From: Enterobacterales bacterium
Lineage (GTDB): Bacteria > Pseudomonadota > Gammaproteobacteria > Enterobacterales > Kangiellaceae
NCBI GenBank assembly: GCA_030949565.1
Contig: JAUZSK010000079.1
Location: forward strand, 44,735-108,734
Direction: 5' to 3'
Length of the DNA: 64,000 nt
A program made the translations under genes and the position numbers. Positions 1-64,000 of this stretch are shown here, piece after piece; the stretch's first letter is position 1, and each line of letters opens with the position of its first letter. The notes beneath the pieces were generated by a model. That model was not told the origin of the DNA and did no database searches. It saw only the letters and a list, made by a program, of their open reading frames with translations.

Positions 1-745
1 CTAAAATAACTGAGCCTCCCGTTGGCGCTTGGACATGCGCATCAGGTAACCAGGTGTGTACCGGAAACATAGGAACTTTAATCGCAAAAGCAATTAAAAA
101 AGCAAAGAATAACAACAGCTGGGTATCAGCATCAATCACCAAACTGTGCATTTTAAACAGGTTAAAACTTTCAGCCTCTAATCCTAAATAGATTAAAGCA
201 ATCAACAAAAAGACCGAACCAAAGAAGGTGTAGATGAAAAATTTGAGTGTCGCATAAATCCGGTTAGGTCCACCCCAAATACCAATAATCAAAAACATAG
301 GGACTAACATAGCTTCCCACAGTACGTAGAACAAAATAGCATCAGTGGCGGCAAACACGCCATTCATCAATCCACACATCACCAAAAATGCTGAGAGATA
401 ATGTGATACTCGTAACTTCACATTATTCCAGCTAGAAATAATGACGATCAACGTCATTAAGGAAGTCAATGAAATCAAAGGTAAGGATATTCCATCGACT
501 CCAAGGGAATAACGAATATTAAGTGACTCGATCCAAGCTTCATCTTCAACAAACTGTACATAATACTCGCTGGTATCAAAATGCTGAAGCGCATACAGGC
601 TTAATAAAAAAGTCACTAATGCGGTCAACAAGGCAATCCATTGAGTAACCTGTTTTTGTTTTTGTCCAGGACCAAAAATAATCAATCCAGCGCCGGCAAT
701 CGGAAGCCAAATTAATAAGCTGAGAATTGGTAAATTTTCTAACAT
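1..745 (-). CDS. nuoM: NADH-quinone oxidoreductase subunit M (3' part beyond window)
   Basis: Reverse-strand reading from ATG at 745 gives [26 protein letters not shown]...[13 protein letters not shown]...[23 protein letters not shown], typical of NuoM; open to the window edge; gene order. Confidence 0.93.
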   Translation of the reverse strand, partial: [248 protein letters not shown]

Positions 746-856
746 TATTTTTATTTAAACCTGTTTAAAAGTAATCAAATGACTGTCAATTTTTAACACC
801 AATCAACACCATCGGTGTTGCTACTCTACTGCACTATATCCACGTTACCTTTAGCT

Positions 857-2833
857 CTAACTCGCTGCATTAAGCGCTTTCCAATAAAGCCACGCTAAAA
901 ATAAAACTAATCCAAACACCATGACAAAAACATAATGATAAAGATAACCGCTTTGCATTCGACGCATTTTACTGGATAAAAATGAAACCACTTTAGCACT
1001 ACCATTAACCATCCAAGTATCGATCAGTTTTACATCGATCAATTTCCCAAAATTGTTTCCCTAGAGCTACGCCACCAGCAGAAAAATAATTAATGTAGAT
1101 ATGATCGAAATAATATTTATTCTCGAGAACATGATTAATGGGCCCTAAGAGCTTCTTAGTTTTATCAGAAAGTTCTGGTTTCCAAACCACAAACACATAA
1201 GCCGTTGCTACACCCGCCATAGCTAACCAAAAAGGTAGCGTTTGTACTGCATCTAGTGCCAGAGTGAAGGGATGCTCATAATGTTCAACTAATGGCGCCA
1301 CCGTATCATGGATTGGTAACACTCTAATCGCATCGGCAAAATATTCACCACTTAAAATTGTTGGAGCCAGCCAATAACCGACCACCACCGAAGGTATCGC
1401 CAAAGCGATTAAAGGCAAAGTAACCACCCATGGAGACTCTTTTAAATTTGAACGGGTATGTTCATCCATCCTTTCCTTGGTATGGAAAACCATAAAGAAT
1501 AATCTGAAGCTATACAAAGCGGTAAAAAAAACACCTATTAAAACACAGACATAAGCGTAGCTAGAAGCACTTAATTTTGAAAAGTGTTCAACTTCTATAA
1601 TGGCTTCTTTTGAATAGAACCCAGAAAGAAAAGGCATACCAATTAAAGCTAAAGAACCGATCAACATAGTGACATAGGTGATCGGCATATATTTTTTTAA
1701 GTTACCCATCTTTCGCATATCCTGCTCGTGATGCATGGCGATGATAACCGATCCAGCGCCCAAGAATAATAAAGCTTTGAAGAAAGCATGAGTAACTAGA
1801 TGGAAAATAGCGACTGAATAAGCAGATGCACCCAGCGCTACCACCATATAACCTAGTTGAGAAAAGCGTTGAATATGCCACCACCCGTTTAATGTCATTT
1901 TGAATCACACCTAAAAAGCCCATAAAGAGTGCGGTTGTACCGCCAATCACTAGGATAAAATTAAGTGCCGTTTCCGATTGCTCAAACAATGGAGACATCC
2001 GCGCCACCATAAAGACACCGGCGGTAACCATGGTCGCAGCATGGATTAAAGCAGAAATGGGTGTAGGACCTTCCATCGAATCAGGTAACCAAACATGCAG
2101 CGGCACCTGAGCCGATTTACCCATCGCTCCGATAAACAAACCAATACAAATAAAGGTGGTTGCCGACCACACCACTCCATCGATAACTGGAATAGTTAAA
2201 TCCTGATAACCCTCGGCCACTTTGGCAAACACCTCAGCGTAATCCAATGTACCAAAAACCATATAAACACCAGCAATACCGAGCAAGAAACCAAAGTCAC
2301 CCACACGGTTAACTAAAAAAGCTTTTAAATTGGCAAAAATAGCGGTAGGCTTTTTTGTACCAGAAGCCTATCAATAAGTAGGAGACCAATCCAACCGCTT
2401 CCCAGCCAAAAAATAGTTGCATAAAGTTATTCGACATTACCAAAGTCAGCATGGCAAAAGTGAATAGCGAAATATAAGAGAAGAAACGTTGGTAACCGGG
2501 GTCGTCTTTCATATAACCAATAGTATAAATATGCACCATTAAGGAAACGAAGGTGACCACTGCCATCATAGTGGCTGTTAGTGCATCAATCATAAAACCT
2601 ACGTTGATACTAAAGTTACCTAATTGCGCCCAAGTATAAAGGTTATAGTTTAGCGGCTCAGCGTCACCAAATAACAGACCATTAGCCACACCAATGGATA
2701 AATAACAAGAAGCACCAACCGCTAAAGTGGTCAGCCTATGAGCCCACTGGCGGGGCATTTTACTACCGAGCAGGCCGACAACGAGTGCGGCAACCAACGG
2801 CAATAATACGATAGCGAGTAATTGATTTTGCAT
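857..2833 (-). CDS. nuoL: NADH-quinone oxidoreductase subunit L, interrupted by three apparent 1-nt frameshifts
   Basis: ORFs 2309-2833, 1702-2304, 1005-1898 and 857-1042 are consecutive NuoL segments ([19 protein letters not shown] / [33 protein letters not shown] / [14 protein letters not shown]). Frame changes near 2350, 1865 and 1050. Confidence 0.93.
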
Positions 2834-2845
2834 AATAAAGCGAAG

Positions 2846-3151
2846 CTATCCTTTTAACTGGTTAATTTTTTCGACATCGATGGTAGCTCTATTTCTAAAT
2901 AAAACTACAATGATGGCGAGCCCAATAGCAGCTTCAGCAGCAGCCACCGTCAGAATAAAAAAGACAAAAACTTGTCCGGCTGAATCCTGTAAAAAATGAG
3001 AAAATGCAATAAAATTAGTATTCACAGCGAGAAGCATTAATTCAATACACATCAATAAAGTAATGACATTTTTGCGGTTAATAATAATACCGGCCACACT
3101 AATGGCAAACAAAACCGCGCTAAGTAAAAGATAATCAGATAATTCAATCAT
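2846..3151 (-). CDS. nuoK: NADH-quinone oxidoreductase subunit K
   Basis: 101 aa ORF with NuoK pattern ([31 protein letters not shown]...[12 protein letters not shown]); gene order. Confidence 0.95.
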
Positions 3152-3811
3152 GATTTATCTCCTTCATCGGCTTTAATCTCTGGCGTTTCTTCAGACTCTT
3201 GATCATCTTCTGCTACAACCGCATCCATTGAAACAATTTTTAAACGGTTTTTCTTGTTGGCTTGAAGCTGTTTGCTAATCACCTGCGCTTTACGATGCTT
3301 ACGGCCTCTAAAGGTTAATGCAATGGCTGAAATAATTGCCACCAATAAAATAACTGCGGCGGTTTCAAAAGCGATAAAGTAATCGGTATACAACACCCGC
3401 CCCAGTTCTTTAATATTGGAGTAGTCCGCATCACGTGGTAATGGCTGTGCGTAATTTTCAGTAGAAAATTCCCCGTGGGTAATAAAGAAAAACAGTAGTC
3501 CAAAAAAATGCGACCGCCGAAATAATTGCTAAAGGTAGGTTTTTAACAAAGCCTTGCCTTAATGCGGCGTAATCAATATCCATCATCATTACCACAAACA
3601 GCAATAGCACCATCACCGCGCCAACATAAACCACAATTAAGCTTAAAGCCAAAAACTCCGCTTCAAGCAACAACCAAATGGCCGAGGCTGAGACAAAGGT
3701 CAAGACTAGAAATAACGCAGCCTTAACGGAGTTTTTACTCGAGATTACCATCAAGGCTGAAAAAATCAGCCAACCGGCAAATAAATAAAAAACAATTACT
3801 GGAAAACTCAT
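3148..3811 (-). CDS. nuoJ: NADH-quinone oxidoreductase subunit J, one apparent frameshift near 3505
   Basis: ORF 3458-3811 ([53 protein letters not shown]) continues in ORF 3148-3396; junction at an AAAAAAA run. Confidence 0.92.
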
Positions 3812-3897
3812 TGGTGTAGTCTCTACCTTTTATAAAGGATCTATTTTCTAATTGATACAAAAATTCTATTTGAGAAATCGGCTAAAACAAATCTAAT

Positions 3898-4393
3898 TTA
3901 GCGATATTTCGCATCTGCCGCGATATCTTCCGCTAATTGGGTCTCGTAAACACGGCCTATTTCTAGTAGCTTTTCTTTGGTCATTATTTGAGCCCCTTGT
4001 TCTTCAAAATGATATTCAAAGATCCGCGTTTCAACAATTGAATCTACCGGGCAAGACTCTTCACAAAAACCACAAAAAATACATTTAAACAAATCAATTT
4101 CATACTTAGTGGTTCGTCTAGAACCGTCACTTTCTCTTTCCCCTGCTTCAATCGTTATTGCCGCCGCGGGGCAAACCGCTTCACACAATTTACACGCGAT
4201 ACAACGCTCTTCACCGTTGGGATAACTACGCAGCGCATGTAGCCCTCTAAATCTTGGTGATTGAGGGGTTTTTTTCTTCGGGATATTGAATGGTCACCTT
4301 TGGGCTAAACATATGTCCACCGGTCACCATGAGCCCTTTTATAAGCTCAATCAATAAAAAACTGTTAAAAAACTGTTTTATCTTATTCATCAT
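3898..4393 (-). CDS. nuoI: NADH-quinone oxidoreductase subunit I (2x[4Fe-4S]), one apparent frameshift near 4270
   Basis: [16 protein letters not shown] and [17 protein letters not shown] ferredoxin motifs. The N-terminal part is recovered if one A is removed from a 7-A run ([27 protein letters not shown]). Confidence 0.93.
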
Positions 4394-4435
4394 AAACCTG
4401 TATCAATAGAAGCTAACTTTCAAGCCCCATCAGTT

Positions 4436-5473
4436 TTAATTAAATGGCCAAACGTTCAACTTGATCCAAATCGCAACCACCGGCAACCAAACTAGCGTGA
4501 CGGGAATGAAAATTTTCCAACCTAAGCGCATCACTTGGTCATATCGAAACCTTGGGAAAGTGGCTCTCAGCCAGAACAGACCAAACAAAAAGAACGAGGC
4601 TTTAATCAACAACCATAGCGTTCCTGGCACCCAAGCCGTGATATCATCCATAAAACCATAGCCCTGAAAAGGCGACAGCCATCCTCCGAAAAACATGATT
4701 GCTGTTAAAAATGAAATTAGAATCATATTGGCATATTCGGCTAAAAAGAATAATGAAAATGCCATGCCGCCGTATTCCACATGGAAACCGGCAACTATTT
4801 CTGATTCGCCTTCTGCCATATCAAAAGGAGCACGGTTGGTTTCGGCCACTCCTGAAATCCAATAAACCACTAATAAAGGCAGCAGCGGTAACCAAAACCA
4901 TTGCAGAAAGCCGCCTTGTTGTGACAATACAATATCGCTTAGATTGGTTGATTGCGAGCACATTAATACGCCCACCAAAGCAAACCCCATGGCTAATTCA
5001 TAGGAGATAATTTGTGCCGCCGAACGCATGGCACCTAAAAAAGCATATTTTGAATTGGAGGCCCAACCGGCGATAATCACACCATACACGCCGATGGAAG
5101 TCATCGCTAATATATAGAGCAAACCCACATCGATATCGGCCAACACTAATTCCGCATCAAAGGGTATTACCGCCCAAGCGGCAAAAGAGGGACCAATGAA
5201 TAAAATCGGCGCCACGATAAACAGCATTTTACTAGCGCCTTGAGGTACCACAATTTCTTTCATGATTAACTTAACGGTATCCGCAATCGGTTGTAACCAA
5301 CCTTTAGGACCAACTCGATTAGGACCTAAACGCAACTGCATATAACCGATCAATTTACGTTCGGCGTAGGTTGCATAGGCCACAGCTAAAACCACCGGTA
5401 AAATAATCGCGACAATTTTAACCACGATCCAAATGAGCGTCATTGCCCAATCCATTAAATTGATTTCGCTCAT
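4436..5473 (-). CDS. nuoH: NADH-quinone oxidoreductase subunit H
   Basis: 345 aa; [72 protein letters not shown]. Confidence 0.97.
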
Positions 5474-7657
5474 GTTTTAACCCTCGAAATACTGATGGGA
5501 TGAGTAGACGCTTTTGGCGTTTGTTGCAACGCGCTTGCCCGTCTTACCATCGGGTCAACTAAGTAAAGCCCTAGACTATCTCTCAGGGAGTCATCTTTGC
5601 TCGCAGCGCTTAACGCGGCTGGTGTTTTGCGTGCGATTTTTTTATCGCCCGCCAATTCATGCTTTTCTTTCAGCTCATCATGGATCTGACGAGAAGACTC
5701 ATATTCAAAACCTTTAAGGTCAAACAAATTACCCAGCACTCTTAGCACTTTCCATGCGGGCCTTGTTTCACCCGGCGCGTTTACCACCGCAGCAAAAGTT
5801 TGCCAAACGCCTTCAATATTTATAAAGGTACCCGACGCTTCATAGTTACCGGCTATCGGCAACATCACCGTGGCATAATCTTGCATACGACCATCTGCAT
5901 AGGAGGTTAAAGCAACCAAAAACTCGGCTTTTTTAAAGTTCTCTAATGCCTGCTCGTTCCAAATACTTTCAACATCTGGCTCACAATTGTGGATCAAATA
6001 ACCTTTTAGACCTTCAGTTAACATTTGCTTAGCATTTTTACCTGTGGTCGCTCGACCACCGACATCAGCCTGATAAGGCACAGCTCCGGCCAAATTATTA
6101 CCGGCTGCATTACAGCCTTGAGTCATGTATCCCCAGTTGGAACCGGTTAATTCAGAGATTTGTTCAGCTAGCCAGTTGATCACTTCGGCCTGCGAGTGTT
6201 CTTGCACATAAACGCCAAGTAACAATGCACTTTTATCGGCATCGATTAGCTCCTGCGCCATCGCTAAATGGGTATCGTTAAAGCTGACATCCGATAACCA
6301 ATCACTGACGTCGGCAGCAACATCCTTTACTTTAGAAACAACAGCCGCCAACAAACAAGCAACCTCTTGTGCTAATAGATGCGGTTCAGGTTGGATTTCA
6401 TGGCTTAAACGGAAGTTATATTCCCCATCAAATGGATTAATTGCCATAGCTTTACCAAAACCCGTGGATTTTCTTACTCTTAATGCCGCTAATGGTTGTT
6501 CTTGTCGTAAATCACCTGCAATAAGAAGTGTCGCATCCATATTACTCAGATCAGCTAATGGAAAATTCAGCCCCGATCGAACATTACCCATTTCATCTGC
6601 AGAATAATCTCTGCGCCGAGTTCGAAAATCAATATTGTTGCAACCTAAACCGCGAATCACTTTTTGCACTAGATAACTTTCTTCCAAGGTGGAATTATTG
6701 CCCACTAACGCGCCAAAATTGTTGCCGTCAGAAGCTCCAATAATACGTTTCATTTCTGATACCACAAAATTAAGCGCGGTTTGCCAGTCACATTCGACCC
6801 ATTCGCCATCGCGTTTAACTCTTGGCTTGAGTAATCGTTTACCTTCGTTTAAGGCCTGATAGGAAAAACGATCTCTATCCGAAAGCCACACTTCGTTGAT
6901 GGCTTCATTTTCCCTAGGTACCACACGAATAATTTCACCGCGACGATGATGCACGCTGACATTAGAACCAAGACAATCATGAGCCGCAATGGAAGGTGAT
7001 TCTCTTAGCTCCCACGCTCTGGCTTTATACCGAGATGGTTTAGCGGTTAACGCGCCGACCGGACATAAATCAATAATATTGGCAGAAACCTCTGAACTCA
7101 TCGACGCCTCAATATAGGTGCCAATTTCCACATGCTCACCGCGCCCCGTGGCACCCATCTCACGCAGACCAACCACTTCCTGACCAAAACGAACGCAGCG
7201 CGTACAATGAATACAGCGCGTCATATCGGTGGCGATTAAAGGTCCAAGATTTTTATCGGTAACCACTCGCTTACCTTCAACGTAGCGGCTCACATCATTA
7301 CCGTAACCGACCGACAAATCTTGTAACTCACACTCACCGCCTTGATCACAAACAGGGCAATCAAGTGGATGGTTAATCAATAAAAATTCCATCACCGCTT
7401 TTTGTGCATCAATCGCTTTTTGACTGGAGGTTTGGATAACCATTCCATCGGCAACCGGCGTTGCACAAGCGGGAACAGCTTTAGGAATACTGGAGACTTC
7501 CACCATACACATACGGCAATTGGCCGCTACGGATAATTTTTTTGTGGTAACAAAAGCGAGGAATATAAATATCCGCATCATCGGCTACTTCAATGATCAT
7601 TGAGCCGACATCAGCTTCTAGCTTTTTACCATTTATTTCTATATTAACTTTGCCCAT
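5470..7657 (-). CDS. nuoG: NADH-quinone oxidoreductase subunit G, one apparent frameshift near 7550
   Basis: 703 aa ORF with [21 protein letters not shown] and [11 protein letters not shown]-terminal [2Fe-2S] segment in ORF 7481-7687; junction at a 7-T run. Confidence 0.95.
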
Positions 7658-7747
7658 TCTTTTTTTATCTTTACCTATTCGGGTCAATTGACCTTATTGA
7701 ATAAACTATTAAATAATTAGACCGTTTAAAAAAAGTTGCGTCTTTTG

Positions 7748-9019
7748 TTAACCTTTCACCAAACTACGTTTGTGTTCGATCATATATTCAAACTCATTAC
7801 GGTACTGCTTTAAAAAACCTTTAATTGGCATTGCCGCGGCATCACCGAGGGCGCAAATGGTTCGGCCCATAATGTTACCCGCAACTCGCTCTAGATTTTC
7901 AATATCTCCAGGCTTACCTTCACCCTCTAAAATTCGGTGGATCACACGAGACATCCAGCCAGTGCCTTCACGGCAAGGCGAACATTGACCGCAGGATTCT
8001 TCGTAATAGAAATGAGCGGTTCTTGCGGCAAGCTCCACAATACAAACACTTTCATCAAGTACCATAACCGCGCCCGAGCCTAGCATCGAACCAGCCTTGC
8101 CAATGGCATCATAATCCATGGTGATATCCATCATGGTATCTGCAGGCAATATAGGTGAGGATGAACCACCGGGAATCACCGCCTTTAGCTTTTTGCCGGC
8201 AAGCATACCGCCCGCCATTTCAAGCAATTCTTTAAATGGCATGCCCAAATTAACTTCAAAATTACCGGGATTAGCCACATGCCCTGATACTGAAAATATT
8301 TTAGTTCCACCGTTATTCGGTTTACCTAAATCTAAAAACCACTGACCGCCATTTTCTAAAATAGCCGGAACAGAAGCGTAACTTTCAGTATTATTGACAT
8401 TAGTTGGTCGACCAAAAACACCATAGTTAGCGGGAAAAGGTGGCTTAAATCTCGGTTGACCTTTTTTACCCTCTATCGATTCAATTAATGCAGTTTCCTC
8501 ACCACAAATATAAGCACCACCACCAAGATGATTATGCAATTCAAAACTAAAGTCCGAACCTAATATATTGTCACCGATAAAATTATTTTCATGTGCTTCC
8601 GCGAGGGCAGCTTCCATCCGTTCAAAGGGTTCGTAGAATTCACCGCGAAGATAGTTATAACCAACGCTGGCATTCATGACAAAACCAGCAATAGTCATGC
8701 CCTCAATTAACTGATGGGGATTGTAGCGAAGAATATCCCGGTCTTTAAAGGTACCCGGTTCGCCTTCATCGGAATTACAAACCACATATTTTTGCCCAGG
8801 CATATTACGCGGCATAAAACTCCATTTAAGTCCTGTAGGGAAACCGGCGCCACCACGACCTCTTAACGCCGATAATTTAAGTTCATCGATAATTTTATCG
8901 TGTGGCAACTGACCCGCCATAATTTTCTTTAAGCTAGAATAACCACCAACACTGAGATAAGCCTCTAATGACCAAGGTGTCTTATGATGTAGCGTTCTAA
9001 AACAGACTTCGTTAGTCAC
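7748..9019 (-). CDS. nuoF: NADH-quinone oxidoreductase subunit F
   Basis: 423 aa; [32 protein letters not shown]. Confidence 0.97.
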
Positions 9020-9564
9020 TATTTACCCTCCTTAGACGATGCATCAAGCGCTGCAATATCGGAAAGAATTTGGTCAATTTTTTCTTCGGTTAAATTTTCA
9101 TGGTAAACCTTATCAACCTCAAGCATCGGAGCGCCGCCACAAGCGGCCATACATTCGACTTCTTTAAGGCTAAACAAACCATCTTTGGTGGTTTCACCTA
9201 ATTTGATATTTAAACGGTCTTGTAAATGCTTAATGACTTTATCAGAGCCTCTGAGACTACAAGAAATATTGGTACAAACTGATACCACATGTTTGCCCAT
9301 TTTATTCAGATGGAACATGGTATAAAAAGAGGCCACTTCATACACAGCCACTGGCGGAACATCTAGATATTCAGCCACCGCTTGCATTGACTCTTCAGTT
9401 AAGTAATTACCATTATATTCTTGCACCACTTTTAACGCTGGCATAATCGGTGGGCGCTTACGTTCTGCTGGATATTTTGTAATCCAGTGATCTATTTCTT
9501 TGACTGCCTTGGCTGGCAATAACTGTTTTAGTTTTAGGGATTTATCGTAATTTAAATCAGTCAT
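9019..9564 (-). CDS. nuoE: NADH-quinone oxidoreductase subunit E
   Basis: 181 aa; [13 protein letters not shown]...[13 protein letters not shown] 2Fe-2S thioredoxin-like motif. Confidence 0.96.
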
Positions 9565-10817
9565 TAGCGATCAATCTCCCCAAAAACCACATCCATGGTA
9601 CCAATAATAGCCACCACATCCGCTAACATATGGCCTTTAGCCATTTCATTCATGGCGGCCATATGCGCAAAACCCGGTGCTCTTATTTTTAAACGATAGG
9701 GCTTATTGGCGCCATCCGATAATAAATAAATGCCGAACTCGCCTTTCGGATGCTCCACTGCAGCATAGGCTTCGCCCTCTGGTACGCAGTAGCCTTCGGT
9801 AAAGAGTTTAAAGTGATGAATCAAAGACTCCATATTTTCCCTTACATCAGCACGATTGGGCGGCGCGACCTTGTAATCATCAACCATCACCGGTCCTGGA
9901 TTGGCACGCAGCCATTTGATACATTGTCTAATGATTCGATTCGATTGACGCATTTCCTCGACACGAACTAAATAACGGTCATAACAATCACCATTGCGCC
10001 CAACCGGTATATCAAAATCAAGTTCGGCATAGGTATCGTAGGGTTGTTTTTTCCTCAGGTCCCAAGCGACGCCCGACCCGCGTAACATTGGACCAGTTAG
10101 CCCTAATTGAAAGGCTCTTTCGGGTGATACCACACCAATGCCAACTAAACGCTGCTTCCAAATACGGTTTTCAGTAAGTAAGGATTCATACTCATCAATG
10201 GCACTCGGAAAAGTCTCAGTATAATCCCACAGAAAATCAAGCAGCGATCCCTGTCGATTTTCGTTAAGTTTATTTAATTTTTTATCCTTGCGCCAAGGCG
10301 ATTTATCATAGTGAGGCATGGTATCGGGTAAATCACGATAAACCCCACCAGGTCTAAAATAAGTCGCATGCATACGTGTACCGGAGACCGCTTCATAGGC
10401 GTCCATCAAGGGTTCTCGATCACGAAAACAATAGAGGAACATGGTCATAGCGCCAACATCCAGCCCGTGAGCACCTAGCCACATTAGATGATTCAAAATA
10501 CGAGTAATTTCCGCAAACATAACGCGGATATACTGGGCTCGTTTAGGCACCTTAATTTTTAATAGTTTTTCGATAGCAAGTACATAAGCGTGCTCGTTAC
10601 ACATCATGGAGACATAATCGAGCCGATCCATATAACCAATGCTTTGGTTGTAGGGTTTTATTTCTGCCAGTTTCTCAGTACCGCGATGGAGTAAACCGAT
10701 ATGCGGATCAGCGCGCTCAATCACTTCACCATCCAATTCTAAAATCATCCGCAGCACACCGTGAGCGGCAGGATGTTGAGGTCCAAAATTGAGAGTATAG
10801 TGTTCTATTTCAGCCAT
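9564..10817 (-). CDS. nuoD: NADH-quinone oxidoreductase subunit D
   Basis: 417 aa; [22 protein letters not shown]...[11 protein letters not shown]-terminal [18 protein letters not shown]. Confidence 0.97.
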
Positions 10818-10896
10818 AAAAGTTACTTTTTATTTTGATAATTGATTATCATTGTCCGTAGGTTTCTACGAACCGCTTTTGTTCACACCAAACAGC

Positions 10897-11535
10897 TTAA
10901 CGAATGACTCGAGGAACTAAAATTCGCTCCTCAATCGAGACTGGTTGATAAACACACTGTTCTTTTTCTTCATCATATTTCATTTCAAGCTCACCAATAA
11001 CCGGGAAATCCTTACGGAAAGGATGTCCAATAAAGCCGTAATCAGTTAATATTCGGCGCAGATCAGGATGGCCATCAAACAATAAACCAAACAAATCAAA
11101 GGCTTCTCTTTCAAACCAATTGGCGCCATTCCATAAGTTGACTAAACTGGGCACTAACATGGAATCTTCGGCCACAAAGGTTTTTACCCTAACACGATGA
11201 TTAAGAGTCACCGATAATAAATGATAAACCACCGCATAACGCTGTTTTGGCCAACTGCTTTTAGGCATCGCTTGGCGTCCTCGTTCAAATCCTTGGCTAG
11301 TGGCTTCTTGAGTGGCCCATTCATCCAGACCGTAGGTTAAATAATCAATACCCGCGACATCCATAAGCTGCTCAAACAGAAACGCATCATTATCACGCAA
11401 GCCCTTCATTAACTGGGTCAAGTTAGACACCTCGACGATCAGCGTTAACTCGCCATTAGCAATATGAGACTCGACCAAAAGAGACTCAAAGGCCTGATCA
11501 ATCGCCTGTTTTAATTGAGAGAGAGCGTTAGCCAT
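10897..11535 (-). CDS. nuoC: NADH-quinone oxidoreductase subunit C
   Basis: 212 aa; NWFEREAFDLFGLLFDGHPDLRRILTDYGFIGHPFRKDFP. Confidence 0.96.
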   Translation of the reverse strand: MANALSQLKQAIDQAFESLLVESHIANGELTLIVEVSNLTQLMKGLRDNDAFLFEQLMDVAGIDYLTYGLDEWATQEATSQGFERGRQAMPKSSWPKQRYAVVYHLLSVTLNHRVRVKTFVAEDSMLVPSLVNLWNGANWFEREAFDLFGLLFDGHPDLRRILTDYGFIGHPFRKDFPVIGELEMKYDEEKEQCVYQPVSIEERILVPRVIR

Positions 11536-11590
11536 TAACCGGTGTTCCTCTTAAAGTAAATCTTGCTGGTAGCGGAGTTTAATTATCATC

Positions 11591-12160
11591 TTATGCTGAC
11601 CTAACAATACTATTGGTTCGCTTGATTTTGTTTTGTAGTTGAATCACGCCAAACATTAAAGCTTCCGCCGTTGGAGGGCAGCCCGGTACATAAATATCAA
11701 CCGGTACAATTCGATCACAGCCTCTCACCACCGCGTAGGAATAGTGGTAGTAACCGCCACCATTAGCGCAAGAACCCATAGAAATCACCCATTTAGGTTC
11801 AGGCATTTGATCATAGACACGGCGCAGCGCCGGTGCCATTTTATTAGTTAAGGTGCCAGCCACTATCATCACATCGGATTGACGCGGACTGGGTCTAAAT
11901 ACGATACCAAAGCGATCAAAATCATAACGCGAAGCGCCCGCTTGCATCATTTCTACCGCACAACAGGCCAATCCAAAAGTCATTGGCCACATGGAGCCGG
12001 TTCGGGCCCAATTGACCAGTGTATCAATACCCGTTACCAAATAACCTTTACCTGACTGTTTAACCTCACCTTGCTTGGACAAGGCTTGCTTCAACTGGGG
12101 TAGAGTTGGAGAAACTAAAGTATTTGCGGCCGAAGGGTCGTGTTTTTCCACTATTCCCAT
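11591..12160 (-). CDS. nuoB: NADH-quinone oxidoreductase subunit B
   Basis: [77 protein letters not shown]; internal Met (MGIVEK) is the likely start. Confidence 0.96.
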
Positions 12161-12507
12161 TCTAAGGCTCCTTTTTTCCACTCATAAATAAAACCAACTA
12201 CTAACAAGCCTAAAAAAACACCCATTGCACCGACTGCAAACATATCAAGTTCTTGAAAAACAACCGCCCAAGGAAATAAGAAGGCGACTTCTAAATCAAA
12301 GATAATAAATAAGATGGCCACCAGATAAAAACGAATATCAAATTTATGGCGTGCATCTTCAAAGGCATCGAATCCGCATTCAAAAGGCAGGTTTTTATCA
12401 TGGTTTTCTTTACGAGGGGCGGCCAAATATCCGACGAATTCTAAGAATGCTCCGAATCCAAGGCCGATAGCGATGAAAACAAGTATGGGGAGATAGTTTT
12501 CTAGCAT
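12151..12507 (-). CDS. nuoA: NADH-quinone oxidoreductase subunit A
   Basis: 118 aa; [54 protein letters not shown]. Confidence 0.96.
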
Positions 12508-13202
12508 TGATTTTCCCGTTTATTATTTAGCCAAATATGTCTTAATCCAACACGCGCTTTGCAAAGCATGCTTTTAGAGAGCTAAAGTCTCTATTAATTG
12601 AAATATCAATCAATTATAGTCAATATTGTAAAATAAATCTTTCAACGAAATCCATTAGCAAACACCCATAATTGGGTTTCGTCGTTCGGTCGCTGCTAAT
12701 ACTATTAGTTTACCCCCACTCCTGTCATTAAAAAATCGCAAAAAGTTTGATCTCAACTCGTTAATTGGTCATAAAACATCCAATTTGTAGCGAATTGTTT
12801 ATAAAATAGACTGTCTTGTCGCATTCTGTGTCTTAGACTCGCTATTTCTTAGATCAAAATTCAACTTAATTCAGCCATTAGGACACGCCTTTGCCATGCG
12901 CTGCACAAATTTATTAACTCAATCCTTGAACTAAGCTACACCAAATTCAGATTTATAGGCTTTATTTGAGTTTTTCTAGCCTTTGTTCAAATGATTTCAG
13001 CCAAATCTAACTCAGCCAATGACTAAAGGCATTAACTGCAAAGAAATTTATGCTTGTTACTTCCGGTTCAACTATTACAGCTAGCCTGAAAGGTGACGAG
13101 TGTAACAATCAGCCTTGACTCCGGTCTATTAATTAAGCTTGGTAAGACTAAGATCGTAAACTTAAACCGTGAATTCAAATCAAATAATCGAGGGGTTGAT
13201 TG

Positions 13203-13514
13203 ATGTGTAGTAGCCCAAAATCCAGTGGACAAACAAGCCCTCGGGCCAGTAAAATACGTGGGGTTTTTGCCGAATTATCGTCCGAAAAACAAGCCCGTTT
13301 TACCGCAATCGCCAACGCAGCCGATGAAAGGCGCCAACGCCGTATTCAGTTAAAATCATCTGCTAGCGATCTGATTTTAAATCATGGACAGCAGGCTAAA
13401 TCGATTAATATAACCAAATTAACAAACCCCAGCATCCTTAACCAAGTAAAGCGAAGGCTAATTGATACTTATCATTGGGCCAGCCAAAAAGATTTAATCG
13501 GGTTATTTCACTAG
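13203..13514 (+). CDS. hypothetical protein, about 103 aa, basic
   Basis: ORF only; preceded by GAGGGGTTGATTG; no family recognised. Confidence 0.4.
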   Translation: MCSSPKSSGQTSPRASKIRGVFAELSSEKQARFTAIANAADERRQRRIQLKSSASDLILNHGQQAKSINITKLTNPSILNQVKRRLIDTYHWASQKDLIGLFH

Positions 13515-13575
13515 ACCAAAAGATTTTTTAAAACCCAACACCTATCTTTTTTTATCTTTTTCTCGCAACTAGCAC

Positions 13576-15246
13576 CTAGACCTGCTCTCGTCCCAATGCC
13601 AATCGATGTAACAGCAAAAAGCAAATACTGGCTAACAGAATAAACGCAATCCCCCACAGCCCATAACGTCGATAAGGCGTCTGGTAATAATCCAGTGCGA
13701 GGGTATATTCAAGAGTTGCCTGTTGATTTTTAGGAAGACGCTGTAGCAGCTTGCCTTTCGCGTCAACCACCGCAGAAATACCATCATTGGTGGCACGCAC
13801 CAAGGGCAAACCGAGCTCTAGGGCGCGCATTCGGGCCATTTGTAGATGCTGGTCGGGGCCGAAGCTGCTGCCAAACCATGCATCATTACTGATGGTCACG
13901 ATAAGTTTAGGCTTGTCGGACAGTTCATCCGCTTGATGCACAAGATTTTGCACTATTTTGGGATAGGTAATTTCATAACAAATCGCTGGAATAACGGTAA
14001 ACCCTTCAAATTCAATGGCTTTCTGTGGACTAGTTGCCGGTGAAAAACTGGACATGGGTAAATTAAAAAACTCAATCACGCCTCTAAGCAATCCCCCCAA
14101 TGGCACATATTCACCAAATGGGACGAGTACTTGCTTGTGATATTCCTGAGTTTGACCGCCTAGTCCGATCATTGCGGAATAGCTGGTTTTTGTTGCAAAA
14201 TCATAGACTGGCAAACCGAGTAAAATATGGCTCTGGTTAGCCCTCGCTCGTTGCTTTAAATCAACAATAATATCTTTAACTTGATGCCGGTACGCAGGGA
14301 TTGCTCCCTCCGGCCATACCAGTAAATCGGCCTTCCAGTGGTGTTGACTCTGAGCATACAATATATCCATAATGCGAGAAAAATGCGCCCTATCCCATTT
14401 ATCATTTTGTGAAATATTAGGCTGCACTAGAGCAATCTTTAATGCTTTGCTATCGACCTGATGCTGCTGCAGCGGTAAAAGCCACGCAGTAACTGGCATT
14501 ATTAGGCTTATCAGCGCCACGGGCAAGATCAAAGAGCGCCAGTAAGCCTCTGATTTAACTTGGAAAAATTGAATTCCAAGAATGACGAACAAACAAGCGA
14601 TGACCAGTAAACTCCAGCCAACCCCATAAACACCTATCCAGGTGGAAACAACACTTAACGGCCCATCAAGTTGAGTATAACCGGCAAATAACCAAGGAAA
14701 ACCGCTGAATAGCTTGCTTTGTACCAGTTCCGAAATAATCCACACAAAAGGGATAATCAACAACACTCGACCTTTACCAAACCAACTAACCAAGCCTTGT
14801 AAAAGATAAAAACAAGCGGCTTTAACACTGGCCAGCAATAGCACAAATAGCGCAGTAATGAGTAATGCTAATAGAACATTGGCATGACCATAGTTGTGGA
14901 TACTAACGTAAACCCAACTCACACCCACCGCAAAAGCACCGATCGACCAACTAAAAACGATCTTAAAGAGACTTGTTTGCTGGGTTGGTGTGGAAAATCG
15001 AAGCAGTGCCCGCCAGCCAGAACCTAGACTAGTCGTTTTATCCTCGGAGGGTGTGGGCCCAGCTTCAAGCTGTTTAATCAGCCCATAAACCAGCGCCATA
15101 AGCGATAAAAGACTCAGCGGCCAAAAGTTGAAAGGAGCAAAACCGAAAGGATACAGACCACCCAACAGCAACATCTGGAGTGTCGCCACCTGCCTAGCAG
15201 ACGGTGTCACTATAGCCGCTAAAAATAATTGAATCCTAGTCATCAT
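13576..15246 (-). CDS. lnt: apolipoprotein N-acyltransferase
   Basis: Multi-TM N-terminus plus nitrilase domain (LVWPEGAIPAY, VPFGEYVPLG, ICYEITYP, SNDAWFGSSFGPDQHLQMARMRALE). Confidence 0.95.
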   Translation of the reverse strand: MMTRIQLFLAAIVTPSARQVATLQMLLLGGLYPFGFAPFNFWPLSLLSLMALVYGLIKQLEAGPTPSEDKTTSLGSGWRALLRFSTPTQQTSLFKIVFSWSIGAFAVGVSWVYVSIHNYGHANVLLALLITALFVLLLASVKAACFYLLQGLVSWFGKGRVLLIIPFVWIISELVQSKLFSGFPWLFAGYTQLDGPLSVVSTWIGVYGVGWSLLVIACLFVILGIQFFQVKSEAYWRSLILPVALISLIMPVTAWLLPLQQHQVDSKALKIALVQPNISQNDKWDRAHFSRIMDILYAQSQHHWKADLLVWPEGAIPAYRHQVKDIIVDLKQRARANQSHILLGLPVYDFATKTSYSAMIGLGGQTQEYHKQVLVPFGEYVPLGGLLRGVIEFFNLPMSSFSPATSPQKAIEFEGFTVIPAICYEITYPKIVQNLVHQADELSDKPKLIVTISNDAWFGSSFGPDQHLQMARMRALELGLPLVRATNDGISAVVDAKGKLLQRLPKNQQATLEYTLALDYYQTPYRRYGLWGIAFILLASICFLLLHRLALGREQV

Positions 15247-16120
15247 CGGGATGAATAACGGGCTCTTGAGTTAACACCCGTATCAACTTGATACGTCGAG
15301 TATCGGCATTAATAATTTTAAACTGGAATTGGTCTATTTCGATAGCTTCATCGGTGCTCGGCACATGACCAAAAGCTTGCAGTAAAATACCGCCAATGGT
15401 ATCAAATTCATCTTGCTCCAAAGTCACGCTAAAAAATTCATTAAATTCTTCGACTTCGGTATGACCTTTCACCACAAATTCAGTATCAGATAGTGCTTGA
15501 ATAGTCTCCTCATCACCGTCGATGTCAAATTCATCCTCAATTTCACCGACGATCTGCTCTAAAACATCCTCAATGGTGACTAAACCAGCCACACAGCCAT
15601 ATTCGTCCACCACAATGGCCATATGATTGCGATTGGTACGAAACTCTCTTAACAGGGTATCAAGACGCTTGCTTTCAGGAATAATCGCGGCTGGTCGTAA
15701 AAAGTCCTTTAGATCAAACTTATTACTATTACCCAAAGTCTGTTGAGCGGTAAAATGCAGTAGATCTTTGGCTAAAATAATCCCCTCAATATCATCTCGA
15801 TTATCGCCGATGACCGGAAAACGAGAATGCCCTGCTTCTATCACAGCTTTTAATATCTGCTTCAGGCTCATTTCATCATTAACCTGCACCATCTGCGGCC
15901 GTGCAACCATGATATCGCGCACATGCAACTCAGAGATATGCATAACACCTATCATCATCGACAACAACTCAGGGTTGATCAATGCATTTTGTTCTGCAGT
16001 TTTAAGAATTTCAATCAGACCGACACGGTCTTGCGGCGTGTCTTGGAATATTTCAGTGATTTTATCGAACCAGGATTTCTTTTCTGCTCCGTTTCTCGAC
16101 GGAGGTTGGTCGTCGCTCAT
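15236..16120 (-). CDS. corC: CBS/CorC_HlyC domain protein (magnesium/cobalt efflux CorC, YbeX)
   Basis: VRDIMVARPQMV..., AGHSRFPVIGDNRDDIEGIILAKDLL, MAIVVDEYGCVAGLVTIEDVLEQIVGEIEDE; adjacent to lnt. Confidence 0.95.
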   Translation of the reverse strand: MSDDQPPSRNGAEKKSWFDKITEIFQDTPQDRVGLIEILKTAEQNALINPELLSMMIGVMHISELHVRDIMVARPQMVQVNDEMSLKQILKAVIEAGHSRFPVIGDNRDDIEGIILAKDLLHFTAQQTLGNSNKFDLKDFLRPAAIIPESKRLDTLLREFRTNRNHMAIVVDEYGCVAGLVTIEDVLEQIVGEIEDEFDIDGDEETIQALSDTEFVVKGHTEVEEFNEFFSVTLEQDEFDTIGGILLQAFGHVPSTDEAIEIDQFQFKIINADTRRIKLIRVLTQEPVIHPDDD

Positions 16121-16292
16121 GGACTTGTATTTCTCATTTTACAAAGGACACTTGCAGTTTAGCAAAATAGCTGGCGAAAGGGGAAGGTTATTTAAAGATT
16201 AATCACATTTATACCCGTTAGGTGGCGACAAAACGAGACTAGTAAGCAATATCGAGCCAAACCACCAAAAACGGCTTAAATCGGTTATACTT

Positions 16293-17636
16293 ATGCGCAT
16301 GCTAACTTCATCCAATATTCTGCACTCCAACACTGTTTTATATAGAGTATTTGTAGTCATTACCAATTTCCTACAAGCTGAAGACTACAGATTATCGCCA
16401 AGACTAAACCAAGTCTTGTCAGCTTGGCAAAAAGCCAGCTTATTAGTTGTATTTTCAGTGCTGTTATCTGCCTGCGACCAACCGTTTAAGGCTGAAGATA
16501 ATCTGCAAACTTCAAACACAAAACAACAGCTTGCTAGTTCTTCCGAGCTGCCAGAGCGCTACGGTCGCAAGGCATTGTTTAGTTACCCAGAATTTAGTGG
16601 CCCCTATCAGGTGGGTAGCCAACTGCTACAACTGACCGATTGGTCGCGCCTCGACCCCCTTGATCCGAAAAACTTAGATTATCGACAATTACAGGTAAGG
16701 TTTTTTTATCCCAAGCAATATGAATCGCTATCGCCGGTTAACCATCCCATGCTTCCGGTCATCGATCAAGCTAGTTGGAATTATTTGATCGGTCATCAAA
16801 TCCTTGCGGGAAAAAAACTGCGTTACTCTAATTACCATGACGCACGCTGGAATATTCAGCTCGATGCCAATCTGCATCAACAAAACCAACCCTTTCCGGT
16901 ATTAATTTTTTCTCATGGTTACGGATACAATCATAACTCCTATTCTGCCATGCTAGGCGAACTGGCAAGTCAGGGTTATATTATCGTCGCGATCAACCAT
17001 AGTTACGGCGCCAACCCAGCCTATTTAGCCGGCGGCCAATCAATTTGGGCAAAAACACTGCCAAAAGACGACCCTGGACGCTTTATTTCTCTTTGGTCAG
17101 ATGATCAGCGCTTTGTGATCGACCAACTTTTCAGCCTTAACCAAACCGACCGAAGCCCCTTTTACCAAAAACTGGATCTCTCCAACCTAGGATTATTTGG
17201 ACATTCCTATGGCGGCGCAGCAGCTTTTTATACAGCTTCACAAGACAATCGGGTTAAAGCGATTATGAATATTGACGGTAGTCTATTGCAAACCAGCGAA
17301 AACCACCTAGATCAGCCTTTCGCCTATTTACTTTCCAAATATCATCAACCTGGCTATCAATTTGACCCTTCTTCTAGCCCGATTTTTATGGTGCGTTTAT
17401 TAAAATTTAGACACCAAAGCTTTACGGATCATATTTTATGGTGGCAATGGGATTTTGACGATGGTAGCCTGAGCTATCAGCAACTTGATGCTCTTCGGGC
17501 AGTCGAGCTAACAAGTCAGCTAGTGGATGATTTTTTTGCTCAAACTCTGAAAAACCAAAGGTCTCGCTGGTTTAAGCAAAATATTACTAAAAATAGTGAG
17601 ATGGAAATTATCCAAGTAAATCACTCCGTTCGATAG
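16293..17636 (+). CDS. alpha/beta hydrolase, PAF-acetylhydrolase/dienelactone-hydrolase-like, putative lipoprotein
   Basis: FSHGYGYNHNSYSAMLGELASQGYIIVAINH oxyanion region and GLFGHSYGGAAA nucleophile elbow; lipobox-like LLSAC. A TTG start about 50 codons downstream would give a normal-length signal peptide. Confidence 0.75.
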   Translation: MRMLTSSNILHSNTVLYRVFVVITNFLQAEDYRLSPRLNQVLSAWQKASLLVVFSVLLSACDQPFKAEDNLQTSNTKQQLASSSELPERYGRKALFSYPEFSGPYQVGSQLLQLTDWSRLDPLDPKNLDYRQLQVRFFYPKQYESLSPVNHPMLPVIDQASWNYLIGHQILAGKKLRYSNYHDARWNIQLDANLHQQNQPFPVLIFSHGYGYNHNSYSAMLGELASQGYIIVAINHSYGANPAYLAGGQSIWAKTLPKDDPGRFISLWSDDQRFVIDQLFSLNQTDRSPFYQKLDLSNLGLFGHSYGGAAAFYTASQDNRVKAIMNIDGSLLQTSENHLDQPFAYLLSKYHQPGYQFDPSSSPIFMVRLLKFRHQSFTDHILWWQWDFDDGSLSYQQLDALRAVELTSQLVDDFFAQTLKNQRSRWFKQNITKNSEMEIIQVNHSVR

Positions 17637-17707
17637 TGACCATCAATTGAATACTGTCAGGTGCTCTAAAATCCTATATCTTAATCGGTTATGAGTATCA
17701 ATAAGTT

Positions 17708-18838
17708 CTACAAGGCAATAAAATCAAAAATTAGATCGAAAACCCAGATAGCAGCAATAATAAAAACAACAAACAAACCCGCTCCCTTAAACTGCCGTTG
17801 CGGTTTAATCTCATTTAAACGTAAATGCTGAGCCTGCATTTCATCTGTCCAGGTTAAAGGTTTCATCGGTTTCATATAATGGATACGTTCAATATAAAGC
17901 GTGTCGCTTTCTGGTTCAGTATTTTTTAACAATTGAAAAATAGATTTAGCCTGTTCCATGCTGGTTCTAGGTCGTCGCCGTCCGTAACTTTGGATAATAT
18001 CGGCCAATTCGATTGATTCAAAGCCCAAGGCTCGCCATGGAATATCTTTCTTACTAGAATACCACTCTGCATCAATTAATTCTGGGAAAAGCGTAACAAT
18101 CAGTTTCCTTTCTACATCAGATTGACCATGGCTGACCACATAGTCAGCTAAATCAAAAAGGTACAAGATTTTTTCTCGATCTAACGGTGTAATTTGATGT
18201 GCATCAGGGCTAATAAAATACTTGGATAAAATAGCCTCAGGAGGCGCTTTAATGGTTTCTCGATTACCTGTGTAAGTTTCTATCAATTGAAAGGGCTTGT
18301 CCTGGTTTGCACAATAATCAAACAGAACCACCGAAATTTCGATCAATTCATCATCATCCCTCTGCCCAGTAAAAATGGCACCGATGGTTAATATTCGTAT
18401 ATCTTTTTCTTCTAGCGATGGTTGACTGTCTTTGTGTTTATGGAAAACCTTAGCGTCAGAGCTCATAGCCAAAAACTCATCTTCACTCTCAATCGACAGC
18501 AATGACAAACCAGCTTTATCATCATTAGGAACAGTTGAGTTTATACTTGTCATCTTGTTTTCATTAAGAATATGACGTTGATTAGAAAGCTCTTCAATCC
18601 TTTCGTATATTTCAAGCAACTGCTCTTTATCGGCAAAGGGTAATTCAGAATAGCGAACTAGAATCGCTTCCTCTTTTATTAAATCTCTATGAAAATGGTA
18701 CAGATTGGCTAAACGCATATAAATATTAGAGGAGAGGGTTTTATTGGAATCACGGGCAATCGTCTCTTCTTGCTCAAGTTGAGCGAGAAACTTTTGTTCA
18801 ACCAAATTGGTTAAATTAGGTTTAGACGGGATAGACAT
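17708..18838 (-). CDS. DnaQ-fold (3'-5' exonuclease-like) protein lacking catalytic residues, C-terminal TM helix
   Basis: ADYVVSHGQSDVERKLIVTLFPELIDAEWYSSKKDIPWRALGFESIELADIIQSYG matches the DnaQ-like exonuclease layout, but acidic motif residues are absent; C-terminal VVFIIAAIWVFDLIFDFIAL. Confidence 0.6.
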   Translation of the reverse strand: MSIPSKPNLTNLVEQKFLAQLEQEETIARDSNKTLSSNIYMRLANLYHFHRDLIKEEAILVRYSELPFADKEQLLEIYERIEELSNQRHILNENKMTSINSTVPNDDKAGLSLLSIESEDEFLAMSSDAKVFHKHKDSQPSLEEKDIRILTIGAIFTGQRDDDELIEISVVLFDYCANQDKPFQLIETYTGNRETIKAPPEAILSKYFISPDAHQITPLDREKILYLFDLADYVVSHGQSDVERKLIVTLFPELIDAEWYSSKKDIPWRALGFESIELADIIQSYGRRRPRTSMEQAKSIFQLLKNTEPESDTLYIERIHYMKPMKPLTWTDEMQAQHLRLNEIKPQRQFKGAGLFVVFIIAAIWVFDLIFDFIAL

Positions 18839-19121
18839 AAAAGCGTTTTGGTTTCCCTAGGTTTGGTTTAATTTCACAAGTAATTATAGTCCCTGACATT
18901 CTCTCTTATCGCGGTAACAACGATGATTTTCACAGATTTATCAATCAATTACAATAACCACACCCTAAAAAAATAGCATTTTGAGTTTTTCTGAAAGCCG
19001 CTAGTAAGGCTTAATTGTTGCTAAAACGTCTTAGCACAAGCGAGCCTATTATTGGGTTTTACAAAGCCTAATGATGCCTTTGATACCCACCATACTACAA
19101 ATTTTGCTTCTGGTTACGCCA

Positions 19122-19155
19122 CCCTCTCCCTACCCTCTTCCATCATGGGAGAGGG
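19122..19155. repeat. small inverted repeat CCCTCTCCC-N16-GGGAGAGGG
   Basis: 9-bp perfect arms at 19122-19130 and 19147-19155; no adjacent T-run. Confidence 0.6.
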
Positions 19156-19253
19156 ATAAAGAAAGAGATTTAACAGCAGGCTTTGGGAGCAATCACAACT
19201 AAAACTCTAGACCCAAAAAGCGATAAATTCAAATTATTCCTATGTTGCCTCGG

Positions 19254-20156
19254 TTAAGCGCTAGGGTCAATGCCAAACAATTGTTGCAGATGATTAATTA
19301 ATTTAGCTAAACTGCTCGTCATAAGAACAAAGTCTGCATCGAACCGGTGTAACGGGTCCTCATCATCAATATCCTTATTTTCTTGTAACAACTGGTCGCT
19401 AAACTTAATACGTTTTAACTGCATAGTATCTTGAATGGCGACTGATAATTGGTCTTCAAAAATAATGCCCAAGCGTTGCGTGGTATAACCGTCTTTAATT
19501 AGATCGGCAACAAATAGGTTTTCACCATCCAGATCTTTAAACTGAGCCACTCGATCCTGTCTTAAATCTTTAAGCCAATACTCTCCTTTTAACTCGAACA
19601 AACTAGGAGGCTGTTCAAGCACCCACTGATTTAAAATATCGGATGGATTACCATCGGACATAAATGGCGAAGCACCAAAACTACCCATCGAGTCCACCAA
19701 CATTTGATAAAAATCATCTACCTGAGTCGCACTAGACGAATCAATTAATAGCCATTTATTTTTAATATCAAAATATCCAAAGGTATGGCTTGCGCGTACA
19801 AAGGCTTTAGGTAGTAAACTGGCTAAGATATCGTCTTTTAGTCTTAGCTTTTCGGTACGGTAAATTTTTCGGCCGAGTCGTTGTTGTTCTTCAAAAACTT
19901 TTTCTTCCATGGTTTCTTTCACCACGCTAGCAGGGATCACCTTTTGCTCTTTACGCAAACAGACTAACAAACAACCGTTCACCGAGTGAGTGAGCATTTC
20001 GGACTCTCTACCTAGCGGAGCGACCCAACCTTGCGTTTTATCGACCATCGCAGCACAAGGTCTAAAAATTCTGGCTTGTAACTGCTGCTCTAATTGTCCC
20101 GCTTGGATTGAAAAATCCGCCGGAAGCCGATAAATATGACAATTCTTAAACCACAT
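19254..20156 (-). CDS. rdgC: recombination-associated protein RdgC
   Basis: MWFKNCHIYRLPADFSIQAGQLEQQL...GWVAPLG; LKDDILASLLPKAF; full-length match to the RdgC pattern. Confidence 0.93.
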   Translation of the reverse strand: MWFKNCHIYRLPADFSIQAGQLEQQLQARIFRPCAAMVDKTQGWVAPLGRESEMLTHSVNGCLLVCLRKEQKVIPASVVKETMEEKVFEEQQRLGRKIYRTEKLRLKDDILASLLPKAFVRASHTFGYFDIKNKWLLIDSSSATQVDDFYQMLVDSMGSFGASPFMSDGNPSDILNQWVLEQPPSLFELKGEYWLKDLRQDRVAQFKDLDGENLFVADLIKDGYTTQRLGIIFEDQLSVAIQDTMQLKRIKFSDQLLQENKDIDDEDPLHRFDADFVLMTSSLAKLINHLQQLFGIDPSA

Positions 20157-20362
20157 AAAAAATAAACCTTATCAGTGAATATTGGGACATAAAATAGCGC
20201 GGCATTATGCCAAGATTTAGCGAATAGCGAAAGCAATTAATGCAGTTCAGCTGGGATTCAGCTATCACTTGTTACTCTATAATGGTTATGAGAGAATCTA
20301 TTTAGTCATTTTGGCAATTAATTAAAATACCAAAATAACCATTTCCAAAAGAGGACACGATT

Positions 20363-20785
20363 ATGTTTATACCATCTAAAACGTCTTTTCAATCCCTATT
20401 CAACAGCAAAAAAATCTATTTTTTGCTGTTAGCACTATCCACTAGTTTGGCTTTTCAGGCCTCTGCAGAAAAACACAAGTACCCTAAATTAAAACCGGCT
20501 GATCCACCTTGCTTATTTTTACTCGATGAAAATACAGGGCAAGCCACAGGAAATCCTGTCAATGCACCCTGCGAATTAGGTAGTATCACCATTAAACCAG
20601 GGCAAAAGGTTAACCCTATGTTGCGTAAAAAATATGGTGAAGTAACCCAAGACGGTAAAACCAAAGTTAGAAAACGCCCCGGACGAGTCAAATACGGTGA
20701 TATCACTCTCAAACGAGGCAAAGCAGGTAACAAAAAACCGACCAAATTTAAAGCCGGTGCGGATTTATCTAAAAAGATCAACTAG
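20363..20785 (+). CDS. hypothetical secreted basic protein with three degenerate about 20-aa repeats
   Basis: Signal peptide YFLLLALSTSLAFQASA; repeats starting LGSITIKPG, YGEVTQDGK, YGDITLKRG. Confidence 0.55.
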   Translation: MFIPSKTSFQSLFNSKKIYFLLLALSTSLAFQASAEKHKYPKLKPADPPCLFLLDENTGQATGNPVNAPCELGSITIKPGQKVNPMLRKKYGEVTQDGKTKVRKRPGRVKYGDITLKRGKAGNKKPTKFKAGADLSKKIN

Positions 20786-20822
20786 CTTTGATTGATATCC
20801 TACTAACACGAGCCGTCAAACA

Positions 20823-21035
20823 ATGAATCAGTTTAATCTAGCGGGCCAGCCTTACATTACACTCGATAACCTCCTTAAAATAGAAGGTATCTGTGAAAGC
20901 GGTGGTAGGGCTAAGCAGGTGATTGCCAGCGGCGCCGTATCGGTGGATGGCAGTGTTGAAACCCGCAAGCGTTGCAAAATAATTGCGGGTCAGCTAGTCA
21001 GTTTAGGTGACGAGACAATTCAAGTTAGCGAATAG
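20823..21035 (+). CDS. RNA-binding S4 domain protein (YbcJ-like)
   Basis: LDNLLKIEGICESGGRAKQVIASGAVSVDGSVETRKRCKIIAGQLVSL. Confidence 0.88.
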   Translation: MNQFNLAGQPYITLDNLLKIEGICESGGRAKQVIASGAVSVDGSVETRKRCKIIAGQLVSLGDETIQVSE

Positions 21036-21066
21036 CGAGTCAATTATCGGATCACTGGTATAACAA

Positions 21067-22887
21067 TTACAAAAAAGAAAAAGAATCATCATCCAATCGC
21101 ATAATACTTTTGGGGTCGCTCATCATGGTGGTAGATAAACTCTTGATTCGTGGGAATACGCGGTCGAAATAAAACTCTGCAGCTCTCACTTTAGCGCGAT
21201 AAAATTCAATATTATCCGGTTTTTCTGCAATTTTTTCATTGGCTTTTTGTGCCATCATGGTCCACATATAGGCCATGGTGATATAGCCGGAAAACATTAA
21301 ATAATCCACCGATGCCGTTCCGACAATATCACGGTTTTTGCGCGCCTTTAATGCCAAACGAAGCGAATACTGCTGCCAATTAAGCACCGCTTTGCTCAGT
21401 GGCCAAATAAACTTATTCATACGACGACCATGGGGATTATCCGAAATCATACTATGATCTTTACAATAGCCAAGTATTTCTCTAGCAAAATTTTGTAAGC
21501 TATGGCCTCTTTGCATCAGTATTTTCCGGCCTAATAAATCAAGTGCTTGAATACCGGTAGTGCCTTCATACAAGGTTGAGATGCGCGCGTCTCGCACAAT
21601 CTGCTCTAAACCCCATTCTTTAATATAACCATGACCACCAAAAACCTGCATACCCAAGTTAGCCGACTCTAATCCCAATTCGGTCAAAAAGGCTTTTAAA
21701 ATGGGTGTCAAAAATCCAAGCTGATCATCATATTTTGCCTTCTCTTTTTCATTTTTGGCTAGATTTAAGTTGTCCACAATTTTGCCGGCATAGTAAATCA
21801 TGGCGCGACCACCTTCAGAAATTACCTTTTGCATCATCAACATTTTTCGCACATCGGGATGCACAATAATAGGATCGGCCTCTAATTCTGGTTTTTTAAT
21901 CCCCGATAGTGAACGCATTGAAATCCGCTCTTTCGCGTAGGGCAGTGATATTTGGAAAGCTAATTCTGAACTACTTACGCCCTGCATGGCGGTTCCGATC
22001 CGAGCCGTATTCATAAAAGTAAACATATATTCCAGACCATGATTGGCCTCGCCAATCAAAAAACCTTTTGCATTATCAAAATTTAGAACAGCGGTTGAGG
22101 ATGCTTTAATCCCCATTTTATCCTCTATCGAACCACAGGTCACCGCGTTTTTCTGTCCCAAACTCGAATCATCATTGACTAAAACCTTAGGCACAATAAA
22201 TACCGATATCCCGCGAGTGCCTTTGGGCGCATCCGGTAGTTTGGCCAAAACAATATGAATAATATTATCTGTTAAATCATGCTCACCGGCAGAAATAAAA
22301 ATTTTACTTCCCGTAATATCATAACTTCCATCATTATTGGGTACCGCTTTTGTTCGGATCTGACCTAAATCTGACCCACATTGAGCCTCGGTTAGACACA
22401 TAGTCCCCGCCCATTCGCCAGAGGTTAATTTAGGCAAATAACATTGCTTTTGTGCCTCACTGGCATGTTCAATCAGCGTATTCATGGCGCCCAGTGACAA
22501 GCCAGGATACATGGCCCAAGCCCAGTTAGCCGTCGCCATCATTTCAGTACGGACCAATCCAATTGAAGGCGGTAAACCTTGTCCACCGTATTCCACTGGA
22601 TGAGCCAGCCCTTGCCAACCGGCTTCCACATAGGTTTGATAAGACTCTTTAAAACCTTTAGGCGTAGTAACCTCGCCATCGTTAAAATGACAACCTTCCT
22701 TATCACCTGACTGGTAGAGGGGTGAAAGCTCGCTGGAACAAAATTTATTGCACTCCTCCATAATCATCTCAACTAAGTCTTGAGTTGCCTCTTGGTATTC
22801 AGGATACTTTTGGTAATGCTCATAAAAATTGAAAACATCATCGAAAAGGAATTTAAGATCGGCAATTGGCGCGCTATATTGAGTCAT
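21067..22887 (-). CDS. acyl-CoA dehydrogenase (long form, DmdC-like C-terminus)
   Basis: MCLTEAQCGSDLGQIRTKA, ITGSKIFISAGEHD, FGGHGYIKEWGLEQIVRDARISTLYEGTTGIQALDLLGRK. Confidence 0.93.
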   Translation of the reverse strand: MTQYSAPIADLKFLFDDVFNFYEHYQKYPEYQEATQDLVEMIMEECNKFCSSELSPLYQSGDKEGCHFNDGEVTTPKGFKESYQTYVEAGWQGLAHPVEYGGQGLPPSIGLVRTEMMATANWAWAMYPGLSLGAMNTLIEHASEAQKQCYLPKLTSGEWAGTMCLTEAQCGSDLGQIRTKAVPNNDGSYDITGSKIFISAGEHDLTDNIIHIVLAKLPDAPKGTRGISVFIVPKVLVNDDSSLGQKNAVTCGSIEDKMGIKASSTAVLNFDNAKGFLIGEANHGLEYMFTFMNTARIGTAMQGVSSSELAFQISLPYAKERISMRSLSGIKKPELEADPIIVHPDVRKMLMMQKVISEGGRAMIYYAGKIVDNLNLAKNEKEKAKYDDQLGFLTPILKAFLTELGLESANLGMQVFGGHGYIKEWGLEQIVRDARISTLYEGTTGIQALDLLGRKILMQRGHSLQNFAREILGYCKDHSMISDNPHGRRMNKFIWPLSKAVLNWQQYSLRLALKARKNRDIVGTASVDYLMFSGYITMAYMWTMMAQKANEKIAEKPDNIEFYRAKVRAAEFYFDRVFPRIKSLSTTMMSDPKSIMRLDDDSFSFL

Positions 22888-23176
22888 TTTGTAGCCTATT
22901 GAAAAAAAGTCGACAGCTTGTATGTTTTAAGTGTGGCATCTTTACTGGATAATTTCAACTGGTCGGATGAGTTATTTTTCAGGAAATAGCCCGTTATTGA
23001 CTTAAATCATCTTTAAACGCACTGTTGCTCGATATAAAAGCGCTAGCAATGATCAGCGGCATCTCATAGCCCAAGCGATAGATTGCCGCGCTTCGCTTGC
23101 AATGAACTCACCCAAAGATGACATATCACCACACATCAACTAGAATACCGCTACCTTAACCAAACTGCTGTTCTAA

Positions 23177-24202
23177 ATGACAAAAACTGCCGTTTTACTG
23201 GCTAATCTCGGTTCGCCAGATGCGCCAACCGCTGCCGCATTGCACGATTACTTGGATGAGTTTCTGATGGACCCTTGGGTTTTACAAATGCCTTGGATCA
23301 TTCGTCGTTTATTGCTTAGCCTACTGGTGTTACCCAGCCGACCAAAAGAATCGGCTAAGGCTTATCAGAAAGTCTGGACTGACCAAGGCTCACCCTTGTT
23401 GGTTTATTCTCGTCAGCTTTTAGAGAAACTGAAACGACAAGTCGAGCAACCCGTTTTTCTGTCGATGCGCTACGGAAGCCCTAGTATTGAAAGCCAATTG
23501 TTGGCTATCAGTGAACTCGGAAGCATTGATGAAGTGATTTTTATCCCGCTATATCCTCATTTTGCCGATAGCACTGTGACCACCAGCATCAAGCAAGCAG
23601 AAACAGTCATTCAGCAGCGAGATCTCAAGTTAAAACTCAAAACCATTGATTTATTTTATGCCGATCCCGATTACACCGCGTTGCTAGCTGCAAAAATAAA
23701 ACCCTTCTTAGACAGTAAAGCTAACGCCCAACCCCATTTGGTTTTTAGTTACCACGGACTGCCTGAAATCCATCTTAAGAAAGCCGATCCCACCGGGTCG
23801 CATTGTTTGCACAGCCAAGATTGCTGCGATCAGCCGTCAGAGGCGCATAAAACCTGTTATCGCCACCAAGTCATGCAAACTACACAAAAAGTGGTGGCCA
23901 AGCTGGGTTTATCACCGCAGGACTACTCAGTTTGCTTTCAATCTCGTCTGGGTCGCGCTAAATGGCTTGAACCGAGTGCTGAGCAGATGATCGAGCAGCT
24001 TGCGGCGCAGGGGAAAAAGGACTTGGTAGTGGTTTGCCCGGCTTTTGTGACCGATTGCTTAGAAACTTTGGAAGAAATTGGTATGCGTGGTCAGGAGCAG
24101 TTTATCGCGGCGGGCGGGCGTTCATCGCAATTAATTCCCTGTCTTAATGACGATGATGAATGGGTACAACTGCTGGCTAAATGGATTAAACCATTGGTTT
24201 AA
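23177..24202 (+). CDS. hemH: ferrochelatase
   Basis: VLLANLGSPDAPT, PLYPHFADSTVTT, FSYHGLPEIHLKKADP, FQSRLGRAKWLEPS, CPAFVTDCLETLEEI. Confidence 0.96.
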   Translation: MTKTAVLLANLGSPDAPTAAALHDYLDEFLMDPWVLQMPWIIRRLLLSLLVLPSRPKESAKAYQKVWTDQGSPLLVYSRQLLEKLKRQVEQPVFLSMRYGSPSIESQLLAISELGSIDEVIFIPLYPHFADSTVTTSIKQAETVIQQRDLKLKLKTIDLFYADPDYTALLAAKIKPFLDSKANAQPHLVFSYHGLPEIHLKKADPTGSHCLHSQDCCDQPSEAHKTCYRHQVMQTTQKVVAKLGLSPQDYSVCFQSRLGRAKWLEPSAEQMIEQLAAQGKKDLVVVCPAFVTDCLETLEEIGMRGQEQFIAAGGRSSQLIPCLNDDDEWVQLLAKWIKPLV

Positions 24203-24521
24203 ACCATAAAAAACCGAATTGAACTTCAAAAATCGCCTTGTTAAGCCAATATTGAATGTATTTCTGACTGGTCAGATTAGCTATCGTTAATCATCATATC
24301 AGCGAAAACAGCATAACTCAGTCAGTTGACCCTACGGAATTATGGCGTTACAACACACTCGCTACATCTTACTTAGGCCGTTCTATGTGGGGATAATGTT
24401 CAGCTAAGAATTTCGTTCTTTAGCGCTTATTTGCTATAATAAGGGCTTAATCTTTAACCGCTTTTTACTTTTCTGAAGCGATAAGCAAGCAAACTCAATC
24501 GGCTTTTTTTAGGAACCACCT

Positions 24522-27500
24522 ATGACTCACAGTCACACCGACTCTCTAAGCATCTATAAAGCCAAACATAAAATCCGTATGGTGACGGCAGCCTCTCTAT
24601 TTGATGGACATGACGCTGCAATCAATATTATGCGTAGAATCATTCAAGCCACAGGTTGCGAGGTCATCCATCTAGGGCACAACCGCTCAGTACAAGAGGT
24701 GGTCAACTGCGCCATTCAAGAAGATGTACAAGCCATCGCGATGACTTCCTATCAGGGCGGTCATGTTGAATATTTAAAATATATGGTGGATTTATTAGCC
24801 GAGGCTCATTGCAGCCATATTCAGGTGTTTGCTGGCGGTGGTGGCGTCATACTGCCTACAGAAATCAAAGAACTTGAAGCTTACGGTGTGGCGCGAATTT
24901 TTACCCCCGATGACGGTCGTACAATGGGCTTGCAAGGCATGATCAATGATCTGGTTAAACGCTCCGACTTTGCTACCGGTGACTTAACTGAAAAACGCAA
25001 TAATATAGCCGCAGTGCCCCAGGTTCATCAACAACGCGAAATTGGCAAACTTATTTCAGCGGCAGAAAATTTCTCCGAAGCTTCAAAAAAAAAACTTACT
25101 TGATCAGGTGCGTACAAAAGCGGCTCAATCAAAAGTTCCTGTTTTGGGGATCACGGGCACTGGAGGCGCTGGAAAATCATCACTAGTGGATGAGTTAGTC
25201 AGACGTTTTTTGATGGATTTTGAAGATAAAAATATCGCTATTATTTCGGTTGATCCTTCTAAACGAAAAAACCGGCGGTGCCCTGCTGGGTGATCGTATT
25301 CGTATGAATGCCATCGATGATCCACGCGTGTATATGCGCTCTCTGGCAACCCGTCAATCGAACTTAGCGCTTAGCCCACACATTCATGATGCGGTGGATA
25401 TCGTTAAAGCGGCAGGTTTTGATTTAGTGATTTTGGAAACCTCGGGCATTGGACAGTCAGATACCGAAATTGAAGAGCACTCGGATATCGCGATGTATGT
25501 TATGACTCCAGAATACGGCGCGGCGACTCAACTTGAAAAAATCGATATGCTAGACTTTGCCGATTTAATCGCCATCAATAAATTTGATAAACGCGGTGCA
25601 CAGGATGCTCTGCGAGATGTGCAAAAACAATATCAACGCAATCATACACGCTTTGACCAAGCTACCAGCGAAATGCCGGTCTATGGCACCATCGCCAGTC
25701 TCTTTAATGATCCAGGCACCAATCAGCTGTATTTTAGTCTCATGAAAATCATTGAGAAAAAAACCAATGGCGCGCTTCAATCAAAACAGCCGCTAGTCAC
25801 TAACCTCACTGAACAACCCTTTATCATTCCACCGAAAAGAACCCGTTATCTCGCTGAAATTGCGGAAAATAATCGCGCCTATGATGAGCGAGCGCAACAA
25901 CAAGCAGAGCAAGCTCAAAAGCTGCAAGCGGTTAAGCAAACGCAACAGTCTTTAATAGAATATGATAATGAAGCAAACAATCGGGATCTCCAACAAAAAT
26001 TACAGCAGCTAGAAAAAAATATTGAACTTAAACTCGACCGAGAAAATAGTCTGTTGCTAGAAAACTGGGAAAAAGAATGCAGTGCCTACCAACAAGAATT
26101 TTTCGAATATCAGGTCAGAGATAAAAGCATTAAGGTTGAAACACATACCCTCTCACTTTCGGGGCAAAAAATACCTAAAATATCGGTACCAAAATATCAA
26201 GGCTGGGGCGACCGTTTAAAATGGAAACTGCAAGAAAATTTTCCAGGGCAATTCCCTTACACCGCAGGCGTTTTTCCGTTTAAGCGTGAAGGCGAAGATC
26301 CGACTCGCATGTTTGCCGGTGAAGGTGGTCCAGAACGCACTAACCGCCGTTTTCATTATGTCAGTAAGGGTATGCCAGCTGCCAGACTTTCTACAGCCTT
26401 TGATTCGGTCACATTGTACGGTGATGATCCCGATCTGAGACCGGATATTTTTGGTAAAATTGGAAATGCAGGCGTTTCTATTTGTTGTCTGGATGATGCT
26501 AAAAAACTCTATTCTGGCTTTCGATTGACCCAACCCACCACTTCGGTCTCCATGACCATCAATGGTCCAGCGCCTATTTTGGTCGGTTTTTTTATGAATG
26601 CCGCTATCGATCAGGAATGTGAAATATATATTAAACAGCAAGCATTAGAAGAGTCGGTTAGAAAAAAAATTACGACAATTTATGCAAAAAAGCAATTACC
26701 TCTACCCTGCTACCAAGGTGAAATACCCGAAGGCCATGATGGACTCGGATTAATGCTCTTGGGGATCACCGGTGATCAAGTATTAGACAAAGACATCTAT
26801 GAAAAAATAAAATATGACACCATTCAAAAAGTGCGCGGGACCGTCCAAGCGGATATTTTGAAAGAAGATCAAGCGCAAAACACCTGTATTTTTTCCACCG
26901 AATTCGCGTTGCGTTTAATGGGTGATGTGCAGCAATATTTTATCGAGAAAAATATTCGTAATTTTTACTCCGTTTCAATTTCTGGCTACCATATCGCTGA
27001 AGCCGGTGCTAATCCTATTTCTCAGTTAGCCTTCACCTTGTCCAATGGTTTTACCTTTGTTGAATATTATTTAGCGCGCGGTATGGACATCAATAAATTT
27101 GCACCTAATTTTAGTTTCTTTTTCTCCAATGGTGTTGACCCAGAATATGCAGTCATCGGACGCGTTGCGCGTAGAATTTGGGCCAAAGCGATGAAGCATA
27201 AATACAAGGCGAATTCTCGCGCACAAATGCTTAAATACCATATTCAAACATCGGGGCGTTCTTTGCATGCGCAGGAAATAGATTTCAACGACATCCGCAC
27301 CACGCTGCAAGCGCTGTATGCCATTTACGATAATTGCAATTCTTTACACACCAATGCCTATGATGAAGCCATCACCACCCCAACCGAAGCCTCGGTCAGA
27401 CGCGCCATGGCAATCCAATTAATTATTAATCGTGAGTTAGGGCTCAATAAAAATCAAAATCCGCTACAAGGTTCTTTTATTATTGAAGAGCTCACGGATT

Positions 27501-27934
27501 TAGTAGAAGAAGCCATTTTAATCGAGTTTGAACGCATCAGTGAGCGCGGTGGCGTACTTGGCGCAATGGAGACCATGTATCAACGCTCCAAGATTCAAGA
27601 AGAATCCATGCACTATGAAACCCTTAAACATACTGGCGAATACCCGATCATCGGCGTGAATACCTTCTTATCCAGTGAAGGCTCTCCCACCGTTATTCCA
27701 GAAGAAGTCATCCGTTCCACCGATGAAGAAAAGAAATATCAAATTGACATGTTAGCCCGTTTAAATAAAGCTAATAGTGATCAGATTGACACTCAAATCG
27801 AAGCTATCAAAAAAGCCGCATTAGACAATGAAAATATCTTTGAAGTGTTAATGGAAGCGACTAAATATTGCTCGCTGGGTAAAATTTCACACACCTTGTA
27901 TCAAGTCGGTGGACAATATCGCAGAAATATGTAG
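24522..27934 (+). CDS. icmF: fused isobutyryl-CoA mutase IcmF (B12-binding / MeaB-like GTPase / mutase), two apparent frameshifts
   Basis: B12-binding [14 protein letters not shown]...AFAGGGG-like segment; P-loop [35 protein letters not shown]; mutase domain [28 protein letters not shown]-type motif. Frame breaks at the A-run near 25090 and an A6 run near 25268. Confidence 0.93.
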
Positions 27935-28055
27935 CCTCGATGGAATGCTTTTTAGCCAATCGAGGCATATGAAACCCGGCTAAGATGTCAGGCTAATAAA
28001 CAAATAATTGGCAAGGTCTAACAAAATCTTAATTTTAATTTCGCCATAGATTTGA

Positions 28056-29237
28056 CTAGAGAACTTTTATATTATCGACGTGAATCACTTCATTGACTCG
28101 CCCTTGCTTATCCGAAAATAAGTAGTAATAGCCACCCGTATCTGCTCGTATAATTTTTGGCTCTTGGCTAAAGTCTACGCGACCACCCGTAATTTTCACA
28201 ATTGAATTCTTTGAACGCCAAATCACTCCGCGTATTTTTCCGTAGTTATGGACTTCCATTCCAAGCATTCGATGCATGCTACTTTGATTTTTCACCACAC
28301 CTTGTCTACCAATATTGTGGCAATAATTTAAATCCGATTTAGGGCAAAGATTCATATCCATCCAATTAGGTTCTTGATCATAGATAGCTTTATGAGCTTT
28401 TTTAGTTTTATTATTCCAACTTTGTAAGCGAACTTCTATTAATTCCATCACTTGATTGAAGGACCGATTATTGACCTCTTGATCAGAGAGCTTAACTCGA
28501 TCCATTGTTCCCCCAAGTTTCATTCGAATCTTACTAAAAACCTTCTGCTTAAAAACTGCCGGTAACTGCTCAATCACAATTGATTCAATTTCCTTTCGCG
28601 ATAAAACATAAAATCGGGTTGCTGGATTGCTTTTAATGGTTTGTAATAATTCCTTTAGTTTTGACTTAAGACCACTGGTTGAAATCAGTTGATGACTGAC
28701 AACTTTGGGGTGTTCGAAGGTTCGGTATCTAAGATCGATTGATTGGGCGTCTAGCAGCTTAGCGATCCCGTCCCATTCAATTGGAAAGGTAAACCTGTAT
28801 ATTTTAATCGATTCACCAGTATTGCCTTGGGCGACCAATAAACTAGGTTGCGTTGTCGCTCGTTCATGCGGCAATTTGTTTTTCTTATTATCTACAGCCA
28901 AATAACTAAAATCAAAACCTTCAATATTTATGCTGGTTCGAAGTTCACCTAGCCATCGCCCAAGTTGTCCATTTTTTGATATTTCTAGCCAAAAGGATAG
29001 CCGAACATTATCTTGCTCTGTAACAATAAGCCAACCATTACCGACCAGCTCTTTTTTCTCATCACTTTTATAGATAGGCTGAGTGAGCAGTTGCCACTTA
29101 CTTGGAGCAATTTCTGCTTTTCCTTGTGGAATATAGACTAAACAAAAGACTAGCAATAATGCATTAAACAGAATGATTAGAGGATGATTTGAATTCAAGC
29201 CTAACTTTATTATTATTTTCATTATTGTTTTATTCAA
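28056..29237 (-). CDS. hypothetical exported protein, 393 aa
   Basis: Single long ORF with N-terminal hydrophobic segment; no family recognised with confidence. Confidence 0.6.
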   Translation of the reverse strand: MNKTIMKIIIKLGLNSNHPLIILFNALLLVFCLVYIPQGKAEIAPSKWQLLTQPIYKSDEKKELVGNGWLIVTEQDNVRLSFWLEISKNGQLGRWLGELRTSINIEGFDFSYLAVDNKKNKLPHERATTQPSLLVAQGNTGESIKIYRFTFPIEWDGIAKLLDAQSIDLRYRTFEHPKVVSHQLISTSGLKSKLKELLQTIKSNPATRFYVLSRKEIESIVIEQLPAVFKQKVFSKIRMKLGGTMDRVKLSDQEVNNRSFNQVMELIEVRLQSWNNKTKKAHKAIYDQEPNWMDMNLCPKSDLNYCHNIGRQGVVKNQSSMHRMLGMEVHNYGKIRGVIWRSKNSIVKITGGRVDFSQEPKIIRADTGGYYYLFSDKQGRVNEVIHVDNIKVL

Positions 29238-29313
29238 TGGGATTTAGGTATCTAATTCTAGCCCATTCGCGTTACAAAAACAAAAACGCCGAATTTCTTC
29301 AAGCAGCACAGGA

Positions 29314-29421
29314 TGCACCATTTTGGTGCATCATTTGATTAAATTTGATAATTTGCACCATTTTGGTGCATTTCTGCCACTTTTGACAAAGTTCTCCTAA
29401 ATTTTGCACCAAAATGGTGCA
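29314..29421. promoter_or_regulatory. three NtrC-type palindromes (TGCACCATTTTGGTGCA x2, TGCACCAAAATGGTGCA)
   Basis: Perfect 17-bp palindromic sites at 29314-29330, 29354-29370 and 29405-29421; matches the remembered NtrC consensus TGCACYA-N3-TGGTGCA. Confidence 0.75.
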
Positions 29422-29535
29422 AAGAAAGTTCAATTGAAAAGTTATATAGCACTTTCATTAGGGTGACCAATGCTGCAAATGATAGAAATAATCTATCAAA
29501 AGCGCCGTTAACAACCAAACGATCCTAAGCAAACC

Positions 29536-29580
29536 TTGACTTTTTACCCAATAACACCATATATTAGACACAACTAATAT
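29536..29580 (+). promoter_or_regulatory. putative sigma-70 promoter with overlapping palindrome ATATTAG-N6-CTAATAT
   Basis: TTGACT (29536-29541), 18-nt spacer, TATATT (29560-29565); perfect 7-bp inverted repeat 29561-29567/29574-29580. Confidence 0.55.
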
Positions 29581-29710
29581 AGTGTCCCTAACAAAGTAAG
29601 GGCTAATATAAATAGTATCCAAATTATGCAACCATGTGACTAGCCTAAAAAATACTTGTTTTAGGTTATAGAAACGACGGGCATCACAATTGAAACTTTA
29701 AAGGCTACTT

Positions 29711-30484
29711 ATGACAACCACATGTGAATTATCAATGCAGCACAGAAACCTGCAGCAACAAGGTTATAAAGATTACAACTCCGAGCAACTCAGGCAGATT
29801 GATATGGGGCTTCGATTTACCCCCGCAACCTGCTCACTTATCGCTATTTATGGCCTCGTTATCCAAAGCCCCGCCGTTTTATTTACGGTGGCATTTTTAG
29901 GAGTTTTGGCTTTCTTCTTTCCTGCCGGTCATCCAATGGATTTATTCTATAACAAAGTAATTGCTAAGGCGTTAAAAGCTGAACCGCTTCCACCTAATCC
30001 ATTGCAACGTCGACTTGCTTGTTTTGCTGCCGGTATCATGAATAGCATGGCTGCTATTTTCTTTATTGTGAGCTTACCCATGGCTGCCTATATTACTGGT
30101 GGAATGCTGATGATTTTGCAAGCCATTGTGATATTCACCCACTTTTGTACGCTTTCTTGGATGTATGAAAAGGTTTTAAAATTTTTTGGTTCATGGAGCA
30201 AGCCAGTGGATGAAGCGCTAGCTAAACAGCTGATTCAAGAGGGCGCTCTATTAATCGATGTACGTGGCCCTGACGAGTTTTCAAAAGGACATCTAAACGG
30301 TGCTATCAATGTACCTTTAGACAATATTGAAACTCAAGTAGAAGAGTTTAAAGAATGTAAGGTTATGCTTTATTGTGCATCAGGTATGCGCAGCCAAATG
30401 GCTAAACAAAAGTTAACGGATGCAGGTTTAACTCAAGTTTTTGATCTCGGTGGTAAAAATCGTGCCGCTAAATTATTTGCTTGA
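29711..30484 (+). CDS. DUF4395-like membrane domain fused to C-terminal rhodanese domain
   Basis: N-terminal TM region (FFPAGHPMDLFYNKVI...), C-terminal rhodanese LIDVRGPDEFSKGHLNGAINVPLDNI...VMLYCASGMRSQMAKQKL. Confidence 0.85.
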   Translation: MTTTCELSMQHRNLQQQGYKDYNSEQLRQIDMGLRFTPATCSLIAIYGLVIQSPAVLFTVAFLGVLAFFFPAGHPMDLFYNKVIAKALKAEPLPPNPLQRRLACFAAGIMNSMAAIFFIVSLPMAAYITGGMLMILQAIVIFTHFCTLSWMYEKVLKFFGSWSKPVDEALAKQLIQEGALLIDVRGPDEFSKGHLNGAINVPLDNIETQVEEFKECKVMLYCASGMRSQMAKQKLTDAGLTQVFDLGGKNRAAKLFA

Positions 30485-30563
30485 AGCTTAATTTAATATA
30501 GCGGTTCATTGCGCTTTAAAACTATTTTCCAGTCTAAACAGGTTTAATCCTAGTTGTCGTTCC

Positions 30564-30592
30564 GAGGGCCGCTGTACCGCCCTCTTTTTTTT
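30564..30592 (+). terminator. intrinsic terminator after rhodanese gene
   Basis: GAGGGC-N9-GCCCTC followed by T8. Confidence 0.85.
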
Positions 30593-30619
30593 ACAAAAAT
30601 AGTCACCAAACAATACTTT

Positions 30620-31423
30620 TTACTGACCTTTAAATACCGCGTCACGCCTTTCTAAAAAGGACTGAACGCCTTCTTTTGCATCTTCGCTTTGCGCCACAGG
30701 TCCTAGATCTTTAAATAAACAATCCAGCGCGGCATTTTCGCCTTGCAACTGAGCAATGCGTGACGAGTTAAGACTAGCCCGAACGCCCAGCGGCGCCACT
30801 TTACATATTTTTTCAACAATTTGCCAAGCCGCCTTATGGATATTATCTAAAGGTTCAATTTGTTGCACCAGCCCCATTCGATAAGCATCTTCACCAGAAA
30901 ACTCATCGCCCGTCATCAAATAGCGTTGCGCATTGCTCCAGCCAATTTGCTGTTGTAATCTCACCGTCGCACCGCCACAGGGAAAAATCCCTCGTTTTAC
31001 TTCAATTTGAGCTAAACGAGTATCCGCCGTTGCTAGTCGAATATCGGTATTTAGCATTAATTCTAAACCGACAGTAAAACAAATACCTTGAACCGCCATA
31101 ACAATCGGTTTGGTTAATCTTTCACCCTGCACGCCAAAGGGATCAATCTCATCAGCTTCTAGTTGAGGCGCTTTGCCACTGGCGAAAATTGGTGCCCATT
31201 TTTCTAATTCTAATCCAGCCGTAAAATGATCACCCATGGCAATCAACAAACCACAGCGAATCTCAGGATCATGTTGTATTTGGTAATAGGCTTTGGCTAG
31301 GGTGTGATACATTTCGGGGCTAAAGGCGTTGTATTTTTTGGGACGATTAAACACCATTAACAAGCAATGCTGCTGTTTTTTTACCACTAAATATTCATCG
31401 CTTTTGATTTCAAAAATAGACAT
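30620..31423 (-). CDS. enoyl-CoA hydratase/isomerase (crotonase family)
   Basis: NRPKKYNAFSPEMYHTL, GDHFTAGLELEKW, VQGICFTVGLELMLNTDIRLAT. Confidence 0.9.
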   Translation of the reverse strand: MSIFEIKSDEYLVVKKQQHCLLMVFNRPKKYNAFSPEMYHTLAKAYYQIQHDPEIRCGLLIAMGDHFTAGLELEKWAPIFASGKAPQLEADEIDPFGVQGERLTKPIVMAVQGICFTVGLELMLNTDIRLATADTRLAQIEVKRGIFPCGGATVRLQQQIGWSNAQRYLMTGDEFSGEDAYRMGLVQQIEPLDNIHKAAWQIVEKICKVAPLGVRASLNSSRIAQLQGENAALDCLFKDLGPVAQSEDAKEGVQSFLERRDAVFKGQ

Positions 31424-31569
31424 AGGACTTCCCCATTAATTATCGATTATATTTTTGGTTGTCATTTTAAAGGACTTTGGGGCAACAAGCGAATTTTATC
31501 CCGTTGCTATAGAGGGCTATTTAACACATCAGAAACATTCTAGCCTAAGGGTGGTCTTTGCTAGGCGCA

Positions 31570-33840
31570 TTAACTAAGATAGTATTTGCTAAAATCTTCA
31601 ACCGTTAAAGGTTTGCTAAAAAGGTAGCCCTGTCCGATATCACAAGCGAGATCTTTTAAGACTTTTAACTCCGCTTCAGTTTCTATTCCTTCTGCAATCA
31701 CTTTCATTCCTAAACTTTTCGACAAGGCTATAATCGCCTCCACAATGGCATAGTTGTTTTTATCAGTATCGATAGCCGTCACAAAGGAACGATCAATTTT
31801 CAGTTTAGATAGTGGAAACTTATTTAAGTAACCCAATGAGGAATAGCCCGTCCCAAAATCATCTACCGCAACGGATATTCCCAATGCTCTTATTTGATTT
31901 AAGACTTCAACGCAGCCGACTTGGTCACTGACTAATACTTCCTCGGTAATTTCTATTTCTAAAAATTTTGCATCAAATTTAAAGTCCGCTAAAGCGCTAG
32001 TCACTTCTTGTAAAAAATCAGCAGACAAAAGTTGGCTTGGTGATACATTAACGGCGACTTGCAAATCACTAAGACCTTGCCCATGCCATTGCTTAGTTTG
32101 TTCAATCGCTTTGCGTAATACCCATTTACCGAGGGATAATATCACGCCACTTGTTTCAGCTATCGATATAAATTCTATAGGAGATACTAAGCCGTGAACA
32201 GGATGATTCCATCTGACTAAAGCTTCCATAGAGTTCATGTTGGATGTTTGCAATCCAATTTTAGATTGATACACCACGAAAAATTCACGGTCAAAATCGG
32301 CAGCCCTTAAATCATTTTCTAATTGATACCTTTTTTGTTCATTCTCGCTGATCGACTTGTCAAAGACAGTTAATCTATTGTTATTTCGTTTTTGTGCCTC
32401 AGCCAATGCCGCATTGGCGTTTTTAAGCAGTAGACTAGCACTTAAACCATGTTCTGGATGAGTCACACAGCCGGTTTGAAAATCCAAAAAGAAATTACCA
32501 TAAAGAGTCTGCAATGGACTATCCATCGCGTTCATCAAATAGCCATTGATTTGTTCTAAAATAGACGGCGGAATCGGACTCGCTTCCGTATTGGCTAATA
32601 AAACGCATAATTTAGCACCGGTAAAACGGTATAAGCGACAGACTTTAAAAGTATCGTGCAGCGGGGATAATGCCGTTTTTAAGCGTAAAACCAAGGCTTT
32701 TATCAAGGCATCACTAACCGAATAACCGTGCGTGGTAGAGACTAGTTTTAAACGTTTCATGCCGACAGTTAAAACATAGAAAGGTGCATCTAAGTCTTTA
32801 CTGATCTGCTCTTCAATATCTAATTCAAGCTTTTTAGTATTGGCCAAACCGGTTAACGGATCATTATAAGCGATATACTCTAATTCACGCTGTGCTTGAA
32901 CGCGCTCACTAATATTCTCAATATAAACCATCACCTGATCGAGATTAGCAACCTTATGAAAAGCTATCTGCAAATCATTACCAGAATCTGAGAGATTCCA
33001 CTGGCAAAAATGACTTTTTGACGATCTAAATTCGGACAAACGCTGTTTAATGGTTTGATAAAAATCACTGGTTTCGAGCTTAGGATACTCCTTACGCCAT
33101 GCAATATTGACAAACTCAAGCTCGCCTTGCAAACTAATGGATGCGATGGCAATAGGGCTTTTTTCGATAAACAAAGCCATTCTGCGTTTTTCATAGTTGG
33201 TTCGGATCATTTTGACCACATAATAACCGACCAAAAGTGCAACAATTAAAACCACCAAACTAAAAGCCAAAACTAAAAAAGACATGGTTGATAATTGTTT
33301 ATTGGAATGCTGATTAGATAATGCTATCTGTTGCTGAATTTTCAGCTTGAGCTCATTAATGACCGGTTTTGCATCGAGTCCCATCCGAGTCACACTAGCA
33401 AGTAGTTGTCTCACATGGTCCCAGCGTGATTGTGTGTCTTGATCGAAACAAGAATAATCTGTTGTGCGCTTAAATTAATTTTTGAATTTAGATCTAGCAG
33501 TTTTTGTATGGACTGGTTATTCGGGAAAGGCTTTGCTTATTGCATTTAAATAACCACCAACTTGCTTCTTTGCGAAGGCCAACTTAGGCATATCGGATAA
33601 CTTATCTTCGGTGGCATAATGTTCATAAAGAATTCTCTCACGCTCATAAAGCCAGTGCTCCAGCTCCGATATATTATTAAAAAGCGGTAACTGTTGTTCT
33701 GTTAATCGATGGTTGACGCTTGAAATGCTACTACCGGTTTGGTACACAAAAAAGGAAACTGAGCCACCAAAAATGAGTATAAAGAGGTACACGAGTATTA
33801 TCTCGTATTTGAGGTTATTAGATGTTTTTCGAATGACCAA
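31570..33840 (-). CDS. membrane PAS/GGDEF(degenerate)/EAL c-di-GMP phosphodiesterase, one apparent frameshift near 33440
   Basis: EALVRWNHP, EITEEVL, DDFGTGYSSL, KIDRSFV, IAEGIET present. GGDEF motif replaced by RFTGAKL. N-terminal TM part is ORF 33517-33840. Confidence 0.9.
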
Positions 33841-34028
33841 TTTAGATCCAAGTTTGCTTCTACTACTCGTCGAACAAGAGTATTTTAATCAATATAGTCC
33901 ATTAATAGGCTGACGCCTGCTTGATCTATCGGCTAACAGTGCTGTTTCTTAACATCCTAGTGCGCCGCTCTTCGCTTACCATCAGTATTGACATGATTCG
34001 TTTCGGACAGGAAAGTTACACAAATGAT

Positions 34029-34337
34029 CTAACGTCGCTTTTTTAAAGACGCCAGTTTATCATCCGCTCTTTTTGCTACGCTGGACAAGAGTTTCTGAAA
34101 TTGACCCAACCAACGACGTGCTAGCGGGTATTCTAAGGCAAGGATAGCCAAACCGATAGGGATTAGTACAATGGCCGGGCCGGGTAGGATTATCAATAAC
34201 AGGCCCAACGCAACGACCAAAACACCTGCTAAGGTAATTAATATTTTTTTAGCTGGACGTCCAAGCGGTGTATCCAACGCATTTTTCAGTAATCGCTTAA
34301 CGCCACCAAAAGCCTCTTCGTAACTATTCTTATTCAT
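34029..34337 (-). CDS. small two-TM protein of PGPGW-like family
   Basis: 102 aa; GVLVVALGLLLIILPGPAIVLIPIGLAILALEYPLARRWL. Confidence 0.7.
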   Translation of the reverse strand: MNKNSYEEAFGGVKRLLKNALDTPLGRPAKKILITLAGVLVVALGLLLIILPGPAIVLIPIGLAILALEYPLARRWLGQFQKLLSSVAKRADDKLASLKKRR

Positions 34338-34436
34338 TGAATCGGATCCATTGGTAAATTAACAGCTGATAGATAATCATATCGCTGATAGTAGAATAAA
34401 AACGATGACAAGGGGTGTAGCAAATGTAACAAGGTT

Positions 34437-35516
34437 TTAATTCTGACGGGAAGGTTGATTATCTACATTTCCAACATCCGCTGGAACGGATACGTCCTCC
34501 GGCCCTAGCATAATCGCTATCCAAAGGGTTTTTGGGTTATTTTCCAAAGCTATTTTAATCGCCATGGTCAATGGAACGGATAAGAACATACCGACGGAAC
34601 CGAAGATCCAGCCCCAAAAGATTAAGGACAAAAAGACCACAAAGGTCGAAAGCCCTAGCATTTTTCCCATAAATTTTGGCTCTAGGTAATTGCCAACCAA
34701 TGTATTAGCGAATAAGAAGGTTAAAAAGGTCCACAATACGGCAGAAGGACCAATTTGAACAAACGCTAAGATAATCGGCGGTATTGCAGCGATAATCGAA
34801 CCGATATTGGGAATATAATTGAGTAAAAAGGCCAACATTCCCCATAAAAAAGGATAATCCACACCGATAAATACCAATGAGATTGAAACAATAAAACCGG
34901 TTAGCAAACTAGCCGCAGTTTTAATGGCTAAATAGTGTCTCACCTTATCCAATACCTTGTTGATGTGAATCATTTTATCTTTGCTATCTGAAAATGCTCT
35001 AGCAAATTTGATCGGAAAGCTCGACATTTCTGCAAGTATAAAAATAACACTGAAAAAGATAATAAAGAATTCTTGGAAGATATAATTAACACCACCAACC
35101 ACTCGACTGACTAAAGCCAAACCATATTGGTCGATTAAGGTCGCCAGCTCAAAACTTTTTATGGGTAATCCTTTATCCGCAAACCACTCAAAAATACCGC
35201 CCAGGCTTTGATGCAATTTCTCCGCGTAAACTTCTTTATTTGCACCAAAAGACTGAATGGAGTCACCAACTAAATAGCCAACAAAGCCAAGAAAAGACAG
35301 CACCAAAACAAGCACGATTAAAATCGCTAAGCCCTGCGGCACCTTGCGCTCGCTCAGCCATTTAATGGGTGGAATACAAACAACGGAAATAAATAAAGCC
35401 AATAAAAATTCAGCAATAATTGGCGCCGCGACTTTAAAACCCGCCACCAGAATGACAAATGCAGCGGCAGTCACCATATAAGACGTATTTTGGCTTTTAG
35501 TTCCATCCATGTTCAT
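34437..35516 (-). CDS. AI-2E family transporter
   Basis: YLAIKTAASLLTGFIVSISLVFIGVDYPFLWGMLAFLLNYIPNIGSIIAAIPPIILAF. Confidence 0.92.
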   Translation of the reverse strand: MNMDGTKSQNTSYMVTAAAFVILVAGFKVAAPIIAEFLLALFISVVCIPPIKWLSERKVPQGLAILIVLVLVLSFLGFVGYLVGDSIQSFGANKEVYAEKLHQSLGGIFEWFADKGLPIKSFELATLIDQYGLALVSRVVGGVNYIFQEFFIIFFSVIFILAEMSSFPIKFARAFSDSKDKMIHINKVLDKVRHYLAIKTAASLLTGFIVSISLVFIGVDYPFLWGMLAFLLNYIPNIGSIIAAIPPIILAFVQIGPSAVLWTFLTFLFANTLVGNYLEPKFMGKMLGLSTFVVFLSLIFWGWIFGSVGMFLSVPLTMAIKIALENNPKTLWIAIMLGPEDVSVPADVGNVDNQPSRQN

Positions 35517-35532
35517 AGTACGACCTGTTATA

Positions 35533-36079
35533 TTATTTGCCTAGCATTCGGTTGAGTGTATTGTCTTTGCTTATAAAATGATGTTTTAAGGCGGCTGCAG
35601 CATGTAGTGCAAAAAACAGCGATAAGGATATAGGCGATGACTTCATGTATTTCCTCAAAGGCTTCTCCCAAGTCTTTATTTTTTGCTAAAAAACTCGGGA
35701 TCTCAAACAGCCCATAAACACTGATACCATAACCAAAGTACATCGACATCAGCACACCGCTAATCGGCATAATCAATAATAATAATAAAAGCGTCCATTT
35801 GGCTGCATGACTGATGCCTATTTCGGCTTTGGTCATTCCTTCAATAGGTTTAGGATTTTGTCCACTCAAGGTCCAATACCAACGGAATAAAGCCAGCAAC
35901 AATAAAACAAATCCACTAGCTTTATGCAAGCCTATTATCGAATCTCGGGTTGCCCCCTTGTCCATATCGGCCATAATAAAACCGACCGTGAGTAGCGTGA
36001 CCACCATCAAGACCATCAACCAATGAATAATAATTGTTACCTTGCCATAAGTGCTTTCTGTATTTCTTAGCATGCCCAT
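35533..36079 (-). CDS. cytochrome b561, one apparent frameshift near 35608
   Basis: YGKVTIIIHWLMVLMV...GLHKASGFVLLLLALFRWYW; C-terminal AAAALKHHFISKDNTLNRMLGK recovered by shifting frame at an A-run. Confidence 0.88.
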
Positions 36080-36190
36080 TCTCCTGCTATCAATTAATGA
36101 GATGTTACTAACGGGATTGCATTACCTTTAGCAACTGATATATGTTGTTATTTTACCACCATTCGATGTCATAAGCATGACACCAATCGA

Positions 36191-37547
36191 CTAAAGCAGT
36201 CGATTTAAAATGCTATCTAACTTGGCGCGTTTAACAGACTTAAGCAGTTTGCTGGCTTCTGGCCGGTATTGCTCAATGGTTTCTATTTCTTCGAAATGCT
36301 TAACCTGCGAGCAATGGGAGAGAATATTGCCCAATTCTTGATTAAACTTGTCCGCCAACTGCTGCTGCGGATCTTGAATTAACACGCCATTTTCTATATC
36401 CAGACGCCAAGCTCTTGGGTTGATATTGTGGCCTGTAATTAAATAATTAGACTGATCTGAGCTAATACCCTTTAGATGAAAACTATTGCCAGGGTCAAGC
36501 CATAGATTAATCGACAACAGATCTTGGTCAATAAATTTTTGGTGTTTTTGTACAAATCGACGTAAACTCGTCTCATAAATATAGGGTAATATTCCGATTT
36601 TATTAAATGGCTGATCTTCAGCAATATAAAAATCATTAGCCGTTTTATCGCCCACTAAAATAGTGACTTTTTTTCCTTGCTTTAACTGTTGTCGTACCGC
36701 CTTGTTAACTTTTGCTGGAAAATTAAAATAGGGTGTAAAGATAACCAATTCTTTTTTAGTTTGTTTTATTAATTCGTAAATAGTTTGGTTTAGTCTATTT
36801 TTGCGCCCACCAAACCCTAATAGCGGGGTTAAAAATATACCTCTATTTTCGGAAGCATCTAGCGGATTTTTTATAAAATACTCGGATCGCCTTAGCTTAA
36901 TTTTTAATCGCCGAATAGCACTTTTCAGTTGTTTAATACCTAGTATATTTTGTTTAACCAATGATTTTACCGCATCATTTTTTACAAAAATTATTTTGCA
37001 AAAAAGTGACGAAAGAATGACTAAGCTGTTTACTATGAATTAAATGGTAGCGATCACAACGATACTTTTTATGCTGTTGAAGATACACATTATTTAAACT
37101 CGCACCGCTATAGAGTAAAGTATCGTCAATCACAAAACCTTTTAAATGCAGCACACCGAGAAACTCTTTACTTTTAACCGGCACTCCCAAAATATCAATC
37201 GGATGTTGGAACTTATCATTCATTTCTCGATAAAGCCTCACATTGCCAACACTCTTAGCATGCCCCATTAGACCACGTTGCGCTCGTAGGAAATCAACAA
37301 AAACTTTAACATCCAACTTCGGATTATTCTGTTTCGCTTCATAAAGCGCTTGCAAAACTTGTTGACCCGCTTCGTCGTCCTGTAAATAAAGTGCGGTAAT
37401 ATAAATACGCTGCTTAGCATTTTTAATCAAGGATAATAGGTTTTCACGATATTCTGATGCCTTGCTGAGGATCTGAATATCATCAGCATTGATCGCTATT
37501 TTGGGTAACTCAGCAAAAAAATCTTTGGCTTTGGCGCGTAACATCAT
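36191..37547 (-). CDS. pssA: CDP-diacylglycerol-serine O-phosphatidyltransferase (PLD superfamily), one apparent frameshift near 36968
   Basis: VFVDFLRAQRGLMG, GVPVKSKEFLGVLHLKGFVIDDTLLYSGASLNNVYLQQHKKYRCDRYHLI; second HKD-type repeat FHLKGISSDQSNYLITGHNINPRAW. Confidence 0.92.
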
Positions 37548-37549
37548 AG

Positions 37550-38119
37550 TTAATCAGCCCGCCCCATAAATTTCTTATCTTGAGTATTAATTTTAACTTT
37601 TTCGCCGTTACTAATATATTCTGGCACTTGAATGGTCAAACCGGTGGCAAAACGCGCGGGTTTAGTTCTTGATGCCGCGGATGCACCCTTGATGGAAGGG
37701 TCAGTTTCAGTAATAACCATTTCCACCGACTGAGGTAATTCAAGACCAATGGCTCGACCATCCACTTCTAAAACTTTTAAACCTTGAGTCTCTTCATTAA
37801 TAAACAGCAATTCGTCTTCGATATCTGCCTGTTTGAAGCCATGTTGGCTATAGTCTTCATTGTCCATAAAGATGTAATCATCACCATCAAGATAAGAAAA
37901 ATTAACCTCTCGGCGGTTTAAATCAATGGCGCTCAGCATATCATCGCCTTTAAAACTGTGTTCTACCTTGCTACCACTGCCGATTTCAGCAAACCTTGTT
38001 TTATAAAGGGTTGCTGCGCCTCGGGCACTGGGACTATGCACATCGACATGTTTCACTAACAAGAGCTTTCCATTGTATTCCACTGCAATTCCGCGTTTTA
38101 AATCACTCGCTTTTGGCAT
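37550..38119 (-). CDS. yeiP: elongation factor P-like protein (YeiP/EfpL)
   Basis: [46 protein letters not shown]...[11 protein letters not shown]-type C-terminus. Confidence 0.92.
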
Positions 38120-38141
38120 TGTTATCTCTATTTAATTGTTA

Positions 38142-38406
38142 TATACCCATTATCAATCAAGATGCAGGTTTCAGCAAGGCTAGAAATTATCCTATTTGAG
38201 GTGAGGAATTTTAGGGCTAGTATTCTAGCGCAAAATTTATCAACAAAGATGAGGGTTGTTTATAGCCTTGCCCTAGGGGTGCTCAGCTAGAAAACTTGCA
38301 CAGCGTTACGGCTCTTGCAAAGGACCAGTCATTCGCTTCGAACCGCGCCTTGTTCAAGTGTCCTAGCTGAACACTGAATCATGCATCTTGATTGATAATG
38401 GGTATA
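38142..38406. mobile_element. MITE-like element with perfect 25-bp terminal inverted repeats
   Basis: TATACCCATTATCAATCAAGATGCA (38142-38166) versus its exact reverse complement at 38382-38406; no transposase ORF inside. Confidence 0.65.
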
Positions 38407-38523
38407 ACAGCAAAAGGGACATTTTGCCCCTACATTAATCTTATTTTAACAAGGCTTTCCACCAGATAACAACCAATGCGGCTTATTAGCCCCCTATGTT
38501 GCTAACATTGTCGAATTTTTGGC

Positions 38524-38568
38524 AAAAAAAACCTGGAAAGAGCCGAAACAAGGCTAATTTCCAGGTTT
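38524..38568 (-). terminator. intrinsic terminator downstream of btuB
   Basis: On minus strand: AAACCTGGAAA...AGCC...GGCT...TTTCCAGGTTTTTTTT. Confidence 0.85.
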
Positions 38569-38614
38569 GTGCCTAATTTAAAGCCATTATTTACTTTAAA
38601 TTAGTGCCTACAAC

Positions 38615-40531
38615 TTAAAAATGACGATAAATGATCGAAAGCATCATTTCTCGCCCCGGTACATTGTAATTAACCACACTAGGGAGGTCATTTTCAGTAA
38701 AATCAGTGATTTTAAACTTTAATTCCGTTTGCTGGTTAAGCTGATAACCAAAACCCAGATTGAGCGTCACTCGGGGTTTCAAATAGACGGGAGTCGCGGG
38801 AAAACTTGAGAAATCATTGTCTCGACGACGACCTGAATAATTAACCTGAGAATAGAAGGAAAAATCACCGAGATCGGCAATCAATTCATAGGAATAATGT
38901 TCCTTCGCCCGTCTTAATAACTGCTCATTCTTTGGCTGACCGCTAAATGCGTCAAGGCTAGTATCGATCGCATCAACATAACTCGCGCTAAATTGATGTC
39001 TTAATTTTCCCTGCCGAAATTGATAAATCGCCTCATAACCTTTTAGGCTTGCCTGATCAATATTGAAAGGTAGAAAAGAAAAATTAACCGGATTAAAAAC
39101 GAATGTAATTAACTGACTCACTTGATTGTCAAAACGAGCGATAGAAAAAGACTGATTTTCCCACACGCCTTTAAGTAAAAACTCAGTATTGTAAGACACT
39201 TCACTTTGTAGTTCGGGATTACTATAATTTGGATAGTAGAGATCATTAAATGTCGGTGCTTTAAAACCTTTGGCTCGGCTAGCGGAAAAATTGTAGTGAT
39301 TTAGAAACTGATAACCAGCGCTTAGGTTAAAGGTATTCTCAGAGCCCACGGTATTGATATCATCCGAACGAATGGATGCTTCTGTTGAAAAATTTCCCCA
39401 TTTAGCCACGCTCGAAATAAATAACGCACTCACATTGCGTTTTTGTTGATCAAAATTGGCAAAACTACCATCAAATTGTAGAATTTGGCTACCCTCGAGA
39501 TCTTCCCAGTATTTTTCAAAACCGCCAGAAAAGCTAATCTCATCACTCAACTGGTAACGCGTTAAAGCATTCAACTGATTTCTCTCAGTAACAAAGGTTG
39601 AACCTTGTTTCAGCGCAGCGCGGCTATCAAAAGAAAAAGATTCATCACGACTTTGTTTAACGCTGAATTCTGAAATCCAATCACCTTCAACAAAATGATA
39701 ACGAATATTTAAAAGGCGGTTATCATATTCATTACTATTAGCGCCCCAAGAATTATCAAATTGATTGTCACCTTGATCAAACTGCAACACCCAATCGAGT
39801 GTGGTGCTATCCGATAAGCTGTAATCACCTCGGATGGCAGCGGAAATACGTTGATAGCCATCCAAATCCGGTTCTGAATCAGGTGTGGTGGCACTTGAAT
39901 CATCAAATACATCAATCCCATCATACTGTTCAAAACTGGCTGTGATGGTATTATTAATACTGTCACTACCAAAAGCCGCGCTGACATTGGTCGCAACAAA
40001 ACCATTTGAGCCAGTTGATGCTTGAATCGAATATTCACCCTGTTTTAAACGTCGGGTAAAAATCTGAATGACACCTCCAATCGCATCACTGCCCCAAAGC
40101 GCCGCCCGCGGTCCCTTCACGATTTCAATTTTTTCTATCTGCGCTACAGGAATGGTTTCAAAGTTTTTATTACCCAGCGTGGCAGAGCCGACGCGTATCC
40201 CATCCACCAGAATTAAGGTGTGATCAGAACTACTACCACGAACAAATAAGGAGGCAGGCTGACCCGCGCCGCCGGTATATACAAAGTCAAAGCCTGAGAC
40301 TTGTGCAAGCAGTTCAGTAATTGACTTGGGTTGAATTCTTTCAATATCTTCGCGGCTGATGATGGTCACCGTGGCTAAGGTATCATTGACATTTTGTTCG
40401 ATACGATTGGCACTCACCTGCAAGATATTATCTTGGTCTTCCTTTGCCAATACAGCATTGGATGTGACGAAACTAAAACAGACAAGAGAAGACGCAATGA
40501 GACCCCGCGTCTGATGGATTTTGTTAAACAT
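38615..40531 (-). CDS. btuB: TonB-dependent vitamin B12 receptor BtuB
   Basis: DTLATVTIISREDIERIQPKSITELLAQVSGFDF...LVDGIRVGSATLG...IEIVKGPRAALWGSDAIGGVIQIFTRR; preceded by a cobalamin riboswitch. Confidence 0.92.
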   Translation of the reverse strand: MFNKIHQTRGLIASSLVCFSFVTSNAVLAKEDQDNILQVSANRIEQNVNDTLATVTIISREDIERIQPKSITELLAQVSGFDFVYTGGAGQPASLFVRGSSSDHTLILVDGIRVGSATLGNKNFETIPVAQIEKIEIVKGPRAALWGSDAIGGVIQIFTRRLKQGEYSIQASTGSNGFVATNVSAAFGSDSINNTITASFEQYDGIDVFDDSSATTPDSEPDLDGYQRISAAIRGDYSLSDSTTLDWVLQFDQGDNQFDNSWGANSNEYDNRLLNIRYHFVEGDWISEFSVKQSRDESFSFDSRAALKQGSTFVTERNQLNALTRYQLSDEISFSGGFEKYWEDLEGSQILQFDGSFANFDQQKRNVSALFISSVAKWGNFSTEASIRSDDINTVGSENTFNLSAGYQFLNHYNFSASRAKGFKAPTFNDLYYPNYSNPELQSEVSYNTEFLLKGVWENQSFSIARFDNQVSQLITFVFNPVNFSFLPFNIDQASLKGYEAIYQFRQGKLRHQFSASYVDAIDTSLDAFSGQPKNEQLLRRAKEHYSYELIADLGDFSFYSQVNYSGRRRDNDFSSFPATPVYLKPRVTLNLGFGYQLNQQTELKFKITDFTENDLPSVVNYNVPGREMMLSIIYRHF

Positions 40532-40646
40532 ACTATTACCCTCAAAACCTAGCCTTTGCTAGGTCATTTATTTTGACGCCCGCCGCGTCGGTTTTATAAT
40601 TAACAAGTCAGGATCGGTTATTTTATTGACCTGTTAGCAAATTGTT

Positions 40647-40774
40647 ATCGAGTCGGTCTCCGGACTTATCTAGAGATGATTTATTAAAATCACAATCTAG
40701 CTTCACCGTTGCGGGGGCAGTGTTGGCATCTCACCAACTTCCCAATTGTCCGATTCTTACTCGGAACACTCGAT
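40647..40774 (-). ncRNA. cobalamin riboswitch (btuB leader)
   Basis: Minus strand contains GTTGGTGAGATGCCAACACTGCCCCCGCAACGGTGA...AAGTCCGGAGACCGACTCGAT; closing stem ATCGAG/CTCGAT at 40647-40652/40769-40774. Confidence 0.9.
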
Positions 40775-40807
40775 AAAAAATCCTTTTAAGTATTGCTCCA
40801 AATTCGT

Positions 40808-41674
40808 TTATTGACGATTAGTCAATGAGTCTCTCGCTTGATCAATGCTTTTACAAAGTTGCCTCAATCCTTCAATCGCTCGCGGTGTAAACCGCTGTAG
40901 CAGGTCACCGTCCAATGAAAATATTTGATCTTTGTTAACTGCCGTTATCTCAGGCCAGGCTGACCACAGCTTTGCTTTATGCGTAAAGTTTTTTGAATTA
41001 TCGGGAATGATAATGACCTCAGGCATCGCCATCACGACTGATTCAAAACTAACTGCGGGATAGGGCGCTTTAGCCTTTTCAAAAATGTTTTTCCCGCCGC
41101 AATCACTGATCAAACTGTTAAGCCAATTATCGCCGCCAATAGTACGCAGCGGTTTATGCCAAAGTTGATAGAAAACTTTTATTTTGCTTTTGTCGCTGTA
41201 GCTATTTTTAATCGTCCGATATTGTTTGGATAGTTTTTTAGCCAAATTTCGAGCAACATTTTGGGTGCCTGTTAACCTTCCGAGAGCTAGAATTTCCTCA
41301 ATCACTTGATTGACGTTTTTCGGATGACTATAAAATAGATTCATTCCTAGCGATTCAATTTTTTCTAAATCGGATGCTTTATTGCCGCCTTTCCAGGCAA
41401 TCACCAGGTCGGGTTTTAACGCCAATATTTTCTCAATTTTTATACCTGAAAAATTCCCAACTCGAGGTATTTTTTTCGCTGCTTGTGGATAGTCTGCATA
41501 TTCTAAAGTAGCCACAATTCGATCACCGACACCCAGTGCAAATAAAATCTCAACCGAATGCGGTGATAAGGCAATAATTCGCTGTGCACTAGGTTCTTTT
41601 GCCGAAACATTAAAACAGTAAACTAAGGCTAAAAATAACAAGCCATAAGGTTTGTTTTTATAGTGAAACATCAC
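40808..41674 (-). CDS. btuF: cobalamin-binding periplasmic protein BtuF
   Basis: AQRIIALSPHSVEILFALGVGDRIVATLEYADYPQAAKKIPRVGNFSGIKIEKILALKPDLVIAWKGGN. Confidence 0.92.
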   Translation of the reverse strand: MMFHYKNKPYGLLFLALVYCFNVSAKEPSAQRIIALSPHSVEILFALGVGDRIVATLEYADYPQAAKKIPRVGNFSGIKIEKILALKPDLVIAWKGGNKASDLEKIESLGMNLFYSHPKNVNQVIEEILALGRLTGTQNVARNLAKKLSKQYRTIKNSYSDKSKIKVFYQLWHKPLRTIGGDNWLNSLISDCGGKNIFEKAKAPYPAVSFESVVMAMPEVIIIPDNSKNFTHKAKLWSAWPEITAVNKDQIFSLDGDLLQRFTPRAIEGLRQLCKSIDQARDSLTNRQ

Positions 41675-42288
41675 CAGTCCACTCCTTTTCGCGCTTTTAT
41701 TCCTGCTCGATAGGCGTGTTTCTCATCTTTAATTTCACTAATGGTATCGGCGATTTGTTTTAAGTCTTTGCCTGCGCCTCTGCCGGTAATCACCACCGTT
41801 TGTTCCGCCGGACGGTTGATAATGGCATGGATAACATCCTCTTTATCCAAATATTTATAACCCAGCATATAGGTCAATTCATCCAATAGCACCACATGAT
41901 AGCGAGCATCAGCTAGGTATTTTTTTGCTTCAGTCCAAACCTCAGTGGCGGCTTTAATATCGCCTTCGCGGTCTTGGGTATCCCAAGTAAAACCGGTTGC
42001 CATTACTGAAAAAGGTACCCCGTGGGAGGCAAGTAAATGACGCTCACCACACTCCCAATCGCCTTTAATAAACTGTGCCACAGCCGCTTTATAACCGTGA
42101 CCAACGCAACGAGTGACCACACCGAAACCAGCCGTAGATTTGCCTTTTCCATTGCCGGTAATGAGTAACACTAAACCGCGTTCTTCGGTTGCTTTAGCGA
42201 TTGATGCATCTACCTTTTGCTTCAGTTTCTGCGATTTTATTTTATGTTTTTTATTTATATCTTTCACTTGTTTCTCCGAAGCCACCAA
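41671..42288 (-). CDS. cobO: cob(I)yrinic acid a,c-diamide adenosyltransferase
   Basis: LLITGNGKGKSTAGFGVVTRCVGHGYKAAVAQFIKG; VLLDELTYMLGYKYLD. Confidence 0.95.
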   Translation of the reverse strand: MVASEKQVKDINKKHKIKSQKLKQKVDASIAKATEERGLVLLITGNGKGKSTAGFGVVTRCVGHGYKAAVAQFIKGDWECGERHLLASHGVPFSVMATGFTWDTQDREGDIKAATEVWTEAKKYLADARYHVVLLDELTYMLGYKYLDKEDVIHAIINRPAEQTVVITGRGAGKDLKQIADTISEIKDEKHAYRAGIKARKGVDW

Positions 42289-42298
42289 GGGCGCGATT

Positions 42299-43351
42299 TT
42301 ATCTTCTTAATCGTTTTGTTTTTAAAATAATAAAGAAAAAGAGACTACCGACAGCTGAAGTCACTATACCGATGGGTAATACCTGTTGCGCCAGTAAACT
42401 CCGCGAGATGAGATCCACCCACAGCATAAATGCAGCACCTAATAACACGCACATTAGTAATAATTTATTAACCTGCGAGCCGACTAGCATTCGACAGATA
42501 TGGGGAATCATTAAACCCACAAACCCAATACCGCCGACTTTAGCTACCAGTACGGCGGTAATTGCGGAGCAAACTAACAGCATCGATAGGCGTAAAGTAT
42601 CCACTGGGATCCCAAGACTGATTGCCGTATCATCACCGGCTTGCAGCGCATTGATCCAATGTCGATAAATAAAGAAAATACAAAAACCAATCAAAATAAC
42701 CAGCGCAGGCAGTGACAAGGCTTGCCAAGTGGCATTGGAGAAACTCCCCATCATCCAAAACAGTAAAGAGGATGCCACTTCTGGGGTCGAAAAATAGAGC
42801 ACTAAGCTAGTAAAAGCTCCGAGCATAAAAGAAACCGCCACACCGGAAAGCACCAGTCGCTCAACCAATAGCATCGAGCGACCAGCTAATATCAGCATAA
42901 GAAATACTGAAAACGCACCGCCGACCAAGGCGCCAAGCGTAATCGACAGACCTGCACTAGCTAAAAAAGCCATCACTAACACCGCACCTAATGAAGCACC
43001 GGAAGATATTCCAAATAAGTAGGGATCGGCAAGCGGATTGCGTGTAATTGCCTGTAAAATCAAGCCACAAATAGATAGCCCAATGCCGGTTAATAGTGCT
43101 AAAAATAATCGTGGTAATCGGATCTGCCAGATGATTTTTTGATACAAGGGCGCCATTTCACATCCCATTGGCGAGCTTGTCGCCCCATCTTGAAGGCTCA
43201 CACAATGACTCAAATAATGAAAAATTTGCGTCATCGATATATCCACATCACCCGCACTCAAGGCAAACAGAAAGCTGAAGATCAAGAAAAACAAGGCTGC
43301 CACAAGTTTCCAATGATAAGGGTTAATCACAGAGACAATAGCGCTACTCAT
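42299..43351 (-). CDS. btuC: vitamin B12 ABC transporter permease BtuC
   Basis: IWQIRLPRLFLALLTGIGLSICGLILQAITRNPLADPYLFGISSGASLGAV...VGGIGFVGLMIPHICRMLVG. Confidence 0.93.
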   Translation of the reverse strand: MSSAIVSVINPYHWKLVAALFFLIFSFLFALSAGDVDISMTQIFHYLSHCVSLQDGATSSPMGCEMAPLYQKIIWQIRLPRLFLALLTGIGLSICGLILQAITRNPLADPYLFGISSGASLGAVLVMAFLASAGLSITLGALVGGAFSVFLMLILAGRSMLLVERLVLSGVAVSFMLGAFTSLVLYFSTPEVASSLLFWMMGSFSNATWQALSLPALVILIGFCIFFIYRHWINALQAGDDTAISLGIPVDTLRLSMLLVCSAITAVLVAKVGGIGFVGLMIPHICRMLVGSQVNKLLLMCVLLGAAFMLWVDLISRSLLAQQVLPIGIVTSAVGSLFFFIILKTKRLRR

Positions 43352-44231
43352 GCGCTTGCTCCTTGGCCGGATGGATAGCCTTTCGATGTGGTGTCGCTTG
43401 AGTTAAGGTGTCCGAGCTATTTAGCTGATCGGGTTGGGGCATTAAATCGTAGCTAATCTGGTGCTGCTGATGAAATGCTGATTCTGACACCTGAGCCTCG
43501 ACTTTAAATACCTGTTTTAAATTGTCTGTGGTTAGCACTTGTTGCGGACTGCCCTGTGCGATCACTTGCCCTTTATCTAATAAAATCAGATGATCACAAT
43601 AGGCGGCCGCTAAATTTAAGTCATGTAAACTAAGGATTACGCTTAAATTCATGTTTTTGATCAGGTGTAAAATTTCAATTTGATGGGCAATATCCAAATG
43701 ATTGGTTGGCTCATCGAGTAGCAGAACTTGTGCACCTTGAACCAAGGCCCTTGCAATAAGCACTCGCTGCTTCTCGCCACCAGAAAGATGATTAAAAATG
43801 GTTTCAGACTTATCTTTGAGCCCAACATCGGTTAAAGCCTGTTTAATCGCGTCAGTATCTTGCACCCTAGAAATAGAAAGTAGTGAGCTTTGTGGGATCA
43901 ATCCCATTGCCACCACTTCATCAACACGAAGCTCAAATTGATAAGAAGGCTCCTGCTGTAAAACCGCAATCTGTTTTGCCAAGTCTCGCCGACTGTAGCT
44001 GTGTATATCCTGCTGATTAAAGTCTAATTGACCACTCGTTGCATTGATCTTGCGATAAAGACAATTGAGCAACGAGGATTTACCCGAACCGTTAGGTCCG
44101 ATAATACCTACAAAACTTTGCTTGGGGATATTAAGGCTAATGTTCTGTAAAATAACCTGTTCATCGACCCGCCAGCATAGCTTGTCAGCGGCAAACAAAG
44201 GAACATTAATTGATTTTGGTGTATATGGCAC
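43344..44231 (-). CDS. btuD: vitamin B12 ABC transporter ATPase BtuD
   Basis: Walker A GPNGSGKSS, signature LSGGEKQRV, Walker B VLLLDEPTNHLD; overlaps btuC; GTG start. Confidence 0.92.
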   Translation of the reverse strand: MPYTPKSINVPLFAADKLCWRVDEQVILQNISLNIPKQSFVGIIGPNGSGKSSLLNCLYRKINATSGQLDFNQQDIHSYSRRDLAKQIAVLQQEPSYQFELRVDEVVAMGLIPQSSLLSISRVQDTDAIKQALTDVGLKDKSETIFNHLSGGEKQRVLIARALVQGAQVLLLDEPTNHLDIAHQIEILHLIKNMNLSVILSLHDLNLAAAYCDHLILLDKGQVIAQGSPQQVLTTDNLKQVFKVEAQVSESAFHQQHQISYDLMPQPDQLNSSDTLTQATPHRKAIHPAKEQAHE

Positions 44232-44278
44232 GATTTAAAGCCCTGACGAGTTACCCGCTCGCAATAGTGAATTTAAAG

Positions 44279-44384
44279 TCGATTAACAAGGTGCTCTGGC
44301 TTATAGATGGGACAACAATCCAATTCTACTTACAGTTGCGGGCACAGCCGTGGATTTTCACCACATTCCCCTGTATTAATCGAT
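44279..44384 (-). ncRNA. cobalamin riboswitch (btuDCRF leader)
   Basis: Minus strand: AGGGGAATGTGGTGAAAATCCACGGCTGTGCCCGCAACTGTAAG...AAGCCAGAGCACC; closing stem TCGATTAA/TTAATCGA. Confidence 0.92.
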
Positions 44385-44581
44385 TGGGATACTAGCATAG
44401 GCCGTTATAGAAACCTAATAATTATATCCAGCGCCAGCAATTATTCCCATGCTGAGCAAAGTAAAAAAATAGACTAGAACGCGAATTCAAGTCAAAAGTG
44501 CAATGGAAGAAACTAATAAAATGGTTGGAAAAAGCGCTCAACATAGTAAAATCGGCTTGCCCCCCATTGTTATGGTATGCT

Positions 44582-44656
44582 TTCCCACGGGGGACCATGG
44601 GAACGAGATAGGGTACTCGCACTAGTGTAAACCTCCTGCGTGGGAATGACGGAGTG
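44582..44656. repeat. REP-like palindromic element
   Basis: TTCCCACGG...CCATGGGAA (44582-44603) followed by CGTGGGAA at 44639-44646; intergenic. Confidence 0.45.
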
Positions 44657-44701
44657 GCTCGGGAATAACTAACTTATTTCTTTTAAGCCCCTTTTAACCA
44701 C

Positions 44702-46292
44702 CTATTCAATTCCTTTGGTTTTAAGATAATCTTCGTAGTTTCCTTCAAAATGTACGATTCCCTTTTCGCTCATATCAAAAACTCGGGTCGCTAATGAAGA
44801 AACAAACTCTCGATCATGGGAGACAAAAATAAGCGTTCCTTCATAGTGCGTTAAAGCCAGATTTAATGCTTCGATCGATTCCATATCCATATGGTTAGTC
44901 GGCTCGTCCATTAGCAAAATATTAGGCTGCTGTTGGATTAACTTACCGAGAAGCATACGGCCTTTTTCACCACCGGATAATTTACTAACCGATTTTTTAA
45001 TATCATCTTGAGAAAATAACATACGCCCCAAAATTCCTCGAATTGCCTGCTCATCTTCGCCTTTACGACGCCATTGGTTCATCCATTCGTAAACCGACTG
45101 GTCTTGCGTAAAATGCTCGGTGTTATCTTGCCCATAGTAGCCAATGCTGGCGTTTTCTGACCATTTAACTTCACCCTTTTTAGCCGGTAATTCACCGACC
45201 AAGGTTTTTAACAAGGTGGTTTTACCAATTCCATTAGGACCGATGATGGCAACCTTCTCACCGACTTCAAGCATCAAGTTGAAATCTTTAAATAATAACT
45301 CATCATAACCGTTGGCGAGGTTTTCTAATTCCAAGGCTAATCTAAATAACTTCTTTTCCTGTTTAAAACGGATAAAAGGACTCACTCGGCTAGAAATTTT
45401 AACTTCCGCCAGCTCTATCTTTTCTAATCGCTTAGCACGAGAAGTTGCTTGTTTGGCTTTAGATGCATTAGCTGAAAAACGACTGACAAAGGATTGTAAT
45501 TCCGCTATTTCAGTCTTTTTCTTGGCATTTTCAGACATTAATCGTTCTCTTGCTTGGGTAGCTGCGATCATAAACTCATCATAATTACCAGGAAACAGGT
45601 TTATTTCACCAAAATCAAGATCCGCCATATGGGAACAAACACTGTTTAAGAAATGCCGATCATGAGAAATAATAATCATGGTGCAATGACGCTGTTTGAG
45701 GATATCTTCTAGCCAACGAATTGAGTTGATATCCAAATTATTGGTGGGCTCATCAAGTAGCATGATATCCGGTTCGGCAAACAAGACCTGCGCCAATAGA
45801 ACTCTTAATTTCCATCCGGGAGCCACTTCACTCATTGGCCCAAAGTGCTGTTCTTTGGGAATTTCGAGGCCTAGTAATAATTCACCGGCACGAGATTCAG
45901 CGGTGTAACCATCCATCTCAGCAAACTGAGTTTCCAAATCTGCCACCAACATACCTTCATCTTCGCTCATTTCAGGTAACGAATAAATGCGGTCACGCTC
46001 TTTTTTAACCTGCCACAATTCGCCATGCCCCATAATCACAGTGTCTATGACTGAAAAATCTTCATACGCAAACTGATCTTGACTTAAAACGCCAACTCTT
46101 TCATTGGGATCGGTCATGACCTGCCCAGCAGAAGGCTCAAGTGAACCGGAAAGAATTTTCATAAATGTGGACTTACCGCAACCGTTGGCGCCAATTAAGC
46201 CATAGCGATTACCCGAAGTAAATTTGATCGATATATTTTCAAAAAAGAGGTTTTACCCCAAATTGCATGGTGATGTTAGCGGTTGATATCAC
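44702..46292 (-). CDS. ABC-F family ATPase (YbiT-like), one apparent frameshift near 46245
   Basis: Two ABC domains ([15 protein letters not shown] / [25 protein letters not shown] / [10 protein letters not shown]); [16 protein letters not shown] recovered by removing a T from a T6 run. Confidence 0.93.
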
Positions 46293-46495
46293 AGTTTAAA
46301 GCCTTGAAAGAGGGTGAATAATTGAAATGGCGCAATGCCACTGACTCGCGGCGCGCATTTTATACTAATTAGCTTAAAAAGTAAGCATTAATTAACCTTG
46401 ACTGGTTGGTCTAGCGGACTAATTAGTCTATATCCCTTGATAAAAAAATTGCTATAATAACTCGTCGCCAATACAACATAAGCATAGAGCCACCT

Positions 46496-47217
46496 ATGAA
46501 GCCATTTAAATTCAATCAAATGCAGCAAAGCTTTAGTTTGCAAGATATCAAGCAACAGTTTGAAAATATGCACTTTTGTGTCGGCTTTGTCACCGCGATC
46601 GCCTCTTCACCGGAAATAGTACCGCCAGAAGAGTGGATTGCTCAGCTGGTTTTAAAGCAAGAGTCAGACATTCCGCGACAACAAGAGATAATGCCTTTCG
46701 ATGAAGCAGCAAGCGAATTAATCGAATGGTGGGACTACTGTATTTTAATTTTCGATAGTGGTGAAACACTCAATCTGCCAAACAAAATAGGTTTAACCCC
46801 CAAATTTAAGCCCAATAAGGCATTGTTAGACTTCTCAAAAGGTTATTTAGAAGCCTTCGATTGGTTATATGAGGGTGGAAATCGTTTTTACCGGAAGATG
46901 ATGATAATAATCAAGAAGCCATTCGCACTTTATCGGTGCTTAATTTTATCCTCACTCGCTTTATCGATGAACCGGCCATGGCGGAGCAAGAGCCTGAGCT
47001 TTACCAACAACTACCCGATACCAAAGGCTGTTTTGAAACCCTCGAAATGTTGGTTTCTGGGGTGGGTATGCTGGGACAAGATCTTGCCACTGATGCTCTA
47101 CTAGAACTCGATCAAATCGATGAGGAGCCGGTTGCAAATCCTTTCCGTAATGTCGGTAGAAATGACCAATGTCCCTGTGGCAGTGGCAAGAAATTTAAGA
47201 AGTGTTGTTTGCATTAG
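46496..47217 (+). CDS. UPF0149/YecA-type protein with C-terminal SEC-C motif, one apparent frameshift near 46890
   Basis: [23 protein letters not shown] at C-terminus; ORFs 46496-47104 and 46936-47217 are consecutive segments. Confidence 0.85.
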
Positions 47218-47473
47218 CAGTATTTAGCGGTTACATGGCAAGAAAGTAATGCTCGAAAGATGATATACGCCCCCCTTTTAAACTGTATCCTGTAAGATTA
47301 TCCTTTAATATTATTCGTCGGCATCTTTAGGCTGTGAAAATATTTGTTATTAAGGAATTTTTTTAATTTACGGGCATTCAGCTTAAACCTGTATCGCTCA
47401 ACCGCCTTACAAACTTTTGTTCACTTTCAATGGGGTATCTAACCGAGTACCTTAATTCTCTGCGTAGCGCAGC

Positions 47474-47821
47474 TTAGCCTCGAGGACCTCTATTATGCTG
47501 ACCATGCGTTGAACCACATTTATTATTTTGCAATTTATCAACCTCTTTTTTTGAATAGGCTTTGTTTCCAGCAAACTTTTTCTTAGCCCAAGCTTTACTC
47601 ACACATTTCCATTGACCTTGATTACTTTTAACTAAAAGTTTACCTTCCCTCCAACAGCCGCCAACACTAATTGAGTTATCTTCAGGATCTCTTTCCACAA
47701 TAATATCAATACCCGGAACTGGATCAACACTCGCATAAGCTATTCCAAACATTGGAATGGAAGGTGGGCTCAGCGCACTAATAGCCAGAATACACAATAG
47801 ACTAACCATCATTTTTTTCAT
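47474..47821 (-). CDS. hypothetical small exported protein
   Basis: 115 aa ORF with signal peptide MKKMMVSLLCILAISALSPP. Confidence 0.5.
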   Translation of the reverse strand: MKKMMVSLLCILAISALSPPSIPMFGIAYASVDPVPGIDIIVERDPEDNSISVGGCWREGKLLVKSNQGQWKCVSKAWAKKKFAGNKAYSKKEVDKLQNNKCGSTHGQHNRGPRG

Positions 47822-48010
47822 TGAAAAACTTCCAGATTAAGATAATAAGCAATGACTATATAACTAATCGGCAACAAATTCAATAATCAATTTCTGATCA
47901 GGAAACGCTCACTATCCGGCAGCTATTTTGAGATCGACAAGCTTATTAATCGGCATGGGAGGAATGACGCAAAGAGCATTCATATATTGGGTTAACAAGA
48001 CAGCGAGAAA

Positions 48011-49039
48011 TCAAGAATCAAGCAAATCGCCATTCTTAGATGGGTCTTTCAATCCAAAATGCTGGTAGGCTGATTGAGTAGCGACTCTTCCTTGGGGTGT
48101 GCGATGGATAAAACCTTGCTGTATAAGAAAAGGCTCAAGCACATCCTCTATGGTATCTCGCTCTTCGCTAATGGCTGCGGCTAACGAACTAAGGCCAACC
48201 GGGCCACCATCAAATTTATCAATGATGGCTAACAAGAGTTTACGGTCCATATTATCAAAACCCAGCATATCAACATCCAACAGATTTAAAGCCATATCTG
48301 AAATTTGCTGGTCGATGGCGCCATCGGCTTTAACTTCTGCATAATCCCTCACCCGCCGCAATAAACGATTAGCAATCCTTGGCGTTCCTCTTGAGCGCCT
48401 GGCAATTTCTTTAGCGCCTTGATGATCAATCGGTAGATTAACTATTTTGGCGGAACGTTCAACAATGCTAGTTAACTCATCGATGGTATAAAACTCTAGG
48501 CGTTGTACAATGCCGAAGCGATCGCGTAAGGGTGAGGTTAACAAACCCGCTCGTGTGGTTGCTCCCACCAGAGTAAAAGGTGGCAAATCCAGCTTAATCG
48601 AGCGAGCTGCAGGACCTTCACCAATCATGATATCCAGTTGATAATCTTCCATAGCCGGATATAGTATTTCTTCAACCACCGGACTTAATCGATGGATCTC
48701 GTCAATAAAAAGCACGTCATTTTCTTCCAAATTAGTCAATAACGCCGCTAAATCCCCAGCTTTTTCCAGTACCGGTCCGGAGGTATGACGAATATTCACC
48801 GACATTTCAGTGGCTATTATATTGGCTAGAGTGGTTTTCCCGAGGCCTGGAGGACCAAAAATTAGCACGTGATCCAATGCATCTTGGCGTTTCCGAGCTG
48901 CTTGAAAGGCAATATCCATCTGCGCGCAGACCTTTTCTTGGCCGATATAATCCACCAATGTTTTCGGGCGAATGGCTCGATCCACTTGCTCCTCAAAATT
49001 TTGAGAGGTTGAACTAATGATGCGATCAGTTTCTATCAT
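48011..49039 (-). CDS. ruvB: Holliday junction helicase RuvB
   Basis: [62 protein letters not shown]. Confidence 0.98.
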
Positions 49040-49154
49040 TCGGTAGCAAATATCAAAAATGGTGTTTGTGTGAGTAGTATTCTAACGATAAAACAGGTCT
49101 TTGTGAATATTTATTTTAGCCTCTTTAACTCAAAGACTGACAATCAGCAACAAT

Positions 49155-49757
49155 CTACATATTTTTAAGTGCCAATCGAATTAATTGGGCGCTAGTTAGA
49201 TCCTTTTGCTCAACCTTGTTGATTGCCTTACTTGCCATTTGAGGCTTATAGCCCAGAGCCACCAAAGCGCTAATAGCTTCTTGAACCTGCTGATTATAGG
49301 ATTGACCGCTGGCAAGAGAAGAATCAGCGGCAATATCAGTGTCCTTTGCATCCCAATTTTTGAGTTTATCCTTAATTTCAATCATAAGCCGTTCCGCCGT
49401 TTTTTTGCCAACTCCCGGAATTTTAACCAGGGCTTGCGGCTCACCGGCATGGATATTATGCACAAACTCATCCACCGTCATCGCTGAAAGAATAGCGAGC
49501 GCTAACTTAGGACCCACACCACTGATTTTAATCACTTCGCGGAACAGCTTTCTCTCGTCTAGAGTATAAAAAGCATACAGTGAATGGGCATTTTCACTAA
49601 TTGATAAATGCGTATGTAAAACCACCGCTTGTCCCACCGCAGGTAGGCGGTAAATAGTATTCATCGGCGCTAAACATTCATATCCCACACCCTGCACATC
49701 GACTAGAATACCGGGCGCTTGGTTTTCAATGAGTGTTCCGCTTAATCGTCCAATCAT
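49155..49757 (-). CDS. ruvA: Holliday junction helicase RuvA
   Basis: MIGRLSGTLIENQAPGILVDVQGVGYE...GVGPKLALAILSAM...IPGVGKKTAERLMIE. Confidence 0.97.
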   Translation of the reverse strand: MIGRLSGTLIENQAPGILVDVQGVGYECLAPMNTIYRLPAVGQAVVLHTHLSISENAHSLYAFYTLDERKLFREVIKISGVGPKLALAILSAMTVDEFVHNIHAGEPQALVKIPGVGKKTAERLMIEIKDKLKNWDAKDTDIAADSSLASGQSYNQQVQEAISALVALGYKPQMASKAINKVEQKDLTSAQLIRLALKNM

Positions 49758-49812
49758 TAGGATCTCTTTTGCTTAGTTAAGGGTTCAATTTTTGCTTTGC
49801 CGGTTTGCGGCA

Positions 49813-50334
49813 TTAAGATTGCAGTCGGCCCCGGCTCACACGCTTTGCACCGGCTCTGTACAACGCACTTTTTAACGCATTACCGTGGCAAATTGCCACC
49901 GCTAATCCGTCTGCCGCATCAGCCTGAGGCGTATCACTTAAACCCAGTAGTTGGGTCACCATATGCTGTACTTGCGTTTTATCAGCGGCTCCCGTACCCA
50001 CCACCGCTTGTTTTATCTGGCGCGCAGAATATTCTGCGACCAGTAATGCGTGTTGTGCCATAGCCACCATGGCAACGCCTCGTGCTTGGCCTAATTTGAG
50101 TGCAGAGTCAGCATTTTTAGCCATAAAAACCTGCTCAATCGCGGCTTCTGATGGTTTATAGGTTTGCACAACTTCAGCAATACCGTCATAGATTTGATTT
50201 AGACGCTCACAAAGAGCGCCTTCTTTAATCTTAATACAACCACTCGCGATATATTGGATCTTCTGCCCTTGCATTTTAATCACACCAAAACCGGTGATAC
50301 GAGAGCCAGGATCAATGCCGAGAATTATTGACAC
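49813..50334 (-). CDS. ruvC: Holliday junction resolvase RuvC
   Basis: [16 protein letters not shown]...[22 protein letters not shown]...[12 protein letters not shown]. Confidence 0.97.
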
Positions 50335-50373
50335 CTAGTTATCTCTTTAAAATTGAAAAGCGAATCATGGCCA

Positions 50374-51116
50374 TTAAAGCTGTTCATAAGCTTGTGCTGG
50401 AATATTCGCATTGCTGTAAACATTTTGCGTATCATCTAAATCTTCGAGCCGATCGATCAGTCGCAACACCTTAACCGCTGTATCCACGTCCAACTCTGCA
50501 TGAGTAGCCGGAAGCATGGCGACTTCAGCATCTTCGGCCTTTAAACCTTTAGCTTCTAAGGCTTCTTTAACCGTCATAAAATCTTCGGCAGCGGTCAACA
50601 CTTCAAACGAGCCATCCTCATGATTAATAATATCTTCAGCGCCCGTTTCGAGGGCTTGTTCCATTAGAGTATCTTCGTCCACCTCCGATGAAAAAATGAT
50701 TTGACCCTTTTTTTCAAATAAATAAGCCACTGAACCCGAGGTTGCTAGTTCACTACCCGCTTTAGTAAAAGCATGACGGACTTCCGCTACGGTTCGGTTT
50801 TTATTATCTGTCATACATTCAACCAAAATTGCACAACCGCCAGGACCGTAACCTTCGTAGGTCAGCTCATCCATCGGCTTACCGTCATCACCGCCGGCGC
50901 CGCGTTTTACCGCTTTTTCAACCGTATCTCGGGTCATATTGCCGCTCAACGCCTTATCAATCGCAGCTCGAAGACGCGGATTATTGTCTGGGTAGCGCCA
51001 CCGCTTTTGGCTGCCACCACGATTTCTCGTATAAATTTTGTAAACAACTTACCGCGTTTTGAATCTTGCGCCTTTTTACGATGTTGGATGTTTGCCCATT
51101 TGCTATGACCTGCCAT
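50374..51116 (-). CDS. yebC: YebC/PmpR family protein, one apparent frameshift near 50990
   Basis: [54 protein letters not shown]-terminal [10 protein letters not shown] recovered upstream. Confidence 0.94.
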
Positions 51117-51128
51117 AGTTTTATCTCC

Positions 51129-52908
<1,780 letters not shown>

Positions 52909-53239
52909 AATTAAACCTTATAAATTTGAAATAAACCGTGACCAGATTATTGGTCTGGAAAAACCGCGTATGTTACTGGATATAGGGCATAAAGTCATCT
53001 ATTCTAACTATTATGTGGGCTTTAAGCATGGACTCTTTTGCTGCTAAGTTGTGTATATTTTAACAAACCTATACCACCTAAGTTAGCCAATTGATTGACT
53101 ATTATTTGCTCAATTGTGCTAGGATTAAAACTCAAGATAGGTGACTTACTCATTTTTGTTGCCAAAATGATAAATAAAACCATGGCTATTCTGACTAGCT
53201 TATAAATTAACGCAACTTAACTGACTGTCTATTTATTTT

Positions 53240-54334
53240 ATGTTTCAAAAATTAGAGAAACAATTAATTGCTGGCTTTGATTTAGAAAAAAACCCTTTTC
53301 TATATCGTCGCTTAGTGATGACTACGGCACTGCTAGTCACGACACTATTTGTTTTTATCGCATTTATATTTATTAACTATTCAATGGGAAAGTATTTACT
53401 TTCTGTACTCGACACTCTGGTCGTTAGCGCAACCAGCGTTGCGCTTTACCAACTAGTAAGTAAGAAAAATCTTGAATTTGCGGCATCATTTGTCACCAGC
53501 ATTTTATTTGTTTTTATTGTTTTCTTCACCTACACCAATAAAAATGAAAACTTTGGGATTATTTGGACCCTCACTTACCCCTTATTTGTTATCCCTATTT
53601 TAGGTAGCCGTAATGGCTTGTTGCTGCTGCTTGTATTTTTTATGATCATTCTGCCTATGGCCTATCTGGGGATTGGCGAATGGGATCATGGATTGTGGAA
53701 TCGAACCGCTTTTTTAAGATATTTTATTGTGGTTATTTGTGTTTTCTTTACCGCCTATTTTTATGAATCATCATCCAACTCAGCCTATGACTCTTTAATT
53801 GAAAGCCAGAAAAAGGAACAAGATTATCTAAATATGCTCGAAAGTTTATCCGTCACAGATCAACTAACCAAGTTGAATAATCGTCGCTATTTTGATGACC
53901 AATTTGAAATTGAACACGAGAAAATCCTTCGCTATTCAAGTAAACTCAGTCTTATCATGGTGGATATTGACCATTTTAAACAGGTTAATGATGACTATGG
54001 TCACCAAACCGGTGATACGGTTTTACAAGAATTTTCGAGCCTTCTACTGTCACAAACAAGATCCACCGACCTTCTCTCTCGCTGGGGTGGTGAGGAGTTT
54101 ATGTTGCTATTGCCAGAAATTGACGTGACTAGCGCATCGCATATTGCAGAAAAACTGAGACAGGCGATTGAACAACACCGCTTTAGCCACCACAAAAAAT
54201 TAACAGCCAGCTTTGGTGTGGCCGAAGTTGAACCAAATATAGACTCCAAACGAGAAGCAATTCTCAACGTCGACTCTGCCCTCTATCAAGCCAAACAAGA
54301 AGGTCGCAATCGGGTGGTAATTTATCACAACTAG
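53240..54334 (+). CDS. membrane diguanylate cyclase (GGEEF)
   Basis: Multi-TM N-terminus; DQLTKLNNRRYFDDQF, VDIDHFKQVNDDYGHQTGD, RSTDLLSRWGGEEF (I-site RxxD present). Confidence 0.93.
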   Translation: MFQKLEKQLIAGFDLEKNPFLYRRLVMTTALLVTTLFVFIAFIFINYSMGKYLLSVLDTLVVSATSVALYQLVSKKNLEFAASFVTSILFVFIVFFTYTNKNENFGIIWTLTYPLFVIPILGSRNGLLLLLVFFMIILPMAYLGIGEWDHGLWNRTAFLRYFIVVICVFFTAYFYESSSNSAYDSLIESQKKEQDYLNMLESLSVTDQLTKLNNRRYFDDQFEIEHEKILRYSSKLSLIMVDIDHFKQVNDDYGHQTGDTVLQEFSSLLLSQTRSTDLLSRWGGEEFMLLLPEIDVTSASHIAEKLRQAIEQHRFSHHKKLTASFGVAEVEPNIDSKREAILNVDSALYQAKQEGRNRVVIYHN

Positions 54335-54406
54335 GAAATAGGCTATCAACTAAAATGAGATATTGCCGATAAGACATTAAGGAAGCCATCACACTTACAA
54401 TAAATT

Positions 54407-55519
54407 ATGCGTCTAAATTCTTTAAAAAGCTTGTTTCAACCGAGCCAACAATCTGCTGACTCCCCTGCTAGCGAAGATCCCTCTCATTATCGCCGTTATT
54501 TCTTGACGTCTATTTTACTAGTGATTGCGTTAGTTACATTTATTCTATTTATATTTATTAACTGGGCACTCGGTAAAATATCATTGGTTTACTTTGATAT
54601 GTTTGCCAGCAGCTTAATCACTGTCGCACTCTACTTTTTATGGGTTAAAAAAAATGTAGAGGTTGCCTCCTGTATCAGTAGTTTGATCGTGTTTTTGTTT
54701 TTACTGGCTTTTTCCTACATCAATCAAAGTGAGAGCTTTAGTCTTGCCTGGACTTTCTGTTTTCCACTATTTGTTATCCCCTTATTAGGCCTTAAACGCG
54801 GATGTCTTGTCATCGCTTTATTTTATACACTACTGACGCCCATGGTTTATTGGGGCATTGGCAAATGGGATTACGGACAATGGGATCAAGTTTCCTTTTT
54901 ACGTTTTATTTTAATCACTAGCATTATTATATTTATTGCCTATTTCTATGAATCCACCTCGCAAAAAGCCTTTAAAGCCATTGCTATAAATCGAAAAATA
55001 GAAAAACGCTATATGCGAGAGCTTGAAACCCATTCCTACACCGATCCGTTAACTCAACTCTATAATCGAAGATATTTTGAAGATCAATTTGAAGTCGAAT
55101 ATAATAAAATTGACCGCTACAAGAACTCATTTTGCCTCATTATGGTTGATATTGACCATTTTAAGTTAATCAATGATGAAAAGGGGCACCAAGTGGGTGA
55201 CTTGCTGCTGCAAGAGTTCTCCGCACTACTCACTACAAATACGCGAAGCAGTGATATCCTATGCCGCTGGGGTGGTGAAGAATTTATGCTTCTTCTTCCC
55301 AACAGTGACCGACAAAAAGCCCTTGCCATCGCCGAAAAGCTAAGAGAAAACACCCGTTTAGAAGTTTTTTCTTGCAATGTAAAAATGACCATCAGCTTAG
55401 GCTTAATCGAAGTTTCTAACACTGAATTGAGAAAAAGAAGCATTATGAATCGAGTTGACCAAGCTTTATACCAAGCGAAATCGACGGGTCGAAATAAGGT
55501 CGTTGTCGCATCACTTTAG
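54407..55519 (+). CDS. membrane diguanylate cyclase (GGEEF), tandem paralog
   Basis: Same architecture; DPLTQLYNRRYFEDQF, RSSDILCRWGGEEF. Confidence 0.93.
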   Translation: MRLNSLKSLFQPSQQSADSPASEDPSHYRRYFLTSILLVIALVTFILFIFINWALGKISLVYFDMFASSLITVALYFLWVKKNVEVASCISSLIVFLFLLAFSYINQSESFSLAWTFCFPLFVIPLLGLKRGCLVIALFYTLLTPMVYWGIGKWDYGQWDQVSFLRFILITSIIIFIAYFYESTSQKAFKAIAINRKIEKRYMRELETHSYTDPLTQLYNRRYFEDQFEVEYNKIDRYKNSFCLIMVDIDHFKLINDEKGHQVGDLLLQEFSALLTTNTRSSDILCRWGGEEFMLLLPNSDRQKALAIAEKLRENTRLEVFSCNVKMTISLGLIEVSNTELRKRSIMNRVDQALYQAKSTGRNKVVVASL

Positions 55520-55732
55520 CACTAACCTAAGTCTAATCGCTGGACTACAAAGTACCCATTAAATCAATCGATAAACCTTTTTTATTACTCGCCTTGGTGT
55601 TTATCCTATTTAATCTCGGAAGAAATACAGATACTTGCCGAAAAACTGGATTTTTTCTGATTTTTTGCCTATTTATAAGGTACTTACTTTAAAAACCTAT
55701 TTTATCAATCGATAGGCAACAAGGATTAGCTG

Positions 55733-56341
55733 ATGAGTCAAGATAACAATGCTGCCAACACCTTTATTTCGGTCGCTCATGTGGCGTCAGAGCTATTTAA
55801 GGCTCAGTCCATTGCAGAAGAGTTATCGATCACCTCCAAAAACGCTCGCGCTTTGGCGGTGCGAGCCGGATCGACCGCCGCCGGATTTAATGAAATTACT
55901 CGATTTATCGAAGGGTTATCAAAACTCACTATTGAAGCCGCCACCAGCGTCAACACAATTGCCATATCACAAACTAAAATTGCCGCTAATTTATTTAGGA
56001 CGCATGGTTTTATCGTGCGCTTGAACAAGGTCAATTACCAAGCTAAGGAAAATCAGCCTGATATTATTGACAATATTTTTCAAAAAGTTGATAGCGAGCG
56101 GAAACAGCTTGAAAGGAAAATATCTTCTAGCCTAAGAGAACTGATTGACCGTTTGGATGAGACAAAAATGGAACTTAGAGCAACCCAAGTGGTTTCGGTG
56201 GTTTCACGGGTTGAAGCATCTCGCGCCAGCGAAGAGTTTCAAGGCTCGTTAAACTCTGTGGCGGACAAAGTTTCTAGCGCCGGTAGTCGTATTAATAGTC
56301 ATTTAGAAACCGCTCGTAAACACTTGGCTCATTTGCAGTAG
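55733..56341 (+). CDS. soluble coiled-coil protein with MCP-signalling-domain-like segment
   Basis: SITSKNARALAVRAGSTAAGFNEITRFIEGLSKLTIEAATSVNTIAISQ resembles the MCP hairpin tip; no TM or ligand-binding domain. Confidence 0.6.
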   Translation: MSQDNNAANTFISVAHVASELFKAQSIAEELSITSKNARALAVRAGSTAAGFNEITRFIEGLSKLTIEAATSVNTIAISQTKIAANLFRTHGFIVRLNKVNYQAKENQPDIIDNIFQKVDSERKQLERKISSSLRELIDRLDETKMELRATQVVSVVSRVEASRASEEFQGSLNSVADKVSSAGSRINSHLETARKHLAHLQ

Positions 56342-56473
56342 AACTAGAACTTGAACTTGAACTTGACTTAGAGCTTGGCTTAGACCTAGAACAATTAACT
56401 AATAAAACTCAAACAAGTGGATTATTTTAGATATCAATTCAAATTGTCCCCTGACTAATTACAAGGAACTATT

Positions 56474-57211
56474 ATGAAAGCTATTTCACTCTACCAAAAA
56501 GGTAATCACAAATGGTATTGTTTTGGTCGTGACCCAGATCGCGATGAGAAAATCATCGATACCAATCAATATATGGTAATGAACGGTGAACAGAGCATTA
56601 TTTTAGATCCCGGTGGCATTGAATTATTTTCTCAGATGTTGACTTCGGTTCTTAGATATACCACTTTGGATGAAATCACGGCGCTATTTGCCTCACATCA
56701 AGATCCAGATATCATTTCATCGCTAGGTTTATGGGATCAATGTTTGCCTAAAGCGAAACTTTATTCTCCTTGGATCTGGGAATCTTTCTTAGCTCATTTT
56801 GGTATGAGCAATATAAAGTTTGAAGGTATACCGGATGAAGGTAGTAGTTTTCAATTAGGTAATACCAGCTTGCAGTTTATTCCCGCTCATTATCTACATT
56901 CCTCGGGAAACTTTAATGTCTATGATAAAGAAGCAAAGATATTGATGAGTGGCGATATAGGTGCTGCGCTAGACAAAGACGACGCACCCTTTTTTGTAGA
57001 AGATTTTGAGGCGCACATTCCTAAAATGGAATTTTTTCATCGCCGCTGGATGCCTTCGAATAAACCTAAGGATGATTGGATTGCAAGCGTCAGGAAACTT
57101 GATATCGAAATACTCGCACCGCAACATGGTGGACTATTTAAAGGCGAAATGGTTGGGCAGTTTCTTGACTGGTTTGAACGCTTAGACGTGGGTATTGCAC
57201 AAAATAAATAA
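56474..57211 (+). CDS. MBL-fold protein of FDP/ODP diiron type without flavodoxin domain
   Basis: ASHQDPDI, PAHYLHSSGNFNVYD, MSGDIGAAL, APQHGG keep the FDP diiron ligand pattern (HxDxD, H, D, H). Confidence 0.8.
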   Translation: MKAISLYQKGNHKWYCFGRDPDRDEKIIDTNQYMVMNGEQSIILDPGGIELFSQMLTSVLRYTTLDEITALFASHQDPDIISSLGLWDQCLPKAKLYSPWIWESFLAHFGMSNIKFEGIPDEGSSFQLGNTSLQFIPAHYLHSSGNFNVYDKEAKILMSGDIGAALDKDDAPFFVEDFEAHIPKMEFFHRRWMPSNKPKDDWIASVRKLDIEILAPQHGGLFKGEMVGQFLDWFERLDVGIAQNK

Positions 57212-57236
57212 CCCCCGATATCAAATAATTGGAAAT

Positions 57237-57263
57237 AAAAAAGAGCGGCTAACCGCTCTTTTT
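57237..57263. terminator. bidirectional intrinsic terminator between MBL gene and rlmB
   Basis: AAAAAGAGCGG-CTAA-CCGCTCTTTTT. Confidence 0.88.
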
Positions 57264-57285
57264 ATGGATAACATAGATAACTCTA

Positions 57286-58029
57286 TCAACCTTTAGCCTG
57301 TTGCCTAAGGTATTCAAATAAACAAACACCTGTTGCCACAGAGACATTGAGACTAGAGACGCTTCCCGCCATGGGGATTTAACTAGGTCATCACAGTTTT
57401 CACGTGTTAAACGCCGCATTCCACTGCCTTCTGCTCCCATCACCAATGCCATTTTTTTAGGTAAATCCATTTCATAAATGGTTTGCTGCGCTTCACCTGC
57501 GGTTCCAATAACCCAAACAAAGTGCTGCTTAAGCTGTTTGATAAAGCGTGATAAATTAGTCACTCTAACTAAAGGTACATATTCAGCAGCACCGCAGGCA
57601 ACCTTTCTAACCGTGGAATTAAGCGAAGCCGAACGGTCTTTAGGCAAGATAATAGCATCCACACCACAAGCGTCGGCGGTTCGAATACAAGCACCTAGAT
57701 TATGTGGATCGGTTACACCATCAAGGATCAGGATTAGCATTTTTGACTGTTTTTCAATCCGCTCAAATAATTCGCCCTCACTCATGCTAGCATCAATCAC
57801 TTTTACTTGAGCTAAAACACCTTGATGGTTGCCTCGAACCTTTTCATCGAGCTTTTTACGATCCATCGACTGAACTTTAATACCTACTTGAGCGGCCTTT
57901 TTTTTCAATCGCTGTTAGCGCAGTATCTTGCCTATTTTTTAATAAAAAAAGCTGGATAATATTCTGCGGACTGCGCTTTAAAAAACTTTCCACAGCGTGA
58001 ATACCAAAAATAGTGTCGGTTTGACTCAT
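57286..58029 (-). CDS. rlmB: 23S rRNA (guanosine-2'-O)-methyltransferase, two apparent frameshifts
   Basis: [64 protein letters not shown]; corrected C-terminus [29 protein letters not shown]; corrected N-terminus [17 protein letters not shown]. Confidence 0.94.
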
Positions 58030-58050
58030 GGGATAATTTTTTCTACTCGG

Positions 58051-60489
58051 TTAATTTGTTTTTTTAGACTGATTTTTTTTGCCTATCGGTTTAGCTTTTT
58101 TAGAGCTTCTACGTGGCGCTTTGCTTTTCACTTTCGGTTTATTTTTTGCTTGCGAGTCTTGCTTAGCTTTTGATTTAGACTTGGTTTTAAACTTTGACTT
58201 GTGTTTCACTCTTAGCTTTTGATCACCAGCTTCAACATCCAACAAACTAAAATCAATGCGCCGCAAATCAATATCAACCGAGGCCACTTGAATTTCAACC
58301 GCGTCACCAATAGAGAAACTCTTACCGCTACGCTCACCAACCATACGTAATTTGGACTGATCATAATGAAAATAATCATTCCCCAAATCAGTGACATGAA
58401 CCAGACCTTCAACGTAAATTTCATTGAGTCGAACAAACAATCCGAAGTTAGTCACTGTACTTACTTCACCGGTGTACTTCATACCGATATGCGACAGCAT
58501 GTACTCACATTTAAGCCAATCCATCACATCACGAGTCGCCATATCTGCGTTGCGTTCAGTGATTGAACAAGATTGTCCTATTTCGGCCAATTTGGATTGG
58601 GTATAGAGCTGCTTAACCACCAGTTTATCAGAATCACTAAAAACTTTGTCTTTAGCCACTTGGGCTTTAATAATCCGATGAACCACAAGATCAGGATATC
58701 GTCTGATAGGTGAGGTAAAATGGCTGTAGGCATCAAAAGCCAAACCAAAATGACCATCATTCACTGGCGTGTATTCAGCCTGGCTCATGGACCTTAACAA
58801 CATGATCTGAATATTTTCAGCATCTGGGCGGTCTTGAATTTGTTGCAAGAATTTTCTAAATACTTGAGGCTCAGGATCATTTCCGCCAGTTAGTGATAAA
58901 CCGAGCTGTGCTAGGTAACCACGAAAAACTTCAAGCTTTTTCTCTTTAGGACCTTGATGAACACGGAATAAACCTGGCAGCTTTTTTGCCAATAGAAATT
59001 TAGCGGTTGCTACATTGGCGCAGATCATACATTCTTCAATCAGTTTGTGCGCGTCATTACGAATAACCGGTAAAATTTTCTCAATCTTTTTATTGTCGTT
59101 AAAAACAATTCGAGTTTCGGTCGTTTCAAATTCAATCGCACCGCGATTTTTCTTTTGCTTTAAACGCGCTGTGTAGAGTTTATGCAAATCCTCAATCGGT
59201 TTAACGATCGATTTATACTCTTTTCTTAACTCACTATCTCCTTCAAGGATAGCGCCTACTTGTGTGTAAGTCATGCGTGCTTTAGAGTGCATTACAGCGG
59301 GATAAAACTGACTTTTACCCAGTTTTCCATCCCTTGCAATATTGACTTCACACACCATACAAAGTCTATCCACTTTGGGTTTAAGCGAACATAATCCGTT
59401 TGAAACCTGCTCTGGAAGCATCGGAACAACGGCGTTGGGAAAATAAACTGAATTGCCACGTTTTAAACCTTCAATATCCAACGCACTGTTAGGTTTAACA
59501 TAGTGACTGACATCAGCAATCGCAATATAGAGCTTCCAACCGCCGAGCGGTTTTGTTTTGCAATATACCGCATCATCAAAATCGCGGGCGTCTTCACCAT
59601 CGATAGTAATTAAAGGTAAATGTCGTAGGTCAACCCGTCCAGCCACTTCACTTTCGAGTACCTCGGTCGGTAGTTGCTTTAACTGCTGGTAAACCGCATC
59701 ATTCCATTCATTTCTTATACCGTATTGGGCGATTGCAATTTCAATTTCCATCCCTGGCGCAAGGTAGTCACCCAAAATTTCAACCACTCGCCCCACCGCT
59801 TGAGACTTAAAGGTTGGTCTAATCTCCAACTCGACTACCACCACTTGGCCGGATTTAGCTTTAAGTGGATCAGTTGGCGGAACCAGTATATCTTGGGTAA
59901 CTCGAGGATCTTGCGGCGTCACAAAACCAAAACCATTGTCAAAATGGTAACGTCCAACAATGCGAAGAGGTTCATCAGTTTTTAATATTTCAACAATACC
60001 GGCCTCTTTCTTGCCGTCTCGACTAAAACCCTTTTCACGGACTAATACTTTTTCACCAGAGAAGACTCGGCGCATTTCTCGCGCCGAAACAAACCAATCT
60101 TTCCCACCCTGTTCAGGACTAAAAAAACCGAAGCCATCTTTGTGGCCAATGATAGTGCCTTTGACTAAATCTAATTTATTAATCATGCCAAAAGCACGCT
60201 TGCGATCACGATGTAATTGTCCGTCAGTGACCATGGCACGTAGCCGCCGCTCCAAACCGATGATTTCTTGGTCATCCGCTATTTTTAGGCCCTGCTGTAT
60301 TTGTTCAAAGTGCAGTGGGCGCGCAGCCTTTTCTAAAAATTCTAGTATAAATTCTCGGCTAGGTATCGGGTGACTATATTTCAGCGATTCTCTTTGGTAA
60401 AAAGGATCTTTCACTCGGCTAGATTGTCGAGATTTAGAAGTTTTTTTTGCGTTCTTGGATTGGTTTGTTTTTTGTGTTTTGTTGGGCAT
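58051..60489 (-). CDS. rnr: ribonuclease R
   Basis: ITIDGEDARDFDDAVYC, ADVSHYVKPNSALDIEGLKRGNSVYFPNAVVPMLPE, S1 domain, long basic Lys-rich tail. Confidence 0.97.
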   Translation of the reverse strand: MPNKTQKTNQSKNAKKTSKSRQSSRVKDPFYQRESLKYSHPIPSREFILEFLEKAARPLHFEQIQQGLKIADDQEIIGLERRLRAMVTDGQLHRDRKRAFGMINKLDLVKGTIIGHKDGFGFFSPEQGGKDWFVSAREMRRVFSGEKVLVREKGFSRDGKKEAGIVEILKTDEPLRIVGRYHFDNGFGFVTPQDPRVTQDILVPPTDPLKAKSGQVVVVELEIRPTFKSQAVGRVVEILGDYLAPGMEIEIAIAQYGIRNEWNDAVYQQLKQLPTEVLESEVAGRVDLRHLPLITIDGEDARDFDDAVYCKTKPLGGWKLYIAIADVSHYVKPNSALDIEGLKRGNSVYFPNAVVPMLPEQVSNGLCSLKPKVDRLCMVCEVNIARDGKLGKSQFYPAVMHSKARMTYTQVGAILEGDSELRKEYKSIVKPIEDLHKLYTARLKQKKNRGAIEFETTETRIVFNDNKKIEKILPVIRNDAHKLIEECMICANVATAKFLLAKKLPGLFRVHQGPKEKKLEVFRGYLAQLGLSLTGGNDPEPQVFRKFLQQIQDRPDAENIQIMLLRSMSQAEYTPVNDGHFGLAFDAYSHFTSPIRRYPDLVVHRIIKAQVAKDKVFSDSDKLVVKQLYTQSKLAEIGQSCSITERNADMATRDVMDWLKCEYMLSHIGMKYTGEVSTVTNFGLFVRLNEIYVEGLVHVTDLGNDYFHYDQSKLRMVGERSGKSFSIGDAVEIQVASVDIDLRRIDFSLLDVEAGDQKLRVKHKSKFKTKSKSKAKQDSQAKNKPKVKSKAPRRSSKKAKPIGKKNQSKKTN

Positions 60490-60694
60490 AAGGTACTTAA
60501 GGTGAATCGAGGAAGGTATAAAAGGCGAAAAAATCGCTGCTTGAACCTTATTTTACCCTATTTCTGCTAAGACTACGAACGTTTAACTGATAATCTAGGT
60601 AATTATTCTCATTTACACCACTTTATTGCAAAGGTTTGGATCTTTTGCTTGCATCCGTTGGCGAAACTACCGAAAATAATCGAATAATTCATAT

Positions 60695-60850
60695 AGACCT
60701 TTGCATAAGACTATGGCAAAAGAAAAAACGACTAAAATAATGCTGATTAAGGTGTAAAAATTAAGCTAATAGCTGGCTATTGGCAAGTTTTACAACGAAA
60801 AGCAGTGTTATTTTAGTCATTTTAGCTGTCATAGTCTTATGCAAAGGTCT
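60695..60850. mobile_element. MITE-like palindromic element with perfect 21-bp terminal inverted repeats
   Basis: AGACCTTTGCATAAGACTATG (60695-60715) and exact reverse complement at 60830-60850. Arms continue imperfectly inward (GACTAAAATAA...CTG / CAGTGTTATTTTAGTC). Confidence 0.75.
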
Positions 60851-60874
60851 CTCACAATATAGGGATATCAATTC

Positions 60875-63127
60875 ATGGAACAGTCCACCCATTCTGGAAA
60901 TTCAATTAAAATATCTGGAAATTCAAAAAAAATAATCACTCGACATTCTTTTTTGGCAATCGTTTTTATCTCATTTGCGTCGTTCTTCTTAACCGCCTGT
61001 GATGATAAAACGCCACAATCGACCAGTAAAGACCAGCCATCAAGCTCAAGTAATAGGACACACATGCAACAAATTAAAGCTCCCGTAGCAAAAAAACAGG
61101 ATCACTGGCTAGAAGCCCATAATGATCGGCGCAACGATCCCTATTATTGGCTACGCGATGACACTCGACAAGATCCCCAGGTATTGGATTATTTGAAACA
61201 AGAAAATAACTACACCGAAAGAAACATGGTCCATACCAAAGGACTACAGAAAACCCTATTCGAAGAAATGACCGAACGCTTAGAACCCAACGAAGAAACA
61301 GTTCCAGCGCTAGAAAAAGGCTACTGGTACTGGTCAAAATTTGAAGCCGATAAAGAATATAGAATTCACCTGCGTAAAAAGGATATCCCTAATGCGAAGC
61401 AGCAGGTTATTCTGGATCAAAACCAACGTGCCAAAAATCACGACTTCTATCAACTCGCCAGTTTAGAAATTAGCCCTAATCAACAGTTGATGGCAATTGC
61501 AGAAGACAATGTATCCCGTCGCAAATATCAAGTGCGAATTCAGGATCTTTCTAGCGGCAAGTTTTTTGATGAAGTCATTAAACAGACGTCAGGCAATATT
61601 GTTTGGGCCAATGATAATAAAACCCTATTCTATGTAAAAAAACACAAAACCACACTGCTACCCTATCAAGTCTATCGGCATAAGCTCGGCAGTGATCCCG
61701 CAACCGATGTTTTGGTCTACGAAGAAAAGGATGATACTTTCTATACGGCTATTTTTAAAACCCGATCAGAAAAATTTATTGGTATCGATATTTCTTCCAC
61801 CATGAATTCTGAAGTTCGATTAATTGATGCCGACCACCCAGATTCGGCCATTAAAATATTTTTACCTCGAGAGAAAGACCATAAATATAGTGTGGACCAT
61901 ATTGGTGATTATTTTTATGCCACCAGTGATCTCAATGCTCCCAATGAAAAAATGGTTAAAGTTGCTACGGACAAGATAGGTGATAAACAACACTGGCAAC
62001 AAATAATTGCGCATAACACCGATAATCTTCTACAAGATTTTCTATTGTTTAATGACTTTTTGGTGGTCAATGAACGAACTCGCGGTGTAGAAAGAATAAC
62101 CATCAGAGATCACTCTGGTAAACTGTTAGATGAAATTCAATTTAAAGATGCTGCCTATTCCGCAGGCATTGGTAATAATCCAGATCCTAAAGCGCAAAAG
62201 ATTCGTTATAGCTATACCAGTATGACCACACCCTACTCACAGTTTGAATATAATCGAGAAGATAAATCCAGCAGCCTACTAAAACAGGATAAAATTTTAG
62301 GTGGTTTTGATTCCTCTAACTATCATAGTGAAAGATTGATGATTGATGCCCGAGATGGCTCGAAAGTACCTGTATCATTAGTCTATCGCAAAGACAAATT
62401 CACTAAAAATGGCAATAATCCAATGCTGCAATATGCCTATGGCTCCTACGGTTATACCGTCGATGCCGGATTTAGTATTTCTCGAATTAGTCTTCTTGAC
62501 CGAGGTTTTGTGTATGCCATTGCGCATATTCGCGGTGGTCAAATGCTGGGCAGGCAATGGTATGAGGATGGCAAAAAGTTACATAAGATGAATACTTTCA
62601 CCGATTTTATTGATGTCACCAAATCCTTAGTTGCACAAGGCTACGCTGATAAAAATAGAGTCTATGCAATGGGTGGCAGCGCCGGTGGTCTGCTAATGGG
62701 TGCGGTTATCAATATGGCGCCAGATCTTTATCATGGTGTGATTGCCGCAGTACCTTTTGTGGATGTGGTCACCACCATGCAAGATGAGTCGATTCCGTTG
62801 ACTACCGGAGAATATGACGAATGGGGTAATCCTGCCGATGAAGCCTATTATCGCTATATGCTTTCCTATTCACCTTATGATCAGGTCACGACACAGGACT
62901 ACCCGAATTTATTGGTGACAACAGGCCTGCATGACTCTCAGGTTCAGTATTGGGAACCCGCTAAGTGGGTGGCTAAGTTAAGAGCGTCTAAAACTGACAG
63001 TAATATTCTACTTCTCGATATCGACATGACCGCTGGCCATGGTGGTAAATCCGGACGCTATAAGGCCTATGAGGATATTGCTAAAGAATTTGCCTTTATT
63101 TTGGATTTGAATGGCATCAATCAATAA
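60875..63127 (+). CDS. ptrB: oligopeptidase B / S9A prolyl oligopeptidase family, putative lipoprotein
   Basis: DPYYWLRDDTRQDPQVLDYLKQEN; RGGQMLGRQWYEDGK; GGSAGGLLMGAVINM; lipobox FLTACD. Confidence 0.88.
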   Translation: MEQSTHSGNSIKISGNSKKIITRHSFLAIVFISFASFFLTACDDKTPQSTSKDQPSSSSNRTHMQQIKAPVAKKQDHWLEAHNDRRNDPYYWLRDDTRQDPQVLDYLKQENNYTERNMVHTKGLQKTLFEEMTERLEPNEETVPALEKGYWYWSKFEADKEYRIHLRKKDIPNAKQQVILDQNQRAKNHDFYQLASLEISPNQQLMAIAEDNVSRRKYQVRIQDLSSGKFFDEVIKQTSGNIVWANDNKTLFYVKKHKTTLLPYQVYRHKLGSDPATDVLVYEEKDDTFYTAIFKTRSEKFIGIDISSTMNSEVRLIDADHPDSAIKIFLPREKDHKYSVDHIGDYFYATSDLNAPNEKMVKVATDKIGDKQHWQQIIAHNTDNLLQDFLLFNDFLVVNERTRGVERITIRDHSGKLLDEIQFKDAAYSAGIGNNPDPKAQKIRYSYTSMTTPYSQFEYNREDKSSSLLKQDKILGGFDSSNYHSERLMIDARDGSKVPVSLVYRKDKFTKNGNNPMLQYAYGSYGYTVDAGFSISRISLLDRGFVYAIAHIRGGQMLGRQWYEDGKKLHKMNTFTDFIDVTKSLVAQGYADKNRVYAMGGSAGGLLMGAVINMAPDLYHGVIAAVPFVDVVTTMQDESIPLTTGEYDEWGNPADEAYYRYMLSYSPYDQVTTQDYPNLLVTTGLHDSQVQYWEPAKWVAKLRASKTDSNILLLDIDMTAGHGGKSGRYKAYEDIAKEFAFILDLNGINQ

Positions 63128-63134
63128 TAATCAC

Positions 63135-63160
63135 GCCGGTATTTCTATACCGGCTTTTTT
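63135..63160 (+). terminator. intrinsic terminator after ptrB
   Basis: GCCGGTAT-TTCT-ATACCGGC followed by T6. Confidence 0.88.
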
Positions 63161-63248
63161 CTTTGACTTTTATACCCGCTAGAATTTTATGTGTGCGCGA
63201 AACACTGCTAAGCGATAGCAATGATTAAATAAGTACAACAAAAAAGGT

Positions 63249-63289
63249 TTGATTATTGACCTAACTGGCCTTATATTAGAAGTATCTAA
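63249..63289 (+). promoter_or_regulatory. putative sigma-70 promoter of SQR gene with ATATTAG-N6-CTAA element
   Basis: TTGATT (63249-63254), 17-nt spacer, TATATT (63272-63277); ATATTAG 63273-63279, CTAA 63286-63289. Confidence 0.5.
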
Positions 63290-63351
63290 ACAATCCGGTA
63301 TCCAATGTATTTGCCTGGTTTTCTAATTCAATGTAATAAAGGAGAATTAAA

Positions 63352-64000
63352 ATGGCCCATATCGTTGTCCTTGGTGGAGGCATTGGCGGTTTAGCTGGTG
63401 CTTATGAACTTCAGGAAGCTCATGGTAAACAGCATAAAATCACTCTGATTAATGAACGGAAAGAGTTTGTTTTTGTACCATCTAACCCCTGGGTAGCGGT
63501 TGGCTGGCGTACAGCAAAACAAATTACTGTGGATATCGGTAAGTACACTGCCAAGAAAAATATTCAATTTATTGCAAAAAGAGTCGATGAAATTAAAGCC
63601 GAAGAGAGTCAGCTGGTGACTTCTGATGGCGAAGTGATAGATTATGACTACCTAGTCATTGCTACAGGTCCTCGTTTAGCCTTTGAAGGCTTAAAAGGTA
63701 GTGGACCTCACGATGGATTTACCCAATCCGTTTGCACCCTCGATCACGCAGAAATTTGCTATGAAGATGTAAAAAAGCTATTAGAAAACCCCGGACCGGT
63801 TATTGTGGGCGCTATGCAAGGCGCTAGTTGTTTTGGCCCAGCTTATGAGTACATATTTATCCTTGATAAATATCTGCGGGACAATAAAATCCGCGACAAA
63901 ATTGAAATGACTTACATCTCACCCGAACCCTACATTGGACACTTAGGACTAGGCGGCGTAGGAGATTCAAAAGGATTAATGGAATCAGCCTTAAGACACC
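63352..64000 (+). CDS. sulfide:quinone oxidoreductase-like FAD protein (partial, runs off window)
   Basis: MAHIVVLGGGIGGLAGAYEL; QSVCTLDHAE; GAMQGASCFGPAYEYIFILD; YIGHLGLGGVGDSKG. Confidence 0.85.
   Translation, partial: MAHIVVLGGGIGGLAGAYELQEAHGKQHKITLINERKEFVFVPSNPWVAVGWRTAKQITVDIGKYTAKKNIQFIAKRVDEIKAEESQLVTSDGEVIDYDYLVIATGPRLAFEGLKGSGPHDGFTQSVCTLDHAEICYEDVKKLLENPGPVIVGAMQGASCFGPAYEYIFILDKYLRDNKIRDKIEMTYISPEPYIGHLGLGGVGDSKGLMESALRH

Follow-up and report, generated by a model that had tools for sequence, protein, structure and literature searches.

The perfect inverted repeat ATATTAG-ACACAA-CTAATAT on the promoter of a DUF4395-rhodanese gene is very probably the operator of this genome's single BigR/YgaV/HlyU-type ArsR repressor, which would be released by persulfide and would control the rhodanese gene together with other loci. 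The repeat lies in the window, the whole stretch of 64,000 nucleotides from contig JAUZSK010000079.1 that was analyzed here, and the features discussed below are listed in Table 1. The original prediction of a sulfide/persulfide regulon under an ArsR-family repressor of the BigR/SqrR/YgaV type, acting at a palindrome over the promoter, is supported by the clustering of sites and by their conservation. The sites, their positions and conservation, as well as the family and the cysteines of the regulator, were read directly from the genomes.

Table 1. Features of the rhodanese and SQR loci in the window
Feature	Position	Strand	Basis and remarks
-35 box TTGACT, rhodanese promoter	29536..29541	+	sequence; 5/6 match; 18-bp spacer to TATATT
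-10 box TATATT, rhodanese promoter	29560..29565	+	sequence; left operator arm overlaps
Proposed operator palindrome ATATTAG-ACACAA-CTAATAT	29561..29580	.	candidate site of BigR/YgaV/HlyU-type ArsR repressor
Isolated half-site CTAATAT	29603..29609	+	2.5 bits as part of 20-mer
DUF4395-rhodanese gene, 257 aa	29711..30484	+	Pfam PF14340 + PF00581; translation
Predicted SQR promoter TTGATT-17-TATATT	63249..63277	+	sequence
Weak operator-like ATATTAG-AAGTAT-CTAAACA	63273..63292	.	8.4 bits, below all training sites
SQR-like gene, cut by contig end	63352..63999	+	Pyr_redox_2

A palindrome overlaps the promoter of the DUF4395-rhodanese gene

Both arms of the inverted repeat and its position on the -10 box TATATT were confirmed at the predicted coordinates. 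The overlap of -10 box and operator arm (T plus AYATT) is present at many other sites too. No other exact ATATTAG-N6-CTAATAT occurs in the window, and a scoring matrix derived from other genomes (see below) ranks the 29561 site first in the window; with just 17.9 bits, owing to its atypical spacer, the site is near the bottom of the trained range. The palindrome is located 130 bp before the start of the DUF4395-rhodanese gene. According to its translation, the protein consists of a membrane-type DUF4395 region followed by a C-terminal rhodanese domain with the active-site loop CASGMR. By analogy to ygaVP, it would act as a sulfur-transfer enzyme of the membrane; its CxxGxR loop is intact.

A third CTAATAT downstream, which had been counted with the repeat, is present as a string, but it is a lone half-site that lacks a partner arm. 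Given its score (Table 1), it is probably no additional operator, and we rejected it as such.

Three perfect GCACCA-N3-TGGTGC palindromes were also observed between an uncharacterised ORF on the minus strand (28056-29237) and the rhodanese gene (window positions 29315-29329, 29355-29369 and 29406-29420). The trio (29315-29420) resembles NtrC enhancer sites; no clear sigma-54 promoter was seen. An ORF at window positions 25220-27934 combines MeaB-type GTPase and methylmalonyl-CoA-mutase domains in one protein and adjoins a gene for a B12-binding domain (24522-25103), an IcmF-like fusion arrangement.

The palindrome is conserved at the orthologous promoter

The sole close ortholog of the DUF4395-rhodanese gene was found in a sister species (G003, 65% identity). 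Its promoter, TTGACA-17-TACATT, carries ACATTAG-CGAATA-CTAATGT, in which both arms are changed in concert. Since the changes relative to the window site correspond between the two arms and the spacers bear no relation to each other, we conclude that the palindrome, and not merely the -10 box, was kept. In the one ortholog available, conservation hence extends past the -10 box, a comparison that had been proposed with the original prediction.

These observations bear on the reading that an AT-rich -10 region became palindromic by accident. Matches of seven letters are frequent in AT-rich DNA, and the -10 hexamer forms part of the left arm. The right arm, however, is not covered by the -10 box, and it has been conserved while changing in concert with its partner, which refutes chance for the 29561 site. 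Together with the enrichment over a reversed control in the genome and across the order, and with gene neighbours that are non-random, this makes an accidental palindrome extremely improbable.

The motif is enriched at sulfur and repressor genes

Motif counts were obtained by pattern searches and compared with a reversed control pattern. The 3.58-Mb genome contains three exact copies of the full palindrome (about 0.06 expected from base composition). One is the window site, the second is located 51 bp before a persulfide-dioxygenase-like gene, and the third about 117 bp before a DUF3149 gene (42 aa). Allowing 2 mismatches, we detected 53 matches in the genome versus 24 for the reversed control. 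Five one-mismatch matches sharing one near-identical sequence (ACATTCGCCAGNTCTAATAT) were all discounted; the copy examined lies within a transposase-like gene.

In 37 genomes, the degenerate pattern AYATTAG-N6-CTAATRT was found exactly at 28 sites, compared to 4 for the reversed control (12 versus 0 in the genus alone), and at one mismatch the six genomes of the genus yielded 83 matches versus 23. Across the order, exact sites are present in 65 of 296 genomes. About half of the 24 newly fetched order-wide loci (L280-L303) have the site before genes for this group's ArsR, a dioxygenase, a CoA-disulfide-reductase-like flavoprotein, an MMPL exporter or the aminotransferase of the repressor operon, while several others fall within genes and look like chance. 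The genome-wide search suggested at the outset therefore did reveal clustering at sulfur and ArsR genes (persulfide dioxygenase, ArsR).

The genome encodes one ArsR protein with the BigR/SqrR/YgaV cysteine pair

Only one ArsR protein of the genome has the cysteine pair of BigR, SqrR and YgaV (G000:C53:2687-3031, minus strand); the gene of the other clear ArsR stands at the head of an arsenic-type cluster. The protein has an ArsR-type winged helix (PF01022, 57 bits), and its nearest relatives in the PDB are HlyU (closest, 6e-24), SqrR, NolR, YgaV and BigR. It missed the cut-off of the NCBIfam BigR equivalog NF040642 (86 vs 155 bits). The two conserved cysteines, located in RLxIxC and in a C-terminal YC, align with the cysteines of HlyU and SqrR, and both are present in 26 of 27 relatives.

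A near copy of the palindrome, ATATGAG-N6-CTAATGT, stands directly before the start of the repressor gene. In the members of the genus and family examined, the site is found 14-61 bp ahead of the repressor start, as for an autoregulatory operator that overlaps the repressor's own promoter. Among relatives with readable upstream regions, the repressor gene is preceded in 16 of 26 by a site with at most 2 mismatches; some of these sites have the right arm CTAAATT. In the genus with 2.3-2.9-Mb genomes, no site was seen directly before the repressor; the one in that cluster precedes a gene for a class-V aminotransferase farther upstream. Apart from the missed BigR cut-off, the low score of the 29561 site and the choice of training sites (see below), two findings count against the proposed assignment of the operator to this repressor: the repressor gene is located on another contig than the window, and no repressor gene turned up in G003, which has the orthologous operator and whose assembly is 75% complete.

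The motif matches the promoter region reported to be bound by E. coli YgaV

For scoring, we used a symmetric matrix (20.5 bits) of 32 sites in other genomes, which were picked by their position before relevant genes and by motif likeness, and which include the G003 ortholog. The training sites span 16.8-26.7 bits. When 5 kb around E. coli ygaV were scored, the two top matches were both located in the ygaV promoter, 16 bp apart (AATTTAG-AAAATA-CTTAAAT, 13.1 bits, and AGTTTAG-AGTTTA-CTTAATT, 7.3 bits). The YgaV footprint is reported to lie close to the start site, which is 28 bp ahead of the first ygaV codon, and the YgaV box was likened to the ATTC-N8-GAAT of SqrR (PMC9774250). The motif lies within this promoter region reported as YgaV-bound. 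No matrix match was detected in the E. coli katG region, a reported weak YgaV binder (best score -0.9), in line with the published finding that this region has no recognisable YgaV box (PMC9774250). The motif was absent from rhizobial bigR-blh promoters on plasmids and from Cupriavidus, and it is therefore not universal in the repressor family.

Paired sites 15-16 bp apart were also found before ArsR genes of Pantoea, Sphingobium, G307 and G264 (loci L286 and L287 for G307 and G264; also L204, L276 and L273). Such frequent tandem operators before this ArsR group suggest cooperative binding.

Further putative members of the regulon

The dioxygenase-like gene behind the second exact site encodes a protein of 288 aa with a metallo-beta-lactamase fold and is followed by a gene for a TauE-type exporter. 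Compared with the Blh model NF040641, the protein scored 381 bits (cut-off 625) and matched positions 144-423, which is the dioxygenase part only and not the full length. Many genomes have sites ahead of dioxygenase genes, for the most part no farther away than about 170 bp. Near matches were detected before a SoxC-like gene (TIGR04555, 529 bits, cut-off 420), before genes for a sulfur transporter (PF04143) and a cytochrome c, before ccoN, and in the region separating adk from a thioredoxin-like gene. The sites at cytochrome c, adk, the transporter, DUF3149 and ccoN are conserved. A literature search for DUF4395 in combination with rhodanese, and for DUF3149, yielded no papers.

The SoxC-like gene (L189 4098-5419, G000:C39) is distributed over three frames close to its 5' end, reflecting either decay or assembly errors. 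Adenylate kinase (adk) is preceded by sites in three species of the genus (L219, L171, L174). Sites on the transketolase side recur in G001, G003 and G064 (L244, L260, L301; two families), and G001 and G003 both have an operator-like site ahead of a gene of the transhydrogenase/alanine-dehydrogenase type. Transketolase and transhydrogenase could possibly be NADPH-supply members of the regulon.

The extension past sulfur, to ccoN, adk, transketolase and transhydrogenase, would also fit a real operator of some other factor (FNR-, CRP- or other ArsR-like) acting near sulfur and respiration genes, with the BigR-like gene as merely one of its targets. We consider this improbable: the palindrome is unlike an FNR or CRP box, the most consistent feature is the site immediately before the repressor's own gene, seen in the relatives counted above and also order-wide, and in E. 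coli the matrix picks out the ygaV promoter, which was footprinted by YgaV itself (PMC9774250).

The SQR gene as a partner of the rhodanese gene

The original prediction linked the rhodanese gene and the SQR gene through a shared operator. The string ATATTAG-AAGTAT-CTAA at 63273-63289 was confirmed on its TTGATT-17-TATATT promoter; the left arm and CTAA are retained, and the right end is lost (3 mismatches). The best NCBIfam match of the SQR-like protein is the type III SQR model, far under its cut-off. Some points speak for one operator joining both genes: by the independent matrix, the 63273 site is second in the window and overlaps the -10 box, matches of this kind are expected about 0.023 times per 300 bp, and a deviating right arm, CTAAATT, also occurs at some repressor-gene sites. 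Nevertheless, we regard the link as unlikely. The score (Table 1) falls far below the minimum of 16.8 bits among trained sites, and a second, divergent SQR-like gene of the same genome lacks a site. Within 3 mismatches, the window has six matches with 5.5 expected, and by that count the SQR site is therefore at chance level. The sole close SQR ortholog (G008, 66% identity) also has no site; this gene (L269) is located just downstream of a gene for a PAS/sigma-54-activator/Fis-type regulator, a FisR-like arrangement.

SQR is thus not supported as a regulon member, as judged by an operator of trained strength that is conserved at the ortholog. In G001, a one-mismatch site lies 206 bp before a divergent SQR-like gene, so control of SQR by the repressor is possible in the genus. 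Instead of the two loci originally envisaged, the repressor's putative regulon comprises many: bigR, pdo-TauE, the soxC-like gene, the sulfur transporter, cytochrome c, adk, ccoN and DUF3149.

Proposed mechanism and significance

In this family, the reduced dimer represses, and persulfide bridges the cysteines so that the DNA is released (PMC10509353, PMC12423496). For this organism, we infer binding, the persulfide signal and the direction of control. The reduced repressor dimer would occupy ATTAG-N6-CTAAT over the -10 box and start point and thereby block RNA polymerase. When sulfide oxidation causes persulfides to rise, a polysulfide bridge would form between the two conserved cysteines, and the repressor would leave the DNA. 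The DUF4395-rhodanese gene would then be switched on, together with the repressor gene, the persulfide dioxygenase and the TauE-type sulfite exporter. The sulfur transporter, the SoxC-like dehydrogenase and cytochrome c would be co-induced, and probably also ccoN, adk and DUF3149.

A guess about one promoter has hereby become the prediction of an operator, with targets throughout the genome, for sulfide/persulfide sensors of a widespread family. The binding code of this family is poorly defined, as the boxes published for YgaV and SqrR are loosely defined, and we propose precise candidate sites for E. coli YgaV. Functional leads emerge for the genes that share the operator, among them those of DUF4395-rhodanese, DUF3149 and MMPL-type exporters. 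A broader reading seems to us evenly balanced between right and wrong: ATTAG-N6-CTAAT, along with the YgaV-type TTTAG-N6-CTTAA and often in tandem 15-16 bp apart, might be the code by which gammaproteobacterial persulfide sensors of the YgaV/HlyU type generally recognise their operators. In this lineage it would connect the sensing of persulfide with respiratory and energy genes (those of cbb3 oxidase, cytochrome c and adenylate kinase) and also with DUF4395-rhodanese, DUF3149 and MMPL exporters, unstudied membrane proteins that would be new components of sulfide tolerance.

Comparison with known systems

This kind of system is already known, while the definition of the operator and several of the members appear to be new within the searchable literature. 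The closest solved relative of the repressor, Vibrio cholerae HlyU, is likewise a persulfide-responsive dithiol ArsR (PMC10509353), but its hlyA operator scores just 5.9 bits with our matrix. As in the BigR-Blh systems of Xylella and Agrobacterium, a BigR-type repressor would control a persulfide dioxygenase and YeeE/TauE transporters. In contrast to BigR-Blh, the dioxygenase lacks the sulfur-transferase half of Blh and the repressor stays under the BigR equivalog cut-off; the plasmid-borne rhizobial bigR-blh promoters differ further in lacking ATTAG-N6-CTAAT. SqrR of Rhodobacter capsulatus belongs to the same family, and its operator (ATTC-N8-GAAT) has the same geometry, as ATTAG-N6-CTAAT can be written ATTA-N8-TAAT. 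The letters are not the same, with one base per half-site being different (C to A). E. coli YgaV and its ygaVP operon share with the present system a dithiol ArsR repressor, an AT-rich palindrome near its own start site and a membrane rhodanese (YgaP) as a target. Unlike in ygaVP, which combines rhodanese with a YgaP-type TM, the rhodanese is encoded here at a separate locus and consists of a DUF4395 region and rhodanese; the arms of its operator read ATATTAG, and the putative regulon is more extensive.
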